From: Desulfobacula sp.
GTDB taxonomy: Bacteria; Desulfobacterota; Desulfobacteria; Desulfobacterales; Desulfobacteraceae
NCBI GenBank assembly: GCA_023701135.1
Contig: JAMPXP010000014.1
Location: 1-64,000, forward strand
Reading direction: 5' to 3'
Length of the DNA: 64,000 nucleotides
Position 1 is the first letter of the stretch. Each line of letters opens with the position of its first letter. The notes below the pieces were generated by a model. The model was not told the DNA's origin and did no database searches. It saw only the letters and a program-made list of their open reading frames with translations. The translations under genes were made by a program, and so were the position numbers. Shown here piece after piece: positions 1 through 64,000 of this stretch.

Positions 1-83
1 CATCTCGAACACGGAAGTTAAGCTCTTTAGCGTCGATGGTACTGCATGGGTGACTGTGTGGGAGAGTAGATCGCTGCCGGATT
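1..83 (+). rRNA. rrf: 5S ribosomal RNA, 3' part
   Basis: The window opens inside a 5S rRNA. The stretch from the conserved CATCTCGAAC to GGGAGAGTAG...GCTGCC matches the 3' two-thirds of bacterial 5S rRNA. The 5' end lies before the window. A strong terminator follows at once, so this is the end of a plus-strand rrn operon. The exact 3' end is uncertain by a few bases. Confidence 0.93.
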
Positions 84-92
84 ATCCTCTTC

Positions 93-137
93 AAAGGCCC
101 TGATCATCTTAATTGATGCTCAGGGCCTTTGGCGTTT
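93..137 (+). terminator. Rho-independent terminator of the rrn operon
   Basis: AAAGGCCCTGA at 93-103 pairs with TCAGGGCCTTT at 120-130, and a GTTTTTG tract follows. It sits about 10 bases after the 5S rRNA, where an rrn terminator is expected. From 138 to 243 I see no further feature. Confidence 0.85.
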
Positions 138-243
138 TTGGGGCTTTGTAAAACCGCACGGCCCTTTTTGCGTTGCACGAACGCAGTCATGGGGACACCG
201 GGGTCCGACGGTTCAAGATTCCATAATCAAAAACAATGGGCCG

Positions 244-1089
244 CTATAACTGAATCCGCCAGCCGGCATTGGCAAAGGCAAATCTTTTCTTAAACCGGTT
301 GTAACAGGCGGCTGCCGCCTCATTCCCGGTGCAGTGGGAAACCGCAATCAGGTTAAGCCGATACTGATCAAAGGCGTCCATGGTTTTTTCAAGCTGGTCG
401 TCGGAATTTAAAAATCCGAGATGGGTGCCGCCGATGACGGCATGAAAGGCATTGTGGCCTGTTTTTTTTGAAAAATGATGCAGGATATTGACGATGCCGG
501 AATGGGCGCATCCGCTCAGAATCACGGGGCCGGACAGGGTTTCGATCAAGAGGGCGGCATCATCGGTAAAAGGGTCCGGGATAAAGCCGGTTTCAGTTTT
601 CAGCAACAGTCTTTTGTCGGCCTGTTCAAAATCCGTTATCCTTGGGATCTCACCTGAAAAATAAATCCCGGGAGATATCTCGGTAAATTCCTTTAACAGG
701 TGAACCTTTGCATGGAGATGGTTTTCAAGGGATTCCGGGCTGTGGTTCAAGCCGATGAATCGCTCTTTTTCCCCTTCTTTTCCTGAGGAAAATTTGGCTG
801 AAAAGACATGGGGGTGGGCATAGATGTCAAGCTCTCCCTTTTGTCCGGCAAAGGCTTCAAGACCGCCGGTATGGTCAAAATGCCCATGGCTGAGGGCGAT
901 TTTCCGAATCCGGGAAAGATTGATGTCCAGGGTTTTTGCATTGGTCGTAAGCCCGAGCCCCTGGCCCGTGTCCATGAGGATGGACTGGCTGCCTTTTTCA
1001 ACCAGGGCGGAGAATCCGTGTTCGCCGATGATCCCCTTTGTGCCGAGGGCCCTGTTTTCACACAGGATGGTGATGGTGGTTTTTTCCAC
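244..1089 (-). CDS. MBL-fold metallohydrolase (COG1237-like)
   Basis: A 281-residue metallo-beta-lactamase-fold protein. The metal-binding motif SHGHFDHTGG lies at residues 67-76, and later histidines (GCAHSG, then GGTHLG) complete a dinuclear site. The order and the N-terminal 'ITILCENR' look resemble the group annotated as dihydropterin-aminobenzene-phosphate synthase-like hydrolases, but the substrate cannot be read from sequence. The start is GTG at 1089, chosen because AAGGAAA lies 8 bases upstream. It follows the histidine phosphatase gene after 23 bases on the same strand, so the two are probably co-transcribed. Confidence 0.8.
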   Translation of the reverse strand: MEKTTITILCENRALGTKGIIGEHGFSALVEKGSQSILMDTGQGLGLTTNAKTLDINLSRIRKIALSHGHFDHTGGLEAFAGQKGELDIYAHPHVFSAKFSSGKEGEKERFIGLNHSPESLENHLHAKVHLLKEFTEISPGIYFSGEIPRITDFEQADKRLLLKTETGFIPDPFTDDAALLIETLSGPVILSGCAHSGIVNILHHFSKKTGHNAFHAVIGGTHLGFLNSDDQLEKTMDAFDQYRLNLIAVSHCTGNEAAAACYNRFKKRFAFANAGWRIQL

Positions 1090-1112
1090 GATACATTTCC
1101 TTTATATGAAGG

Positions 1113-1793
1113 TCATAATTGCACGGGTTTTGCCTGATGATGGGTCATATAAAAACATCCGTTTTTTTCAAAACAAACAATCCCCTCGAGATAGCCCACA
1201 TCTCCGCATTCTTCATGGCGGAGGCCCAGTTTAAATTCCTTTAAGGGATAGAGATTCCAGTCATGGGTGATGGAAACGGCCATTTGACCTTGGGGCAGGT
1301 TTTTGATCTGTTCCATCATGAGATCACAGATCTGGTCCGCGGTTCGTTTCGGGTTTTCCATGATATTTTCATCGGTCTTGCCGTCGAACCAGTTCCGGAT
1401 AAACACCTCATTTCCCTGGGCCAGGATTCTTTCAACGGCCTTGTCGATGTCTTTGATGTAAAAGGGGGCAAGCCTGTTGTCAACGGTATTGTGCGGGAGG
1501 ATTTTTTTATACCGGGTGCTGAACCCTTTATCGATAAGGTAGGCGGTTTCAATACACCGCCCCATGAAGCTGGAATACAGTTTCGGCAAAGGGTCGGGCC
1601 GAAGGGCCTGGCCGAAATCATGGGCATAGGTTTTTCCGGCCTCGGTTAATTCCATAAACGGTTCCATCCTGACCTGGGTTGAAAAAAGCCGTTCGGAATG
1701 CCGGATGATCAGTCCTATCTTTTGGATTCCCTGATCCAGGAGGGAATTGATGACGGTCAGGGTCTGGTCTGCTTTGAGCGTATGCGTTCTCAT
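1113..1793 (-). CDS. Histidine phosphatase superfamily protein
   Basis: A 226-residue protein with the phosphoglycerate-mutase-like signature: the catalytic RH at residues 31-32 (LIIRHSER), a second arginine region (SSFMGRCIETA) and a late catalytic histidine (SITHDWN). These mark a phosphohistidine-intermediate phosphatase or mutase; the substrate is unknown. The frame stays open upstream to 2153, but that part is antisense to the arginase gene. ATG at 1793 is preferred because AAGGAAG precedes it. It is divergent from the arginase-family gene and leads a two-gene unit with the MBL hydrolase. Confidence 0.75.
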   Translation of the reverse strand: MRTHTLKADQTLTVINSLLDQGIQKIGLIIRHSERLFSTQVRMEPFMELTEAGKTYAHDFGQALRPDPLPKLYSSFMGRCIETAYLIDKGFSTRYKKILPHNTVDNRLAPFYIKDIDKAVERILAQGNEVFIRNWFDGKTDENIMENPKRTADQICDLMMEQIKNLPQGQMAVSITHDWNLYPLKEFKLGLRHEECGDVGYLEGIVCFEKNGCFYMTHHQAKPVQL

Positions 1794-1896
1794 GGTCTTC
1801 CTTAAAACCCCGTGAAGGGGCCATGTTTTTGTTGAATAGATTTCATACTCTATGCTATATGACCTGTCAAGTTTGGGACATTTCCGGGAAGGAATC

Positions 1897-2814
1897 ATGA
1901 CCATGAAAAAAAAAATCAGCATCATCGGCGTACCCATGGATTTCGGGCAATTGGTCCGGGGAGTGGATATGGGACCGGCCGCCGTCCGGTATACCGGTTT
2001 GATTCCAAGGCTCAGGGCCTTGGGGCATGAGGTACTGGATACCGGAAATGTCCGGATTCCCATCCGGGACCATGAGGCAAATACGGACCGGAAATCCGGC
2101 AAAGGCATTGAAGAGAAATTCCTAAAGGAAATTACCGAGATTTGCGAGGCCATCTACAGGGCCGGAAAAGAAGCCGTGGACAAGGGGCGGTTCCCCCTGT
2201 TTATCGGGGGTGATCATTCCATTGCCGTCGGCACCGTGGCCTCTGTGGCGGAAGGTGAGCCCATGGGACTGATATGGCTGGACGCCCATGCGGATTTTAA
2301 TACGCCGGAAACCTCTCCCAGCGGGAATATCCATGGGATGCCCCTGGCGGCCCTCATCGGGGAAGGGTATGAATCCCTCATCAATGTGGGGAGGCCCGGG
2401 GCTAAAATCCTCCCGGAAAATATTGTCATGATCGGGCAGAGGGATCTGGATCCAAAAGAAAAACAAAGGTTAAAAAAATCCGGCATCACCGTCTTTACCA
2501 TGCGGGATATTGATGAACAGGGCATTAATTCCATTGCCAACAAGGCCCTGATGAAATTTGTCCATTTAAAGAGAATCCATCTGACCGTGGACATGGATGC
2601 CCTTGACCCGGTGGAGGCCCCCGGCGTCGGAACTCCCGTACCGGGAGGGATTTCCTACCGGGAGGCCCATCTTTTAATGGAAATCCTGGCCGATTCCGGG
2701 AAAATCACCTCCATGGATCTGGTGGAAATCAACCCCATTCTCGATATCGCCAATAAAACCGCGGAACTTGCCGTTGAATTGACCTTATCCGCCCTCGGAA
2801 AGAGCATTTTGTGA
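1897..2814 (+). CDS. Arginase/agmatinase family ureohydrolase
   Basis: A 305-residue ureohydrolase that would cleave a guanidino substrate to urea and an amine using two Mn2+ ions. The metal ligands are visible: GGDHS (His about 107), DAHADFN (Asp129, His131, Asp133) and VDMDALDP (Asp232, Asp234). The N-terminal [17 protein letters not shown] and the [10 protein letters not shown] loop look more like arginase (RocF) than agmatinase, but specificity is inferred. The start is ATG 1897 or 1903; AAGGA at 1889 favours 1903 by spacing. Its stop codon overlaps the next start (GTGA), indicating translational coupling to the helicase-exonuclease gene. Confidence 0.8.
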
Positions 2815-5699
2815 GTCTGGACGAATATATCAGGGCCCTTAAAAAATACAAGGGCTTTCTGGGTGATATTGTCTGCCACAAAACCATCCCTTCCAAAGGG
2901 GCGGCATATGCGCTGAATCTTCCCGGATTTAAGAACAACCTGGGCCCTCTTTTAAAATTTCTCGGCATTAAAAAATTATACCGCCATCAGGAAACAGCCA
3001 TGGCGCTTATTGAAAAAGGGATTCATACCGTTATCGCCACCCCCACGGCCAGCGGTAAAAGCCTGATTTACAACCTGCCCGTGATGGGCCGGCTCATGGA
3101 AGACCCGGCAGCCTGCGCCCTCTATCTTTTTCCGTTAAAGGCCCTGGCCAGGGACCAGCTCAACACCGTCCAACATCTGTTGAGGGCGGCCGGCCCGGTT
3201 CATCCGGAGAGGCCGGAACTGAGGGCCGCCGTCTATGACGGGGATATCAGCGCCTACCAAAAGGCAAAGATCAGAAAAGTTCCTCCCCAGATCCTTTTGT
3301 CCAATCCTGAAATGCTCCATCTGTCCATGCTGGCCCATCATCCTTTATGGGAGGGATTTTTCAGGAATTTACGGTTTGTGGTCATTGACGAGGTTCATAC
3401 CTACCGAGGGGTCATGGGCTCCCATATGGCCTGGGTATTCCGGAGGCTTCAACGGATCTGCAGGTATTACGGGTCCTCTCCTGTTTTTATTTTCTGTTCC
3501 GCCACCATTGCCAATCCGGCCGACCTGTGCGAGAAACTGACCGGGCTCCAGGTTTCGGTTGTGGATGAATCCTCGGCGCCGGCCGGGAAAAAGGAGGTCA
3601 TCCTCATGCGGGGGCTTGAAGGGGCCGCCAATACGGCCATTGCTCTTATTCATGCCGCAGTTCACCGGAATTTACGAACCATTTGCTATACCCAGTCCCG
3701 GAAGATCACGGAACTCATCGCCATCTGGGCTTCTCAGCGGGCCTCCGGCTTCTCCGACCGGATATCCGCCTACAGGGCCGGGTTCCTGCCCGAGGAGCGG
3801 CGCCTCATTGAAGAACGGCTTTCCACACGCGAACTGCTGGCCGTCATTTCCACCAGCGCCCTGGAGCTTGGCATCGACATCGGCAATCTGGATATCTGCA
3901 TCCTGGTCGGGTATCCGGGGACCATCATGTCCACCTGGCAGAGGGCCGGCCGGGTGGGCCGGGACGGGAAAGATTCGGCCCTGATCCTCATTGCCCATGA
4001 AGATGCCCTGGACCAGTATTTTATCCAGCATCCGGATATTTTTTTCCATATGCCGCCGGAAAAGGCCGTCATTAATCCTTACAATACGGTTATCCTGGGC
4101 CGGCACCTGGAATGCGCGGCCGCGGAACTGAGCCTTCACCGCACCGAAAGCTTTCTTGGCAGTGAGCCGGTTCAAGCCGCCCTGGCCGGACTTGAACAGG
4201 AGGCAAGGCTCTTGAGAAGCCGGGATGGGGATTTCTGGCATGCAAGCCGGAAAGCCCCCCACCGGGAAGTGAACCTGAGGGGCACAGGAAAGAGCCTGCC
4301 GATTTTCCTTGAAAACACAAAACAAAACCTTGGAGAAATCGACCGGCACCGGTCCTATTTTGAAACCCATGAGGGCGCCGTGTATCTTCACCGGGGAGAC
4401 TCCTATGTCATCACTCTTTTTGATCACGGGGCCGGGGTGATTGAGGCCAAACGGCAGGATGTCCGCTATTTTACCAGGGCCAGATCATCTAAATCCACCA
4501 CCATCATCAAACCCTTGAGGTATTTTTCCGTAAAAGGGACCCAGGTGGGCTACGGCATCCTGAGGATCACCGAGCAGGTGACGGGATACGAAAAAAAACA
4601 GGTTTCAAATCAGAAATCCATGGGCATTTTTCCCCTGGATCTGCCGAAACTGGAATTTGAAACCGAGGGACTCTGGATTGAAATACCGGATCAGGTCCGG
4701 GATGAGATCGAATCCGACAGGCTTCATTTCATGGGAGGGATTCATGCCCTTGAGCATGCGGCCATCGGGATCATGCCGCTGCTGGTCATGACGGATCGCA
4801 ATGATCTGGGCGGAATTTCCACTCCCTATCATCCCCAGGTGGAGAAAGCCGCCGTCTTTATTTACGACGGGGTTCCCGGGGGATTGGGATTGACGGAACA
4901 AGCCTTTAACGATGCCGGATCACTCCTGGAAAAAACCTTTGACGCCATCTCCGGCTGCCCCTGCGAGACCGGCTGCCCCGCCTGTGTGCATTCCCCCAAA
5001 TGCGGTTCGGGCAACCGGCCCATTGACAAGGGGTCGGCCCTGAAAATCCTTGAAAAGATATTGAGCCGGAAAGGGCCGGAGGAGTCTTATGAGGTCCGGG
5101 AACCCGCCCCGGAATTTAAGGCTGAACCGGTTTCAGAACCTGAATCCGATAAACGAGATCTACCGGATTTGCGATACGGGGTCCTGGATATTGAAACCCG
5201 GCGGTCGGCGGAACAAGTTGGGGGCTGGAACCGGGCCGAGAAAATGGGAGTCAGTTGCGCCATCCTCTATGATTCCCGGAAGGATTCCTTTCAGGAGTAT
5301 TTTCAGGAGGATATTGAACGGCTCTGCCAAGATCTGACGCAATTTGACCTCATTGTGGGGTTCAATATCATCGGTTTCGACTACAAGGTATTGTCCGGGC
5401 TTTCGGATTTTGATTTTTCATCCCTTCCCACCCTGGATATCCTTCTCAAAATTCATGAGAGGCTTGGGTACAGGCTTTCCCTTGACCACCTGGCGACTGA
5501 GACCCTGGGCTGCCAGAAAAGCGCCGACGGGCTCATGGCCCTCAAATGGTGGGAACAGGGGGAGATAGATAAGATCGTCGCCTATTGCCGCCAGGATGTC
5601 CAGGTCACAAAGGATTTGTATCTGTTTGGAAAACAAAACCGGTTTCTATTGTTTAAAAATAAGGCCGGTCAAGGGGTCAGAATACCGGTGGCCTGGTAA
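2811..5699 (+). CDS. DEAD/DEAH helicase (MrfA/Hrq1-like) fused to a DnaQ-like 3'-5' exonuclease (MrfB-like)
   Basis: A 962-residue fusion. The N-terminal about 770 residues form an SF2 helicase: Walker A TPTASGKS (about 76-84), DEVH (193-196), SAT (230-232), a helicase C-terminal region with QRAGRVGR, and a DUF1998-type four-cysteine zinc site (C716, C718, C722, C725). The last about 170 residues form a DEDD exonuclease: DIET (D793, E795), GFNIIGFD (D857) and YCRQDV (D929). In Bacillus these activities are separate proteins, MrfA (YprA) and MrfB (YprB), used in mitomycin-lesion repair. A DNA-repair role here is inferred from that. The GTG start overlaps the arginase stop by 4 bp. Confidence 0.85.
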
Positions 5700-5712
5700 A
5701 AATTTTAAAAAC

Positions 5713-5741
5713 TTGTTGATTTCATGGATGATCTTTACTAT
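5713..5741 (+). promoter_or_regulatory. Sigma70-type promoter for the cytochrome/chemoreceptor pair
   Basis: TTGTTG at 5713-5718 and TACTAT at 5736-5741 are separated by 17 bases, about 75 bases before the cytochrome start. This is assigned by eye from the consensus. Confidence 0.45.
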
Positions 5742-5814
5742 AGGGGATAAACATCCTGGCCGAGGACATTTAAGTCTTGAATATGTGAAATAAGGATTTG
5801 TTAAGGGGTATAAA

Positions 5815-6288
5815 ATGAAATGCCATATCATCTTCACTTTGTTTTTTTTATTTTGCTTGGGTCTTGCAGTTCAGACTCTTGCAGCTCAAAGTCTTATAAA
5901 AGAAAAAAAGTATGTGGGCGCCAAAGCGTGCATGGCATGTCATGAAAAGGAATATTCAAATTATATGAATTTCGCCAAGAAGGCGAAATCCTTTGAGAGC
6001 ATTAAAAAAATGGAGGCAAAGCTGACACCGGAAGAATACCGGGGCTGCTTTGAATGCCATACCACCGGTTACGGCAAACCGGGTGGTTTTGAATCCGAAG
6101 AAAAAACCCCGGACCTGAAAGATGCGGGCTGCGAAGTCTGCCATGGTCCCGGAAGCCTGCATATTGATGGCGGTGATCCGGATAAGATTATCCGGGACGT
6201 CACCATGGAGAATTGCAATACCTGTCACAACAAAGACAGGATTGAAGCCTTTGATTTCAAGCCCCTTTTATTCGGCGGGGCCCATTAA
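5815..6288 (+). CDS. Periplasmic tetraheme c-type cytochrome (cytochrome c554-like)
   Basis: A 157-residue exported protein with a signal peptide (residues 1 to about 23, hydrophobic core [10 protein letters not shown], cleavage near TLAA). It has four CXXCH heme sites: CMACH, CFECH, CEVCH and CNTCH. The spacing and the HEKEYSNY segment after the first heme resemble the cytochrome c554/multiheme family. It is expected to carry electrons in the periplasm. AAGGGG lies upstream of the ATG. The next gene, a chemoreceptor with its own CXXCH site, starts 22 bases later, suggesting a redox-sensing pair. Confidence 0.85.
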
Positions 6289-6310
6289 GTGTCTAAAGGG
6301 TCATACGAAC

Positions 6311-7990
6311 ATGTTTGATAAGCTCATTAACACCATAAACCGGCGGTTGTGGTTAAGAATTCTCCTCCCTTTGTCGGTCATTGTGGTGGTCGTCGTCGCA
6401 GCCATTATCGGATATAATATGGTATATCAGGTGAAATCCGGTGAGGCCCAATTACAATCGCAGAACCGGATGCTGGCCCTTGCCGTGGAAGGCGGGATGT
6501 TTGACGCTCTTTCCATCGGAGACAATGATACGGTCAGACTCCAGTTCAAGCGCCTGGGGGAACAGATCCGTGACCTTAAGGTGTTTGTCTATGATTTTCA
6601 GGGGCTTGTCTCTTTCAGCACCGATGGCAGGACCCTGGGGAAAAAGATTCAGGATATTGCGGGTGAAGCACCATCAAAGGACATCGCCGCCATGATGGAA
6701 AGCGGCAGGGCATCAGAAAAATCCTTTCGCATTTCCATGGAAGGGCAGTCCTTTTTGCTGGAAAACAATCCCATCCTGAATGAGAAAAAATGTTTTCACT
6801 GCCATGGAGATAAACTCAAGGTTCTCGGGGGGATATCCGTGGTTTCTGCTGAATCTTCAATTTTTGAAGCCGTGGGCAAGGCAAGGCAGGCCAGCCTGTT
6901 GATCGGAATTGCAGGGCTTGCCGTCATCATTCTGTTTATCTGGCTGTTTTTTCAGCTTCTGGTCAATAAAAAGATCAGAATGGTTCTGGATGCCACCCAT
7001 GATATGAGAAGAAAAGATTTTTCAAAATCCTATGAGATCCGGAAAGGGGATGAAATCAACCATATCCTTTCCCGCATCAACCTGGTGACCCAGGATTTAA
7101 GACAGACCTTTAAACAATTCTCAGATCATTCAAACACCATATTCCATTCCGCTTCAGCGTTGAGTCTGATTTCCAAAGACCTGAATTCAGCCAGTGAGGA
7201 TGCGTCCCAGAAGGCAACAACGGTTTCTTCGGCATCGGAAGAAATGAGCGTCAATAACCGGTCCATTGCCGCCTCCATGGAACAGGCCACCGATTCCCTC
7301 AACGCCGTTGCATCGGCCATTGAACAAATGAGTGCTACCGTCGGTGAAATCGCCAGGAATGTCAGTGCCACCAAGGAAATAACGGAGCAGGTGGCCCAGG
7401 GCTTTCACATGATCACAGGCGTTGTGGATGAACTGGGAAAACGCGCCAATGATGTGGATCTTGTGACCGATGAAATCCGGGCCATTTCAGAGCAGGTCGG
7501 CATGTTGGCCCTGAATGCCAAAATTGAAGCGGCAAGAGCAGGAGCTGCCGGCAAGGGGTTTGCCGTTGTGGCCCAGGAGATTACGGAACTTGCTGATGAA
7601 ACCAATAAATCCACCCTTGAGGCCGATGAAAAATTAAGGTGGATCAAGGAAAAGTCAAAGGAAGTCGTTGAGAAGGTGGCCGGTCTGACGGCCATTGTAA
7701 AGGAATCCGAGCATGCCATTGCCGGTATTTCTGCGGCCGTGGAACAGCAAAACACCACTACCCGTGAAATTGCCAAAAACATTACCGATGTCTCTGCAGA
7801 CATATCAGAGGTGAATACCAGTGTGAATCAAGGGGCCCTGGTGGCGGCCGAAATTGCAAAAGACATTACCCTGGTCGAAGAAGGGGCAAGAAAGGTGAGG
7901 TCCGGCAGCGGCCAACTCAATGATAATGCTGAACGCCTTTCATCCATGGCTGAGAATTTCAGGGAAATTATAAAGCAATTCAAGGTCTGA
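6311..7990 (+). CDS. Methyl-accepting chemotaxis protein with periplasmic heme-binding sensor
   Basis: A 559-residue transducer. It has TM1 at about 13-36, a periplasmic sensor of about 155 residues, TM2 at about 195-218, a HAMP region and a cytoplasmic MCP signalling domain with the hairpin tip [20 protein letters not shown]. The sensor carries one CXXCH motif (C161-F-H-C164-H165) just before TM2, so it probably binds c-type heme, as in the redox/oxygen receptor DcrA of Desulfovibrio. ATG 6311 is chosen because it opens the TM1 segment; the longer frame overlaps the cytochrome gene. It lies directly downstream of the tetraheme cytochrome. Confidence 0.87.
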
Positions 7991-7996
7991 TTTGAC

Positions 7997-8752
7997 TTAT
8001 CCGGACCTGACCCGGTCCAGTATCTGCTTTAAAACATCTCCGGCCTTTCCCCGGATCAGGACGTCACATTTTCGATCAAAGGGCGTTTCCGACAGATTGA
8101 TGATGGCCAGAAAACCACCTGATGCCCGGGCATATTCCGGCATCAGGGATGCCGGTTGAACCAGAAGGGTTGAGCCGATAACCATGAACACATCGCTCTC
8201 CGAGGAGAGTCTGGCCGCTTTTTTTGTTTCTTCAACCGGCATGGCCTGGCCAAAGGAAACGGTGTCGGGTTTGAAATACCCCCCGCAGGAACATTCCGGA
8301 GCCCTGTCCCCGGATTCGATCCTATCCTCGGCCTCTTTCCAGGATATCAGCCGCTTGCAGCTCATGCACCTCACCCGCCGGGTATTGCCGTGGAGTTCGA
8401 TTATTTTTTCCCCAGGGATTCCCGAAGCCCCATGCAAGCCGTCAATATTCTGGGTGATGAGGGCATGAAGATGCCCAAGGTCATTGAGAGCGGCAATGCT
8501 CATATGTCCCTCGTTGGGTTTTGCCCTACGAAGGTTTTTTTCCATGTCCATCCGCTGCTCCCAGTATCTGATCCGGGATTCCCGGGAAGACATGAATTCA
8601 TCAAAATAGACGGGCCTGAACCGGTCCCAGATGCCTCCCTGGCTTCTGTAATCCGGGATTCCGCTTTCCGTTGAAATTCCGGCCCCGGTAAATACAACCA
8701 GCTTTTTTGTCGCTTTTATTTTTTCAGCAATCAAGGCAACTTTTTTATCCAT
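7997..8752 (-). CDS. cobB: NAD-dependent protein deacylase (sirtuin, CobB/SIR2 family)
   Basis: A 251-residue sirtuin with all core motifs: GAGISTESGIPDYRS (about 23-37), TQNIDGLH (about 100-107), catalytic His121 in ELHGN, and a C4 zinc site (C129, C132, C154, C156). It would remove acyl groups from lysines, giving nicotinamide and O-acyl-ADP-ribose. Sirtuins commonly reactivate acetyl-CoA synthetases, and two such enzymes with the target SGK motif are encoded at 28.5-32.4 kb; that link is inference. Its start overlaps the end of murJ by 22 bp, so the two form one transcription unit. It converges with the chemoreceptor gene, 6 bp apart. Confidence 0.9.
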   Translation of the reverse strand: MDKKVALIAEKIKATKKLVVFTGAGISTESGIPDYRSQGGIWDRFRPVYFDEFMSSRESRIRYWEQRMDMEKNLRRAKPNEGHMSIAALNDLGHLHALITQNIDGLHGASGIPGEKIIELHGNTRRVRCMSCKRLISWKEAEDRIESGDRAPECSCGGYFKPDTVSFGQAMPVEETKKAARLSSESDVFMVIGSTLLVQPASLMPEYARASGGFLAIINLSETPFDRKCDVLIRGKAGDVLKQILDRVRSG

Positions 8753-10320
8753 GGCAAGGGCCTTTGCAATATTTTTTCATATAGAACAAGAATCTCATTT
8801 ATTTTTAAAATTTTCCCGGCAAGAAAAAACAGGATAACAAATTCAATACCGGAGATTCCTGCTATCATCAATGCGCCGTGAAAAGTCATGGAATCAAAGA
8901 TCTTGCGCAGGGCAAAAACGCTTAAGAAAAGAAGAATGCCCATGAAAAGGCTGACTGGAATGATTTTAAGAAAAAACAAATACACCCCTTTTTTTTCAGA
9001 GTTACCGCTTTTTTTGTTCCAGCATTCGTAGAGAACAAAGGCCTGAACGATTACGGACACGGAAAGGCCCAGGGCAATCCCCCGGGGCCCCATGAGGGTC
9101 ATCAGGAAATAGATCAGGGGGAAGCTCAGGACCACGCAAAGGGAGGAAAAAAGAGCCGGGAAAAGGGTGTTCTGAAGGGCATAATATCCTCTGGATACAA
9201 TGGTCTGGGCTGAAAAACCAAAGGCACCGATCATGAAAAAAGGAAGGATGGCAGCGGTAACCATGGTGGCTTGGGCGTCAAACCGGCCCCTTTGAAAGAG
9301 AAGGACGATGATTTCCCGGCTGATGACCATAAAGAGGACGGAAAAGGGAATGACCAGAAAAATATATTTCAGTGTTGAATTCAGGATATGATTCAATTCG
9401 GAAAGTTTCCCCTGTCCTGCCATCGTTGCCATGAAAGGATAGGAGGCAACCCCAACGGCCTGGCCGAAGAGACCCACAAGGATGAACATGATTCTGAGGG
9501 CATAGTTCATGGCTGCGATACTGCCTTCGCTTAACCAGGAACCGAAGAATTTCAGGAGGATTTCCGTGGAAAAGGTCATGGTCAGTCCCAGCATCAGGGG
9601 CAGGGTCAGTTTGATATAGCGCATGAGGTCCGGATGATTAAAACCAAATGTTAAAGAATACCGGATATCTATCTTTTTTGTTCCCAGGAGCTGGATGGCA
9701 AAATTACCCAGGAAGGCGCCGGCCAGAACCCCCCAGGCAAAGCCTTCCATACCCATGACCGGGGCAAGAAAAAGGCCGCAGAGAATGATGGATAAATTAT
9801 AAATGAGAGGGGCAAGGGCAGGAATGAAAAATTTTTCATGGGCAAACTGAACAGCCATGAGCAGGCCGCCGCAAAAAAAGAAAAATTGGGCCGGAATGAT
9901 GATTCTGGTCATCTTTACCGCCAGGGCAAAGGTCTGGGGATCTTTTATTCCGGGTGCAAAGGCATGGACAAAGGGGCCGGCCCAGATCATGGTAATCAGG
10001 ATAAAACACAACAGAAGCGATCCAAAGCTGTTCAGGATGATGGAAAATACCCGATAGCCTTCCTCTTTTCTGCCCGAGGAGAGATAATGGGAGAAAATCG
10101 GGATAAAGGTAATGGAAAGAAAGCCGCTGGCCACGATATGGTTCAGGATTTCAGGAATGATAAAGGAGATTTGATAGGCATCCACCCCGGCTTTGACCCC
10201 TCCGATTCCGGCTATGGCCATTTCCCGGAACACGCCGATGACACGGCTGGCAAATACCGAGGCCATCATGATAAATGAAGCCAGGCCGATTTTTTTCAAT
10301 ATGGTGTCATGTGTGGTCAT
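8731..10320 (-). CDS. murJ: Lipid II flippase MurJ (MviN)
   Basis: A 529-residue polytopic membrane protein. The N-terminus KIGLASFIMMASVFASRVIG and the following FREM and AGVDAYQISFIIPE segments are typical of MurJ/MviN. MurJ flips lipid-linked peptidoglycan precursor across the inner membrane. The length and about 14 hydrophobic segments fit the family. There is no strong ribosome-binding site before the ATG. The gene is divergent from the small membrane-protein gene at 10438 and overlaps the sirtuin gene at its 3' end. Confidence 0.93.
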   Translation of the reverse strand: MTTHDTILKKIGLASFIMMASVFASRVIGVFREMAIAGIGGVKAGVDAYQISFIIPEILNHIVASGFLSITFIPIFSHYLSSGRKEEGYRVFSIILNSFGSLLLCFILITMIWAGPFVHAFAPGIKDPQTFALAVKMTRIIIPAQFFFFCGGLLMAVQFAHEKFFIPALAPLIYNLSIILCGLFLAPVMGMEGFAWGVLAGAFLGNFAIQLLGTKKIDIRYSLTFGFNHPDLMRYIKLTLPLMLGLTMTFSTEILLKFFGSWLSEGSIAAMNYALRIMFILVGLFGQAVGVASYPFMATMAGQGKLSELNHILNSTLKYIFLVIPFSVLFMVISREIIVLLFQRGRFDAQATMVTAAILPFFMIGAFGFSAQTIVSRGYYALQNTLFPALFSSLCVVLSFPLIYFLMTLMGPRGIALGLSVSVIVQAFVLYECWNKKSGNSEKKGVYLFFLKIIPVSLFMGILLFLSVFALRKIFDSMTFHGALMIAGISGIEFVILFFLAGKILKINEILVLYEKILQRPLPWIKKLP

Positions 10321-10381
10321 TCTAATGGATAGGGTTTATCACAGCAGGAGGGCAAATAAAAGCCTTGAGGGGGGAAATTAT

Positions 10382-10411
10382 TTGACTTCAAGATTCCTGT
10401 CGGAATATAGT
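10382..10411 (+). promoter_or_regulatory. Sigma70-type promoter before the 10438 operon
   Basis: TTGACT at 10382-10387 and TATAGT at 10406-10411 have an 18-base spacer. They lie 27 bases before the small membrane-protein start. Confidence 0.5.
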
Positions 10412-10437
10412 AAATTCAAAAAAGCCTAAACAAGGAA

Positions 10438-10731
10438 ATGGGGAAAAAGAAAATGCTCACCAAATCAGGTATTCTAATTCTTATAGCAGGTTTTTTCGTA
10501 GCGGTTTTCAGTGGGATTTCACGATTCATGGAAAGTCAAAATATATGGGTGGATCTGACGATTTCAACGCTTTTGGGAGATGATGCTTCAAATTCCCTCA
10601 TCAATTTTATAAATGTGGATATGCTACAGGATCTGCTTTACTATCTGATGGTTGATCTTCCGCTTGCCGTTTTTTTAATCGGACTGGGGGGTATTCTTCT
10701 GATTTTGTCCCTTTTTTTTAAAAACTATTAA
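10438..10731 (+). CDS. Small two-TM membrane protein, unknown function
   Basis: A 97-residue protein that I do not recognise. It has two hydrophobic segments (about 8-28 and about 69-93) joined by a polar loop containing DDASNSLINF, consistent with a small inner-membrane protein. The start is ambiguous: ATG 10438 has AAGGA only one base upstream, while ATG 10453 has a GGGG at better spacing. It lies 5 bp before the hybrid histidine kinase on the same strand, so it may be co-expressed with it. Confidence 0.6.
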   Translation: MGKKKMLTKSGILILIAGFFVAVFSGISRFMESQNIWVDLTISTLLGDDASNSLINFINVDMLQDLLYYLMVDLPLAVFLIGLGGILLILSLFFKNY

Positions 10732-10736
10732 CTCAA

Positions 10737-12377
10737 ATGCCCGGCCTAGATTTTGAAAATATCCCGGACGAGGGAATTTCCCGCACCCGGTACAGCCTGA
10801 TGCTGGAACTCCTGGCCCATGCCGAGGCAGAGGCCCAATTAAGGGAGAGCGAAGAAAAATACCGGAATCTGGTCTCTTCTCTACCGGAGGGCATATTCAT
10901 CGTGAGGGAAAGAAAAATCGTATTTGTCAATCCGGGCATGGAACGGTTGACCGGATACAATTTCCATGAATTGCTGGGAAAAGATGCCGACCTTTTCTTT
11001 TTAGCCGATCAAACTTGTGATTCAGACGGGGACGACCGGCCCGTGGAATTTTTTATTCACCGGAACGGACGAAAAATCTTTGTTGAAAAAAGCTTTGTGG
11101 AAATGGTTTATGATTCCACCCCGGCTCTTTTATTCAGTGTCCGGGACATCACGGAAAAACGAATCGCCACCTTTGAAAAAAACAGGCTGCAAAAAGAACT
11201 TGAACGGTCCAAAAAAATGGAAGCCTTCGGCATTCTTGCAGGCGGTGTGGCCCATGATCTCAATAACGTCCTGTCCGGCCTGTCATCCATCCCTGATATC
11301 ATTTTAATGGATCTGCCAAAGGGCAGCCACCTGATTGAGCCGGTCAAACTGATCAAGGATTCGGGACACAAGGCATTGGCCATTGTGGAAGAGTTGTTGA
11401 CCCTGGCCCGGGGGTCGGTTCAAATCCGGGAACCGGTTCGATTCAATGATTTGATTGAAGACCATCTCAATTCCCTTGAATTTACAGAGTTACAAAGAAA
11501 TTACCCCAATGCGGAAATCGTCAAACACTATGGTGCTGATCTGCCGCTCATCATGGCTTCAAAAATCCATATGCAGAAAATCATCATGAATCTGGTTTCC
11601 AATGCCGTGGAGGCCCTGGGAGAAAAACCGGGAAAAATTGTTCTGGAAACAAGGCCGGCCCAATTCCGGCGGCAGCGCATCAAAGGATATGAAATTATCG
11701 AAAACGGCCGTTTTTTGAGGTTTACGGTCATGGATACCGGCCATGGGATTTCTAAAGAAGACAGGGACCATATTTTTGAGCCCTTTTATTCGAAAAAAAT
11801 TCTCGGGCGCTCCGGGACAGGACTCGGCTTAAGCATTGTCTGGAATGTGGTCCATGATCACAAAGGCTATATCCATGTGGGCTGCTCCAGGGGCCGGACT
11901 TTTTTTACCTTGTATTTTCCCTTGCCGGATCAAAGGGATATGGAGGCGGTAAAGGGCGACCCCATTTTTACGGGCATATTTTCCGATTATTCCGGAAACC
12001 ATGAGGCCGTATTGGTGATGGAGGACCTGCCGTCCCAGCAGAAAATCGCCGCCAATATGCTGAGACGGCTGGGCTACACCGTCGATGTGGTCTCTACGGG
12101 TGAGGAAGCCGTTTCCTATGCCGGGTCCCATAAAATTGATCTTGTGGTTCTGGATATGAATCAGTCCGTTGGTTTAAACGGGTGGGAAACCTATGAACAA
12201 TTGTTATTGATTGATCCGAAAATAAAAGCGATAATCACCAGCGGACGGGAAACAGCCAAAGACATTGAAAAAGCAAAGGCCCTGGGCGCCGGTGATTTCA
12301 TCAAAAAACCCTATTCGCTTCAAAGCCTCGGGCTTGCCATACAAAAAGAATTAAAAGACAGGGACAAAAAAGCATGA
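10737..12377 (+). CDS. PAS hybrid sensor histidine kinase with C-terminal receiver
   Basis: A 546-residue soluble kinase without membrane segments. A short coiled lead is followed by a PAS domain (about 40-145, SEEKYRNLVSSLPEGIF), HisKA with His173 in GGVAHDLNNVL, a HATPase_c domain (N box NLVSNAVEAL, G boxes DTGHGI and GTGLGL) and a receiver domain (about 420-540) with a predicted phospho-acceptor Asp473 (VVLDMN). It is likely a cytoplasmic phosphorelay kinase with an internal signal. Its stop overlaps the M48 protease start (ATGA), so the two are translationally coupled. The signal is unknown. Confidence 0.88.
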   Translation: MPGLDFENIPDEGISRTRYSLMLELLAHAEAEAQLRESEEKYRNLVSSLPEGIFIVRERKIVFVNPGMERLTGYNFHELLGKDADLFFLADQTCDSDGDDRPVEFFIHRNGRKIFVEKSFVEMVYDSTPALLFSVRDITEKRIATFEKNRLQKELERSKKMEAFGILAGGVAHDLNNVLSGLSSIPDIILMDLPKGSHLIEPVKLIKDSGHKALAIVEELLTLARGSVQIREPVRFNDLIEDHLNSLEFTELQRNYPNAEIVKHYGADLPLIMASKIHMQKIIMNLVSNAVEALGEKPGKIVLETRPAQFRRQRIKGYEIIENGRFLRFTVMDTGHGISKEDRDHIFEPFYSKKILGRSGTGLGLSIVWNVVHDHKGYIHVGCSRGRTFFTLYFPLPDQRDMEAVKGDPIFTGIFSDYSGNHEAVLVMEDLPSQQKIAANMLRRLGYTVDVVSTGEEAVSYAGSHKIDLVVLDMNQSVGLNGWETYEQLLLIDPKIKAIITSGRETAKDIEKAKALGAGDFIKKPYSLQSLGLAIQKELKDRDKKA

Positions 12378-13720
12378 ACACATCCATAGCATCTCACCCC
12401 TTGACCCGAAGACAGTTTTTACAATATTCCGCCGCAGTGTCTGCCGGCCTGGGCGGGTTTGGTTTTTTAACCGGATGCGCCATTGATCCGGTCACGGGAA
12501 AAAATCAGCTCATGATGGTTTCCGAGCCACAGGAAATCGCCATCGATAAGCAACAGTCTCCTTTTCAGATTTCTTCAGACTACGGCATCAGCCAGGATGA
12601 CGGGCTCAACCAATATGTGTCCACCGTGGGCAAAGGATTGCTGGGCAAGGTCCACCGGCCCCAGATGCCCTATTCCTTCAAATGCGTGAATGCCACCTAT
12701 ATCAATGCCTATGCCTTTCCCGGGGGGTCCATTGCGGTCACCCGGGGGATCCTCCTGAAACTGGACAATGAGGCGGAGCTGGCCTCTCTTTTGGGCCATG
12801 AACTGGGCCATGTCAATGCCCGGCATACGGCGGAACAGGTGTCCAAGAGCCAGATTTCCTCTCTTCTCATCGGCGGCTTGTCCCTTGCGGCAGGCAGCCA
12901 GGGTTCGGCCTTCGGTGATCTGACCCAGCAATTGGGGGCCCTCAGCCAGGGACTTTTTCTGTCCAAATACAGCCGGGACAATGAAAGAGAGGCCGATGCC
13001 CTGGGCAATGAATATATGGTCAAGGCCGGATATCCCTCCAAAGGCTTTGTGGAGCTCATGGAAATGCTGGATTCTCTCAACAGGGAAAAGCCCAATTCCG
13101 CCGCCATGCTGTTTTCCACCCATCCCATGAGTTCGGAACGGCTGAACGCCGCAAGACAGCGGGAAAGCGGGCAATATCTGTATTCAAAGGAATATGGATT
13201 GAACCGGGACCGGTATATGGACAATACCGCTGCCTTAAGAAAGAAAAAAGAAGCCATTGAACTCTTGCAGGAAGGAGAAAAATTCCTGGCGTCCAAGGAC
13301 TATGACAAGGCCGAGGCCGCCGTTAAACAATCCATCCAGAAGTCAAAGGAGGATTATACCGCCCATGTGGTCATGGCCAAATGCCTGCTCATCCGGAAAA
13401 AATTCCCCGAGGCCCTGTCCTATGCCGGAACCGCCAAAACCTTATACCCGTCCGAATCCCAGGGACATTATGTCTCAGGCATCGCCAATCTTGAACAAAA
13501 AAAATTCCCGGCCGCCTATACGGATTTTACCCGGTGCGAAGAAATCCTGCCGGGCAATCCCCAGATGTCGTTCTTCCGGGGATATTGCCTGGATAACAAC
13601 GGAGACAAAGAGCCGGCCGCAAACCAATATATGAGATATTTGAAAATGATCAATTACCAGCAGAATAAATATTCCCAATATGCCTATACCCGGCTGAAAC
13701 AATGGGGCTATGCCAAATAA
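12374..13720 (+). CDS. M48-family zinc metalloprotease lipoprotein with TPR repeats (BepA/LoiP-like)
   Basis: A 448-residue exported protease. The N-terminus has TRRQFLQYSAA, a Tat-like twin arginine, and ends in a lipobox-like FLTGC, suggesting a lipoprotein. The M48 site is HELGH (His142, Glu143, His146) with the downstream third-ligand motif NEREADALG. Residues after about 280 form tetratricopeptide-like helices. This architecture matches BepA (YfgC)-type periplasmic proteases that process outer-membrane assembly substrates; that role is inferred. It is coupled to the kinase upstream by a 4-bp overlap and lies 3 bp from the UbiD-family gene. Confidence 0.87.
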   Translation: MNTSIASHPLTRRQFLQYSAAVSAGLGGFGFLTGCAIDPVTGKNQLMMVSEPQEIAIDKQQSPFQISSDYGISQDDGLNQYVSTVGKGLLGKVHRPQMPYSFKCVNATYINAYAFPGGSIAVTRGILLKLDNEAELASLLGHELGHVNARHTAEQVSKSQISSLLIGGLSLAAGSQGSAFGDLTQQLGALSQGLFLSKYSRDNEREADALGNEYMVKAGYPSKGFVELMEMLDSLNREKPNSAAMLFSTHPMSSERLNAARQRESGQYLYSKEYGLNRDRYMDNTAALRKKKEAIELLQEGEKFLASKDYDKAEAAVKQSIQKSKEDYTAHVVMAKCLLIRKKFPEALSYAGTAKTLYPSESQGHYVSGIANLEQKKFPAAYTDFTRCEEILPGNPQMSFFRGYCLDNNGDKEPAANQYMRYLKMINYQQNKYSQYAYTRLKQWGYAK

Positions 13721-13723
13721 GCG

Positions 13724-15556
13724 ATGAAATTTCAAAATCTTGGGCAATGCCTGTCTTTTCTTGAGAACGAAAAAGAATTGATAAAGATCAGGGAGACCGT
13801 GGATCCCTATCTTGAGATGGCCGAGATCACCCGCCGGGTATTTGAGGCCAAGGGCCCGGCCCTGTTGTTTTTAAACGTCCGGAACTGCCGCTTCCCGGCG
13901 GTTTCAAATCTCTTCGGCACCTATGAACGGACCCTCAAGATTTTTGAACCCGAGCTTCAATCGGTGAAGGCCCTTGTGGATCTAAGGTCTGATCCGGGGC
14001 TGGGGTTCCGGCAACCCAAAAAATTTTTATCCGCCCTTTCATCCCTGGTTCATGCCCTCCCCTTGAAAAGCCTTCACCCCAAAGTCATGGAGAATACCTG
14101 CGGGATTCAGGACCTTCCCCTGATCCAGTGCTGGCCCGGGGACGGGGGGGCCTTTATCCTGCTGCCCCAGGTTTTTACCAGGGACCCGGATCATGATTCC
14201 ATCTTACGCTCCAATCTGGGCATGTACCGGGTCCAGATTTCCGGCAATGATTATCTGCCCGGCCGGGAGATCGGCCTTCATTATCAATTGCACCGGGGAA
14301 TCGGCGACCATCACAAAAAAGCCCTGGAACAGCATCAGGCCCTGAAAGTCAGCGTTTTTATAGGCGGACCGCCTGCCCATACCCTTGCTGCGATCATGCC
14401 CCTTCCCGAAGGAGTTCCCGAGATCGCCTTTGCCGGGGCCCTGGCCGGCAGAAATTTCAGATATGGTATTTTTCATCAGCATGTCTTTTCTGCCGATGCC
14501 GACTTCTGCATCACGGGAATCGTTGTTCCGGGAAAAACAAAGAGGGAAGGACCCTTTGGAGACCATCTGGGATATTATTCCATGGCCCATGACTACCCCT
14601 ATATCCGGGTCACCGCCGTCCATCACAAAAAAAATCCCGTCTTCCCCTTTACCGTGGTGGGACGGCCGCCCCAGGAAGATTCGAATTTCGGAAGACTGAT
14701 TCATGAGATCGCAGGCTCTGCGGTAAAGGCCGAAATTCCGGGGGTGACGGCGGTCAATGCCGTGGATGAGGCCGGGGTTCACCCGCTTTTGTTGGTGAAG
14801 GCCCATGAGCGGTATCTGCCCTATGAGAGGCGGCGTCCCCGGGAACTGTTGACCCATGCGGCCCGGGTCCTGGGCACAGGCCAGCTTTCCCTGGCAAAAT
14901 ATCTGTGGATCTGCGCCCATGAAGACCATCCGTCACTGGATGTCAATGACCCCAGGGCCTTTTTGATCCATATGCTGGAGACGCTTGATTTTTCCTCGGA
15001 CCTTCATTTTCTAACGAAAACCTCCATGGACACCCTGGACTATTCGACGCAAAATATCAACCAGGGCTCCAAACTCATCCTGGCGGCAGCCGGAGAAAAG
15101 AGACGCCGCCTGAGTTTTGATTTTCCGCCGGGCTTTTCTCTTCCCCATGAATTCACGGAACCCCGGCTGGTTGCCCCGGGCATGGCCCTTGTCCGGGGCC
15201 CGGGCTTTAAAACCTATGCTCGGGAGAAAATAGAGATCAATCGATTGAAATCGCATTTATTGGGAAAGGCCGGACTCTCATCCATCCCCCTGTTTGTTGT
15301 GGTGGATGATACGGGTTTTGCCGGGGCCTCGTTTGCCAATTTTCTATGGGTGACCTTTCTAAGATCAAACCCCTCCCATGACGTTTACGGGGTGGATGAA
15401 AAGACCCGGTTCAAACATTGGGGGTGCCGAGAGCCTCTCATCATCGATGCCAGGATCAAACCCTTCCATGCAGGGGTTCTGGAACAAGATCCAGAGGTGG
15501 AAGCAAGGGTCATGGAAATGGGGAAAAAGGGCGGTCCGCTTTTTGGGATTATCTAA
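13724..15556 (+). CDS. UbiD-family decarboxylase (prenylated-FMN type)
   Basis: A 610-residue UbiD-superfamily protein. It has the typical N-terminus (FLENEKELIKIRETVDPYLE), the central MYRVQISG...GLHYQLHRGIG metal/phosphate region, PFGDHLGYYS, and VNAVDEAGVHPLL. Family members decarboxylate aromatic or unsaturated acids with prenylated FMN. In an anaerobe lacking ubiquinone this could serve menaquinone synthesis or aromatic metabolism, and the sequence alone does not decide. It is longer than E. coli UbiD (497 residues) because of a C-terminal extension. No UbiX-like flavin prenyltransferase is visible nearby. Confidence 0.85.
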   Translation: MKFQNLGQCLSFLENEKELIKIRETVDPYLEMAEITRRVFEAKGPALLFLNVRNCRFPAVSNLFGTYERTLKIFEPELQSVKALVDLRSDPGLGFRQPKKFLSALSSLVHALPLKSLHPKVMENTCGIQDLPLIQCWPGDGGAFILLPQVFTRDPDHDSILRSNLGMYRVQISGNDYLPGREIGLHYQLHRGIGDHHKKALEQHQALKVSVFIGGPPAHTLAAIMPLPEGVPEIAFAGALAGRNFRYGIFHQHVFSADADFCITGIVVPGKTKREGPFGDHLGYYSMAHDYPYIRVTAVHHKKNPVFPFTVVGRPPQEDSNFGRLIHEIAGSAVKAEIPGVTAVNAVDEAGVHPLLLVKAHERYLPYERRRPRELLTHAARVLGTGQLSLAKYLWICAHEDHPSLDVNDPRAFLIHMLETLDFSSDLHFLTKTSMDTLDYSTQNINQGSKLILAAAGEKRRRLSFDFPPGFSLPHEFTEPRLVAPGMALVRGPGFKTYAREKIEINRLKSHLLGKAGLSSIPLFVVVDDTGFAGASFANFLWVTFLRSNPSHDVYGVDEKTRFKHWGCREPLIIDARIKPFHAGVLEQDPEVEARVMEMGKKGGPLFGII

Positions 15557-15566
15557 CGGAGGAAAT

Positions 15567-18500
15567 ATGGACATCAGATCAAACCGTTCAAAAAAAATAC
15601 TGGCGATTTCAGGCGCTGTTATAGTCGTATATGCTTTGGCCGGCTTTTTTCTTGTTCCTGCCTTGGGAAAGAAGATCATCCGGGAAAAATTGGCAGAGGC
15701 CCTGAACCGGGAGGTTACCCTTGAACGAATGACGGTGAACCCCTTTTCCCTGACCGCGGGAATGGAGGGTCTGAAAATCATGGACAAAGACAAGGATGTT
15801 TTTGTATCTGCAAATAAGATTTTCATTAACCTGAGTGCTGCTTCCCTATTTATCCTGACCCCGTCCGTTTCAGACCTCTCCCTTGAAAAACCCCATATTA
15901 AGATCGTCCAAAATGCGGATGGGTCCTTTAATTTTTCAGACCTGATGAAAAAAGACGATCCCCAGGCCGAGGAAGATCAAACCAAGGATGAAGACAAAAA
16001 AGGGATATTCGGATTTGTATTAAAGAATGTTCAAATCATTGGCGGTGAAATTGATTTTGAAGATAAAAAAGCAAACGTTAACCACCACATAAAGGATTTC
16101 TCTTTTCTTTTGCCCCTGCTCAGCAGCAGGCAAAAAGATATCTCTCATCCGGCCAATAGTGATATTCAATTTGTTTTTAATGGGGCAAAGGGCGGTATTC
16201 GGCTTGATTCCAAGCCTTTTGCCGATGATTTCGCAACCAAGGCGGTTCTTAAGATTTCAGATGTGAATGTGACGCATTATCTGGCCTACCTGCCGTTACC
16301 TGAAAATATTCAATTGACCGGTTTTGACCTGGGTCTGGACCTCCATGCGGAGATCACCCGGAAAGATTCAAAGCTGTCCCTTGTGATAGGCGGTAAGGTC
16401 GATGCAGCCAATGTTGCCGTCATCGGAAGGGGGGATGAACCAATACTCAGCTTTCCCTCTCTTTCCATAGATATCTCGGATTCGGATATTCTTTCAGGCC
16501 AATTGAATATGTCAAAGGTTCTGTTCTCCTCGCCAAAATTGAATCTTGAGCGGGATAAAAACGGCGGCCTGACTCTTTTGGGCTATATCCCCAAAGCTTC
16601 CCCGGCAGAAGAGAATACAAAAGGAAGGCCCTTTGTCTTTTCCCTGGATGACCTTGAGATTAAAGAGGCGGTTATCGCTTTTAAAGATTCGACCAACAAG
16701 ACCCCCTTTGAAACCACCCTTTCTCCTTTAAACCTGACCGTGACCCGGTTAAAGGCAGGGGAGGCCATGTCCGGAGAATTCCAGATGAATTTTACCAGCC
16801 TTTCCGGTGAAACCTTTGATTCCAAGGGAGAGTTTCAGACCGGACCGATCAAGGCCAAAGGCAGCCTCAGTCTCGGCAATCTTCTGATCAACCGGTATGC
16901 GCCCTATTATGAGAATCTTGTCAATTTTGACATTAGAGACGGGGCCTTGAATCTGACCCTGGACTTTGACATGTCAAGGGATGAAAACCGGATGATGATT
17001 ACCAACCAGGAAATTTCGATTCAGTCCCTGAGTGTGATGGACCGCAAAGCCAAAGAGGAGATGATCCATATCCCGGAATTCAAAATAACGGGATCAACCC
17101 TTGATCTGGAAAACCGAATTCTGGATACCGGAACCATTACCGCCCAGAAGGGGAAAATCCTGATCAAAAGGGATAAGACAGGAAATTTCAATCTTGCCGA
17201 GGCGTTTCAGCCGAATCAGAAAGCTCGAAAAACATCCCCAACACCTGCCGGCAAGACAAGCAATCCGTCAGAGACGCCGGAGCCTTTGTCTGATTCTCCG
17301 TGGGCTGTCACACTGAATGCCTTTGATGCAAGCGGATTCGATGTATCCTTCCAGGATCTGAGCCTTGCCGATGCCGTCAATATTGAACTCTCGGATATTT
17401 CCGTGAAAGCGGAAGCCTTCGGGAATTCCGGTAAGGAAAAAGGAAAACTCAATACCCGGATGACCTGGGGTAAGAACGGCAAAATCGAGATTTCTGGTGA
17501 TGTCGCTCCCTTGGGTCAAACGGCAGGTTTGGATATCAACCTTGAAAAAATCGATATCCAAACCCTTCAGCCCTATTTCGGTGATGCCGTCAAAATCCTT
17601 GTCACGGACGGAAATATCAATTTAAAGGGAAGGCTTTCAATGGATATGCAAGAAAAATCCGGAAAAATTCTTCATTTTGCAGGGGAAACATCTGTCGACG
17701 GATTTTCAAGCCTTGATAAAAAAACAAAACAAGATTTTTTCAATTGCAATTCTCTTTATTTGACAGGGCTGGATATCTTCCTTTTTCCGGTGGAGATCAA
17801 TGCCGAGGAAATCTCTCTCACGGATTTTTATTCTAAAATCATGGTGAGCGAATCCGGGGAACTCAATGTGTCTTCGATTTTTAAATCCGATGCGCCACGG
17901 AACAACACCGTTGGTTCGCAGCCGGTAGAACCATCCTCTGAAAATAAGCCCAAGATCAATATTGAAAAGATCACCCTGCAAGGCGGAAATATCGATTTTT
18001 CAGATTATCTGACCAAACCCAATTACAAGGCCGATATGAAGGAGATCGCCGGGTCCCTGACCGGGCTTTCATCCAAGGAAGACTCCCGGGCCAAGCTTCA
18101 TCTGCAAGGGGTGCACGGATCTTCCTCCCCCCTTGAAATCCTGGGGTCCGTGAACCTCCTGGCGGAAAAGAAATTTGCGGAAATCAATGTATCGTTTAAG
18201 GATATTGAACTGTCCAATCTTACCCCCTATGCCTCCAAGTATCTGGGGTATAAAATTGAAAAGGGAAAGCTGATTCTGGATCTGAAATATATGATTGACG
18301 GTAATGTTTTAAAGTCCGAGAACCGGGCCCGGTTTGATAATTTCGAGCTGGGAGAAAAGGTGGACAGCGAACATGCCACCTCCCTTCCCATCGGTCTTGC
18401 CATCTCTCTTCTGAAAAACCGGGCTGGCCAGATTGATCTGGACCTGCCCGTGGAAGGCCGGCTGGATGATCCCGAATTCAAACTGGGCCCGATCATTTTA

Positions 18501-19133
18501 AAAATGATCGGAAATATGATCATGAAGGTCATCACCTCTCCTTTTTCCATTCTCGGCTCCCTGTTCGGGGGAGGGGAGGAATTGAGCTTTGTCGAATTTG
18601 AATTCGGGGAAGGCCGGATTAAGGAAAGCGAGTACGAAAAAATAGACAAACTGGCTGAAATTCTAAAGGAAAAGCCTTCCATCAGACTTGAAATCCAGGG
18701 GGTTTATAATTCCATCCGGGATGCTGAAGGGATCCGGGAAAAGCGGTTTGAGGATTTGTTAAAAGAAGAAAGATCTAAACAAGCATGGTATTCCCTGTCT
18801 TCACCTAAAGCCGTTACCGAACCCCTCACCCCGGAGGAAAAAGAAAAATATACTGAAAAGGTTTATGATCGGGCGGAATTCCCCAAACCCAGGGATGAAA
18901 AGGGCGGGAAAAAGAAGCTGGATCTTGAAGAGAAAAAAAAGCTTTTGATCACCCATATCACTGTGGATGAAAATGACCTCCGGTCTTTGGCTCTTGCAAG
19001 GGCGGAAAATACAAAAGCCTATATCCTTTCCTCAGGAAAGGTTGAAAAGGAAAGGATATTTTTGCTCGAACCATCGGCAGTCAAAAAAGAAGAAACCGAC
19101 CAGATTGGCAGGGTGAATTTTTCATTAAAATAA
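15567..19133 (+). CDS. Giant AsmA/DUF748-like envelope protein
   Basis: A 1188-residue protein with one N-terminal TM segment (about 11-30, ISGAVIVVYALAGFFLVPAL), followed by a long periplasmic region of repeated beta-rich units such as LEKPHIKIVQNADGSFNFSD and INIEKITLQGGNIDFSD. These are typical of DUF748, a relative of AsmA/TamB-type lipid-transfer bridges. The C-terminus is charged and helical. The start ATG 15567 has an excellent AGGAGG; the open frame upstream overlaps the UbiD gene and is not used. A role in lipid transport to, or homeostasis of, the outer membrane is inferred from the family. Confidence 0.82.
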   Translation: MDIRSNRSKKILAISGAVIVVYALAGFFLVPALGKKIIREKLAEALNREVTLERMTVNPFSLTAGMEGLKIMDKDKDVFVSANKIFINLSAASLFILTPSVSDLSLEKPHIKIVQNADGSFNFSDLMKKDDPQAEEDQTKDEDKKGIFGFVLKNVQIIGGEIDFEDKKANVNHHIKDFSFLLPLLSSRQKDISHPANSDIQFVFNGAKGGIRLDSKPFADDFATKAVLKISDVNVTHYLAYLPLPENIQLTGFDLGLDLHAEITRKDSKLSLVIGGKVDAANVAVIGRGDEPILSFPSLSIDISDSDILSGQLNMSKVLFSSPKLNLERDKNGGLTLLGYIPKASPAEENTKGRPFVFSLDDLEIKEAVIAFKDSTNKTPFETTLSPLNLTVTRLKAGEAMSGEFQMNFTSLSGETFDSKGEFQTGPIKAKGSLSLGNLLINRYAPYYENLVNFDIRDGALNLTLDFDMSRDENRMMITNQEISIQSLSVMDRKAKEEMIHIPEFKITGSTLDLENRILDTGTITAQKGKILIKRDKTGNFNLAEAFQPNQKARKTSPTPAGKTSNPSETPEPLSDSPWAVTLNAFDASGFDVSFQDLSLADAVNIELSDISVKAEAFGNSGKEKGKLNTRMTWGKNGKIEISGDVAPLGQTAGLDINLEKIDIQTLQPYFGDAVKILVTDGNINLKGRLSMDMQEKSGKILHFAGETSVDGFSSLDKKTKQDFFNCNSLYLTGLDIFLFPVEINAEEISLTDFYSKIMVSESGELNVSSIFKSDAPRNNTVGSQPVEPSSENKPKINIEKITLQGGNIDFSDYLTKPNYKADMKEIAGSLTGLSSKEDSRAKLHLQGVHGSSSPLEILGSVNLLAEKKFAEINVSFKDIELSNLTPYASKYLGYKIEKGKLILDLKYMIDGNVLKSENRARFDNFELGEKVDSEHATSLPIGLAISLLKNRAGQIDLDLPVEGRLDDPEFKLGPIILKMIGNMIMKVITSPFSILGSLFGGGEELSFVEFEFGEGRIKESEYEKIDKLAEILKEKPSIRLEIQGVYNSIRDAEGIREKRFEDLLKEERSKQAWYSLSSPKAVTEPLTPEEKEKYTEKVYDRAEFPKPRDEKGGKKKLDLEEKKKLLITHITVDENDLRSLALARAENTKAYILSSGKVEKERIFLLEPSAVKKEETDQIGRVNFSLK

Positions 19134-19151
19134 GAACAGGAGGGCAGGACC

Positions 19152-19523
19152 ATGGAGGAGAAACCGTTGCAAAGTGTATTTTTCCATTTCCGGTTTAAAT
19201 TCTTGGCCATTACCACCATCGCTTTTTTGATGTACGTGATTTTAAGCGGGGCCGGGGAATTTGATGAGTTCGCCAAGAGTCCCGAGTTTAAGATGCTGGG
19301 CCCTTTTCTGCTGTTTGCCATGGCCCTGTTTTTTACTTTCAGGAAATTTCCCATCAAATGTCCTCACTGTCATAAGATCCTGCCGACCAAAAAAAACTGG
19401 CGCTGCCCCGAGTGCGGTCAAGAGCAAGGCAAAGACCGTTATCTAATCGACAAATGCCGCCATTGCAAACAGGTTCCGGCAACTTCCTTCTGCGATGACT
19501 GCAAAGAAGAATTCAGGCTCTGA
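19152..19523 (+). CDS. Two-TM protein with double zinc ribbon, unknown function
   Basis: A 123-residue protein. It has two hydrophobic segments (about 15-33 and about 48-63) and a cytoplasmic tail with two cysteine clusters: CPHCH...CPECG and CRHCK...CDDC, a double zinc ribbon. I do not recognise a named family. AGGAGGGCAGG precedes the ATG. It follows the DUF748 gene by 18 bp and converges with the receiver-kinase gene. Confidence 0.65.
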   Translation: MEEKPLQSVFFHFRFKFLAITTIAFLMYVILSGAGEFDEFAKSPEFKMLGPFLLFAMALFFTFRKFPIKCPHCHKILPTKKNWRCPECGQEQGKDRYLIDKCRHCKQVPATSFCDDCKEEFRL

Positions 19524-19529
19524 GACAAC

Positions 19530-21038
19530 CTAGGGGTCTTCAGCAGGACTGAGCGGGAAGGTGATGGTGACATTGGTGCCTTCATTTTTCGTGCTTGTCA
19601 GTTGGAAGGTGCCGTTGCCGCTCAGAACGGCGCTTCTGGCAAAGGAAAGCCCCAGTCCCTTTCCCTGGGGTTTATGAACGGAAAAATAGGGTTTGAAAAT
19701 CTGATCCATATGATCAGGTGCGATTCCATTCCCGATATCGCTGATGGAAATGGTGATACAGGTGTCATCACAGGCAGTTGAAACAGAGACAATTCCTTTT
19801 GAGGAAATGGCCTCAAACGCATTTTTAATAATTTCATGAAAGGCTTTTTTCATGTTTTTTTCAGCGATATTGATTTCCGGGATATCAGAAAAGTCTGTCT
19901 GAAGCCCTATTTTGGGGCTGAAGGCTTCTTTTAATTCAGAACAAACGGCTTTTAAAAGACGGTTCACGTCTGTTTTCTTCAAGGGTTCGTCTTTTATGGC
20001 GATAAAACATTGGATATCGTTTACAGCCTTTGAAATCTGCTCTATGCCCTCTGATGAGTCCTTGATGATATCAGGGTAATTGGCCAGTATTTCATCAAGA
20101 TCAATATCTTTTTTAAGCTGGTCGATATCCTTCAGGGCAGAGGCCGTTTTGACGACTGGCGCTTCATTTCCTTTTGAGGGCGGCGAAATAAGGCTCTGTA
20201 AAATTTCATATTTTTCAAGCAAAAGAGTCATGTCCTTCCTGTACCGGTCCATGAGGTCCAGGTTTTCTTTCAACCGGTCTCCGGAAGCATTCAGCCGGGT
20301 GATGTTGACCAATGAGATATCTCCCACGGCTGCCGATTTGTGGGCGTCCAGAAGTTCTTTTTCCTTTATTTTCAAGGCAGTGATGGCGGTTTTCAAGCGG
20401 GTGCTTTTATTGTCGATCATTTTTTCAAGGCTGCGGTTATATTTGGTCAGATTGGATTCTGCTACAATTCTTCTGGCGATCTCCTCGTTGAGTCTCAGAT
20501 TTTTATCAGCAATTTCCTTTGTTTTTTTCTCAAGTTCTACCAGATGGGCATAGGACCTTAAAGCCGTTGTGATGGTGGTATACAGCTTTTGAGTGGTCAG
20601 TTCTGTTTTTTCCTTATAATCATTGATATCATAGTTCAGAATGATTTTTTTTTCAGGAGCCTTGCCGGGCTGACCCGTTCTCAGGATAATTCTGAGTTTG
20701 TCGTTTTTTTCTTCTTCCCGGATAAAACGCACCACATCAAGTCCTGCCTCCTGGGTTTCCATTACCACATCCAGAAGGATACAGGCCGCATCCGGATGAT
20801 CCTTGATCAATTGCTTGGCTTCTTTGGCGGAATAGGCGGATAAAAATTCCAAAGGGGAACCATTATAGGAATAATCCGATAGAACTAGTTTTGTCATCGT
20901 ATGGATGTCGTTCTCATCGTCAACTATCAGAAGTTTGAATCCGGGGATCTGCTTACTGTTTGGCTTTAGTAAAGGAATCGATTCTTCGGCAAAGAGAAGG
21001 GCATCATCTTTTTTTAAATTCTTATCGACACTATTCAT
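19530..21038 (-). CDS. Receiver domain fused to a histidine-kinase-like module lacking the canonical His
   Basis: A 502-residue protein. It has an N-terminal receiver domain (LLIVDDENDI, acceptor Asp in ILLDVVMET), a long coiled coil (about 150-270) and a GHKL ATPase (N box EIIKNAFEAI, G1 DIGNGI, G2 GKGLGLSFA). The expected dimerisation motif, usually like VAHEINNP, reads LVNITRLNAS here, so Ile stands where the phosphorylatable His should be. It may bind ATP without autophosphorylating, or use another residue. ATG 21038 with GGAGA upstream is preferred over GTG 21050. It is last in the minus-strand series after the acetate genes. Confidence 0.75.
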   Translation of the reverse strand: MNSVDKNLKKDDALLFAEESIPLLKPNSKQIPGFKLLIVDDENDIHTMTKLVLSDYSYNGSPLEFLSAYSAKEAKQLIKDHPDAACILLDVVMETQEAGLDVVRFIREEEKNDKLRIILRTGQPGKAPEKKIILNYDINDYKEKTELTTQKLYTTITTALRSYAHLVELEKKTKEIADKNLRLNEEIARRIVAESNLTKYNRSLEKMIDNKSTRLKTAITALKIKEKELLDAHKSAAVGDISLVNITRLNASGDRLKENLDLMDRYRKDMTLLLEKYEILQSLISPPSKGNEAPVVKTASALKDIDQLKKDIDLDEILANYPDIIKDSSEGIEQISKAVNDIQCFIAIKDEPLKKTDVNRLLKAVCSELKEAFSPKIGLQTDFSDIPEINIAEKNMKKAFHEIIKNAFEAISSKGIVSVSTACDDTCITISISDIGNGIAPDHMDQIFKPYFSVHKPQGKGLGLSFARSAVLSGNGTFQLTSTKNEGTNVTITFPLSPAEDP

Positions 21039-21166
21039 ATGGGTCTCCACAAAATGACGGCGATGTTGGGGTGGCTTGATAGATGAGAATATTAAATTAA
21101 ATGCCCATTGTCAATTCCAAGGGACAAATTCAGGCCGGTCCGAGTGAGGAGATCCACAATGAAAAG

Positions 21167-21198
21167 CCAAGCTCCCACCCCCAGGGGCGGGAGCTTGG
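21167..21198 (-). terminator. Hairpin after the small secreted-protein gene
   Basis: CCAAGCTCCC at 21167-21176 pairs with GGGAGCTTGG at 21189-21198. On the minus strand the stem directly follows the stop at 21202, with CTTTTC after it. The U-tract is weak, so this may be a partial terminator between this gene and the receiver-kinase. Confidence 0.6.
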
Positions 21199-21201
21199 AT
21201 A

Positions 21202-21600
21202 TTAGAACTCTCCTGAAGCCGTTGCTTTGATGGAGATGACGGCAAGCTCTTTGCCGGCTTTGTCTTTTACAATCGCTTTTAAAACAAGGTCGGCATCTTT
21301 AAGAGTGACCTTGACTTCCCATTTGCCGTTTTTTCCGATGGGGACGGGTCCATGGGGAACATCAAGCACCAGAACTTCAACGGTCAGGCCCTGACCGGTT
21401 ATCTCTTCTTTGCTAAACCCCTTGACTTTGCCTTTGATGGTCCGTTCAACGGGAAAGGCATCCGGATAAATCGAAATCACACCGCCGTCGTCCACTGACG
21501 TAAATTCAACGGTTTTGTCTGCTGCAAAGGAGTTTTGCAACATCAGCGCCAGAACCAGCACCATCAGCCATGAGAAAAAAATACCAGTTTTTCGTTTCAT
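21202..21600 (-). CDS. Small exported beta-rich protein, unknown function
   Basis: A 132-residue protein with a signal peptide (KRKTGIFFSWLMVLVLALML, cleavage near NSFA/ADK). The mature part contains repeated beta-strand-like stretches (VEVLVLDVPHGP, GKWEVKVTLKDADLVLKAIV), suggesting a small Ig-like or carbohydrate-binding-like fold. No named family is recognised. The start at 21600 has AGGAGG six bases upstream; the longer frame overlaps the DUF294 gene. It is last before a hairpin in the acetate-locus series. Confidence 0.65.
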   Translation of the reverse strand: MKRKTGIFFSWLMVLVLALMLQNSFAADKTVEFTSVDDGGVISIYPDAFPVERTIKGKVKGFSKEEITGQGLTVEVLVLDVPHGPVPIGKNGKWEVKVTLKDADLVLKAIVKDKAGKELAVISIKATASGEF

Positions 21601-21640
21601 ACCGAACCTCCTGTTTTTTAAGTTAATATAAGTTTTCATA

Positions 21641-23524
21641 TTAGATACTCCCTGTGAATTCAAGTTCAAGTTTTTGCTGGAGCTTTTCGATCAATCTGAA
21701 GATCTCTTTTAAAAGGATATGATCAATGGAGGAAAGGTTCCGGGGATTGATAAAATTATCCGGTTTTTTTTGTTCATCCATGATGGTGGTAATCTGACGC
21801 ATAAATCGAAGCTGCATCAGATAATTATAGCCCCGGACGATATCCATGTATTCCTTGCCGGTCAGGGCATGGCGGGTATACAGCCTGAACAGCCGGGTCA
21901 GGGTGTTGGTCTGTGAAATTCCATTTTTGAGGGCGTAAATTCTTGAAAAATCAATAATGGGAAGCATGGCGCTCTTCAAGTCCAGATATCCTTTTTCATC
22001 TCCTGCCGTTTCAACCAGAAGCTTGCCGAACATGCCGATGGGCGGTTTGTAATAAAGGGCGTTTTCCGTGAGGTGCCGCAAAAAACCGGGCCAGCCGTTT
22101 ATCGCATGCATTAGAAATTGCTTTAATTCGTCGGAGAGAAGGATATCGCCAAAGGTTCCCCTGAAATCAAAAAAAATACTGGAATAAAGAAGATTTTCCG
22201 GGTTTGATGTTCTGATCCAGGCATTGAAATAGGTTTTCCACTGGGACAGGGGTTGACACCATTTCGGATTTTTAGCCATATTCCCGCCTTTGCAGAAACT
22301 GTATCCGGCCATATCGAGCTGGTCGCAGATTAAAACAGCCAGGCCGTCGAAATAGGCTTTTGCATTTTCAGGATCTTTTGTATCTTCGAAAACAATGGCA
22401 TTGTCCTGGTCTGATATCAGGGTTTGCTCTTCCCGCCCTTCGGACCCCATGGTCAGAAAGGCGAACCGGCAGGGCGGGGGCCCGGCTTTTTCCAGGGAAA
22501 AGTGGATGATTCTGTTGATGACGGCATCTGAGCACGCGGAGATGAGACGCGTGATATATTCCGGGTTTGCCCCGTTTCTCAGGGGGTCAAAAAGCATTTT
22601 TTCAAGCTTTGAATGGATGTTTTCGATTTCTTTTACGGAGCGTGCGGACATGGCGGTTTTTATCAACAGATAAGCGGATTCCGTCTGTGCTGAAATCAGA
22701 TCTTTCTGGCTGATAATGCCTGTGACATCGCCGGACCGGCCGTAAACGGCAATATGCCGTTTGTCATGGCTGTGCATGGTTAAAAAAGCTTCAAAGACCT
22801 GGGCATCGGCGGAAATGGAAATCAAGGGAGAGGACATGACCGCAGATATGGGTTCCGACGGTTCATGCCGGCCCGTCACCACCTTGTGTTTCAAATCCGC
22901 ATCCGTAACGATTCCCTCAATGGTTTGCTCCTCATTTTTGATCAGGATGGCGCTGGCATTGTTCCGGCTCATTCTGACGGCAGCCTCTTCTATGGGGGTT
23001 TCCCTGGTGCAGGTGGAAATATTGGGTTTGAAAACCGAAGAAATGGGACGGTTGAAAAAGGGCAGGCTGAATTCCTTATCCCGGATCTGCCGGGCCATAA
23101 TTCCGGCAAAGGCCTTATTCAGCATGCATTTTCCGAATTCAGCCGTAAAATGGTCCTGGAATGCGGGGTAATTCCGGCACAGGGATAAAAATATATCGGC
23201 ACCCAGGGTAACAAAAACAGAATCTTCCAGAACTTCCAGGGACCGGATGGAAATCCCTTCGTTAAAGAGGATGGAAATGCCGCCGAAATTATCCCCCGGA
23301 TTCAGTTTTCCGTTCAGGATTTTTGTATTTCGCTCTTCAAAACAATAGTGCCCCAGTCCCTTGGACAGAATATACAGTTTTTCAACCCGGGTCAGCTCCT
23401 GCTCGAAAAGAACCGTATGCTTTGAATATTTTTCATAGGCAAAGGCATTGAATACCTCTTTCTCATCTGCTTTGGGAAGAACAGAGAAGGGGAAAAGCCG
23501 GGATTTTTTTTGAAACAAAGTCAT
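21641..23524 (-). CDS. cNMP-binding/CBS/DUF294 putative nucleotidyltransferase
   Basis: A 627-residue protein with a cyclic-nucleotide-binding-like domain (about 20-140), a CBS pair (about 170-300; IEGIVTDADLK and VTGIISQKDL are CBS ends), and a DUF294 nucleotidyltransferase-like domain with MGSEGREEQTLISDQDNA, related to GlnD-type uridylyltransferases, plus its C-terminal helical domain. Family members often lie beside acetate/solute symporters and DnaQ-like membrane exonucleases, as here. Nucleotidylation of a partner or synthesis of a nucleotide signal is possible but unproven. ATG 23524 is chosen because the longer frame overlaps the lemA-like gene. Confidence 0.82.
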   Translation of the reverse strand: MTLFQKKSRLFPFSVLPKADEKEVFNAFAYEKYSKHTVLFEQELTRVEKLYILSKGLGHYCFEERNTKILNGKLNPGDNFGGISILFNEGISIRSLEVLEDSVFVTLGADIFLSLCRNYPAFQDHFTAEFGKCMLNKAFAGIMARQIRDKEFSLPFFNRPISSVFKPNISTCTRETPIEEAAVRMSRNNASAILIKNEEQTIEGIVTDADLKHKVVTGRHEPSEPISAVMSSPLISISADAQVFEAFLTMHSHDKRHIAVYGRSGDVTGIISQKDLISAQTESAYLLIKTAMSARSVKEIENIHSKLEKMLFDPLRNGANPEYITRLISACSDAVINRIIHFSLEKAGPPPCRFAFLTMGSEGREEQTLISDQDNAIVFEDTKDPENAKAYFDGLAVLICDQLDMAGYSFCKGGNMAKNPKWCQPLSQWKTYFNAWIRTSNPENLLYSSIFFDFRGTFGDILLSDELKQFLMHAINGWPGFLRHLTENALYYKPPIGMFGKLLVETAGDEKGYLDLKSAMLPIIDFSRIYALKNGISQTNTLTRLFRLYTRHALTGKEYMDIVRGYNYLMQLRFMRQITTIMDEQKKPDNFINPRNLSSIDHILLKEIFRLIEKLQQKLELEFTGSI

Positions 23525-23543
23525 ATCGGTGACTCTCTCTCGT

Positions 23544-24149
23544 TTAGGGTTCGAAGGCCTTCCGGGCCGGCAAAAAAGCCTGGTCTGAAAAGGGGTAATA
23601 GCGTATTTCATGAAAGCCGAACAGTTTTGCGATTAAAGAAACCGGAAAACTGTTGACTCTCCCGTTAAAATAGGAAACCTCGTAATTGTATTGATCCCCG
23701 GCTATATAGAGATTGTCCTGGGCCTTGAAAAATTTTTGTTTGAGGGCCTCAATCTCTTTCATGCCTTCTGGCTCGGAAACATCTTTTAACCGGGCAAAAA
23801 TCTCTTTGATCTGCATGGTCAGACCGGTTTGAGAGCGTTCAAATTCCTTTGTCATTTCCTGGTCAAGGGGGTGTTTCTGCTGAAGGACGTTCCCCAGAAT
23901 CACCTTGGCCTTCTCCAGGGAGTGATTCATGTCCGGCGGCAGGTCCGGGCTCACCTTTTCCATGACAATTGAAAGCTCCGGCAATAATAAAAGTCTTTCC
24001 CGGCAGGATTCCACAAGGGCTGATTTTGAATCTTCAATGCGGTTCTGGGACCTGTAAAAACTGGTGTATCCGCCGAAAACGACACAGAACAGGACAATGA
24101 CCGCTGCAATGGAACAAAAGGCAAAAAATTTCAAAAGAGGGTTTTGCAT
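23544..24149 (-). CDS. LemA family protein
   Basis: A 201-residue protein with an N-terminal membrane anchor (about 7-28), a helical middle and the LemA C-terminal signature YNYEVSYFNGRVNSFPVSLI followed by LFGFHEIRYYPF. LemA proteins are membrane-anchored helical bundles of unclear function. AAAGGAG lies 7 bases before ATG 24149. It sits between the exonuclease and DUF294 genes in the acetate locus, an unusual place for LemA, suggesting it belongs to the same membrane signalling set. Confidence 0.82.
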   Translation of the reverse strand: MQNPLLKFFAFCSIAAVIVLFCVVFGGYTSFYRSQNRIEDSKSALVESCRERLLLLPELSIVMEKVSPDLPPDMNHSLEKAKVILGNVLQQKHPLDQEMTKEFERSQTGLTMQIKEIFARLKDVSEPEGMKEIEALKQKFFKAQDNLYIAGDQYNYEVSYFNGRVNSFPVSLIAKLFGFHEIRYYPFSDQAFLPARKAFEP

Positions 24150-24225
24150 CCGGGACTCCTTTATCATGGTTCAGGTTAATATCCAATCCAGTATCATTTT
24201 AGGGGTTGCCTCATCAATGGAGCCC

Positions 24226-26346
24226 TTAATATTTCAACCGCGCATAATAAGATTTTTTGGATGCTTTGACGGCATCCCTTAAGGTCAGGACCCCATTGCT
24301 GTTCAAAAGAGGGATCAGTTTTAAAAAAATTTCCGCCGTGGCAATGGCATCCCCGAGGGCGGTATGCCGGCCGATAATATTAACCCCCAGGCGCTCGGCA
24401 ATGCTTTCCATATCATGGCGGGCGTGGACCGGGTGAAGGACGGCCGACAAAAGCAAGGTATCCAGAACCGGGTTCATGAGCCTGATGCCGGTCTGTTTTT
24501 CCTTGACCTTGAACATTTTCATGTCAAAGGCGATATTGTGCCCCAGAAGAACGGTTTCCGCAGCATAATCCTTAAATGCCGGCATTATGGTCCGGATGTC
24601 TTTTTTCCCCGTCACCATCTCGTAATTAATGCCGTGAATCCGGTAGGATTCCATGGGAATATCCCTTTTGGGGTCCACCAATTCCTCAAATATGTCCTGG
24701 TAGACAATCCGGTTGTTGACGATCCGGACGGCGGCCAGGGAAATGATTTCATCCCCGCCGTCCGGGTTCAGTCCGGTGGTTTCCGTATCAAAAACCGTAT
24801 AGGTAATGTTTTTTAAGTCCGTGTTGAAAAGATTATTGTCTTCTGCATCGGTTCTGAAAAGGTCAAGGTCATAAAATTCAGGTCTGCTGCCGGTGATGAC
24901 CGGGGCCTGGTGTTTTTCCCTTGCCTGGGTCTTTGATCCGGCCCTTGCAATGATGCGGACCCGGGAGGATTTTTCATGGTTGTCACAGATAGCCTCAAAG
25001 GAGGCTTTGTTCTGCCTCAGAACATAAAAAAGACTGGGCAGGGAATTGATTCTTTTCTGCATGAGCTGATCAATCCTGGATCTTAAGATCAAAGGGCCCT
25101 CCCATGAGATTTCAAAAACAAGGAAGCCTTTTTTTTGGACGATGGAAAGATTGAATTCATCGTTTTTGATCATTTCCGAGAGGTTTTGTAAAAGGAAGAT
25201 CAAGGCCGCCGTAAATGAATAGGTATCGGCCAGCAAATGGGAAGCTTCATCGGGCAGGGAGAGGTTCAGGTGAATATCATGGAGGTATTTTGCTTTTTGT
25301 TTCACTCCAAAAAGAAAATCCTTCAGCAGATGCCGGGTCAGGGGCAGGCGGGTGGATATGGCTTCAAGAAGGTCTTCTGATACCTCTTCATACTGCCGGG
25401 GCCAGAGGTCAACGGCCTTCATCAGTTCCTGGTGAAGAAAGGGCGTATCCCGGGGAACGAGGCCGGACGTATTGAGCATCTCTCTGACCTTTTGAACCTG
25501 GATGTCCAGGTCGGTTTTCAGGGCAATAAGCTTTTCATGGGTGGTATCATAGAGGTTGATTTCATCGGTGACGTCTTGAAAGGCCAGGATGAACCCCGTT
25601 ATCCGGTTTTCCGGGTCAAGGACAGGGATGGCCTCGGCGCTGATGAGACGGTCAGCATGAATGGGTGCGATAAAACTGGACGCCATGTTTTGTCCGGGAT
25701 TCTCCAGGCGGTCTTCGATTTCTTCGAGGGCATGGGCAATGAGGGCCTTATCCAAAAGATGGAACACGGACCGGCCAAGACCCAGGAAGATCTCGGATTT
25801 CCCCTGCCCGGATCCGGGGGTGAAGATTTTTTTGGCCAGGGAATTGAATAAAAGGATACGGCCGTTTGAATTACAGATGATCACTCCCTGGGGTAGTTCC
25901 GACATGATGGCGGCCAGGAGGTTTCTTTCTTTTTCCGTTTCTTTCCTGGCATTCAGGATCTGCTCCGTGATGGTCTTGTTCAGATTTTCAAACATGTCGG
26001 CAAAATCATTGATAACAGTTGCCAGTCTCTTGAAATCCCTGTTCCCGGTGATTTTGACGCGATGGGAAGGATTGGTGGAGTAAATGAGTTCCGCTTCGGC
26101 GCAAAAGGTTTTCAGGGGTTTGATATAGGTGAGATAAATGATCTGAAGACCAATGAAGGCCACAAAGGCAAAGATAAGAACCAGGCTGGTGATATAGGAT
26201 ATGTCTTTGACGGCAATGCCGGAAAGGGCATGGACTTCCTCAGCCGTCAAGCGCCGCCATAGAAAAAAGATGATGCCGGCCATGACCATAAGGGTTGCAA
26301 TCAGGGTGAGAAACACAAATTTCCAGAATCGGTTGGTCTGCATCAT
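24226..26346 (-). CDS. Membrane HAMP-PAS protein with C-terminal DnaQ-like 3'-5' exonuclease
   Basis: About 706 residues. Two TM segments (about 10-30 and about 50-75) are followed by a HAMP-like linker, a PAS domain (LLAAIMSELPQGVIICNSNG), a long helical region resembling a kinase dimerisation part but without a recognisable ATPase, then a DEDDh exonuclease: DTETTGL, GHNIAFDMKMF and the RHTALGDA His/Asp. The enzyme may degrade a nucleotide or RNA/DNA signal in response to its sensor domains. It is paired with the DUF294 protein. ATG 26346 or 26343 is used; a TTG 15 bases earlier falls in a hairpin. No strong Shine-Dalgarno is visible. Confidence 0.8.
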   Translation of the reverse strand: MMQTNRFWKFVFLTLIATLMVMAGIIFFLWRRLTAEEVHALSGIAVKDISYITSLVLIFAFVAFIGLQIIYLTYIKPLKTFCAEAELIYSTNPSHRVKITGNRDFKRLATVINDFADMFENLNKTITEQILNARKETEKERNLLAAIMSELPQGVIICNSNGRILLFNSLAKKIFTPGSGQGKSEIFLGLGRSVFHLLDKALIAHALEEIEDRLENPGQNMASSFIAPIHADRLISAEAIPVLDPENRITGFILAFQDVTDEINLYDTTHEKLIALKTDLDIQVQKVREMLNTSGLVPRDTPFLHQELMKAVDLWPRQYEEVSEDLLEAISTRLPLTRHLLKDFLFGVKQKAKYLHDIHLNLSLPDEASHLLADTYSFTAALIFLLQNLSEMIKNDEFNLSIVQKKGFLVFEISWEGPLILRSRIDQLMQKRINSLPSLFYVLRQNKASFEAICDNHEKSSRVRIIARAGSKTQAREKHQAPVITGSRPEFYDLDLFRTDAEDNNLFNTDLKNITYTVFDTETTGLNPDGGDEIISLAAVRIVNNRIVYQDIFEELVDPKRDIPMESYRIHGINYEMVTGKKDIRTIMPAFKDYAAETVLLGHNIAFDMKMFKVKEKQTGIRLMNPVLDTLLLSAVLHPVHARHDMESIAERLGVNIIGRHTALGDAIATAEIFLKLIPLLNSNGVLTLRDAVKASKKSYYARLKY

Positions 26347-26360
26347 GGTATGAAAAGGCA

Positions 26361-26395
26361 AGAAGAATTCCGGAAGAATGATCCGGAATTCTTCT
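26361..26395 (-). terminator. 13-bp perfect hairpin between the symporter peptide and the exonuclease gene
   Basis: AGAAGAATTCCGG at 26361-26373 is exactly complementary to 26383-26395, with a 9-base loop. Six Ts follow on the plus strand; on the minus (transcribed) strand the stem ends in TTGCCTTTTC, a weak U-tract. I read it as an attenuator or RNA-stability element after the acs-symporter part. It could also terminate antisense transcription. Confidence 0.6.
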
Positions 26396-26424
26396 TTTTT
26401 ACAGGTTCATTTGAATTGAAAAAA

Positions 26425-26511
26425 CTATCCCCACAATCCCACGCCGAAACTGGCGACAAACAGGATGCAGAAAAGAACGACGGCAACCATCCATTTATCT
26501 TCTAGGGCCAT
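26425..26511 (-). CDS. 28-residue single-TM peptide, likely symporter small accessory protein
   Basis: This very short ORF starts with ATG at 26511, with AAGGAGA (26519-26525) at good spacing, and ends in TAG. It encodes MALEDKWM, then a hydrophobic stretch VAVVLFCILFVASFGVGLW, then a final glycine: one transmembrane helix with a short charged lead. It lies 25 bases after the symporter stop on the same strand. In related loci the symporter is paired with a small membrane subunit (DUF4212 or shorter), so an accessory role is a reasonable inference. Confidence 0.72.
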   Translation of the reverse strand: MALEDKWMVAVVLFCILFVASFGVGLWG

Positions 26512-26536
26512 GATAGGTTCTCCTTAAAGGGTTAAA

Positions 26537-28318
26537 TTAATCCGAGTCCTTGGTGACATTCATGAGTTCAATATCGGCCCGGCGGATCTGTTCCTCGGTG
26601 GTGGTGGCCATTTCCGCCTTAAAGCAGAGGGCCCACATCATGACGATACCGACGATCCACCAGACAATCTGCCAGGACCAGAGGGGCGGGAAACCGGCGA
26701 TTGAAAAGCCGGTATTGCCCATCATGATGCCGGGGCCCAGGGCGAAGAAATACCATACCGGCACCAGGATCTTCATCCGGTTCCGCCATTTCTGGCCGTT
26801 TTCGGAAGGAGCGTCAATGGAATCCATCCAGGTCCTGACCTCTTTCTGGCGGGCAATGGTCTCTTCGCTGTCTTTGAATCCTATCCCTCTGCAAAGATAG
26901 GCCACCACAAGGCCGGTAAAGATGCCCCAGAAGGCCGTGTGCATGGAAAGGGGATATTTATAGGTATAATAGGTGAGAAAGCAGGCCACGATACCGGCAA
27001 TCATCCCAAGGATGGCGCCGATGCTGGGGAATCTGAATCCGTAATGAACGCCGATGAGGAGCAGGTACATGATGGTCCCGAAGGCCGTTGCAAACCCGCC
27101 GATCATAACAATGGCATCCGTGGCTGTAATGGAAACCACAACGGCTGCAAGGCTGAGAAGGGTGACAAAGACCCGGTTGGTCCAGATCTGCTCGTTATTG
27201 GACCCCCCCTGTTTTCTCACATATCTCCACCACACATCTCTCTGGATGATGGTGCCGCCGGTGCCGATATAGGGGGCTGCCGTGGAATGGATGGCGGCGA
27301 TGGCGCCCAGGAAGACAAGACCCAGGGCCCAGCCGGGAAGGAATTTAGCCATGAGCATGGGTACCACATCCCCGTCCACCTTGGGGGCCAGTTGCCCGGC
27401 CAGCTCCAGAAGTTTTGCACCCATACCCTGGAAGGCCGTGAAAAAGAACAGGGCAAAACCAACAATAAAGGTGGACATGAAGACCTGCTGCCAGGCCAGG
27501 GGTTTCGGGGATTTGATGCCGAAATTCCAGAGGGTGAAGGCGGGGGATGATTGGATGCCCATGAGGGCGAACATATAGGTCAGGATCATGACGGCGGTCC
27601 ATCCGCCGCCCAGGCCGAAATGGATGACTTTCGGCACAGTCAGCAATTTGGGATCAAGCTTGGCCATGGATGCGGAAAACTGGGACCACCCACCGAAAAG
27701 GGGATCGATAACAACATAAACCCCGAGCATAACGATACCGCCGACCAGGAGGACGAACTGAAACGCTCCGACCCAGGTGCTGGCCTTCAAACCGCCGGTC
27801 ACCACATAGAACCAGACAATCCCTGCCATGAACCAGAGGCCGATGGTTTCGGGAACCCCGGCCACCCAGTAAAAGAGTTTGGCCGCGGCAATGAGCTGAA
27901 GCCCGCAATAGAAAATGGAATAGAGAAAGGCCGTTAACACGGACAGCCACCGGAGGGCTTCACTATTGTAATAGTAAGCGAACATATCCCCCGGGGTGAT
28001 AAATCCGTAACGCTTTCCCATGAGCCAGTTTCTTTTGGCAAAAAAGGCGCCGGTAATGGGAATGGTAAGTACATAGAATGAGGCAAAGGCATAGGCCAGC
28101 CCGGCCTTCCAAATTAATCCGGGGTGTCCGATAAAGGTCCACCCGGAAAAGGAGGCGGCCGTGGCCGCCATTAAAAATGCGACAAAGGGGATGGAACGTC
28201 CGGCAATGGCATAGCCCGATGAGGTTTTTTCACTGAAGAATCCTTTTAACCCCCACCAGAAGCAATAGATACAATAAAATATCAACATTGCCCAGACCCA
28301 TATTACTTTTGACTCCAT
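26537..28318 (-). CDS. Sodium:solute symporter (SSS family), likely acetate/short-chain acid uptake
   Basis: A 593-residue polytopic protein with about 13 hydrophobic segments. The start (IFYCIYCFWWG, then SSGYAIAGRSIPFVAFLMAA) and ASFSGWTFIGHPG, TGGLKASTWVGAFQF are typical of the sodium:solute symporter family. Substrate choice comes from context: it is transcribed after acetyl-CoA synthetase and a propionyl-CoA synthetase-like gene, pointing to acetate or propionate. AAGGAGACAA precedes the ATG. A 28-residue peptide and a hairpin follow it. Confidence 0.87.
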   Translation of the reverse strand: MESKVIWVWAMLIFYCIYCFWWGLKGFFSEKTSSGYAIAGRSIPFVAFLMAATAASFSGWTFIGHPGLIWKAGLAYAFASFYVLTIPITGAFFAKRNWLMGKRYGFITPGDMFAYYYNSEALRWLSVLTAFLYSIFYCGLQLIAAAKLFYWVAGVPETIGLWFMAGIVWFYVVTGGLKASTWVGAFQFVLLVGGIVMLGVYVVIDPLFGGWSQFSASMAKLDPKLLTVPKVIHFGLGGGWTAVMILTYMFALMGIQSSPAFTLWNFGIKSPKPLAWQQVFMSTFIVGFALFFFTAFQGMGAKLLELAGQLAPKVDGDVVPMLMAKFLPGWALGLVFLGAIAAIHSTAAPYIGTGGTIIQRDVWWRYVRKQGGSNNEQIWTNRVFVTLLSLAAVVVSITATDAIVMIGGFATAFGTIMYLLLIGVHYGFRFPSIGAILGMIAGIVACFLTYYTYKYPLSMHTAFWGIFTGLVVAYLCRGIGFKDSEETIARQKEVRTWMDSIDAPSENGQKWRNRMKILVPVWYFFALGPGIMMGNTGFSIAGFPPLWSWQIVWWIVGIVMMWALCFKAEMATTTEEQIRRADIELMNVTKDSD

Positions 28319-28460
28319 AATTTGTCTCCTTGAGTTACATCTAAAATTGGGTTTGATCGGAACTCACAAGATTATCTATTGCAGGATAATCACGGCATAC
28401 CCACCACCTCCTTTCCGTCCCTCATCTTCATCATTGGCTAAAGGTTGATCTTAAAAATAT

Positions 28461-30362
28461 TCAGGCTTTTTTTCCATAGCCGATTTTGCCGAGAGATTCC
28501 TCGATCTCATCCAAGATGGCATAATCGTCTATGGTCGCCGGTACCTTATAGTCTTTTTTGTCGGCAATGGATCTCATGGTGCCCCTCAGGATCTTGCCGG
28601 ATCTGGTTTTGGGTAGCCGTTTGACAACGGTGGCGGTCTTAAAGGCGGCCACGGGCCCTATTTTGTCCCGGACCAGGTGGATCACTTCCTTGACGATGTC
28701 CTCCGGGTTCCGGTCTACACCGGCATTCAGCACCATCATGCCCAGGGGAACCTGGCCCTTCAGGTCGTCGGCCACCCCCATGACCGCACATTCGGCCACG
28801 TCGGGATGTCCGGCAATGACCTCTTCCATGGCCCCGGTGGAAAGGCGGTGGCCGGCCACATTGATGATGTCGTCGGTCCTGGCCATGACGTATACATAAC
28901 CGTCTTCATCAATAAACCCGGCATCGGCGGTTTCATAATAGCCTGGGAATTCTTTCAAATAGGAATCCTTATACCGCTGGTCATTCTGCCAGAGGGTGGG
29001 CAGAGTTCCGGGAGGAAGGGGCAATTTGGCCACCAGAGCCCCGATTTCTCCGGGCTTGACCGGATGGCCGTCGCTTCCCAGAACCGCCAGGTTCCATCCC
29101 GGCGCCGGTTTTGTGGGAGAGCCGGGTTTGATGGCAAAACGATGAAGCCCCATGCAGTTGGCGGCAATGGCCCAGCCGGTTTCCGTCTGCCACCAGTGGT
29201 CGATGACCGGAACCTTGAGGGCGTTTTCCGCCCAGGACAGGGTGTCCGGGTCCAGCCTTTCCCCGGCGAGAAAGAGAAAATTAAAACAGGACAGATCAAA
29301 GTTTTTCATCAACAGAGCCTTGGGGTCTTCCCGTTTAATGGCCCTGAAAGCCGTGGGCGCCGTAAACAGGGTTTTGACCTGGTGCTGGGAGATGACCCGC
29401 CAGAAGGTGGAGGCATCCGGGGTCCCCACGGGCTTGCCTTCAAAGAGAATGGTGGAGCAACCTTTAAAAAGCGGGCCGTAAACAATATAGGAATGGCCCA
29501 CCACCCATCCGATGTCCGAGGCTGCCCAGTACACATCTCCTTTATCCACCCCGTAAATGGCGCCCATGGTGTATTTCAGGGCCACCATATGGCCCCCGTT
29601 GTCCCGGACAACGCCCTTGGGCTGGCCTGTGGTGCCGGAGGTGTAAAGGATATACAAGGGGTCCGTGGCTTTTACGGGCACGCAGGCCTGTGGTAAAGCC
29701 GTTCCCATTTCACTCGCCCAGTCATAATCCCGGCCTTTAATCATTGACGCCGTGGCCTGGGGCCGCTGGAAGATGATGCAGGCTTCGGGTTTGGCGTCGG
29801 ACAGATCAATGGCCTTGTCCAGAAGGGGTTTATATTCAATGATCCTTTTTATCTCGATCCCGCAGGATGCCGACACAATGACCTTGGGTTTGGCGTCATT
29901 GATGCGGGTGGCCAGCTCTGCGGCGGCGAAGCCCCCGAATACCACGGAATGGACAGCCCCGATCCTGGCGCAGGCCAGCATGGCAAAAACCGCCTCCGGG
30001 ATCATGGGCATATAGATGATGACCCGGTCACCCTTTGAGACCCCTTTGGATGAAAGAACCCCGGCAAATTTAGAAGCCTGTTCCTTTAATTCGAGAAAGG
30101 TGTATGTTTTGATCACGCCCGTGACCGGGCTGTCATAAATAATGGCCGTCTGATTCCCCATGCCGTTATCCACATGGAGATCCACAGCGTTGTAACAGGT
30201 ATTGGTTTCGCCCCCGGTAAACCACCGGTAAAAAGGCGGGTTGGAATCATCCAGGACCTTGTCCCATCGTTTATACCAGTGGCAGTCTTCCGCAACGCGT
30301 CCCCAGAAACCATCCGGATCATGGATGGATTGTTCATAGGCTTCCGTATACAGATTGAACAT
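28461..30362 (-). CDS. prpE: Acyl-CoA synthetase, propionyl-CoA synthetase (PrpE)-like
   Basis: A 633-residue AMP-forming acyl-CoA synthetase. It has the P-loop-like YTSGTTGQPKG, the adenylation region WWQTETGW and the C-terminal catalytic lysine K590 in PKTRSGKILR, the usual lysine-acetylation site. The segments VVRDNGGHMVALKYTMG, KPVGTPDASTFWRVI and TAPTAFRAIKREDP are closer to PrpE than to Acs, so propionate is the inferred substrate. It follows acs by 27 bases. AGGAGGAGA precedes the ATG. A predicted target of the sirtuin at 7997. Confidence 0.87.
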   Translation of the reverse strand: MFNLYTEAYEQSIHDPDGFWGRVAEDCHWYKRWDKVLDDSNPPFYRWFTGGETNTCYNAVDLHVDNGMGNQTAIIYDSPVTGVIKTYTFLELKEQASKFAGVLSSKGVSKGDRVIIYMPMIPEAVFAMLACARIGAVHSVVFGGFAAAELATRINDAKPKVIVSASCGIEIKRIIEYKPLLDKAIDLSDAKPEACIIFQRPQATASMIKGRDYDWASEMGTALPQACVPVKATDPLYILYTSGTTGQPKGVVRDNGGHMVALKYTMGAIYGVDKGDVYWAASDIGWVVGHSYIVYGPLFKGCSTILFEGKPVGTPDASTFWRVISQHQVKTLFTAPTAFRAIKREDPKALLMKNFDLSCFNFLFLAGERLDPDTLSWAENALKVPVIDHWWQTETGWAIAANCMGLHRFAIKPGSPTKPAPGWNLAVLGSDGHPVKPGEIGALVAKLPLPPGTLPTLWQNDQRYKDSYLKEFPGYYETADAGFIDEDGYVYVMARTDDIINVAGHRLSTGAMEEVIAGHPDVAECAVMGVADDLKGQVPLGMMVLNAGVDRNPEDIVKEVIHLVRDKIGPVAAFKTATVVKRLPKTRSGKILRGTMRSIADKKDYKVPATIDDYAILDEIEESLGKIGYGKKA

Positions 30363-30389
30363 AAATCTCCTCCTGAATTGAAAGAATGT

Positions 30390-32420
30390 TTATTTTTGGA
30401 CCATTTTCCGGATTTCTTCCACCACTTCAGGGTTGGCAAGGGTCATGACATTGCCTACATCCCCCCGGTTAGAGATGGCGCCCAGGACCCTTCTCATGAT
30501 TTTGCCGGACCGGGTTTTGGGCATATCCGGCACCAGCCATACTTTCCTTGGCTTGGCAATCTTGCCGATCTGGTCACAGATGGCATCGGAGATTTTCTTT
30601 GCAAGGGCTTCGCTGGGGACAACACCGGTTTTAAGGGCAATGTACAGATCCGGTTCCTTTCCCTTGATTTCATGGGCCACGGGCACAACGGCGGCCTCGG
30701 CCACCTCCTCCACCACCAGGGCCGCGGATTCGATTTCCTTGGTGCCCAGGCGGTGGCCGGACACATTGATGACATCGTCAATGCGGCCCAAAATTCTATA
30801 GTACCCGTCTTCCGACCGGGTGGCGGCATCTCCGGCCAGGTAGGGCCAGTCTCTCCAATCCTTGCTGTTTGGATTTTTGCAGTATTTTTCAAAATAGGTT
30901 TTGACGAACCGGGCCCTGTCCCCCCATACGGTCTGGAGCATGCCGGGCCAGGGATTCTGGATGCAGATATTGCCAGCAATACCGGCTTCTTTGATTTCAT
31001 TTCCGTCCTCATCCAGGATGATGGGATGGATGCCGGGCACGCCGGGGCCTGCGCTGCCGGGCTTCATGGGATTGATGGCCGGGACCGTGCTGCAGAGGAA
31101 TCCCCCGGTTTCCGTCTGCCACCAGGTATCCACAATAATGGCCTCTCCCTTGCCCACTGCGGATTGATACCATTTCCAGACTTCAGGCTCAATGGGTTCC
31201 CCAACGGTGGTCATGTGTTTGAAATGATAATGGTATTTGGCTGGTTCCTCGGGTCCGAGTTTTCTTAAGGCCCGGATGGCTGTGGGCGCGGTGTGGAAGA
31301 TATTGACATCCAGCTCCTGGGCGATTCTCCAGGATCGTCCGGCGTCCGGATAGGTGGGGACCCCTTCGTAAATCACTGTGGAAGCGCACAGGGCCAGGGG
31401 GCCGTAGACAATAAAGGAATGACCGGTGATCCATCCGATGTCGGCCATGCACCAGTAAACATCTTCGGGATGGATGTCCTGGATGTATTTGGACATGGCC
31501 GTGACATAGGCCAGATATCCGCCGGTGCCGTGCTGGGCACCTTTGGGCTTGCCGGTTGTGCCGCTGGTGTACATTAAAAATAAAGGGTCTTCCGACAGCA
31601 TTTTTTCAGGCTCTATTCTTCTGCCGTAAAATTTTTTAAGCTCTTCGTTGATAAAGAAATCCCGCCCTTTGACCATGGGGGTATCTGAGGAATATTTTCC
31701 CGGATATCGCTGCCAGACAAGGACCTTGTCCACCACCTGGCCGTCCTTGGCCGAGAGTTTGGCGGCTTCGTCGGCGTTGATTTTGTGGTTCAGGGGTTTG
31801 CCGGCCCTGGAATAGCTATCCATGGTGATGAGGACCCTGGAATTGGAGTCCACGATCCGGTCGGCGCAGGCGCTGGCGGAAAATCCGCCGAAGACCACGG
31901 AATGGATGACCCCGAGCCTGGCGCAGGCCAGCATGGTGATGGGAAGCTCCGCCGACATGGGAAGATGAATGGTCACCCGGTCCCCTCGTTTCAGCCCGGC
32001 AAAATCCCGCAAAAGGGCGGCAAATTCATTTACCCGGACATAGAGTTCCTGGTAGGTGATATGCTGGATGGCTTCTTCTTCCCGTTCAGGGACAAAGTGA
32101 ATGGCGGTTTTGTTTTTATTGGCCTTCAGATGGCGGTCAATGCAATTGTAACTGGCATTGATCAAGCCGCCTTTAAACCATTTGTAACAGGGGGCATCGC
32201 TGCAGTCCAGAACCTCATCCCAGTATTTGTACCAGGTCAGGAGTTCTGCATATTCCGTGAAATAATCCGGGAAATTCTCCAGGCTGAATCGTTTAAAGAT
32301 ATCCTCATCCGTCAGATTGGCTTGAGCAATGAATTTTGTGGACGGATAAAAATAGTCTTCTTCCTTCCAGTGCACGGCGATCTGGGCTTCAGTGGTTTCG
32401 ACGACTTCTTGTTTACTCAT
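30390..32420 (-). CDS. acs: Acetyl-CoA synthetase (AMP-forming)
   Basis: A 676-residue enzyme converting acetate, ATP and CoA to acetyl-CoA, AMP and PPi. It carries MYTSGTTGKPKGAQH, WWQTETGGF, the GRIDDVINVSGHRLGT hinge and the catalytic/acetylatable K640 in PKTRSGKIMRR. Length and order match Acs. It is the first gene of the minus-strand locus: acs, prpE-like, symporter, peptide, exonuclease, LemA, DUF294. The start has AAGGAGAT. An inverted repeat lies 70-107 bases upstream. Confidence 0.95.
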   Translation of the reverse strand: MSKQEVVETTEAQIAVHWKEEDYFYPSTKFIAQANLTDEDIFKRFSLENFPDYFTEYAELLTWYKYWDEVLDCSDAPCYKWFKGGLINASYNCIDRHLKANKNKTAIHFVPEREEEAIQHITYQELYVRVNEFAALLRDFAGLKRGDRVTIHLPMSAELPITMLACARLGVIHSVVFGGFSASACADRIVDSNSRVLITMDSYSRAGKPLNHKINADEAAKLSAKDGQVVDKVLVWQRYPGKYSSDTPMVKGRDFFINEELKKFYGRRIEPEKMLSEDPLFLMYTSGTTGKPKGAQHGTGGYLAYVTAMSKYIQDIHPEDVYWCMADIGWITGHSFIVYGPLALCASTVIYEGVPTYPDAGRSWRIAQELDVNIFHTAPTAIRALRKLGPEEPAKYHYHFKHMTTVGEPIEPEVWKWYQSAVGKGEAIIVDTWWQTETGGFLCSTVPAINPMKPGSAGPGVPGIHPIILDEDGNEIKEAGIAGNICIQNPWPGMLQTVWGDRARFVKTYFEKYCKNPNSKDWRDWPYLAGDAATRSEDGYYRILGRIDDVINVSGHRLGTKEIESAALVVEEVAEAAVVPVAHEIKGKEPDLYIALKTGVVPSEALAKKISDAICDQIGKIAKPRKVWLVPDMPKTRSGKIMRRVLGAISNRGDVGNVMTLANPEVVEEIRKMVQK

Positions 32421-32490
32421 GGTTCATCTCCTTTGACGCTGAGGGGTTAATGATTTTAAACAAAATTTAAAAGCCTTAACAATTTATCTT

Positions 32491-32527
32491 AAAGCCGTAT
32501 TGAAGGTGTTAGATCCAATACGGCTTT
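32491..32527. repeat. Inverted repeat between acs and the LUD gene
   Basis: AAAGCCGTATTG at 32491-32502 is the exact complement of CAATACGGCTTT at 32516-32527, with a 13-base loop. It lies in the 348-bp gap between two divergent genes, so it is not an ordinary operon-end terminator. It may be an operator or a leader hairpin for acs. Apart from this and the promoter at 32688, I see nothing coding in 32421-32768. Confidence 0.6.
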
Positions 32528-32687
32528 GCTTTCAGCAGAATAAACCCATGGTTTGAATCATCGGGCCAGATGGAGAAAACGTCCATGAAGAGATGGAAAA
32601 CCGTAATCAATTAATGAATCCGATTTATGATTTATGCATTAGTAAGAACCAAACCGGAAGTCAATAGAAAAATGCATTTTTTTATTA

Positions 32688-32717
32688 TTGCAAGGCAAAG
32701 AGGTTTGCAGGTATAGT
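32688..32717 (+). promoter_or_regulatory. Sigma70-type promoter for the LUD/DUF166 genes
   Basis: TTGCAA at 32688-32693 and TATAGT at 32712-32717 are separated by 18 bases, about 50 bases before the LUD-protein start. Confidence 0.5.
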
Positions 32718-32768
32718 AGTCCCGGATTACGGGTATAAGAATTAACTCACCATGAAAGGATAGGGAAA

Positions 32769-33422
32769 ATGAGAAATCCTGTTGATAATTTCTGGAATCT
32801 GAAACTGTCCGCCGTAAAAGACAGTCTTGAACATAATAATTTTGAAGTGTTCATTGCCGGAACGGCAAAGGAGGCAAAGGAACTGGCCTTGAATGACATC
32901 ATTCCGAAACTTGGCGTCAAAACCGTTTCCTGGGGCGGGTCCATGTCCTTTGTGGCCACAGGCCTGTTCCATGAACTCAAGGACCACCCGGATATGGAGG
33001 TTCTCAATACCTTTGACAAGAGCCTTACCCCGGAAGAGATGATGGACCTGAGGCGCAGATCCCTGTTGACGGACCTGTTCATCACCGGCACCAATGCCGT
33101 CACGGAATCAGGTCAACTGGTGAACCTGGACATGATCGGAAACCGGGTGGCGGCCATCATGTGGGGACCCAAGAATGTGCTTTTGATCATCGGAAGAAAT
33201 AAGATCTGCGGAGATATCGAAGAGGCCATGATCAGAATCAAGACCTATGCCGCGCCGGTGAACTGCATGAATCTGGATAAAAAGACCCCCTGCCGGGAAA
33301 CCGGGGTCTGCCATGACTGCAAAAGCCCGGACCGGATCTGTAATTACTGGTCCATTACGGAAAAAAGTTTTACCAAAAACAGGATCAAAATCATCCTTGT
33401 GAATGAAGATTTAGGATTTTAA
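32769..33422 (+). CDS. LUD-domain protein (lactate utilisation-like, DUF162)
   Basis: A 217-residue LUD-domain protein. It has VSWGGSMSFVATGL, a tract LFITGTNAVTESGQLVNLDMIGNRVAA that is the LUD hallmark, and a cysteine-rich C-terminal segment (CRETGVCHDCKSPDRICNY). LUD proteins LutB/LutC act in lactate oxidation, but stand-alone forms such as this are common in anaerobes and unassigned. It lies 3 bp from the DUF166 selenoprotein gene in the same orientation, so co-expression is likely. Confidence 0.83.
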   Translation: MRNPVDNFWNLKLSAVKDSLEHNNFEVFIAGTAKEAKELALNDIIPKLGVKTVSWGGSMSFVATGLFHELKDHPDMEVLNTFDKSLTPEEMMDLRRRSLLTDLFITGTNAVTESGQLVNLDMIGNRVAAIMWGPKNVLLIIGRNKICGDIEEAMIRIKTYAAPVNCMNLDKKTPCRETGVCHDCKSPDRICNYWSITEKSFTKNRIKIILVNEDLGF

Positions 33423-33425
33423 CCC

Positions 33426-34055
33426 ATGCAGAAAATCCTTATTTTTCAACAAAACGGGTCGGCCAGGGCTAAAATCGAAGGCATAAAAGAATTCGGCCAG
33501 GGCCGGTTCACTATTGAAACCGTTGATATCGATGTCTCCCTGCCGCCGGTTCTGGATGATACCGCCCCATATCTGCCGGAAACCGTGGAGGCTGATCTGG
33601 TCATGGACTTTCTCAAACACCGGGATCTTTCAGAAGATTTAAGCCTTCTCTGTGAACGGTTGAATATCCCGGTGATTGCTTCCGGCAAAAAACATACCCG
33701 GGGCAAGGCCCTCTGTCCGCCCACCTGATGCAGCCTGTCAAGGCAGGTCTGCCTTGGAGCGTATGGAGAGGTTTTCGGTACCCCGGAAATTGAAATAACC
33801 ACGGAAAAGGGTGTGATTAAAGAGGTCCGGGTTTTAAAGGGGGCGCCCTGCGGGGCCACCTGGCATGCGGCCGAAGAAATGAAGGGCCTGCCGGTGGAAG
33901 AGGCCCTGACCCGGTTCGGCCTCGAAGTCCAGTTCGTATGCTCGGCCGATCCGGCAGCCTGGGACCCCCTATGGGGAAAAAGCCCGGTCCATATGGCTGC
34001 GGATATCCATTCGGCCACACTGAAAATCGCTTTAAAGAACCGGGATAAAAAATAA
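33426..34055 (+). CDS. dfsP: DUF166 family selenoprotein (in-frame UGA read as selenocysteine)
   Basis: One 209-residue frame with a single internal TGA at 33726-33728 (residue 101), between CPPT and CSLSR. The reading continues in the same frame to a TAA at 34055. The part after the TGA holds the DUF166 core FGTPEIEI and GAPCGATWHAAEE. A 7-bp hairpin with loop AGGTCT begins 10 bases after the TGA, as in the E. coli fdhF SECIS. Hence CPPT-Sec-C, a likely redox motif, rather than a pseudogene. I recall the name DfsP (DUF166 family (seleno)protein) for this group; function unknown. A naive gene caller would split it into 33426-33728 and 33813-34055. It follows the LUD gene. Confidence 0.85.
33738..33757 (+). 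promoter_or_regulatory. SECIS element for selenocysteine insertion
   Basis: Pairing U38-G57, C39-G56, A40-U55, A41-U54, G42-C53, G43-C52, C44-G51 (add 33700) leaves the loop A-G-G-U-C-U at 33745-33750. The loop starts 16 bases after the UGA. The apical loop is the same as in the E. coli fdhF SECIS, whose loop starts about 17 bases after its UGA. It would recruit SelB with Sec-tRNA. Confidence 0.82.
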
Positions 34056-34056
34056 A

Positions 34057-34908
34057 TCAGACCAGCCCTCTTTTTTCCATGAGGGCCTCAGGATTTATCA
34101 AATGCCTCTTAAACCATTCTTTTGAACCATTTTTTTGGAGGGCCAGGGATAAAAGTTCTGAAAAATGGAATACCGGTATCCGGTTTTCCGGCCGGGCCCG
34201 GATTTCCAGGTTCAGATGGCACATGGCGCAGGCCGTGACAATACATTCGGCCCCGGATCGGATGGCGCCCTGCATAATTCGGTTCACGAGTTTTTCAGAG
34301 ATTTCGGGCCGGCTGACCGATAAAAAGGTACCGCAGCAGGTAGATAAAAAGGGCCATCGAACCGATTCTCCTCCAAGAGAGGCCATGGTTTTTTCCATGA
34401 GACCGTAATGGTTTTTTTCTTTGTTCATCTTTGGCGGCCTTGCCAGCATACAGCCGTAGTAGGGAGCGATTTTCAACCCCTTGAGCTTGCCGCCGAGGCC
34501 TTTTAATAGTCCCTGATCCTTCATGGTGACCAGCAATTCAAAAAAATGAAGCAATTGGATATCCTTCTGAAAGGGCTTGCCAAAAAGAGTTTCATAGGCG
34601 GTTTGCTTTTCTTTTGAAGCGTTTAATTCCATTTTTGCTTGACTCAGCCTGAGATAACATCCGGGGCAGGCAATGAGCATGGCCATATTTTCCGGGGCAA
34701 GAAAAAGATTCCGGGACGCCAGGGACAGGGCCAGGCGTTTATCCACACTGTGGGTGGAGGAAGAACCGCAGCAGTTCCAGTCATTGATTTCGGAAATCCG
34801 GATATCAAAATGGTTCAGAAAAGAGTTTAAGGAGGCGTTGTTTTCCTTGGCCGTGGTGGCCAGGGAACATCCGGGGAAATAGCTCAGGTTCGATCCGGCA
34901 AGACTCAT
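34057..34908 (-). CDS. hdrB: Heterodisulfide reductase subunit B-like protein (CCG domains)
   Basis: A 283-residue protein with two cysteine-rich CCG domains. First: C14, C46-C47 (DWNCCGSS), C81 and C84 (CPGC). Second: YYGCMLARP, STCCGTF and TACAMC. These bind the non-cubane iron-sulfur clusters of HdrB. The gene overlaps the HdrC-like gene by 4 bp. No HdrA flavin subunit lies in this window, so the complex partner is elsewhere or different. In sulfate reducers, such HdrBC pairs pass electrons between the cytoplasmic pool and membrane or flavin partners. It converges with the DUF166 gene at one base. Confidence 0.87.
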   Translation of the reverse strand: MSLAGSNLSYFPGCSLATTAKENNASLNSFLNHFDIRISEINDWNCCGSSSTHSVDKRLALSLASRNLFLAPENMAMLIACPGCYLRLSQAKMELNASKEKQTAYETLFGKPFQKDIQLLHFFELLVTMKDQGLLKGLGGKLKGLKIAPYYGCMLARPPKMNKEKNHYGLMEKTMASLGGESVRWPFLSTCCGTFLSVSRPEISEKLVNRIMQGAIRSGAECIVTACAMCHLNLEIRARPENRIPVFHFSELLSLALQKNGSKEWFKRHLINPEALMEKRGLV

Positions 34909-35459
34909 GATGCGCCTCCTGAAAATTTGAAAAGGGATGTTATGCTTTTTCTATCTTTCACTTTGGAGGGAAGAAGATCCAGTTTCCTTTTGGCCAGCAT
35001 TTTTAAACCAAGATTCATATCGGAAAACAGATCCTTTTCCGAAAATTTATATTTCATCATGATTTCAAGCTTATGGGTCCGCCCATGGCGGCGTATGGAA
35101 TTGATGACAGCCTGGTGAAAGGACAGGATACCGGGCTCGGCAATCTCGCTGTGTTCCCGGAGGGCCATCTGCCTCAGGGCATCCATGATGGCGGCCATAT
35201 CGATGCTGTTGGGGCATTCCATGGAACAGGTATTGCATCCCACACACAGCCAGATGGTATTGCTCTTTAATACTTTTTCCTTTAATCCGAATTGAATCAT
35301 CCGGATGACGGCATTGGGAAGGTATTCCATATCTTCGGCAAAGGGGCATCCCCCGCTGCAGGTAAGGCAATGCCAGCAGCGGCTTAAATTGGCATGGCTC
35401 AAAGCCTCCACTTCCCTTGCAAAATTTCCCGACGCTTCATTCATCACAATCGCATCCAT
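34905..35459 (-). CDS. hdrC: Heterodisulfide reductase subunit C-like protein (two 4Fe-4S)
   Basis: A 184-residue ferredoxin-like subunit with two [4Fe-4S] motifs: C28-x2-C31-x2-C34-x3-C38 (CWHCLTCSGGC) and CVGCNTCSMEC. It relays electrons to HdrB. ATG 35459 is chosen because AGAGGA precedes it at normal spacing; the longer frame begins in the promoter region. It is translationally coupled to the HdrB-like gene (4-bp overlap). An FNR-type palindrome lies about 76 bases upstream. Confidence 0.87.
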   Translation of the reverse strand: MDAIVMNEASGNFAREVEALSHANLSRCWHCLTCSGGCPFAEDMEYLPNAVIRMIQFGLKEKVLKSNTIWLCVGCNTCSMECPNSIDMAAIMDALRQMALREHSEIAEPGILSFHQAVINSIRRHGRTHKLEIMMKYKFSEKDLFSDMNLGLKMLAKRKLDLLPSKVKDRKSITSLFKFSGGAS

Positions 35460-35534
35460 ATGAGATCCTCTTCCTGAATTGTAAAAAGGCGTGGCCTTTA
35501 TGCAGGACAGTAACATATGAAAACCCTGTTTTCC

Positions 35535-35548
35535 TTGACCTATATCAA
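35535..35548 (-). promoter_or_regulatory. FNR/CRP-type palindrome upstream of hdrCB
   Basis: TTGACCTATATCAA differs from the FNR consensus TTGAT-N4-ATCAA by one base in the left arm. It is centred near 35541. On the minus strand a weak -10 (TACTGT at 35511-35506) would place it close to -41.5. It is assigned by eye. Confidence 0.45.
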
Positions 35549-35572
35549 GGTAAACGAATCGTTCAAATTATT

Positions 35573-36376
35573 TCACGAGGGTCCGGGAAAGAATTGAGAG
35601 GTCTTCCCCGTCAGATAATAGGCCAGAAGGCCCACCCACTCATAGGCTGCCCCGTCGAGTTTTGACAGATTGCCTGAAAAATTCCAGGTGAGCCTGAAAA
35701 GGGATTCGGGGTTTGTGTCATGATTCACCGGAAAAGGAATCACCTTCCAGCCGATTTTATGGAAAATGCCCAGTGCCCTGGGCATATGGGAGGCGCTGGT
35801 GACCAGCACCCAATGTTCGTCCGGGCCCGGCCGGACCAGTTGTTTGGTAAACACGGCGTTTTCATAGGTATTGCGGGACTCGGATTCAAACAAAATGTTT
35901 GAAATATCAAGCCCCTGTTCCTGGAGCAGTTTTTTCGCCACCTCGGACCCCTTGTATTCCTGGCGCAGGGGGTCGCCGGTCCCACCGGAATAAACATGAC
36001 GGGCATGGGGAAAGATTTTAATGAGTTTGATAAAGGCAAAAAATCGCTCCGAGTGCTGATTCAGTTCGACCTGGTCCCAGGCAAAACTGCCTGTAATATT
36101 CTCAGAGCCTCCCAGGACAATGACGCCGTCAATGGGGGAGGATAACCGGGCAACCGGGGGAAACCGGTTTTCCAGGGGATATAAAAGCCAATCGCCCACG
36201 GGAAGAACCGTTATCACCAGGATCAAAACGGATAGAAAAATACTGAGCCGTCTTGCCGTTTGATGGGCTTTGATAAACATTAGGAAAAAGCAGGTGAATA
36301 TCAGGATCACCAGCAGGGATTCCGGCGAACAGACCAGCCAGAAGAATTTTGACAGCAAAAAAAACAAGGTGTTCAT
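35573..36376 (-). CDS. YdcF/ElyC-like DUF218 membrane protein
   Basis: A 267-residue protein with two N-terminal TM segments (about 20-35 and about 42-60), followed by a DUF218 domain: DGVIVLGGSENITG, HVYSGGTG, ILFESESRNTYENA and VTSASHMPRALGIF. ElyC (YcbC) of E. coli, the closest known type, acts in envelope/peptidoglycan metabolism; activity here is unknown. There is no clear Shine-Dalgarno at the ATG. It follows the acylphosphatase gene by 19 bp on the same strand. Confidence 0.8.
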   Translation of the reverse strand: MNTLFFLLSKFFWLVCSPESLLVILIFTCFFLMFIKAHQTARRLSIFLSVLILVITVLPVGDWLLYPLENRFPPVARLSSPIDGVIVLGGSENITGSFAWDQVELNQHSERFFAFIKLIKIFPHARHVYSGGTGDPLRQEYKGSEVAKKLLQEQGLDISNILFESESRNTYENAVFTKQLVRPGPDEHWVLVTSASHMPRALGIFHKIGWKVIPFPVNHDTNPESLFRLTWNFSGNLSKLDGAAYEWVGLLAYYLTGKTSQFFPGPS

Positions 36377-36395
36377 GGGAGGGTATCAATTTTCC

Positions 36396-36677
36396 TTAAT
36401 ACAAAATGTCAAAGCGTGTAAAGCCGGACGCGGTTTCCTCGGCGTCAATCAGAACATGGTCCACCCGGGCCGGAAAGGGGCCTTGGCGGCACCAGTCCGC
36501 CATCTGGGAGACGGCGACCGGGTCACCCTCGAATACGGCCTCCACTGATCCGTCGGATTGGTTTTTCACCCAGCCTTTGAGCCCCAGCCGGTCGGCTTCT
36601 GTTTTCGTCCCTGCCCTGAAGCAAACCCCCTGGACCCGGCCCGTGATTTTAACCCTGATCTGAATCTTCTTTGCCAT
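36396..36677 (-). CDS. acyP: Acylphosphatase
   Basis: A 93-residue acylphosphatase. It has VKITGRVQGVCFRAGT, containing the catalytic Arg of the phosphate loop, and GLKGWVKNQSDGSVEAVFEG with the catalytic Asn. It hydrolyses acyl phosphates such as acetyl phosphate or carbamoyl phosphate. ATG 36677 has GGAGG directly upstream; its 5' end overlaps the dinB 3' end by 29 bp, implying coupling. Confidence 0.92.
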   Translation of the reverse strand: MAKKIQIRVKITGRVQGVCFRAGTKTEADRLGLKGWVKNQSDGSVEAVFEGDPVAVSQMADWCRQGPFPARVDHVLIDAEETASGFTRFDILY

Positions 36678-37851
36678 CGCATCCTCCTTCATCAAACAGT
36701 TCCTTCAATGAGGCCTTTTGTATAATATTGCCGCCGAATTTTTCCATGATGGAATCAACGGCTTTGTCAACGGAGGCCCACTGTGTTTCCGTTTTTTTTT
36801 CTTCCCCCAGCAGAAACATCTGGATAGGCCTGTCTTTATCTTTCAGAGAAGTGACCCCGACTCCCGCCAGCCTGATTTTCTTTTTCAGTTCGATTTTCCG
36901 GTACAGGGCCAGGGCCTCCTTGAAGATGGCGGCAGAGGAAGAAACCGCTGTATCCAGGGTCCTGCTCCGGGTCACCTGGGTAAAATCCGAGAATTTCAAT
37001 TTGATGAAAACCGTTTCGCAGACAAGATGTTTGGCCCTCAGATCCCTGCCCACGGTCTGGGCTCTGTCCAGGAGGATGCCTTTGAGGGTTTCAAAATCCG
37101 ACACATCTTTTGACAGGGTGGTTTCGCTGGATATGGATTTCCGGGTATGGCCGGTCTCCACCATGGATGCGTCAATACCGTTGGACAATTCGAACAGATG
37201 GGGCCCCATTTTTCCGAATTTTTGGGTCAGAAGCGGCAGGGAAAATTTTTTAATGTCGCCAAGTGATCTGATCTTCAGGATATTCATCTGTTTCATGGCG
37301 GCCTGTCCCACTCCCGGCACCTTTTGGATGGGCAGTTCCGCCAGGACCCGGGGCGCTTCGGCCGGGGTGATGAGGGTTAATCCGTCGGGTTTGTTCATGT
37401 CCGAGGCGATTTTGGCTAAAAATTTGATGGGGGCAATACCGATGGAACTGGTCAGGGAGAGCCCTGCTTCAATTTTTTTTTTAATGGCCCGGCCCATGTC
37501 TTCGGGAGAACCGAAAAGCCTTTCACACCCGGCGAGATCAACAAAGGCCTCATCAATGGAAACTTGTTCCACCAATGGCGAAAATCCGGACAGGATGGCC
37601 ATGATTTTTTTTGAATCACTTCTGTATTTTTTCATATTACCGGGAACAACGATGAGATCAGCGCATCTCTGTTTCGCCGCATACACCGGCATGGCGGACC
37701 GGATACCGAATTTCCGGGCTTCATAGCTTGCGGTGGATACCACGCTGCGTTTTGAATTTCCGGCCACAATGACGGGCCTGTGGCGAAGGGCGGGATTGTC
37801 CCTTTGTTCAACGGCGGCAAAAAAGGCATCCATATCAATGTGCAAGATCAT
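36649..37851 (-). CDS. dinB: DNA polymerase IV (DinB, Y-family)
   Basis: A 400-residue Y-family translesion polymerase. MILHIDMDAFFAAVEQRDNP gives the first catalytic Asp and the steric gate region; SIDEAFVDL gives the second Asp-Glu; the helix-hairpin-helix KVPGVGQAAM and little-finger domain follow. ATG 37851 is chosen because MILHIDMDAFFA is the family N-terminus. It overlaps the PilZ gene end by 17 bp and the acylphosphatase start by 29 bp, placing an error-prone polymerase inside a motility-type operon. No LexA-like box was identified by eye. Confidence 0.92.
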   Translation of the reverse strand: MILHIDMDAFFAAVEQRDNPALRHRPVIVAGNSKRSVVSTASYEARKFGIRSAMPVYAAKQRCADLIVVPGNMKKYRSDSKKIMAILSGFSPLVEQVSIDEAFVDLAGCERLFGSPEDMGRAIKKKIEAGLSLTSSIGIAPIKFLAKIASDMNKPDGLTLITPAEAPRVLAELPIQKVPGVGQAAMKQMNILKIRSLGDIKKFSLPLLTQKFGKMGPHLFELSNGIDASMVETGHTRKSISSETTLSKDVSDFETLKGILLDRAQTVGRDLRAKHLVCETVFIKLKFSDFTQVTRSRTLDTAVSSSAAIFKEALALYRKIELKKKIRLAGVGVTSLKDKDRPIQMFLLGEEKKTETQWASVDKAVDSIMEKFGGNIIQKASLKELFDEGGCDGKEDSDQG

Positions 37852-38218
37852 CTTTCTGCATCTCCAGAACATATTTATGGAGAAGTTCATTTTGTTCGGG
37901 GGGGCAGTTTTCAAAAACGCAATGACAGACGGATTCCCCGTCAATGGTCAGAATCCTCAATCCGGCAAAAACCAGGGTGCTGCCCCTGTAGTTGGGAACC
38001 TCAAGGGAGAACCGGATGGTATCTGCATCATCGGGCTGAAAGCCCTGGTTTTTAAAGGCCAGGCCCCTGGCGCTGATATCCAGGACAGTGACCTTTTTCC
38101 CATTGAATGTGACGGGAAATCCTTGGCCCTCCTTAAAATGATACCGGAAGGCGAGGCGCAAGTCCTCGGAGTCGTAACGGATGAGGTCAGTTTCGGGCTT
38201 CTTTTTTTTCCAGAACAA
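37835..38218 (-). CDS. PilZ-domain protein (c-di-GMP effector-like)
   Basis: A 127-residue protein with a TTG start. The PilZ core is recognisable from R-x-YDSEDLRLAFRY and VTVLDISARGLAFK (the D-x-S-x-x-G motif), typical for c-di-GMP binding. The first RxxxR part is weak (RYDSEDLR). TTG 38218 has a strong AGGAGG seven bases upstream; the ATG at 38281 has no such site and would overlap motB by 95 bp instead of 32. Next to MotA/MotB-like genes, a flagellar brake or stator regulator role is plausible. Confidence 0.72.
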   Translation of the reverse strand: MFWKKKKPETDLIRYDSEDLRLAFRYHFKEGQGFPVTFNGKKVTVLDISARGLAFKNQGFQPDDADTIRFSLEVPNYRGSTLVFAGLRILTIDGESVCHCVFENCPPEQNELLHKYVLEMQKDDLAH

Positions 38219-38921
38219 ATTCCACCCTCCTGTTTTGGGCCCTGTTTTCTTCCGATGTATTGGGTAAAAGGGGCATGGCATCTCCGTATCCGGTGGCGGT
38301 CAGCCCATCCGGAGAAAGTCCCCTGGAAATGAGGTATCTTAACACCGTTGTGGCCCGGATGGCCGATAATTCCCAATTGGAAGGAAAAATTTCCGTGGAA
38401 ATCGGAAGATCGTCGGTATGTCCCTTGATATTGATGGTATAATCCGGGTAATCATACAGAATATCAACGAGGTCATCAATGACCGGAGCAGCCGAAGGGT
38501 TCAGCGAGGCCGAGCCGGACCCGAAGAGGGCTTTCCCGTTTATGTTGACGATGATCTTGCCGTCCTGGATCCGGGTGGAGAGAAATTCCTTTTCACTGCT
38601 GGACCGGGCAAACCGGGACAGGTCTTCAAACAGGGATTTTTCACGGGATTTAAGACCGGTAATATCCTCAAGGGTGATCCGGGTGTCCAACAGTTCCGGA
38701 ATGTTAACCAGGTCCATGAGACCGATGAGTTCTTCACTGCTTTCGATCCTGATTTTAATTGAATCAACGGCTTTGCTGTATTGATTCCGCTCAAAGGAGG
38801 TCAGGGTGTACAACAGGACAAAAAACACCAGGAGCAGGGTCATGAGATCTGCATAGGTGACCAGCCAGGTGGCGTCATCATCATAGGTGATAAAGGTGTT
38901 ATTGTAGGTGTTGTCTCTCAT
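38187..38921 (-). CDS. motB: MotB/OmpA-type stator protein
   Basis: A 244-residue protein with one TM segment (about 19-40) carrying the ion-binding Asp25 (TWLVTYADLMTLLLVFFVLL) and a C-terminal OmpA-like peptidoglycan-binding domain (INIKGHTDDLP, ELSAIRATTVLRYLI, GYGDAMPLLPN...NRRVEFVL). With MotA it forms an ion channel. No PF/PG plug features decide between H+ and Na+. It follows motA by 2 bp. Confidence 0.87.
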   Translation of the reverse strand: MRDNTYNNTFITYDDDATWLVTYADLMTLLLVFFVLLYTLTSFERNQYSKAVDSIKIRIESSEELIGLMDLVNIPELLDTRITLEDITGLKSREKSLFEDLSRFARSSSEKEFLSTRIQDGKIIVNINGKALFGSGSASLNPSAAPVIDDLVDILYDYPDYTINIKGHTDDLPISTEIFPSNWELSAIRATTVLRYLISRGLSPDGLTATGYGDAMPLLPNTSEENRAQNRRVEFVLEKKEARN

Positions 38922-38923
38922 GG

Positions 38924-39697
38924 TCAGTCTTTCAGATTCATTCTGTTCAAGGGTTTTCGGAGCCTTGAAGAAATGAAGCTGGAAAGTTTTTCATAGATGA
39001 TCACCGGATTGTTGTTATTGATAATGGAAATGGCACCCTCCCTTTGAATTTCAAGGTTGATGATTTCAATGACGGTTCTTGACCGCAGTTTGCCTGCAAT
39101 GGGAAGAAAAAAAAGAGTGGACAACAGGGACCCGTAAAAGGTGGTCAGCAATGCCACCGCCATGGCCGGGCCTATGCTGGCAGGATCCTGGAGGCGGCTC
39201 AGCATCTGGACCAGACCGATGACGGTCCCCAGCATGCCAAAGGCAGGGGCATAGAGCCCCATTTTTCTGAACACGTCCTGGACAATGAAATGCCTCATCT
39301 GAAGGGATTGGATTTCCGTTGTCAGGGCGGCCCGGATCACTTCTTCAGAAGATCCGTCGGATAAGAGGGTACAGGCTTTTTTCAGAAATAGGGAATCGGT
39401 CTTGACCTTGCTGAGTTCAAGGAGTCCCTGGCGCCGGCTGATCTGGCTGAGTTTGATCATGACGGCCACGGCTTCGTTGGGGTCTTCCTTGTCTTTGGAA
39501 AAAACAAAATAGGCGGCTTTAAAGGCGGCCGCCACGTCTCTGAACTGAAAGGTAATCAGGGTGGTGGCAAGAGTGCCGCCGAATACAATCATGAGGCCCG
39601 GCACATTGATAAAATTATGAAGGTCGCCGCCGATATAGATGGCGCTGAAGATTAATGAGAGCCCGGAAATGATGCCGATAAAAGATGCAATATCCAT
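38924..39697 (-). CDS. motA: MotA/PomA-type stator protein
   Basis: A 257-residue protein with four hydrophobic segments, including FINVPGLMIVFGGTLATTLI and YAPAFGMLGTVIGLVQML, and the MAVALLTTFYGSLLSTLFFLPIAGKL segment typical of MotA/PomA, cut here only by length. It is the membrane ring partner of MotB, converting ion flow into torque. It is first in the order motA-motB-PilZ-dinB-acyP-ydcF on the minus strand. No other flagellar gene is nearby, so it could also be an accessory stator. Confidence 0.85.
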   Translation of the reverse strand: MDIASFIGIISGLSLIFSAIYIGGDLHNFINVPGLMIVFGGTLATTLITFQFRDVAAAFKAAYFVFSKDKEDPNEAVAVMIKLSQISRRQGLLELSKVKTDSLFLKKACTLLSDGSSEEVIRAALTTEIQSLQMRHFIVQDVFRKMGLYAPAFGMLGTVIGLVQMLSRLQDPASIGPAMAVALLTTFYGSLLSTLFFLPIAGKLRSRTVIEIINLEIQREGAISIINNNNPVIIYEKLSSFISSRLRKPLNRMNLKD

Positions 39698-39920
39698 GTC
39701 AAATGATCTTCCCCTAAATAAAAATACCCAGGTTCTTGTCCAATAGCGGTCAGAATAAGTTTAGGCCATGCTATATGATAAAATTTGGGTGGTCAAGATT
39801 AAGTTGAATGCGATGATAGGCGAATGTGAGGGCTTGCCCATTCTTTTTTTTAAACGGAAAAATTATGATAATTGCCATGATTTCAAATTGTTATATCATA
39901 ATTCCCTTGCTTGAATTGTC

Positions 39921-39949
39921 TTGCACAAAGCCTTGTCCAATGCTAAACT
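39921..39949 (+). promoter_or_regulatory. Sigma70-type promoter for the SurA-like pair
   Basis: TTGCAC at 39921-39926 and TAAACT at 39944-39949 are separated by 17 bases, about 38 bases before the first SurA-like gene. The rest of 39698-39986 is AT-rich and shows no coding sequence; the motA promoter must also lie there. Confidence 0.5.
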
Positions 39950-39986
39950 AACTGATTTTTAAAAATACCGGGTTCATGAGGCTTAA

Positions 39987-40742
39987 ATGAAAATGAGGGC
40001 GAATCGGACGGGGGTGATCGAAAAAAGCAGGCTTATCTTGATTCTGGCGGTGTTCATGCTGGCCGGGGCAGGCTGTGGCGAGCCTGAAAAAGAAAAGCCG
40101 GTGGAATTTCTGTTAACATCACCGTTGATCCGTATTTCAGAGTCGGATTTTCTGGATGAGCTGGACCTGAAAAAGGCGGCCTATCCGTATACCCTTGATA
40201 AGAATCCGGCAGAATACAATGAAATCGTGATTCAACTGGTGAATATGCTTTCCGAAGAAATCCTTCTTCTCAGTGCGGCTGCCGATCTCGGGGTGATGGT
40301 AACAGACGCGGAGGTTGAAGCTGCCGAGGCAGAATTCAAAGAAGATTATCCTGAAAAAACGTTTGAAGCCATGCTGCTGGAAAATGCCATACCCTATGCC
40401 CTATGGAAAAAACGCTTAAAGAAAAATCTGATCATGGATCGACTCATTGATCAGGAAATCAGACAGAAGATTGAAATTACGTCAGAAGAGCTTGTTGAAT
40501 TTTATAGAAAATATGTTGAAGAAACCCAGGGTCTGAAAAGTTCAAACAAGGAACCCCCGCAAAAGATGGATGAAACCGAGCTGGTTTCCGTGCTCCGCCT
40601 GCAAAAAACCGAAAAATTATATGGAGAGTGGATCAAAGCGCTTGAATTGAAATATCCGGTTGAAATCAATAAGGAAAGGCTTAAATCCATATTAATTGAT
40701 ATTGAAGAAAACAAGGGAAATAAAAATGAAAAAAATGACTAA
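39987..40742 (+). CDS. SurA N-domain-like lipoprotein
   Basis: A 251-residue lipoprotein. It has a signal peptide with lipobox LAGAGC (Cys about 30), then a helical SurA/PrsA-like chaperone part (VIQLVNMLSEEILLLSAAADLGVMVTDAEVE, then VTDAEVEAAEAEFKEDYPE). No PpiC rotamase core is visible, so it is likely a chaperone without isomerase activity. Its last 17 bp overlap the surA start, and GAGG precedes the ATG. Confidence 0.75.
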   Translation: MKMRANRTGVIEKSRLILILAVFMLAGAGCGEPEKEKPVEFLLTSPLIRISESDFLDELDLKKAAYPYTLDKNPAEYNEIVIQLVNMLSEEILLLSAAADLGVMVTDAEVEAAEAEFKEDYPEKTFEAMLLENAIPYALWKKRLKKNLIMDRLIDQEIRQKIEITSEELVEFYRKYVEETQGLKSSNKEPPQKMDETELVSVLRLQKTEKLYGEWIKALELKYPVEINKERLKSILIDIEENKGNKNEKND

Positions 40743-41664
40743 CCCGCTTATCTCTTTTCTGATCCTGATGGGATTGCTTGCCCCGGCCTTGCCGGCAGAG
40801 ACCCTGGACCGGATCGTGGCCATTGTGGACAGTGATATCATTACCCTGGGCCAGTTAATGAAAGAAACGGAACCCTATAAAAAAAATATGGAGTCCTCCG
40901 GATATTCCGACGAAAAGAAAAAGGCCCTCACGGATGAGCTGAACCGGAAATTGCTGGGTTCCTTGATTGACCAATCCTTGACCCAGCAGGAAGCCAAAAA
41001 GTATAACATTGAAATTTCCGAAATGGAAATCGACGGCGCCATTGAAAATGTCAGACGGATCAAATCCTTAAGCAGGGAAGACCTTGAAAAAGCCATTGGA
41101 CAGGAGGGATTGACCTATAAGGAATACCGGGAGACCATCAGAAAGCAGATTTTACAGGCCCGGCTCATTAATTTCGCCGTAAAATCCAAGGTGGTCATCA
41201 CCGAAGCCGAGATCAAGCGCCACTATGAGGCCAATATTGAAAAATATGCGGTGAACAGAAAATACCATTTAAAAAATATTCTGATGAACGATAAGGCCAA
41301 AATGGATGAAATAAAAATCAGACTGGATAACAAGGAAGATTTCTCAGCCCTCGCAAAACAATATTCCATGGCTCCCAATGCCTCGGACGGCGGAAATCTG
41401 GGTGTTTTTGACCTTGGCAGCTTTTCAGCCGGAATCAAGGACAGTATTGCGTTGCTGAAAAAAGGGGAGCATACGGAGGTTATCCGGACAACCCAGGGAT
41501 TCCAGATATTCTATGCCCAGGATGTGGAGCAGGGAAGCACCAAAACCTTTGAACAGGCCCGGGATGAAATCCATGAAGCCCTCTATCAGGAGCAGGTCAA
41601 GGCAAAATTTGATACCTGGCTTGAATCCTTAAAGAAAAAAGCTCATATTAAAATCTTGCTTTGA
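40726..41664 (+). CDS. surA: Periplasmic chaperone/peptidyl-prolyl isomerase SurA
   Basis: A 312-residue exported protein. It has a signal peptide (to about PALPAE), the SurA N-terminal pattern LDRIVAIVDSDIITLGQL, and a single parvulin-type rotamase domain (about 170-270: YHLKNILM, FSALAKQYSMAPNASDGGNLGVF, HTEVIRTTQGFQIF). It would assist folding of outer-membrane proteins. ATG 40726 has AAGGGA at good spacing. It is downstream of and overlapping the SurA-like lipoprotein gene, suggesting a cooperating pair. Confidence 0.87.
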   Translation: MKKMTNPLISFLILMGLLAPALPAETLDRIVAIVDSDIITLGQLMKETEPYKKNMESSGYSDEKKKALTDELNRKLLGSLIDQSLTQQEAKKYNIEISEMEIDGAIENVRRIKSLSREDLEKAIGQEGLTYKEYRETIRKQILQARLINFAVKSKVVITEAEIKRHYEANIEKYAVNRKYHLKNILMNDKAKMDEIKIRLDNKEDFSALAKQYSMAPNASDGGNLGVFDLGSFSAGIKDSIALLKKGEHTEVIRTTQGFQIFYAQDVEQGSTKTFEQARDEIHEALYQEQVKAKFDTWLESLKKKAHIKILL

Positions 41665-41694
41665 GTACCCTTTGGCTTGTAAACAGGAACCAAT

Positions 41695-43059
41695 ATGCAT
41701 AATGATCAAATCAGAGTTTTAACCGCCAGTCTGAAAAGACTCTTACGCCGGGGCGCCACCAAACAGGTGACCAATATCATTAAAAAAACACATATGGCCG
41801 ATCTTGCCAGTGCATTTAAAGAATTGTCCCCGGATAACCGTGAGAAACTCTTCAAGCTGATAAAGGACCCTGAAGAAATCGGGCTTTTTTTCTCCACCCT
41901 GGATGAAACCCTTTTCATTGAATTTGTAAAAACCGTTGAAATCGATAAGCTGGTCGAGATATTTGATCATATGCCTTCCGATGATGCCGCATGCCTTTTA
42001 AACCTGTTGGAGGATGAAATTTCAGATCAGATTCTTTCAAAGATGAAAAAGGAAGAATCGGATAATGTCGAGCAGCTCATGAGCTATGACGACGATACTG
42101 CAGGAAGCCTGATGGTTAAGGATTTCATTGCCCTTGAGGAGGATTTGAAGGCAAAGGAGGTGATCACGGCCCTGCAGAGCAAATACCTGGATGTGGAGAT
42201 GCCTTTCTATATCTATGTGGTGGATGCCTATGGAAAACTGGTGGGCGTGATTTCCCTAAGACAGCTTGTGGTGGTTCATCCTGAAAAGCCCCTCAAGGAA
42301 TTCATGGCCAAGGACCTTATCTCGGTGACCCCCTATACGGACCGGGAAGAGGTGGCCAGGATCGTTTCCCGGTATGATTATCTGGCCGTTCCCGTGGTGG
42401 ATGAGGATAACCGCATCGTGGGCATCGTGACCGTGGATGACGTCATTGACATCCTCCATGAATCCGCCACTGAAGATATATTAAAAATGGCCGGTGTGGG
42501 AGAGGAATATATTGAAACCCAGACGGTTTTCAGGGGGATTCGAATTCGTCTGCCCTGGCTGTTTGCCAGCTTTCTCGGGGGGGTGGCCGCTTTTTTTGTG
42601 ATCGGACGTTTTGAGGTCAGTATAGCAAAAATGAGCATCCTGGCCGCTTTTATTCCGGTTATCGCAGGTATGGGGGGCAATATCGGCACCCAGAGCTCCA
42701 TCATTGTCGTCCGGGGTCTTGCCACCGGCAGAGTCCATCTCCAGGATTTTTCCAGGGTTATTTTAAAAGAGTTTTCCGTGGGTCTTATTTTGGGCCTTAT
42801 CTATGGTATTTTTATCGGGCTTATTGCAAAATTCGTCTTTTCTGCCGAGGTATTTTCCATTCCTCTGGCATTGTCCGTGGGCTGTGCCATCACCACCTCC
42901 ATGTCCATTGCCGGATTAATGGGCTCCACGGTTCCCCTTGTTCTTCATCGATTGAATATTGACCCTGCCGTTGCAACAGGACCCTTTGTCACGACATCCA
43001 TCGATATTGTCAGCGCCTTTTGTTATTTTTCCATAGCGACCTTCTTTCTGGGCCTTTAA
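41695..43059 (+). CDS. mgtE: Magnesium transporter MgtE
   Basis: A 454-residue MgtE-type channel. It has an N-terminal superhelical domain (LASAFKELSPDNREKLFKLI), a CBS pair (MSYDDDTAGSLMVKDFIAL and VVDEDNRIVGIVTVDDVIDI) and five C-terminal TM segments with MGGNIGTQSSIIVVRGLATG, the Mg2+-selective region. The N-domain senses cytosolic Mg2+. AGGAA precedes the ATG. Only 30 bp separate it from surA, so there is no room for an M-box riboswitch. It leads into recO after 6 bp. Confidence 0.94.
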   Translation: MHNDQIRVLTASLKRLLRRGATKQVTNIIKKTHMADLASAFKELSPDNREKLFKLIKDPEEIGLFFSTLDETLFIEFVKTVEIDKLVEIFDHMPSDDAACLLNLLEDEISDQILSKMKKEESDNVEQLMSYDDDTAGSLMVKDFIALEEDLKAKEVITALQSKYLDVEMPFYIYVVDAYGKLVGVISLRQLVVVHPEKPLKEFMAKDLISVTPYTDREEVARIVSRYDYLAVPVVDEDNRIVGIVTVDDVIDILHESATEDILKMAGVGEEYIETQTVFRGIRIRLPWLFASFLGGVAAFFVIGRFEVSIAKMSILAAFIPVIAGMGGNIGTQSSIIVVRGLATGRVHLQDFSRVILKEFSVGLILGLIYGIFIGLIAKFVFSAEVFSIPLALSVGCAITTSMSIAGLMGSTVPLVLHRLNIDPAVATGPFVTTSIDIVSAFCYFSIATFFLGL

Positions 43060-43065
43060 AATCCT

Positions 43066-43851
43066 ATGCCGGGTTTCAGCGCAGATGCCATACTGTTGAG
43101 AAAGATCGAATATGGGGACCATGATTTTATCATCAGTTTCCTCACCCGGTCCCACGGCAAGATTTCCGTCATTGCCAAGAATGCAAAAAAGAGTGTCCGG
43201 CGGTTTACGGGCGCCCTGGATCTTTTCTCTGTCAACCAGATCCACTGCGTCTATCCCAAAAAGAAAAAAGACGGGCTGACCATTCTTTCCCAGGCCGATC
43301 TTGAGAATGGATTCGGGAATATCCGCTACGATGTGTTCAAGACCACCTATGCAAGCGTTTGGGTGGAACTGGTCCATTTCTGGCTGGAAGAAGAAAAACC
43401 GCAGGTCAAGCTCTATGACCTCCTTTTTTTTTCCCTGGATGCGTTGAACATCGGCAGTATTTCCAAAGAAGTCATCCACCTTTTGTTTATGATCCGATTC
43501 ATGGCCCTGTCCGGATTTGAGCCCCATATTGAATCCTGCGGCCGCTGCAAAACCCTTGTGGACGATATAGAACAGAACCGGGTCATGTTTGATTTTAAGG
43601 AAGGCCGGATCATCTGCCCGGATTGTACCAAGGGGGAATCCAAACATGGCCGTATGGTTTCCAAGGGAACCCTGAAACAGCTTTTCTGGATCAATCAGAA
43701 TGAGGTCCACCGGGTGGACCGGATCAAATTTTCGGGACTGGCCATAAAAGAAGGCGAGGCTCTCCTGGAATCCTTTATCCCCTTTCACCTGGGAAGGGAA
43801 TTTAAAAGCCTTCAATTTTTGAAGCGGTTGAGGCAGACCCATGAATTTTAA
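43066..43851 (+). CDS. recO: DNA repair protein RecO
   Basis: A 261-residue RecO. It has an N-terminal OB-fold (FSADAILLRKIEYGDHDFII, TRSHGKISVIAKNAKK) and a C-terminal helical domain with a four-cysteine zinc site (CGRCKTL...ICPDC). RecO loads RecA on gapped DNA with RecR. It overlaps the GHMP kinase start by 11 bp. Confidence 0.93.
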   Translation: MPGFSADAILLRKIEYGDHDFIISFLTRSHGKISVIAKNAKKSVRRFTGALDLFSVNQIHCVYPKKKKDGLTILSQADLENGFGNIRYDVFKTTYASVWVELVHFWLEEEKPQVKLYDLLFFSLDALNIGSISKEVIHLLFMIRFMALSGFEPHIESCGRCKTLVDDIEQNRVMFDFKEGRIICPDCTKGESKHGRMVSKGTLKQLFWINQNEVHRVDRIKFSGLAIKEGEALLESFIPFHLGREFKSLQFLKRLRQTHEF

Positions 43852-44884
43852 TGTAAAACTGGATCAAAACCCCATCCGGGTGTCGGTTCCCTGCCGGGTG
43901 GATGTCGGCGGTACCCTGGATATCAGTACCCTTTATCTTCCCATGGCAAACCTGTCGCCGGCTACCTTTAATATTGCCCTGGACCTGAGAACCCGGGTCA
44001 CGCTCGCTGCCTTTGAACGAGGATACGTCAAGGTATCGTCAAGGGGGTTTGAAACCGCGGTGTTTAAAAAGGACGAGGCTCCGTTTCATCATCCCATGGG
44101 GCTCATGTTTGCCGTTGCAAAATATTTTGACGCAGAGGGTGTCCACATCCACATCGACTCGGCCTCACCCCCGAGAAGCGCCCTTGGCGGTTCTTCATCC
44201 GCGGCCGTGGCCATTGTGGCGGCCTTTTATCATCTGATGGGAAAAAAAATCGATCCCGCCCATGTGGCCTGGCTGGCCCATTATATTGAAGCCGGGATAG
44301 CCGGTGTGCCCTGCGGCATTCAGGATCAACTGGCGGCAGCCTTTGGCGGGGTGAACCAATGGTCCTTCCGGATGGGAAAGACGGGTCCCCTGTTCCGTCA
44401 AAAAAAATTTTTTGACACGGATGCGGACCTGGAAGCCTTTAACACCCATATCCTGGTGGCCTATTGCGGAATTCCCCATGTGTCCAAGGATATCAACAAA
44501 CAATGGGTGGACTCGTTTCTGAGGGGGGAAACCCGGAAGACCTTTGAAAAGATAGCCGGTTTGACAAAAGAATTTTCAGTGTGCGTAAAAAAGAGAAATT
44601 ACAGGCAGGCCGCGGATCTGATGAACCAGGAAACCGGATTAAGGCTTGAAATGACACCCGAGGTGCTTGACAATACCGGGGAAATATTGTTTGACAGTGC
44701 GAGGGGCTGCCGGTGCGGCGCAAGATTTACCGGAGCCGGGGGCGGCGGCTGCCTCTGGGCCCTGGGAGAAAAACCGGCCATTGACCTCTTGCGGCAAAAA
44801 TGGCAGGATATCCTGTCCACCGTTGAAGGGGCAGAACTCCTTAAAACAAAAATTGATCATCAAGGGATCATCCTTGATCCTTAA
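43841..44884 (+). CDS. GHMP-family sugar kinase
   Basis: A 347-residue GHMP kinase. It has the substrate/N-terminal motif VPCRVDVGGTLDI, the ATP loop PPRSALGGSSSAAVAIVAA (about 106-124) and the C-terminal motif FTGAGGGGCLWAL. The group resembles galactokinase/heptose-7-phosphate (HddA-like) kinases; the sugar is unresolved. It overlaps recO by 11 bp and precedes glyQ by 24 bp in an apparent multi-gene unit. Confidence 0.85.
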   Translation: MNFNVKLDQNPIRVSVPCRVDVGGTLDISTLYLPMANLSPATFNIALDLRTRVTLAAFERGYVKVSSRGFETAVFKKDEAPFHHPMGLMFAVAKYFDAEGVHIHIDSASPPRSALGGSSSAAVAIVAAFYHLMGKKIDPAHVAWLAHYIEAGIAGVPCGIQDQLAAAFGGVNQWSFRMGKTGPLFRQKKFFDTDADLEAFNTHILVAYCGIPHVSKDINKQWVDSFLRGETRKTFEKIAGLTKEFSVCVKKRNYRQAADLMNQETGLRLEMTPEVLDNTGEILFDSARGCRCGARFTGAGGGGCLWALGEKPAIDLLRQKWQDILSTVEGAELLKTKIDHQGIILDP

Positions 44885-44908
44885 TAATTATAGAAGAAGC
44901 GGAGCAAC

Positions 44909-45787
44909 ATGAATTTCCAAGATGTAATCTTAAATCTGAATCAGTATTGGGCCCAGAAGGGATGTGTCCTCATCCAGTCCTATGACATGGAAGTGGGGGC
45001 CGGGACCTTTCACCCGACCACCCTTTTGCGGGCCCTGGGGCCGGAACCCTGGAAGGTGGCCTATGTGCAGCCGTCCAGAAGGCCAACCGACGGCCGGTAC
45101 GGGGAAAACCCCAACCGGCTTCAGCATTATTACCAGTACCAGGTCATCCTGAAACCCTCTCCCCCGGACATCCAGCAATTGTATCTGGATTCCATGAGGG
45201 TCCTGGGGGTGGATCCCCTGGAACATGATATCCGGTTTGTGGAGGATGACTGGGAGTCCCCGACCCTCGGGGCCTCGGGCCTGGGCTGGGAGGTCTGGCT
45301 GGATGGCATGGAGGTCACCCAGTTCACCTATTTCCAGATGACCGGCAGCATGGAGGTCAAACCGGTTTCCGTTGAGCTGACCTACGGCCTTGAACGGATC
45401 TGCATGTATCTCCAGGGTGTGGACAATGTATTTGACCTGAAATGGAACAACGAGATCACCTATCGGGATGTATACCACCAGCAGGAAGTGGAGCAGTCCA
45501 CCTATAATTTCGAGGTGGCGGATGTGGACCTCTTGTTCGATCTTTTTAAAAAATATGAGACGGAGGCCCATAGGATCATCGGCCTGGGGCTGGTGATCCC
45601 GGCCTATGAATTCTGCCTGAAATGCTCCCATACCTTTAATCTCCTGGACGCCCGGGGGGCCATCAGTGTTACGGAACGCACCGGCTATATCAAGCGGATC
45701 AGGGACATTGCAAGGGTCTGCGCCAGTGCCTACGTGGCCCAGCGGGAAGCCATGGGACATCCGCTGCTGAAAAAGGGAGGGAAATAA
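44909..45787 (+). CDS. glyQ: Glycyl-tRNA synthetase, alpha subunit
   Basis: A 292-residue catalytic alpha chain of the bacterial alpha2beta2 glycyl-tRNA synthetase. It begins [20 protein letters not shown] and contains [19 protein letters not shown] and [19 protein letters not shown]. It activates glycine and is paired with glyS one base downstream. GGAG precedes the ATG. Confidence 0.98.
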
Positions 45788-45788
45788 G

Positions 45789-47864
45789 ATGAATACACTG
45801 TTGATTGAAATCGGCTGTGAAGAGATCCCGGCCGGTTATATCCTCCCGGCCCTGAACGCCTTTAAGGAGAGCATTCTTTCAGCCCTGGACAAAAGCCGGA
45901 TTGACCATGGGGAAGCCCGGGTCTTCGGCACCCCCCGGCGCCTGGCCCTGATGGTTGAAGGGGTGGGGGACATGCAGGCGACCAATACGTCCACCCTGAC
46001 CGGTCCTCCGGAACGGGCCGGGTTTGATGAGAACGGAAAACCCACCCTGGCCGCGGAAAAATTTGCAGCCAAGGCAGGGGTGGCGGTTCAGGATATCCGG
46101 GTGGAAGACACACCCAAGGGAAGATACCTGGTGGCCGTGATCGAAGAAAAATGCGAATCCGCCGTCCTCATCCTGGAAAGCATCCTGCCAAAGGAAATCC
46201 TGGACATCCCCTTTCCCAAAAGTATGAGATGGGGAGATCTGTCCATCAGCTTTGCCAGACCCATTATTTCCCTTGTGGGACTTCTGGGAGCAAAGATTCT
46301 GGATTTCAAGGTGGGCAATATCAAATCCTCATCCTATATTTTCGGCCACCCCTTTATGTCGCCGGGCAAATACAAGGTGACGGCGGCTGAAAAATATATC
46401 GAGACGGCCGAAGCCGCCGGGGTCATCCCGGACATTGAAAAACGGAGGGCCGAACTGGTCAGGGCCGTCAATGCCTTGGCCAAAGACCAGCATGCCCGGA
46501 TTCTGGAGGATGAAGACCTGGTGGATACGGTGACAAATCTCGTGGAATCCCCCTTCCCGGTGGTGGGAACCTTTGATGAAGAATTCCTGGAAGTGCCCCA
46601 GGAAGTTCTCATCACAGCCATGAGGGAACATCAGAAATATTTTGCCCTGGTGGATGAAAAGGGAAGGCTTCTGCCCAAATTCATCGCCGTCAACAATACC
46701 CGGGCCAAGGACATGAAACTGGTGGCCAAGGGACACGAAAAAGTGCTGAGGGCAAGGCTTTCCGATGCAAAATTTTTCTATCGCACCGATCTTCAGTCTT
46801 CCCTGGATGGGTTTGCCGAAAAACTCAAAACCGTCACCTTCCATGAAAAGCTGGGGTCCATGTATGAAAAGACCCTCAGAATCGGGACGCTGGCCAAATA
46901 TCTGGCCGGGGTGTCCGCCTATCCGGATAAGACGGCCTTATCGGAAAATCTGGACCGGGCCGCCCATCTATGCAAGGCCGACCTGGTGAGCCATGTGGTG
47001 GTTGAATTCACCAATCTCCAGGGCATCATCGGCAGGGCCTATGCCCTGAAGGCAGGGGAGAAAGAAGACGTGGCCCATGCCGTTGAGCAGCATTACCGGC
47101 CGGTGTATTCCGGCGGCAAACTGCCGGAAAATCCCTGCGCCGCCCTTCTGGCCGTTGCCGACAAGCTGGACACCATCTGCGGCTGCTTCAGCGTGGACCT
47201 CATCCCCACAGGCGGAGCCGATCCCTATGCCTTGCGTCGGCAGGGCATAGGCATCATCCAGATCATGATCGGGGAAAATCTGGTCTTCTCCCTGTTGTCC
47301 ATGATCGAAAAGGCTCTGGAGCCCTTTGTGAGTGATCCCGTGAAAAAACAGGAGATTGCCCTCAAGGTCAAGGAATTCCTGCAGAACCGGATGGTCAATA
47401 TCCTGACGGATATGGGATTTTCCAAAGAAGCGGTCAATTCCGCATTATGGGCCTCTTTTGATAATATCCCCGATGTCGCAGCAAGGGTGAAGGCCCTGGA
47501 TGCGCTCCGGAAAGAACCTGATTTTGAACCCCTTTCCATTACCTTTAAACGGGTTGAAAATATCATCCGGAAATCGGATCAGGCCCTGGGCCTGGCCGTG
47601 GATGAGAGCCTGTTCCAGGATTCTTCCGAGGGCGCTTTATACACCGCCGTCCGTGGGGTCAGGCAAAAGACCGAGGCCCTGATCAAAGCAGGCCAATATG
47701 AAGAGGCCCTTTCGGCCATTGCCGGGTTAAGACCCGCCGTGGATGCGTTTTTTGTGGGGGTCATGGTCATGGCCGAAGACGAGAACCTCCGGAAGAACCG
47801 GCTGGCTCTCTTGTCCAGTGTATCGGGATTGTTTAAGGATATTGCCGATTTTTCAATGATATAA
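45789..47864 (+). CDS. glyS: Glycyl-tRNA synthetase, beta subunit
   Basis: A 691-residue beta chain that binds tRNA-Gly. It opens NTLLIEIGCEEIPAGYILPA and includes the EVLITAMREHQKYFAL and IPTGGADPYALRRQGIGI segments typical of GlyS. A strong GGAGGGAA lies before the ATG. Length is normal for the family. Confidence 0.98.
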   Translation: MNTLLIEIGCEEIPAGYILPALNAFKESILSALDKSRIDHGEARVFGTPRRLALMVEGVGDMQATNTSTLTGPPERAGFDENGKPTLAAEKFAAKAGVAVQDIRVEDTPKGRYLVAVIEEKCESAVLILESILPKEILDIPFPKSMRWGDLSISFARPIISLVGLLGAKILDFKVGNIKSSSYIFGHPFMSPGKYKVTAAEKYIETAEAAGVIPDIEKRRAELVRAVNALAKDQHARILEDEDLVDTVTNLVESPFPVVGTFDEEFLEVPQEVLITAMREHQKYFALVDEKGRLLPKFIAVNNTRAKDMKLVAKGHEKVLRARLSDAKFFYRTDLQSSLDGFAEKLKTVTFHEKLGSMYEKTLRIGTLAKYLAGVSAYPDKTALSENLDRAAHLCKADLVSHVVVEFTNLQGIIGRAYALKAGEKEDVAHAVEQHYRPVYSGGKLPENPCAALLAVADKLDTICGCFSVDLIPTGGADPYALRRQGIGIIQIMIGENLVFSLLSMIEKALEPFVSDPVKKQEIALKVKEFLQNRMVNILTDMGFSKEAVNSALWASFDNIPDVAARVKALDALRKEPDFEPLSITFKRVENIIRKSDQALGLAVDESLFQDSSEGALYTAVRGVRQKTEALIKAGQYEEALSAIAGLRPAVDAFFVGVMVMAEDENLRKNRLALLSSVSGLFKDIADFSMI

Positions 47865-48112
47865 AAATATACAAAAGGAATAAATGATGGCTGGATATGA
47901 ACCGGAAAAGGATAAAAAATTAAAGGAATGGAAGAATGAGGAAACCGGGCTCCTGGTTTCCATTTATCAGTATGGGGACGGAGAGCCCAAGCTCCAGATC
48001 GGACCCCGGATGCTGAAAAAAAAGGACGGGACGGACCGGGCCCCGGCCAAGGCCGGCCGGCTTTCCGTTGAAGACGTCATGTGGTTCCACGAGATCATTG
48101 ATGAGGTCAAGG

Positions 48113-50897
<2,785 letters not shown>

Positions 50898-50946
50898 CAG
50901 GGCTTTGATCACAGATGATCGAATTTTCCGCGGTAAGCCGGCCCGG

Positions 50947-51363
50947 CTATAGATGCAGGAAATACCGTTTGTTGTCGATCTCGATGGTGGTCTTGGTATA
51001 GGTCAGTTTGTTGATGATTTTGCCGTCCTTGAAATGGAGGATATCCACCCCTTTTCTGATTTCCAGTTTGTCCTCATGACCCGGCTCCGTTGAGGGCCAT
51101 TCAAGAATCCATCGGTACAGGGCCTTTTGGAGCGTTTCATCAATAAAGGTTTCCGCTTCAATAAATCTGAAATCACCGTGGTTTTGAAACCAGGGGGTCC
51201 AGGCTTCTCTCAGGGCTTCCCGGCCCTTTACATAGGCCCCGGTCCAGTTCTCAAAAAAAACATCTTTGTGGAAAAAGGGCATGACCTTGTCCAGATCATG
51301 TTTTTCCCATGCCAGATACCAGTCCTTTAACAGCACCTGTATTTCTTTTCGTGAAAGTTTCAT
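50947..51363 (-). CDS. SnoaL/NTF2-like protein
   Basis: A 138-residue NTF2-fold protein. It has an N-terminal helix (LLKDWYLAWEKHDLDKVMPFF) followed by DVFFENWTGAYVKGREALREAW and an edge sheet (KGVDILHFKDGKIINKLTYT). Such proteins are small pocket domains acting as isomerases or regulators; no catalytic residue is decisive here. GGGAGGGG precedes ATG 51363. It converges with ligA and is divergent from the 51569 operon. Confidence 0.8.
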   Translation of the reverse strand: MKLSRKEIQVLLKDWYLAWEKHDLDKVMPFFHKDVFFENWTGAYVKGREALREAWTPWFQNHGDFRFIEAETFIDETLQKALYRWILEWPSTEPGHEDKLEIRKGVDILHFKDGKIINKLTYTKTTIEIDNKRYFLHL

Positions 51364-51481
51364 GGCTTCCCCTCCCGTAATTGATGGGATCGGCATGCAA
51401 ATCCCAGAGGCCGCTAGTTTCTTTTACCATGTTCAACCGTAACATTAAAGAAATTGCGCATAAAATAAAATTTTTTATTTC

Positions 51482-51524
51482 TTGATCCGGGTCAATTCAC
51501 TTTACCTGGCCCGTGTCGTATTAT
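51482..51524 (+). promoter_or_regulatory. FNR/CRP-type site with -10 element, activator at about -41.5
   Basis: TTGATCCGGGTCAA at 51482-51495 fits TTGAT-N4-ATCAA with one mismatch. A -10 TATTAT lies at 51519-51524, and a start near 51531 puts the palindrome centre at about -42. No good -35 is present, as expected for an activator-dependent class II promoter. It controls the 51569-53220 operon if real. Confidence 0.5.
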
Positions 51525-51568
51525 GGGCGTAACCCTGTTAACAATGAAGACTATCAAAGGAGGGGAAC

Positions 51569-51736
51569 GTGGACGATATCATCAAACGGATAAAAGAACT
51601 TGAAATCCTGATTTGTGAAACCAAGGCCCGGCTTCCGGCCCATTCCGTCAAACCGCCGGTCATGATGGACCTTTTGGCCTATGAAGACGAATACGATGCT
51701 CTGTTGGAAAAACTCAAGGACTTGAAAAACCCATGA
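51569..51736 (+). CDS. 55-residue protein, unknown
   Basis: A short ORF with GTG start at 51569 and a strong AAAGGAGGGG upstream (51557). It reads VDDIIKRIKELEILICETKA..., with a Pro-rich centre and a final charged helix; a small helical, probably soluble protein. I do not recognise its family. It overlaps the DUF3786 gene by 4 bp (ATGA), so it is translationally coupled to it. It is first of four co-directional genes behind an FNR-type site. Confidence 0.7.
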   Translation: MDDIIKRIKELEILICETKARLPAHSVKPPVMMDLLAYEDEYDALLEKLKDLKNP

Positions 51737-52353
51737 CCCTCGGCATTCGGGAAAGGGACGGGCTGGTCCTTCTCCGGTTTTTCAACCGTGAGCTTATCTA
51801 TGACGGTCATAATTTTATCGACCCTGCCGGGGACGAGGTCCCGCCGGCCGTTAAACTCGTGCTCTGCCGGTATATGATGGGTCCTGAAACACCGGTCCCG
51901 GCTTTCGGCCGGTTCATGACCTTCCGGGAATTTCCCGGCGCCGGTCCCTTATTCTCCCGGTTTGTCGGCAATACGTCCAAAATCATCGAAACCAGCTTTT
52001 CAGGCCAACTCAGCGCCCTGGAAAAAAGATGCCGGAACCTGGACGGCCAAATACTGGAAACAGATTCCCATGACCTGAAGGTCCGGTTCGAGGCGCTTCC
52101 AAGGATACCCATCCTGTTTTCCTTCAACGATGCGGAAGACGGCATGCCGGCCCAGGCCGGCTTTCTGTTCCAGGACAATGCCCGGGCCTATCTTGACCTG
52201 AAAAGTTTGTCCATTATTTCAACCTGCTTGACAGGCAGCCTCATCCGGCCTTACAATGAAGGCCATGAAAGCCATGAACCAGAAAGCGATGATCAGAGAA
52301 GCCCTGCCCGACGACCGGGAAACGCTTGCAAAGATTATCAAAACGTCTTTTGA
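51733..52353 (+). CDS. DUF3786 domain protein
   Basis: A 206-residue protein whose central part matches DUF3786: LVLCRYMMGPETPVPAFGRF and TFREFPGAGPLFSRFVGN, with a final AGFLFQDNARAYLDLKSLS. DUF3786 proteins occur in anaerobes and have no known activity. The last about 30 residues (from NEGHESHEPE) are polar and low-complexity and overlap the following acetyltransferase gene by up to 98 bp, which is long. A late frameshift near the end is possible but not required. Confidence 0.75.
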   Translation: MTLGIRERDGLVLLRFFNRELIYDGHNFIDPAGDEVPPAVKLVLCRYMMGPETPVPAFGRFMTFREFPGAGPLFSRFVGNTSKIIETSFSGQLSALEKRCRNLDGQILETDSHDLKVRFEALPRIPILFSFNDAEDGMPAQAGFLFQDNARAYLDLKSLSIISTCLTGSLIRPYNEGHESHEPESDDQRSPARRPGNACKDYQNVF

Positions 52354-52777
52354 GGGTGTTGCCCGAAGGTTTTCTTTGACCCCGAAGAATTGCCCCAAGC
52401 ATCCGTCCAATTATACCCCTGCCTGGGTGGAAACGGATTTTTCCCGGGGGGTCCGATATTTCATGCTGCACATGGATGCCGGCCCCATCGGTTGTGTCGG
52501 CGTTGAGCAGCCCAATGCCCAGGTCTGCTATCTCGAACGCCTGTCCGTCCTCCCGGAAACCAGGGGCAGGGGGATTGGAAAAACCCTGGTCCGCCATGCA
52601 TTGGAATGGGCCGCATCCAAGGGGGCTGGAACGGTCGGCATCGGCATCATCGCCGAACAGACGGAACTGGGGCAATGGTACAAACAGCTTGGATTTACGG
52701 AAACAAAGACGATAAGCGTTCCGCATCTGCCCTTTAACGTCTGCCTGATGGAATTTAAACTCGGAGAAAGATCATGA
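52256..52777 (+). CDS. GNAT N-acetyltransferase
   Basis: Up to 173 residues. The GNAT fold shows in IREALPDDRETLAKIIKTSF (beta1-alpha1) and the acetyl-CoA loop LSVLPETRGRGIGKTLVRHAL (motif A). The acceptor is unknown. Several ATGs lie at 52256, 52265, 52274 and 52289; 52289 starts the conserved domain and would reduce the overlap with DUF3786. It overlaps the next gene by 4 bp (ATGA). Confidence 0.78.
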   Translation: MKAMKAMNQKAMIREALPDDRETLAKIIKTSFEGVARRFSLTPKNCPKHPSNYTPAWVETDFSRGVRYFMLHMDAGPIGCVGVEQPNAQVCYLERLSVLPETRGRGIGKTLVRHALEWAASKGAGTVGIGIIAEQTELGQWYKQLGFTETKTISVPHLPFNVCLMEFKLGERS

Positions 52778-53220
52778 AAATCAATATTTCAAAAAAAGAC
52801 TACCGGCTATTGCTGGACATGCTGGCCATTTCAGACTGGGTGATGAATTCCCATAAGGTGGAGGACGACCCCAGGACCGAACCCTATGAAAAACTCGAAC
52901 AGAAACTCTTTGCCTTTGCCAAGGATTTCGACTGTGAAGACCTTGTGATGTATGACAAGGAGACGGGAACGTATTACCCCACGGCTGAATATGACGAACA
53001 TATATTTGACACCCAGTTTATCGAAGAATTCGAAGATATGTCTTTCTGGGAAAAACTGTGCTCGGGCCTGGCCCAAAGGGATCTCATCTTAGAGAAGGGG
53101 ATTGAGGAACTTAAAAAAATGGATACCCTGGAAAGGATGAATGAAGAGGACCGCCGGGCGGAAAAATATGAAACCGAATTCAGCGAAAACGGCCTTCAGT
53201 ATCTGATTATTTCAAAATAG
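52774..53220 (+). CDS. 148-residue protein, unknown
   Basis: An acidic protein that I do not recognise. It is predicted mostly helical and has no membrane segment or signal peptide. Conserved-looking pieces are DYRLLLDMLAISDWVMNS and FWEKLCSGLAQRDL. GGAGAAA precedes the ATG. It is the last gene in the 51569 operon and converges with hisC, overlapping by 9 bp. Confidence 0.65.
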   Translation: MKINISKKDYRLLLDMLAISDWVMNSHKVEDDPRTEPYEKLEQKLFAFAKDFDCEDLVMYDKETGTYYPTAEYDEHIFDTQFIEEFEDMSFWEKLCSGLAQRDLILEKGIEELKKMDTLERMNEEDRRAEKYETEFSENGLQYLIISK

Positions 53221-54315
53221 GATGTCTTTCAGGGCCTGGATGAGCATGCGGTTTTCTTCCATGAGCCCGACCGTAATCCTGAGGCCGGTTTCTACCCCCT
53301 GGCCCTTCAGCGGCCGGACGATAATGCCTTTTTTCAGCAATTCCCCAAAGACAAGATCCGCATCCCGGCCCACGTCCACCATGACAAAATTGGCGCTGCT
53401 CCGGTAACAGGTCAAGCCCATGGCCCCAAAGGATTCATAAAAATAAGCCAGGCCTTCCCGGTTCAGGCGTTTGGTTTTTTCGATGAATTCATGGTCGTCC
53501 AGGGCGGCCAGTGCCCCGGCCTGGGCGATGCGGTTCACGGGAAAGGGTTCCCTTGCCTTCATCATGACCCTGACAAGTTTTGGGTCTGCCATGGCATAGC
53601 CGATTCTCAGCCCGGCCAGGCCCATGACCTTGGAAAAGGAGCGCAGGACAATCAGGTTTCGATGGGTTTTGAGATATTCAAGGGAGTCGGGGTAATCCCC
53701 GGAGTCTGCAAACTCCCAATAGGCTTCGTCCGATACGATCAATGCGGTTTCCGGGATTCGGGCCATGAACGTCTCGAATTCCTTTTTTGAGGTCATCAAG
53801 CCGGTGGGATTATTGGGATTGCAGAGGAACACCAGTTTGGTGCGGGGCGTCACGGCCTTGGCCATGGCCTCGGTATCAATGGTAAAGTCCGGGCGCATGG
53901 GGGTTCTGATCCGTTTTGCCCCCATCTTGGCCCCGATATTGTCATAGGCCGGAAAGGACAGCTCGGGAAAAACCACCTCGTCTCCGGGATTCAGGAAGGT
54001 CAGCCCCATCATGGTGATGACGGCGTCGGCCCCGTTGCCCATATAAAAGGAGCCGGCCGGGAGGTTGAATCTTGCCGACAATTTGGCAACCAGCTCGGGG
54101 CAGAGGCTTTCCGGGTACAGATGGGCGTTTTCCCGGATTTCCCGGATCATGGCTTCAACAGCTAGGGGGGAGGGTCCCAATGGGTTTTCATTGGTATCAA
54201 GCTTGATGATCCGGTCCATGCCGCATTCCCGTTTCACCGCTTCAACGGGTTTTCCCGGAATATATTCCCGGGTATTTAATATGGCACTCCGGGCCATGCC
54301 TTGAAGGTCGAGCAT
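53212..54315 (-). CDS. hisC: Histidinol-phosphate aminotransferase HisC
   Basis: A 367-residue PLP aminotransferase of the HisC type. It has IIKLDTNENPLGPSP, the cofactor region GNGADAVI, VFLCNPNNPTG and the PLP lysine in LRSFSKVMGLAGLRIGY. It converts imidazole-acetol phosphate to histidinol phosphate. ATG 54315 has GAGGA at good spacing and is preferred over 54342. It lies 81 bases after the tRNA-Ser gene on the same strand. Confidence 0.9.
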   Translation of the reverse strand: MLDLQGMARSAILNTREYIPGKPVEAVKRECGMDRIIKLDTNENPLGPSPLAVEAMIREIRENAHLYPESLCPELVAKLSARFNLPAGSFYMGNGADAVITMMGLTFLNPGDEVVFPELSFPAYDNIGAKMGAKRIRTPMRPDFTIDTEAMAKAVTPRTKLVFLCNPNNPTGLMTSKKEFETFMARIPETALIVSDEAYWEFADSGDYPDSLEYLKTHRNLIVLRSFSKVMGLAGLRIGYAMADPKLVRVMMKAREPFPVNRIAQAGALAALDDHEFIEKTKRLNREGLAYFYESFGAMGLTCYRSSANFVMVDVGRDADLVFGELLKKGIIVRPLKGQGVETGLRITVGLMEENRMLIQALKDILF

Positions 54316-54394
54316 CCGTCTGTCCTCACCATTGCGGGCCATTATCCTTAACGGCAGGATTCCGGCGCCCGGGAAAACGGCATCCGTGCCCTTG

Positions 54395-54488
<94 letters not shown>

Positions 54489-54494
54489 GCGTCA

Positions 54495-54510
54495 GCGGAC
54501 CAAAGTCCGC
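54495..54510 (-). repeat. Small hairpin 5' of tRNA-Ser
   Basis: GCGGAC at 54495-54500 pairs with GTCCGC at 54505-54510 around CAAA, 6 bases upstream of the tRNA 5' end on the minus strand. It may be a leader hairpin used in tRNA processing. Between 54511 and 54755 I see only AT-rich sequence. Confidence 0.4.
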
Positions 54511-54755
54511 CAGGTGATGTACATCTTAATGATTATGATCATATTGTCAAGATTTATGAGCCGGGCCGGTATAACTCGGCAAGCAATTTCAGAAATTTAA
54601 AATTTTCGATTGTGATTTATATATTGAATTGAATTTGAAAATATGATTTTCGATACTGGTCCAGGCTTATAAAGTGTAACATTCGGTTAAAAGGTTGGTC
54701 ATGCAACACAGAGGAATGGCTAAGTCCTTTTTTAACCAATGGTCACCCCGTTTCT

Positions 54756-55718
54756 TTAATTCACTTGTTCTGGATTTTTGAAATTATCTTCTGTCTTTTT
54801 TCTTATCTTACCCCAATCAGTTTCGTCATTAAAATATTTTCTAAGTTTTTCAACTTCAGATGGTGTTGTTGTAATAACTTTTACAGAAGGATCTAACGGC
54901 TCTCTCTTTTTAACTATATTATCAAAAAGTGTTTTTAAAAAAGTGTTTTGCAACTCAACATTAAGGTCAAAAAGGTAACCAGCCATGTCTCCATTTGCAT
55001 CGATATAAGCCTCAACATATTTTTCTAATTGTACGATTTGGGAATCATTTGGAGTTAAAACATTGGCTAATTTTTTATTCCCATCAGGAGAAATGATATC
55101 TATAGGAAGGATTCGTAACAAATAACCGTGAAGTTTGACGAATGATTCTCTTAAATCATGCATTGCATCATTTACAGCCATTTTAAAAATATCAAGTTCT
55201 GGACTTATAATTTCATATTTTTCAAACAATCTGATTAAATTTAGGTAAGAAGCAGAGGATGCTTCATGCTGTTGTTGAAAAATTAGAACTCTATCTTTTA
55301 CAGGGGATGGATTTAATTTTGAGGCAACTTGGTCTCGATAAATTTTTAAATGTATGGGAATAAACCGAACATATGAACCAACATCTACAGTTTTATTATT
55401 TGCTAAATCTAACACGCCAGAAAATTCTTGATATATCTCTAAACGAAGTTTGTCTCGATTATTTTCTTTTTGTACTTTATTCTCAATTTCATGTTGCTTC
55501 CTCATTTGCCAGAAGAGAAGAAAGCCACCAGCCAATATAGTTAAAACCGTTAGAATATCGCCTAACCACCAAGGCCTTTTGCTCTCTTCTTTGAGAATAT
55601 AGATCTGCTCTACTGATTTTTGAATAGTATCCTCAGTATTGGCAATCGAATCAAATAATGGAATCGTTGTAAAAATTATGGCTAAAATTAAAAGTACTAT
55701 GGCTATATAGTGTTTCAT
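54756..55718 (-). CDS. AT-rich orphan membrane protein, unknown
   Basis: A 320-residue protein with two N-terminal TM segments (about 4-25 and about 52-70, ILTVLTILAGGFLLFW) and a long cytoplasmic helical region. I do not recognise a named family. The codon use is clearly AT-rich (many AAA, TTA, ATA) against GC-leaning neighbours, so it is probably acquired. It stands alone, flanked by AT-rich non-coding DNA on both sides. Confidence 0.65.
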   Translation of the reverse strand: MKHYIAIVLLILAIIFTTIPLFDSIANTEDTIQKSVEQIYILKEESKRPWWLGDILTVLTILAGGFLLFWQMRKQHEIENKVQKENNRDKLRLEIYQEFSGVLDLANNKTVDVGSYVRFIPIHLKIYRDQVASKLNPSPVKDRVLIFQQQHEASSASYLNLIRLFEKYEIISPELDIFKMAVNDAMHDLRESFVKLHGYLLRILPIDIISPDGNKKLANVLTPNDSQIVQLEKYVEAYIDANGDMAGYLFDLNVELQNTFLKTLFDNIVKKREPLDPSVKVITTTPSEVEKLRKYFNDETDWGKIRKKTEDNFKNPEQVN

Positions 55719-55946
55719 TTTTTATACCAAAGTAACAATGAATTATTGCTATCTTGTTATTATAAAAAAAGTGCCGATCAAATAATAGACAATTGCTACC
55801 AGAAAAATATAAGAGTAGCAACTTCGTTCTTAAATTATATAGGAAAAAATATAACCCAATTGATCAAATCTTCCATTAAACATAATTGGAGATAGAGCTC
55901 CTGGCTCCTGATAAATTTTTGCATCCTTTTGTTCAAGTCCCAGGAT

Positions 55947-56013
55947 AAATCTCCAGAACAGGGCGATTATATTTTGAAGGTTTTAATCCCCAAGAGAAAC
56001 CCCCTGGAGATTT
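55947..56013. repeat. 10-bp inverted repeat with 47-base loop in a 455-bp non-coding gap
   Basis: AAATCTCCAG at 55947-55956 is the exact complement of CTGGAGATTT at 56004-56013, and Ts follow at 56021-56027. It could be a structured RNA, a terminator or a mobile-element remnant. Within 55719-56173 I see no other convincing feature apart from the promoter at 56099. Confidence 0.4.
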
Positions 56014-56098
56014 TTAATCGTTTTTTTAACAGCCGGATTCCCTTTTCAGCCTTTTACCTTCTTGATGGTTCCATTGCTTAGATTTTTGTATCCTTTTC

Positions 56099-56128
56099 TT
56101 GACATCAGGCATTTTCTTATCCTATATG
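56099..56128 (+). promoter_or_regulatory. Sigma70-type promoter before the crotonase gene
   Basis: TTGACA at 56099-56104 and TATATG at 56123-56128 are spaced by 18 bases, 45 bases before the crotonase start. Confidence 0.5.
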
Positions 56129-56173
56129 ATTGAGGTCTTACAGCCCTTTTTTGGGGATAACAAGAGGTGAAGA

Positions 56174-56953
56174 ATGGCTTTCATTGAAACCCGTCAGGAT
56201 GGTTACATCCTTGAAATTAAAATAAATCGTTCTGAAAAGCACAACGCCCTGTCTCCCGAGATGTACCGGGACTTGGCGCTGGCCTATGGCGAACTCAGCC
56301 GCAATCCCGGCCTGCGTGTGGCCTTGTTGTATGCCGAAGGCAAGCATTTTACCTCCGGTGTCGAATTGGATAAATGGGCCCCTATTTTTGGCAATGGCAA
56401 GGGGTTTGAGACGTGTGAGGGCGGGATCGACCCCTTTGGCCTGGCGGGTGAGCGTCATGGCAAACCGGTGGTGGTGGCGGTGCAGGGCAATTGCTTCACC
56501 TGGGGCGTTGAGGTCCTGCTCAACACGGAGGTCCGAGTCGCTGCGGATGACACCCGGTTTGCCATGCTGGAGGTCAAGCGCGGCATCTTTCCCTGTGGTG
56601 GCGCAACCCTGCGGTTGCCTCAGCAAATGGGCTGGGGCGCGGCACAGCGCTATTTGTTGACGGGGGATATCTGGTTGGCCGACGAAGCGTGGCGGCTGGG
56701 CCTGGTGCAAGAGGTGACGCCCGCCGGCCGACAGGTGGAAAAGGCCCGGGAGATCGCAGAAAAAATTGCCAAGGCCGCCCCTTTGGGCGTCCAAAACGTC
56801 CTCAAGTCGACCCGCATGGCCTGGAATGAAGGCGAGGCCGAGGCTGCCAAACATCTCTTCAAAGACTTGTTGCCCGTGATGCAAAGTGAGGACGCCGCCG
56901 AAGGCGTGCGCTCTTTCATGGAGCGCCGCGACGCCGTTTTCAAGGGCCGTTGA
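56174..56953 (+). CDS. Crotonase/enoyl-CoA hydratase family protein
   Basis: A 259-residue crotonase-fold enzyme. The oxyanion-hole region VQGNCFTWGVEVLL carries a Glu at the Glu144-equivalent, and FAMLEVKRGIFPCGG carries one at the Glu164-equivalent, so hydratase activity is possible. Arginine codons use CGC and CGT more than nearby genes, which favour CGG; style and position in the AT-rich patch suggest acquisition from another lineage. GAGGTGA precedes the ATG. It is not obviously co-transcribed with the TetR gene. Confidence 0.83.
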   Translation: MAFIETRQDGYILEIKINRSEKHNALSPEMYRDLALAYGELSRNPGLRVALLYAEGKHFTSGVELDKWAPIFGNGKGFETCEGGIDPFGLAGERHGKPVVVAVQGNCFTWGVEVLLNTEVRVAADDTRFAMLEVKRGIFPCGGATLRLPQQMGWGAAQRYLLTGDIWLADEAWRLGLVQEVTPAGRQVEKAREIAEKIAKAAPLGVQNVLKSTRMAWNEGEAEAAKHLFKDLLPVMQSEDAAEGVRSFMERRDAVFKGR

Positions 56954-57023
56954 GGCCATTGACGCAATGAGGAATTATTAAAAACCGGAAGTAACGCTGA
57001 TAAGCTGATCTGAAAATTTCTTC

Positions 57024-57053
57024 TTGACATAAAAATGAATGATCATTTATTAT
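57024..57053 (+). promoter_or_regulatory. TetR-gene promoter with overlapping palindromic operator
   Basis: TTGACA at 57024-57029 and TATTAT at 57048-57053 (spacer 18) flank the perfect palindrome AATGATCATT at 57038-57047. An operator between -35 and -10 would block RNA polymerase, so the regulator probably represses itself. The start codon lies only 7 bases after the -10, so the mRNA may be leaderless. Confidence 0.6.
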
Positions 57054-57060
57054 AGCTTCC

Positions 57061-57633
57061 ATGAGAGCCAAAGACGATATCAAACAGGAGGCCTTGTTTG
57101 AGGCCACGGTGAAACTGGTCAACGAGATCGGATTTGCCGCCAGTTCGGTTTCCAAGATCGCCGGGGAGGCCGGGATTTCTCCGGCCACCCTGTATATTTA
57201 TTATAAGAACAAGGAAGACCTCCTGGTGTCCACCTATGTGGAGATCAAGCGAAACATTGCCGGAGCCATTCATGAGGATTTTGACGAGACGCTCCCCATC
57301 CGGGACATTTTAAGGCGGGTCTGGTTCCGGATGTTTGATTATATTTCCCGGCACCCGGACTATTTCCAGTATACGGAGCAGTTCGCCCATTCGCCCTATC
57401 AGGCCCTGGTGGACAAGGGGGAAATCGAAGCCTTTTTTGCGCCCGTGATCCGGGTCCTGCGCCGGGGTATTGAGCAGAAGATCATCAAGAACGTGGATTT
57501 CCATATCCTGACGGCATTTATTTTCCACCCCATCCTGGCCATTTCAAATGCAAGGGTCTGCCTTGATTTTGAACTGACGGACAAGAATATTGAGGCGGCC
57601 TTTGCCATGGCCTGGGATGCCGTCCGGTTATAA
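57061..57633 (+). CDS. TetR family transcriptional regulator
   Basis: A 190-residue TetR repressor. The HTH region is ALFEATVKLVNEIGFAASSV...GISPATLYIYYKNKEDLL (about 10-52), followed by a ligand-binding domain with no recognised effector. ATG 57061 is fixed by the HTH, yet no Shine-Dalgarno precedes it. Genes downstream (MBL hydrolase, flavodoxin-ferredoxin, reductase) may be its targets. The likely operator is in its own promoter. Confidence 0.88.
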   Translation: MRAKDDIKQEALFEATVKLVNEIGFAASSVSKIAGEAGISPATLYIYYKNKEDLLVSTYVEIKRNIAGAIHEDFDETLPIRDILRRVWFRMFDYISRHPDYFQYTEQFAHSPYQALVDKGEIEAFFAPVIRVLRRGIEQKIIKNVDFHILTAFIFHPILAISNARVCLDFELTDKNIEAAFAMAWDAVRL

Positions 57634-57660
57634 AAACATTAAAAATGCAGATATGGATAA

Positions 57661-58692
57661 ATGAATATTCATTTTAAACGCAAAAAAAAACAGCCCAACT
57701 CCCCTCAGTTTCACGGCGGACGATTCAGAGGGAATCTGCCGGCCCTGACCATGGGGCCCCGGGACTGGCTCGCCTCGTCCCGGCGGTTTTTGTTTGAAAA
57801 AAACGGCCAGGTGCCGGCCGGGCCCCTGCCGGTGCAGCCGGCCGACCTTTCCTTTTTGAATGACAGGGCCAACCATGGGCTCAACAGCACCTGGCTGGGG
57901 CATTCGTCCCTCATGATCAATATGGAGGGCTGCCGGATTCTGACGGACCCGGTGTTTGAAAACAGGATCACGCCCATGGGGCCTGTCCGGTTCAACCGGG
58001 AATTCCCCCTTGATCCCGGGCAATTGAAAGACATTGACCTGGTCCTGATTTCCCATGACCATTACGACCATCTGAGCAGGGCCTCCATCCGGGTGCTGGA
58101 ACCGGTTACCCGGCTCTTCATCGTTCCCCTGGCCGTGGGCAAACGGCTGGCGGCCTGGGGGGTTCCGGAAAAGCGCATCATTGAGCTGGACTGGTGGGAA
58201 ACCCATGGCCTGGATTTCGGCCTGACCGTTACGGCTACGCCGGCCCGGCATTTTTCCGGCCGGGGGCTGGGGGACCGGAATTCTACCCTCTGGGCCTCCT
58301 ATGCCGTTGCCTCACCCCATTTCAGGATTTTTTTCAGCGGGGATTCCGGCTATTTCCCCGGATTCAGGGAGATCGGCGAGAGACTGGGCCCCTTTGACCT
58401 GACCTTTCTGGAATGCGGGGCCTATAACGAACTCTGGCCCTTTGTCCACATGTTTCCCGAAGAAACGGCCAGGGCCCATCTGGACCTGAAGGGCAGGGTG
58501 CTTCACCCCATTCACTGGGGAACCTTCAACCTGTCCCTGCATGCCTGGAATGAGCCCATGCAGCGCCTGGTCCGGGCTGCCGGGCAAGGCGGGATCCAGA
58601 CGGCCACGCCCATGGCCGGAGAGACCTTTGTCTATGGAACCGGAAGCCGGGGGAATCCCCGGTGGACCAGAGGAGAAAAAGAAAGAAAATGA
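57661..58692 (+). CDS. MBL-fold hydrolase (NAPE-PLD/UlaG-like)
   Basis: A 343-residue metallo-beta-lactamase-fold protein. It has TWLGHSSLMINMEGCRILTDP, the zinc motif SHDHYDHL, TPARHFSGRG, FFSGDSGYF and a late metal His (LHPIHWGTF). The layout resembles the NAPE-phospholipase D/UlaG-like group. The substrate is unknown; a membrane-lipid or phosphodiester target is possible. It follows the TetR gene by 27 bp and overlaps the flavodoxin fusion by 4 bp. Confidence 0.85.
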   Translation: MNIHFKRKKKQPNSPQFHGGRFRGNLPALTMGPRDWLASSRRFLFEKNGQVPAGPLPVQPADLSFLNDRANHGLNSTWLGHSSLMINMEGCRILTDPVFENRITPMGPVRFNREFPLDPGQLKDIDLVLISHDHYDHLSRASIRVLEPVTRLFIVPLAVGKRLAAWGVPEKRIIELDWWETHGLDFGLTVTATPARHFSGRGLGDRNSTLWASYAVASPHFRIFFSGDSGYFPGFREIGERLGPFDLTFLECGAYNELWPFVHMFPEETARAHLDLKGRVLHPIHWGTFNLSLHAWNEPMQRLVRAAGQGGIQTATPMAGETFVYGTGSRGNPRWTRGEKERK

Positions 58693-59648
58693 ATACCCGA
58701 CGGGATTTTTTAAAGCAGGGTTCCATGGCCATGGGGGCTTTTGCCATGCCGGCCCTGATCCCTTCCTGCCTTGCGGCCCCTGTCCGGGCCGCCGCGCCCA
58801 TGGCGCCCTATGTTGTCCAAAGGCCCCTGGTGCTCTGGTACAGCCAGACCGGCTACACAGAACGGAACGGCAAGCTTCTGCAAAAAACCTTTGAAGGCTT
58901 TGGCCTGAAGGCAACCGGCGCCGATATCCGGGACTTTGACCGGGCCGGGATCGGTGAATTTGATCTCATCGTGCTGGGGTCCCCGGTTTTTTATTATGAT
59001 ACACCCCGGTATGTCAAAGACTGGATACGGGCCTTGCCCGATTTGAAGGGCGTCCCGGTGGCGGCCTTTGTCACCTTTGGCGGACCCGAGGGCAACCAGC
59101 ACAATGCAGCCTGTTCCATCCTTGAAGGCCTGGCGGCAAAACAGGGCGCGCCCGTGGGCATGCAGGCCTTTATGAACATGAGTTCCTTTCCCCTGGCCTG
59201 GTCAAAGGACAAGGTCCATGAAAAAACCTGGATGAGCCGCCACCTGCCCGATGAAGGCACCTACAGGGCGGTCCGGGATTTTGCCGGGTTTCTGCTGGAT
59301 CAGGCGAAAGAGGGCCGGGCCCTGGAATTCTCAAAAAAAATCACCCTGCGGGAATGCTCGACCTGGCTGGGCCCGGTCTTCTGGACCAAATTGTTTGTGA
59401 AAGACCATTATATTGATGAAAAGCGTTGCATCGGCTGTGGGGCCTGTGTTGAAAAATGCCCGGCCGGGGCCATTGACCTGTCCCGTTTCAAGGTGGACAC
59501 GGAAGCCTGCGTGCTCTGCTTCGGGTGCATCAACAATTGCCCGGCCGGGGCCGTCCATATGGTCTACAACGGGGAACCGGTCATGGGGTACCATGATTTC
59601 ATGAAATTGAAGGGATTGAAAATTAACGAGCCCGGAGAAGGGGCATAA
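58689..59648 (+). CDS. Tat-exported flavodoxin-ferredoxin fusion
   Basis: A 319-residue protein. The N-terminus TRRDFLKQGSMAMGAFAMPA is a twin-arginine signal (RRDFL) for export in folded form. Residues about 45-190 form a flavodoxin-like FMN domain (VLWYSQTGYTERNGKLL); two [4Fe-4S] motifs follow (CIGCGACVEKCPAG and CVLCFGCINNCPAG). This is an EFR1-type electron-transfer protein. Export of such a redox carrier is unusual. ATG 58689 overlaps the MBL stop (ATGA). Confidence 0.8.
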   Translation: MNTRRDFLKQGSMAMGAFAMPALIPSCLAAPVRAAAPMAPYVVQRPLVLWYSQTGYTERNGKLLQKTFEGFGLKATGADIRDFDRAGIGEFDLIVLGSPVFYYDTPRYVKDWIRALPDLKGVPVAAFVTFGGPEGNQHNAACSILEGLAAKQGAPVGMQAFMNMSSFPLAWSKDKVHEKTWMSRHLPDEGTYRAVRDFAGFLLDQAKEGRALEFSKKITLRECSTWLGPVFWTKLFVKDHYIDEKRCIGCGACVEKCPAGAIDLSRFKVDTEACVLCFGCINNCPAGAVHMVYNGEPVMGYHDFMKLKGLKINEPGEGA

Positions 59649-59660
59649 AGGAGATGCGAG

Positions 59661-60245
59661 ATGTCTAAAAAAATAGTTTTTATCCAGGGAAGTCCGCGAA
59701 AAAAAGGAAATACCAGGGCCATGGCGGCCCTTGCCATGGCGGCGGCCAGGGAGAAGGGGGCGCAGGTGGCCGAGTTGGATGCCCTGGGTCTCGGGTTTAA
59801 GGAGGCCGGATGCCGGGCCTGCCAGAAATGCCAGGACTCGGAGCTGTATCAATGTGTGCTGGGCGATGAGGTGGCGGAAAAGGTGGCCGTCCTGCCGGAA
59901 TACGATACCCTTGTCCTGGCCACCCCCATTTACTGGTGGAGCTATCCGGCCCAGCTCAAGATTCTCATCGACCGCATGTACTGCCTGTCCAAATTTTCCG
60001 GCCCGGCCGGTCCCAGCTCGGCCCTCACGGGAAAGACCCTGGCCATCTTGGCCACGGGCGGGGGAGGGCTGGAGGACAATCTCAGCCTCCTGGAATCCCA
60101 GTGGCAACAGCCGGCCCTGATGCTGGGGACGAAATTTCTTTCCTGCCTTTTTCCCGATGTGTCACCTGAGCCCGGTTCTCTCCTGAAAGACCCGTCGGCC
60201 GTGGAAAAGGCCAAAGACTTCGGCAGGATACTGGCGGGTTCATAA
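59661..60245 (+). CDS. NAD(P)H-dependent flavin reductase/iron-sulfur flavoprotein-like protein
   Basis: A 194-residue flavodoxin-fold reductase. The FMN loop is QGSPRKKGNTRAMA; a cysteine cluster (CRACQKC...YQC) resembles that of iron-sulfur flavoproteins, but the last cysteine spacing is irregular, so a cluster is not certain. AAAGGAG precedes the ATG. It lies 12 bp after the flavodoxin-ferredoxin fusion, suggesting a shared electron-transfer role. Confidence 0.8.
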   Translation: MSKKIVFIQGSPRKKGNTRAMAALAMAAAREKGAQVAELDALGLGFKEAGCRACQKCQDSELYQCVLGDEVAEKVAVLPEYDTLVLATPIYWWSYPAQLKILIDRMYCLSKFSGPAGPSSALTGKTLAILATGGGGLEDNLSLLESQWQQPALMLGTKFLSCLFPDVSPEPGSLLKDPSAVEKAKDFGRILAGS

Positions 60246-60342
60246 ATCAGGAGGCCCCGGCTTTTCTGTCTTGTCCATCGGCGTAAAAGGGGGTAATATG
60301 CCGGGTGTTAACGGCAGTTACTTTTACGCGGAGGGGAGTATC

Positions 60343-62190
60343 GTGAAAAACATTATCCTGGGATTTGTTTTGCCGGCCATGGTCGTTGTGGGCCTTTTCT
60401 TTGCCTGGACTCAAGAAGGACGGGCCCAAGAAGGCTCCATTATCTCAACCTCCTTTTCCCTACGGGATACGCCCAAATACAAGGACGGGTTCACCCATTT
60501 TGACTATGTCAATCCCGGGGCCCCCAAGGGCGGGGCCATCACCCTTTCCGCCACGGGCACCTTTGACAGTTTCAACCGGTACGCCCAGAGGGGGGATGCA
60601 TCGGAAGGCAGCGAAGACCTCTATGACACCCTCATGACCGGGTCCGAGGATGAGATCGATGTGCTCTATCCCCTCATTGCGGAAAAGATAGAATATGCAA
60701 AGGATTTCAACTGGATCATTTTTTATATCCATCCCAAAGCCGTGTTCCAGGATAAAAAGCCCATTACGGCCGCCGATGTGGTGTTTACCTTCAACACCTT
60801 CATGGAAAAGGGGGTTCCCCAGTTTAAAAGCTATTATAAGGATGTGGCCAAGGTGGAGGCCCTGGACCAGCGCCGGGTGAAATTCACCTTAAAGATCCCC
60901 CGGCTGGATCTTTTGCATTCCCTGGCCGGGCTCAATATCCTGCCCCGCCATTACTGGGAAGGCCGGGATTTTTCCGAGCCCACGACAGAAGTGCCCCTGG
61001 GCAGTTCCGCCTTTACCATTGATGACTATAAAATGGGCCAGTATGTGGTGATCAAACGCCTGCCGGACTATTGGGCAAAGGATTTGCCGGTGAACAAGGG
61101 GCGGTATAATTTTGATTTTATCCGGTATGATTATTACAAGGACGAGGCCGTGACCCTGGAAGCCTTCAAGGCCGGGGAATTTGATTTCAGGTCGGAAAAT
61201 GTGGCCACCCAGTGGGCCACCCTGTATACGGGCGAGAATTTCGACAAAAAGAGGATCATCAAGGAAGAAATTCCCCATGAGGTTCCCCAGGGCATGCAGG
61301 CCCTGGTCTATAATACCGGCCGGGAGCTGTTCAGGGATATCCGGGTGAGGGAAGCCTTGACCTATGCCATGGATTTTGAATGGATGAACCAGCATCTGTT
61401 TTACAACCAGTATACCCGGACCCGCAGTTTTTTCCAGAACACGGAATATGAGGCCAAAGGTCTGCCGTCCAAGGAGGAAATCGCCTGCCTGGAGCCGGTG
61501 AAAGACAAGATCCCGCCCCGGGTCTACACCCATGAATACCAGCCCCCCGTCACCGACGGCACCGGAAATATCCGGCCCCAGTTGAGGGCGGCCCTGGCCC
61601 TGTTAAAGGAAGCGGGCTGGGAAATCGCCAATCAGAAAATGATCCACAAGGCCACGGGCAAACCCATGGAAATTGAACTCCTGCTTTACAGCCCCACCCT
61701 TGAGCGTGTGGCCATCCCCTTCCAGGACAATCTGAAAAAGCTGGGCATTGCCCTGAATATCCGCCGGGTGGACACCACCCAGTTCATCAACCGGCTGAGG
61801 GAACGGGATTTTGATATGATCACCGGCGGATACGCCGCCAATGCTTTTCCGTCCTCCAACCTGAAGATCACCTGGCATTCCGGGTACCTGGACTCCACCT
61901 ATAACACGGCCGGGGTCACGGACCCGGCCATTGACTACCTGGTGGAAAAGATTGACGGGCTTCAGACCGATAAGGCGGCCCTGCTGAACTATGGCCGGGC
62001 CCTGGACCGGGTCCTGCAATGGAATTTTTTCGTGGTGCCCCAATGGCATCTGAGCAAATTCCGGGTGGCTTACTGGAACCGGTTTTCTCGGCCCCAGGTC
62101 CGGCCCAAATATGCCGTGGGATTTCCCCATACCTGGTGGATGGACCCGGACAAGGACGCAGCCTTGCCCGCCCGCAACAGGGCCAAATAG
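60343..62190 (+). CDS. yejA: Oligopeptide-type ABC transporter substrate-binding protein (YejA-like)
   Basis: A 615-residue exported binding protein, SBP family 5. It has a signal peptide (KNIILGFVLPAMVVVGLFFA), the segment GFTHFDYVNPGAPKGGAITL typical of YejA/microcin C-type binding proteins, and DLYDTLMTGSEDE. It captures peptides for the permeases downstream. GTG 60343 is chosen for its strong GGAGGGGAG and because the signal peptide follows directly; the earlier ATG 60271 lacks these. Confidence 0.87.
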   Translation: MKNIILGFVLPAMVVVGLFFAWTQEGRAQEGSIISTSFSLRDTPKYKDGFTHFDYVNPGAPKGGAITLSATGTFDSFNRYAQRGDASEGSEDLYDTLMTGSEDEIDVLYPLIAEKIEYAKDFNWIIFYIHPKAVFQDKKPITAADVVFTFNTFMEKGVPQFKSYYKDVAKVEALDQRRVKFTLKIPRLDLLHSLAGLNILPRHYWEGRDFSEPTTEVPLGSSAFTIDDYKMGQYVVIKRLPDYWAKDLPVNKGRYNFDFIRYDYYKDEAVTLEAFKAGEFDFRSENVATQWATLYTGENFDKKRIIKEEIPHEVPQGMQALVYNTGRELFRDIRVREALTYAMDFEWMNQHLFYNQYTRTRSFFQNTEYEAKGLPSKEEIACLEPVKDKIPPRVYTHEYQPPVTDGTGNIRPQLRAALALLKEAGWEIANQKMIHKATGKPMEIELLLYSPTLERVAIPFQDNLKKLGIALNIRRVDTTQFINRLRERDFDMITGGYAANAFPSSNLKITWHSGYLDSTYNTAGVTDPAIDYLVEKIDGLQTDKAALLNYGRALDRVLQWNFFVVPQWHLSKFRVAYWNRFSRPQVRPKYAVGFPHTWWMDPDKDAALPARNRAK

Positions 62191-62199
62191 GAAAGCCCC

Positions 62200-63285
62200 A
62201 TGACGGCCTATATCCTGAGACGGCTCCTGCTGGTGATCCCCACCCTCTGGGCCATTGTCACCATTAATTTTTTCATCATCCAGGTGGCGCCGGGGGGCCC
62301 GGTGGACCAGTTCATCGCCCAGCTCCAGGGCCTGGACTCGGGGGTCATGGAACAGGTGTCCGGCGAAGGCAGGGCCGAGACGGCCAAAACCGAGATCAGG
62401 GAGAAAAGTACCTACCGGGGGGCCCAGGGCCTGGACCCGGAGGTGATCGCCGAGATCGAAAAGCGCTTCGGCTTTGATCAGCCCATCCATGTCCGGTATG
62501 TTAAAATGCTCCGGGATTTTATCCTGTTTGATTTCGGCGACAGCCTTTTCCGGGGCCGCTCCGTCATTGAACTCATTGTGGAACGGATTCCCGTGTCCGT
62601 TTCCCTGGGGCTCTGGAGTTCCATCATCATTCATCTGGTCTCCATTCCCCTGGGTATCCGAAAGGCCCTGACCCATTCTTCCCGGTTCGACATCTGGACC
62701 AGCACGGTCATCATTGTCTGTAACGCCATTCCCGTGTTTCTCTTTGCCATCCTTCTCATCATCCTCTTTGCCGGGGGCACCTATTTCAACTGGTTTCCCT
62801 TGCGGGGCCTGGTTTCCGTGAATTTCAGCGAGCTTTCCCTCATGGGGAAAATCCTGGATTATTTCTGGCATATGGCCCTTCCCACCCTGGCCCTGGTCAT
62901 CGGCGGGTTTGCCACCCTGACCTTTCTGACCAAGAATTCCTTCCTGGATGAAATCAGCAAGCAATACGTGGTCACGGCCAGGGCCAAGGGCCTCACGGAA
63001 AACCGCATCCTTTACGGCCATGTGTTCAGAAACGCCATGATCCTGGTCATTGCCAGCTTTCCCTCGGCCTTTATCGGGCTTTTTTTCACCGGGTCCATGC
63101 TCATTGAGGTGATCTTTTCCCTGGACGGCATGGGGCTTCTGGGCTTCCAGGCCACGCTCCAGCGGGATTTCCCCCTCATGTTTTCAACCCTCTATATTTT
63201 CACCCTCATGGGGCTGATCCTGTCCATCATCAGCGATATCACCTATACCATTGTGGACCCGAGGATTGATTTTGAAAAAAGGTAG
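62200..63285 (+). CDS. yejB: Peptide ABC transporter permease YejB
   Basis: A 361-residue permease. It begins [20 protein letters not shown], has the YejB-type extra periplasmic insert after [11 protein letters not shown], five further hydrophobic segments and the EAA-like loop [28 protein letters not shown] precedes the ATG. It pairs with YejE 6 bp downstream. Confidence 0.92.
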
Positions 63286-63291
63286 GGGCCG

Positions 63292-64000
63292 ATGAAACGC
63301 ATCAACCAGGAGCGATGGAACCGGTTCAAGGCCAACCGCCGGGCCTATTATAGCCTCTATATCTTCGGGGTTCTTTTTTTTGTTACGCTTTTTTCCGAAC
63401 TCATTGCCAATGAAAAGCCCCTGCTGATTTATCATGACGGGGAATTTTTCTGCCCCCTGGTGAAAGATTATGCAGAGACGAGCTTCGGCGGTGAATTTGA
63501 AACCCCGGCCGATTACCGGGACCCCTATGTCATGGACCTGATCAAGGCAAAAGGCTGGATGATCCGGCCCCTTATCCCTTTTTCCTATCATACCATCAAT
63601 TATAACCTGGGCAGGCCTGCGCCATCGCCCCCCTCCCGGACCAATTGGCTGGGTACCGATGACCGGGGCCGGGACGTGCTGGCCCGACTGCTTTACGGGT
63701 TCAGGATTTCGGTTCTCTTCGGCCTCACCCTGACCCTGTTTTCCTCCGCCATCGGCATCACGGCCGGGGCAATCCAGGGCTATTACGGCGGAATCCCGGA
63801 CATCCTGGGCCAGCGCTTCATCGAGATCTGGTCCAGCCTTCCCACCCTGTTTCTCCTCATCATCCTGTCCTCCGTGGTCCAGCCCAATTTCTGGTGGCTC
63901 CTGGGCATTACCCTCCTTTTCGGGTGGATGTCTCTCGTGGGCGTGGTCAGGGCCGAATTTCTCCGGGGCCGGAATTTTGAATATGTGACGGCGGCCAAGG
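63292..64000 (+). CDS. yejE: Peptide ABC transporter permease YejE, 5' part
   Basis: An open reading frame running off the window end, 236 codons visible. It begins KRINQERWNRFKANRRAYYS, contains the NWLGTDDRGRDVLARLLYGF motif of DppC/YejE permeases and the start of the EAA loop (AEFLRGRNFEYVTAAK). It is the second membrane subunit of the YejABEF-type importer; the ATPase gene would follow beyond the window. Confidence 0.92.
   Translation, partial: MKRINQERWNRFKANRRAYYSLYIFGVLFFVTLFSELIANEKPLLIYHDGEFFCPLVKDYAETSFGGEFETPADYRDPYVMDLIKAKGWMIRPLIPFSYHTINYNLGRPAPSPPSRTNWLGTDDRGRDVLARLLYGFRISVLFGLTLTLFSSAIGITAGAIQGYYGGIPDILGQRFIEIWSSLPTLFLLIILSSVVQPNFWWLLGITLLFGWMSLVGVVRAEFLRGRNFEYVTAAK

What the first reader, a model, noticed from the sequence alone, without database searches (positions are those of the whole stretch)
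33426..34055. DUF166 protein is a selenoprotein: in-frame UGA plus an fdhF-like SECIS
A single TGA at 33726-33728 interrupts one continuous frame: upstream ends CPPT, downstream resumes CSLSRQVCLGAYGE and carries the DUF166 core. Ten bases after the TGA begins a 7-bp stem with the loop AGGUCU, the same loop as in the E. coli fdhF SECIS, at almost the same distance. This places Sec next to Cys (U-C) after a CPPT motif, a likely redox centre in a family of unknown function. A simple gene finder splits it into two ORFs or calls it broken. Similar proteins may already be catalogued as DfsP.
Basis: partly seen in the sequence, partly recalled or inferred. Interest (0 to 1): 0.85.

Follow-up and report, generated by a model that had tools for sequence, protein, structure and literature searches.

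The report
Selenoprotein DfsP with IscU-like domain
A gene of a Desulfobacula-like bacterium is split by a UGA codon that is really read as selenocysteine; this selenoprotein family is already catalogued, but a predicted fold and the neighbours of its older relatives suggest that its unknown job is handling metal clusters.

Summary
One in-frame TGA (33726-33728, codon 101) interrupts a 209-residue DUF166 protein and a SECIS-like hairpin follows (33738-33757). In 130 loci (own genome, 128 others of the order, one extra record) this codon is TGA in 75, TGC in 46, TGT in 9. The hairpin pairs in 88% of cells in TGA loci against 47% in Cys loci, with compensating wobble changes. selA, selB, selD and tRNA-Sec are in the genome. 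It is selenoprotein DfsP, already in NCBIfam (NF041372) and two reviews: Sec itself is not new.

Inferred here: DUF166 proteins share three near-invariant Cys and a His; the C-terminal domain is predicted to fold like the Fe-S scaffold IscU (best 27 Foldseek rows, but E only 0.03); the Sec-less relatives lie with CODH/ACS subunit genes in 11 of 19 loci and beside SufC/SufB-like genes in 4. Sec101 is an addition next to the shared Cys102. I propose a metal-cluster assembly or repair factor tuned by Sec (0.4). Against: 0 of 157 DfsP loci have CODH/ACS genes nearby, and IscU profile comparison is not significant.

The parts
33426..34055 (+). dfsP gene, 209 aa + TAA stop, Sec at codon 101 (UGA)
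   Evidence: NF041372 323.5 bits, PF02593 136 bits
33426..33713 (+). N-terminal domain (aa 1-96), Rossmann-like in the predicted model
33714..34052 (+). C-terminal domain (aa 97-209), predicted IscU-like fold
33726..33728 (+). UGA, selenocysteine codon 101
   Evidence: TGA 75, TGC 46, TGT 9 of 130 loci
33729..33731 (+). Cys102 codon, the Cys shared with the Sec-less DUF166 type
   Evidence: Cys in 113 of 113 rows
33738..33757 (+). SECIS hairpin, 8 pairs (+13..+20 with +25..+32), loop GGUC at 33746-33749
33849..33851 (+). Cys142 codon (GAPCG)
   Evidence: Cys in 113 of 113 rows
33939..33941 (+). Cys172 codon (third conserved Cys; one column later in the Sec-less type)
   Evidence: 94 of 95 DfsP-type rows, 18 of 18 Sec-less rows at column 173
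33990..33992 (+). His189 codon
   Evidence: 94 of 95 DfsP-type rows, 17 of 18 Sec-less rows, one gap
32769..33422 (+). LUD-domain gene directly upstream (3 nt), probable operon partner in this lineage only
   Evidence: PF02589 161.7 bits; directly upstream in 42 of the 44 loci of the window's clade, 30 of them at 3 nt, and in none of the other 86 loci

Best explanation
The gene makes a full-length selenoprotein, DfsP. Shown by comparison: UGA 101 is kept only as UGA or a Cys codon, and the hairpin after it is maintained only where UGA is used. Established biology, not tested here: SelB with Sec-tRNA binds such a hairpin and inserts Sec. Inferred: the protein has a Rossmann-like N-terminal domain and an IscU-like C-terminal domain whose conserved Cys102, Cys142, Cys172 and His189 hold a metal ion or a nascent Fe-S (or Ni-Fe-S) cluster; the Sec-less DUF166 relatives serve assembly or repair of CODH/ACS or other Fe-S enzymes; in DfsP, Sec101 (or Cys101) was added beside Cys102 to make this site more reactive, as an extra ligand or as the chalcogen that transfers sulfur or electrons. 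The target of DfsP itself is unknown. Odds: selenoprotein 0.97; metal-cluster handling 0.4.
Confidence: 0.4

Rival explanations
1. DfsP is a thiol/selenol redox enzyme or chaperone: the vicinal Sec101-Cys102 pair forms a selenenylsulfide and reduces a partner; the other Cys are resolving or structural.
For: Sec or Cys at 101 and Cys at 102 in 130 of 130 loci; Sec/Cys interchange at least 16 times on the tree; most selenoproteins are redox enzymes (review abstract).
Against: The third Cys and His189 are as conserved as Cys102, and relatives without residue 101 keep them; no thioredoxin-like fold among the listed fold matches.
Confidence: 0.35
2. DfsP binds and delivers or senses a metal or another soft ligand (Ni, mercury or arsenic species) unrelated to cluster assembly, with its LUD-domain neighbour as partner in this lineage.
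For: Cys/His-rich conserved site; LUD gene directly upstream in 42 of 44 loci of the clade.
Against: The LUD neighbour is absent from that place in the other 86 loci, so it cannot be required; no metal-resistance gene was seen among the 10 neighbour clusters scanned.
Confidence: 0.2
3. The UGA is a true stop, a sequencing error or a pseudogene mark, and the two halves are separate or dead.
For: The own-sequence fold score alone is not striking (z -1.23).
Against: The same TGA in 75 loci with the downstream frame conserved, compensating hairpin changes, Sec machinery in the genome.
Confidence: 0.02

Closest known systems
DfsP, DUF166 family (seleno)protein, NCBIfam NF041372
   Same: Whole protein matches end to end (profile 1-203 of 203, 323.5 bits, cut-off 200); family name states that members are (seleno)proteins
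   Different: Nothing that sets this member apart; the family has no stated function in the calls seen
Sec-less DUF166 (PF02593) of CODH/ACS clusters; recalled archaeal COG1810
   Same: Cys102, Cys142, third Cys, His189, FG.P motif
   Different: Phe or Leu in place of Sec/Cys101 (9 and 9 of 18), a longer loop before it, no His195; encoded with CODH/ACS or SufC/SufBD-like genes, unlike DfsP
IscU / ISCU / NifU_N Fe-S cluster scaffold
   Same: Predicted fold of aa 97-209; three Cys and a His (IscU ligand set recalled)
   Different: No significant sequence relation; extra Rossmann-like domain; Cys102 and Cys172 do not align with IscU Cys in the best hhalign alignment
E. coli fdhF SECIS
   Same: Decamer GCAGGUCUGC, loop at +21 against +22
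   Different: Lower stem sequences differ; only the upper hairpin was compared

Membership tests
DfsP (NF041372) | Whole-protein score above the curated cut-off | tested here: met
   323.5 bits against 200
DfsP (NF041372) | Sec or Cys at the position of codon 101 | tested here: met
   TGA here; TGA 75, TGC 46, TGT 9 of 130; outside the order 13 TGA and 14 Cys of 27
DUF166 (PF02593) | Score above gathering cut-off | tested here: met
   136 bits against 24.4
Bacterial selenoprotein gene | In-frame UGA with conserved coding on both sides | tested here: met
Bacterial selenoprotein gene | SECIS hairpin just downstream, maintained by selection | tested here: met
Bacterial selenoprotein gene | selA, selB, selC, selD in the genome | tested here: met
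   all above curated cut-offs; selD itself has an in-frame TGA
Bacterial selenoprotein gene | Sec found in the purified protein | not testable with these tools
   needs 75Se labelling or mass spectrometry
IscU / NifU_N (PF01592) | Sequence match to the family | tested here: not met
   PF01592 not listed at E up to 0.1; hhalign probabilities 0.5-2.6%
IscU / NifU_N (PF01592) | IscU fold | tested here: inconclusive
IscU / NifU_N (PF01592) | Three Cys and one His cluster ligands at equivalent places | tested here: inconclusive
   3 Cys + His conserved, but only Cys142 and His189 align with IscU ligands in a non-significant alignment
CODH/ACS operon protein | Gene lies among CODH/ACS genes | tested here: not met
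   met by 11 of 19 Sec-less DUF166 loci, by 0 of 157 DfsP loci

The most novel reading that the evidence does not exclude
DUF166 is an IscU-like scaffold or repair factor that serves the metal clusters of CODH/ACS and perhaps related enzymes, and DfsP is its selenium version: a nascent Fe-S or Ni-Fe-S cluster is held or sulfurated by a site that includes selenocysteine, a Sec-containing cluster-assembly site.
Probability: 0.2. Interest if true: 0.85.

Novelty: new member of a known kind. Interest (0 to 1): 0.5.

Why it matters
That DUF166 can be a selenoprotein is in print; what it does is not stated in the passages I saw. If DUF166 is a cluster scaffold of CODH/ACS, an orphan family becomes a testable maturation factor of an ancient carbon-fixing enzyme, and DfsP would be a case of selenium in cluster assembly. 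The set also shows a useful evolutionary pattern: Sec/Cys exchange needs at least 16 changes on the tree (4 forced by well-supported branches), and the SECIS decays where Cys has replaced Sec, with four near relatives that still carry remnants.

Tried and rejected
True stop or error: rejected, same TGA in 75 loci. Solved relatives by sequence: phmmer gave 33 hits up to E 1, of which I read 32 as designed ankyrin proteins (DARPins) or their fusions (best 6e-5), plus one uncharacterised protein; the profile search gave only E 0.055 and worse. I take these as chance likeness of DPLWGKSPVHMAA to ankyrin repeats. SelB co-occurrence: over cut-off in 59 of 74 Sec genomes, 49 of 55 Cys genomes, 217 of 260 without DfsP; it does not discriminate. 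RNAalifold on 58 sequences gave 6 pairs and a covariation term of only -0.3; of the five pair-count measures three exceeded all 500 shuffles, two did not (200 and 385 of 500), and the +1 slide had more two-sided changes, 25 against 15 cells. Held-out model test: 17 of 17 Sec loci found at 19.7-56.1 bits, but 5 of 27 Cys loci score above the weakest Sec locus (22.2-42.6), and 13 of 27 Cys loci match at the site at E up to 10. Neighbours: besides LUD (42 loci) and an ABC-F-like gene directly upstream in 22 loci, no cluster of immediate neighbours was shared widely. Papers: DfsP as a word gave 623 papers, the 20 listed being about other things; 'thymidylate synthase' with MTH774 gave none; 'IscU-like' with selenoprotein none; the CODH maturation search gave 4, of which I saw the listing only. 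Whole-model fold search was inconclusive.

Full report
1. What is there. The frame 33426-34055 (+) reads through one TGA at 33726-33728. It matches NCBIfam NF041372, DUF166 family (seleno)protein DfsP, end to end (323.5 bits, cut-off 200), and Pfam DUF166. The window lies in a 4.8 Mb genome of 42 contigs; the nearest named records are Desulfobacula MAGs, best 91% protein identity.

2. Sec machinery. tRNA-Sec 76.8 bits (gathering 47), selB 352.9 (cut-off 242.25), selA 612.9 (267.9), selD 369.8 (125), the last with an in-frame TGA in GAGUASKLG.

3. Homologues. Of 389 genomes of the order, 129 carry DfsP above the cut-off and 137 at E up to 0.001. Codon 101 is TGA in 75, TGC in 46, TGT in 9 of 130. 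Outside the order, 27 DfsP-type loci have TGA in 13 and Cys in 14; one genome (G517) has one of each. On a quick tree built without residues 93-112, Sec and Cys need at least 16 changes, 4 of them forced by starred branches.

4. SECIS. In TGA loci 88.2% of the cells of the 8-pair stem pair (0 of 1000 shuffles as high); in Cys loci 46.6% (173 of 1000 as high). Among wobble-site pairs, +15/+30 is the most strongly coupled in TGA loci (Cramer V 0.79; complementary in 92%, expected 49%), as compensating C-G and A-U pairs. Predicted folding of +4..+42 is stronger in TGA loci (mean -12.9 against -8.4 kcal/mol, p about 1e-11). Gln107 is encoded by CAG in 69 of 69 TGA loci with Gln, against 60% CAG elsewhere in these genes. 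A model from 58 TGA loci outside the window's clade found 17 of 17 held-out TGA loci (19.7-56.1 bits); four Cys loci of the same clade keep remnants at 33-43 bits and one more reaches 22.2. Results that do not add support: RNAalifold's covariation term is small, two of five pair-count measures do not exceed shuffles, and the window's own fold is unremarkable (z -1.23). The loop and distance resemble E. coli fdhF.

5. Residues. In 130 loci Cys102 and Cys142 are invariant and Cys172 is kept in 75 of 75 Sec and 53 of 55 Cys rows (one Cys row is a fragment). Cys97 of 'CPPT' and Cys109 are not conserved. Sec-less DUF166 relatives have Phe (9) or Leu (9) at column 101 but keep Cys102, Cys142, the third Cys (18 of 18 each) and His189 (17 of 18, one gap); 95 DfsP-type rows have 95, 95, 94 and 94 (113 rows left of 134 after removing near-copies; the 95 comprise the 69 rows of alignment A1, chosen from the 130, and 26 from outside the order). 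So the Sec/Cys at 101 distinguishes DfsP from its relatives; calling it an addition assumes that the Sec-less state is older.

7. Neighbours. Sec-less DUF166 loci (19): in family f80, 3 of 3 sit among CODH/ACS genes (cdhA-DUF166-cdhB-cdhC-cdhE in L172 and L173; the contig of L191 ends inside DUF166); in the order of G451, 11 of 11 lie directly after a MinD-like ATPase, preceded by RACo in 10, CdhE in 8 and ACS in 6, and the loci that lack the further genes reach a contig end there; in f83, 4 of 4 follow SufC/SufBD-like genes; L174 has none of these. That makes 11 of 19 with at least one CODH/ACS subunit gene, and 3 more with the ATPase (two of them with RACo) before the contig ends. These loci fall in few families, so they are not independent. 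The lead came from a table passage of PMC1852104 that lists MMP0976 as COG1810 among proteins specific to methanogens and A. fulgidus, together with MMP0984 CO_dh; that COG1810 is DUF166 is recalled. DUF166 rings in M. jannaschii and M. acetivorans, and in B. subtilis without reaching the cut-off, among 14 control genomes. DfsP loci show none of this: 0 of 130 and 0 of 27 have CODH/ACS subunits, RACo or the MinD-like ATPase in the fetched flanks at E up to 1e-10, and the few SufC hits (3 and 3 loci) are at 25-29% identity, as for any ABC ATPase. Genome-level co-occurrence with CdhC is positive but modest and uncorrected for relatedness.

8. Known or new. DUF166 is listed as a selenoprotein family in PMC9312934 (table passage citing its reference 63, Zhang and Gladyshev 2007, not held) and PMC13188914 (table passage naming NF041372, with no Sec motif given); I saw passages of both. 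These were the only two papers with DUF166 as a whole word. The selenoprotein is therefore a new member of a known family; the IscU-like fold and the CODH/ACS context of its relatives I did not find in the searches made, which cover open-licence papers only.

Noticed in passing
L018 (own genome C39:8198-9124): selD of this genome is itself a selenoprotein gene: in-frame TGA in GAGUASKLG.
   Followed up: partly
window 32769-33422 (+): LUD-domain gene ends 3 nt before dfsP; the pair is kept in 42 of 44 loci of the window's clade and in no other of the 130 loci.
   Followed up: partly
window 34057-34908 and 34905-35516 (-): Overlapping pair resembling heterodisulfide reductase HdrB (CCG domains) and HdrC (4Fe-4S), below the NCBIfam cut-offs, converging on dfsP.
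   Followed up: no
L044, L026, L061, L068: Cys-type dfsP genes of near relatives keep a decaying SECIS-like hairpin (33-43 bits), as expected after recent Sec-to-Cys change.
   Followed up: partly
L178 and L180 (genome G517): One genome carries two dfsP copies, one with Cys and one with TGA at codon 101.
   Followed up: no
window 33960-34000 (+): The stretch DPLWGKSPVHMAA gives chance hits to designed ankyrin proteins; a trap for automatic annotation.
   Followed up: yes
window 28461-30362 and 30390-32420 (-): Two neighbouring ORFs look by eye like AMP-forming acetyl/acyl-CoA synthetases (YTSGTTG motifs, recalled; ORFs); not scanned.
   Followed up: no
window 1-82 (+) and 54400-54488 (-): A 5S rRNA cut off by the window start, and a tRNA.
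   Followed up: no
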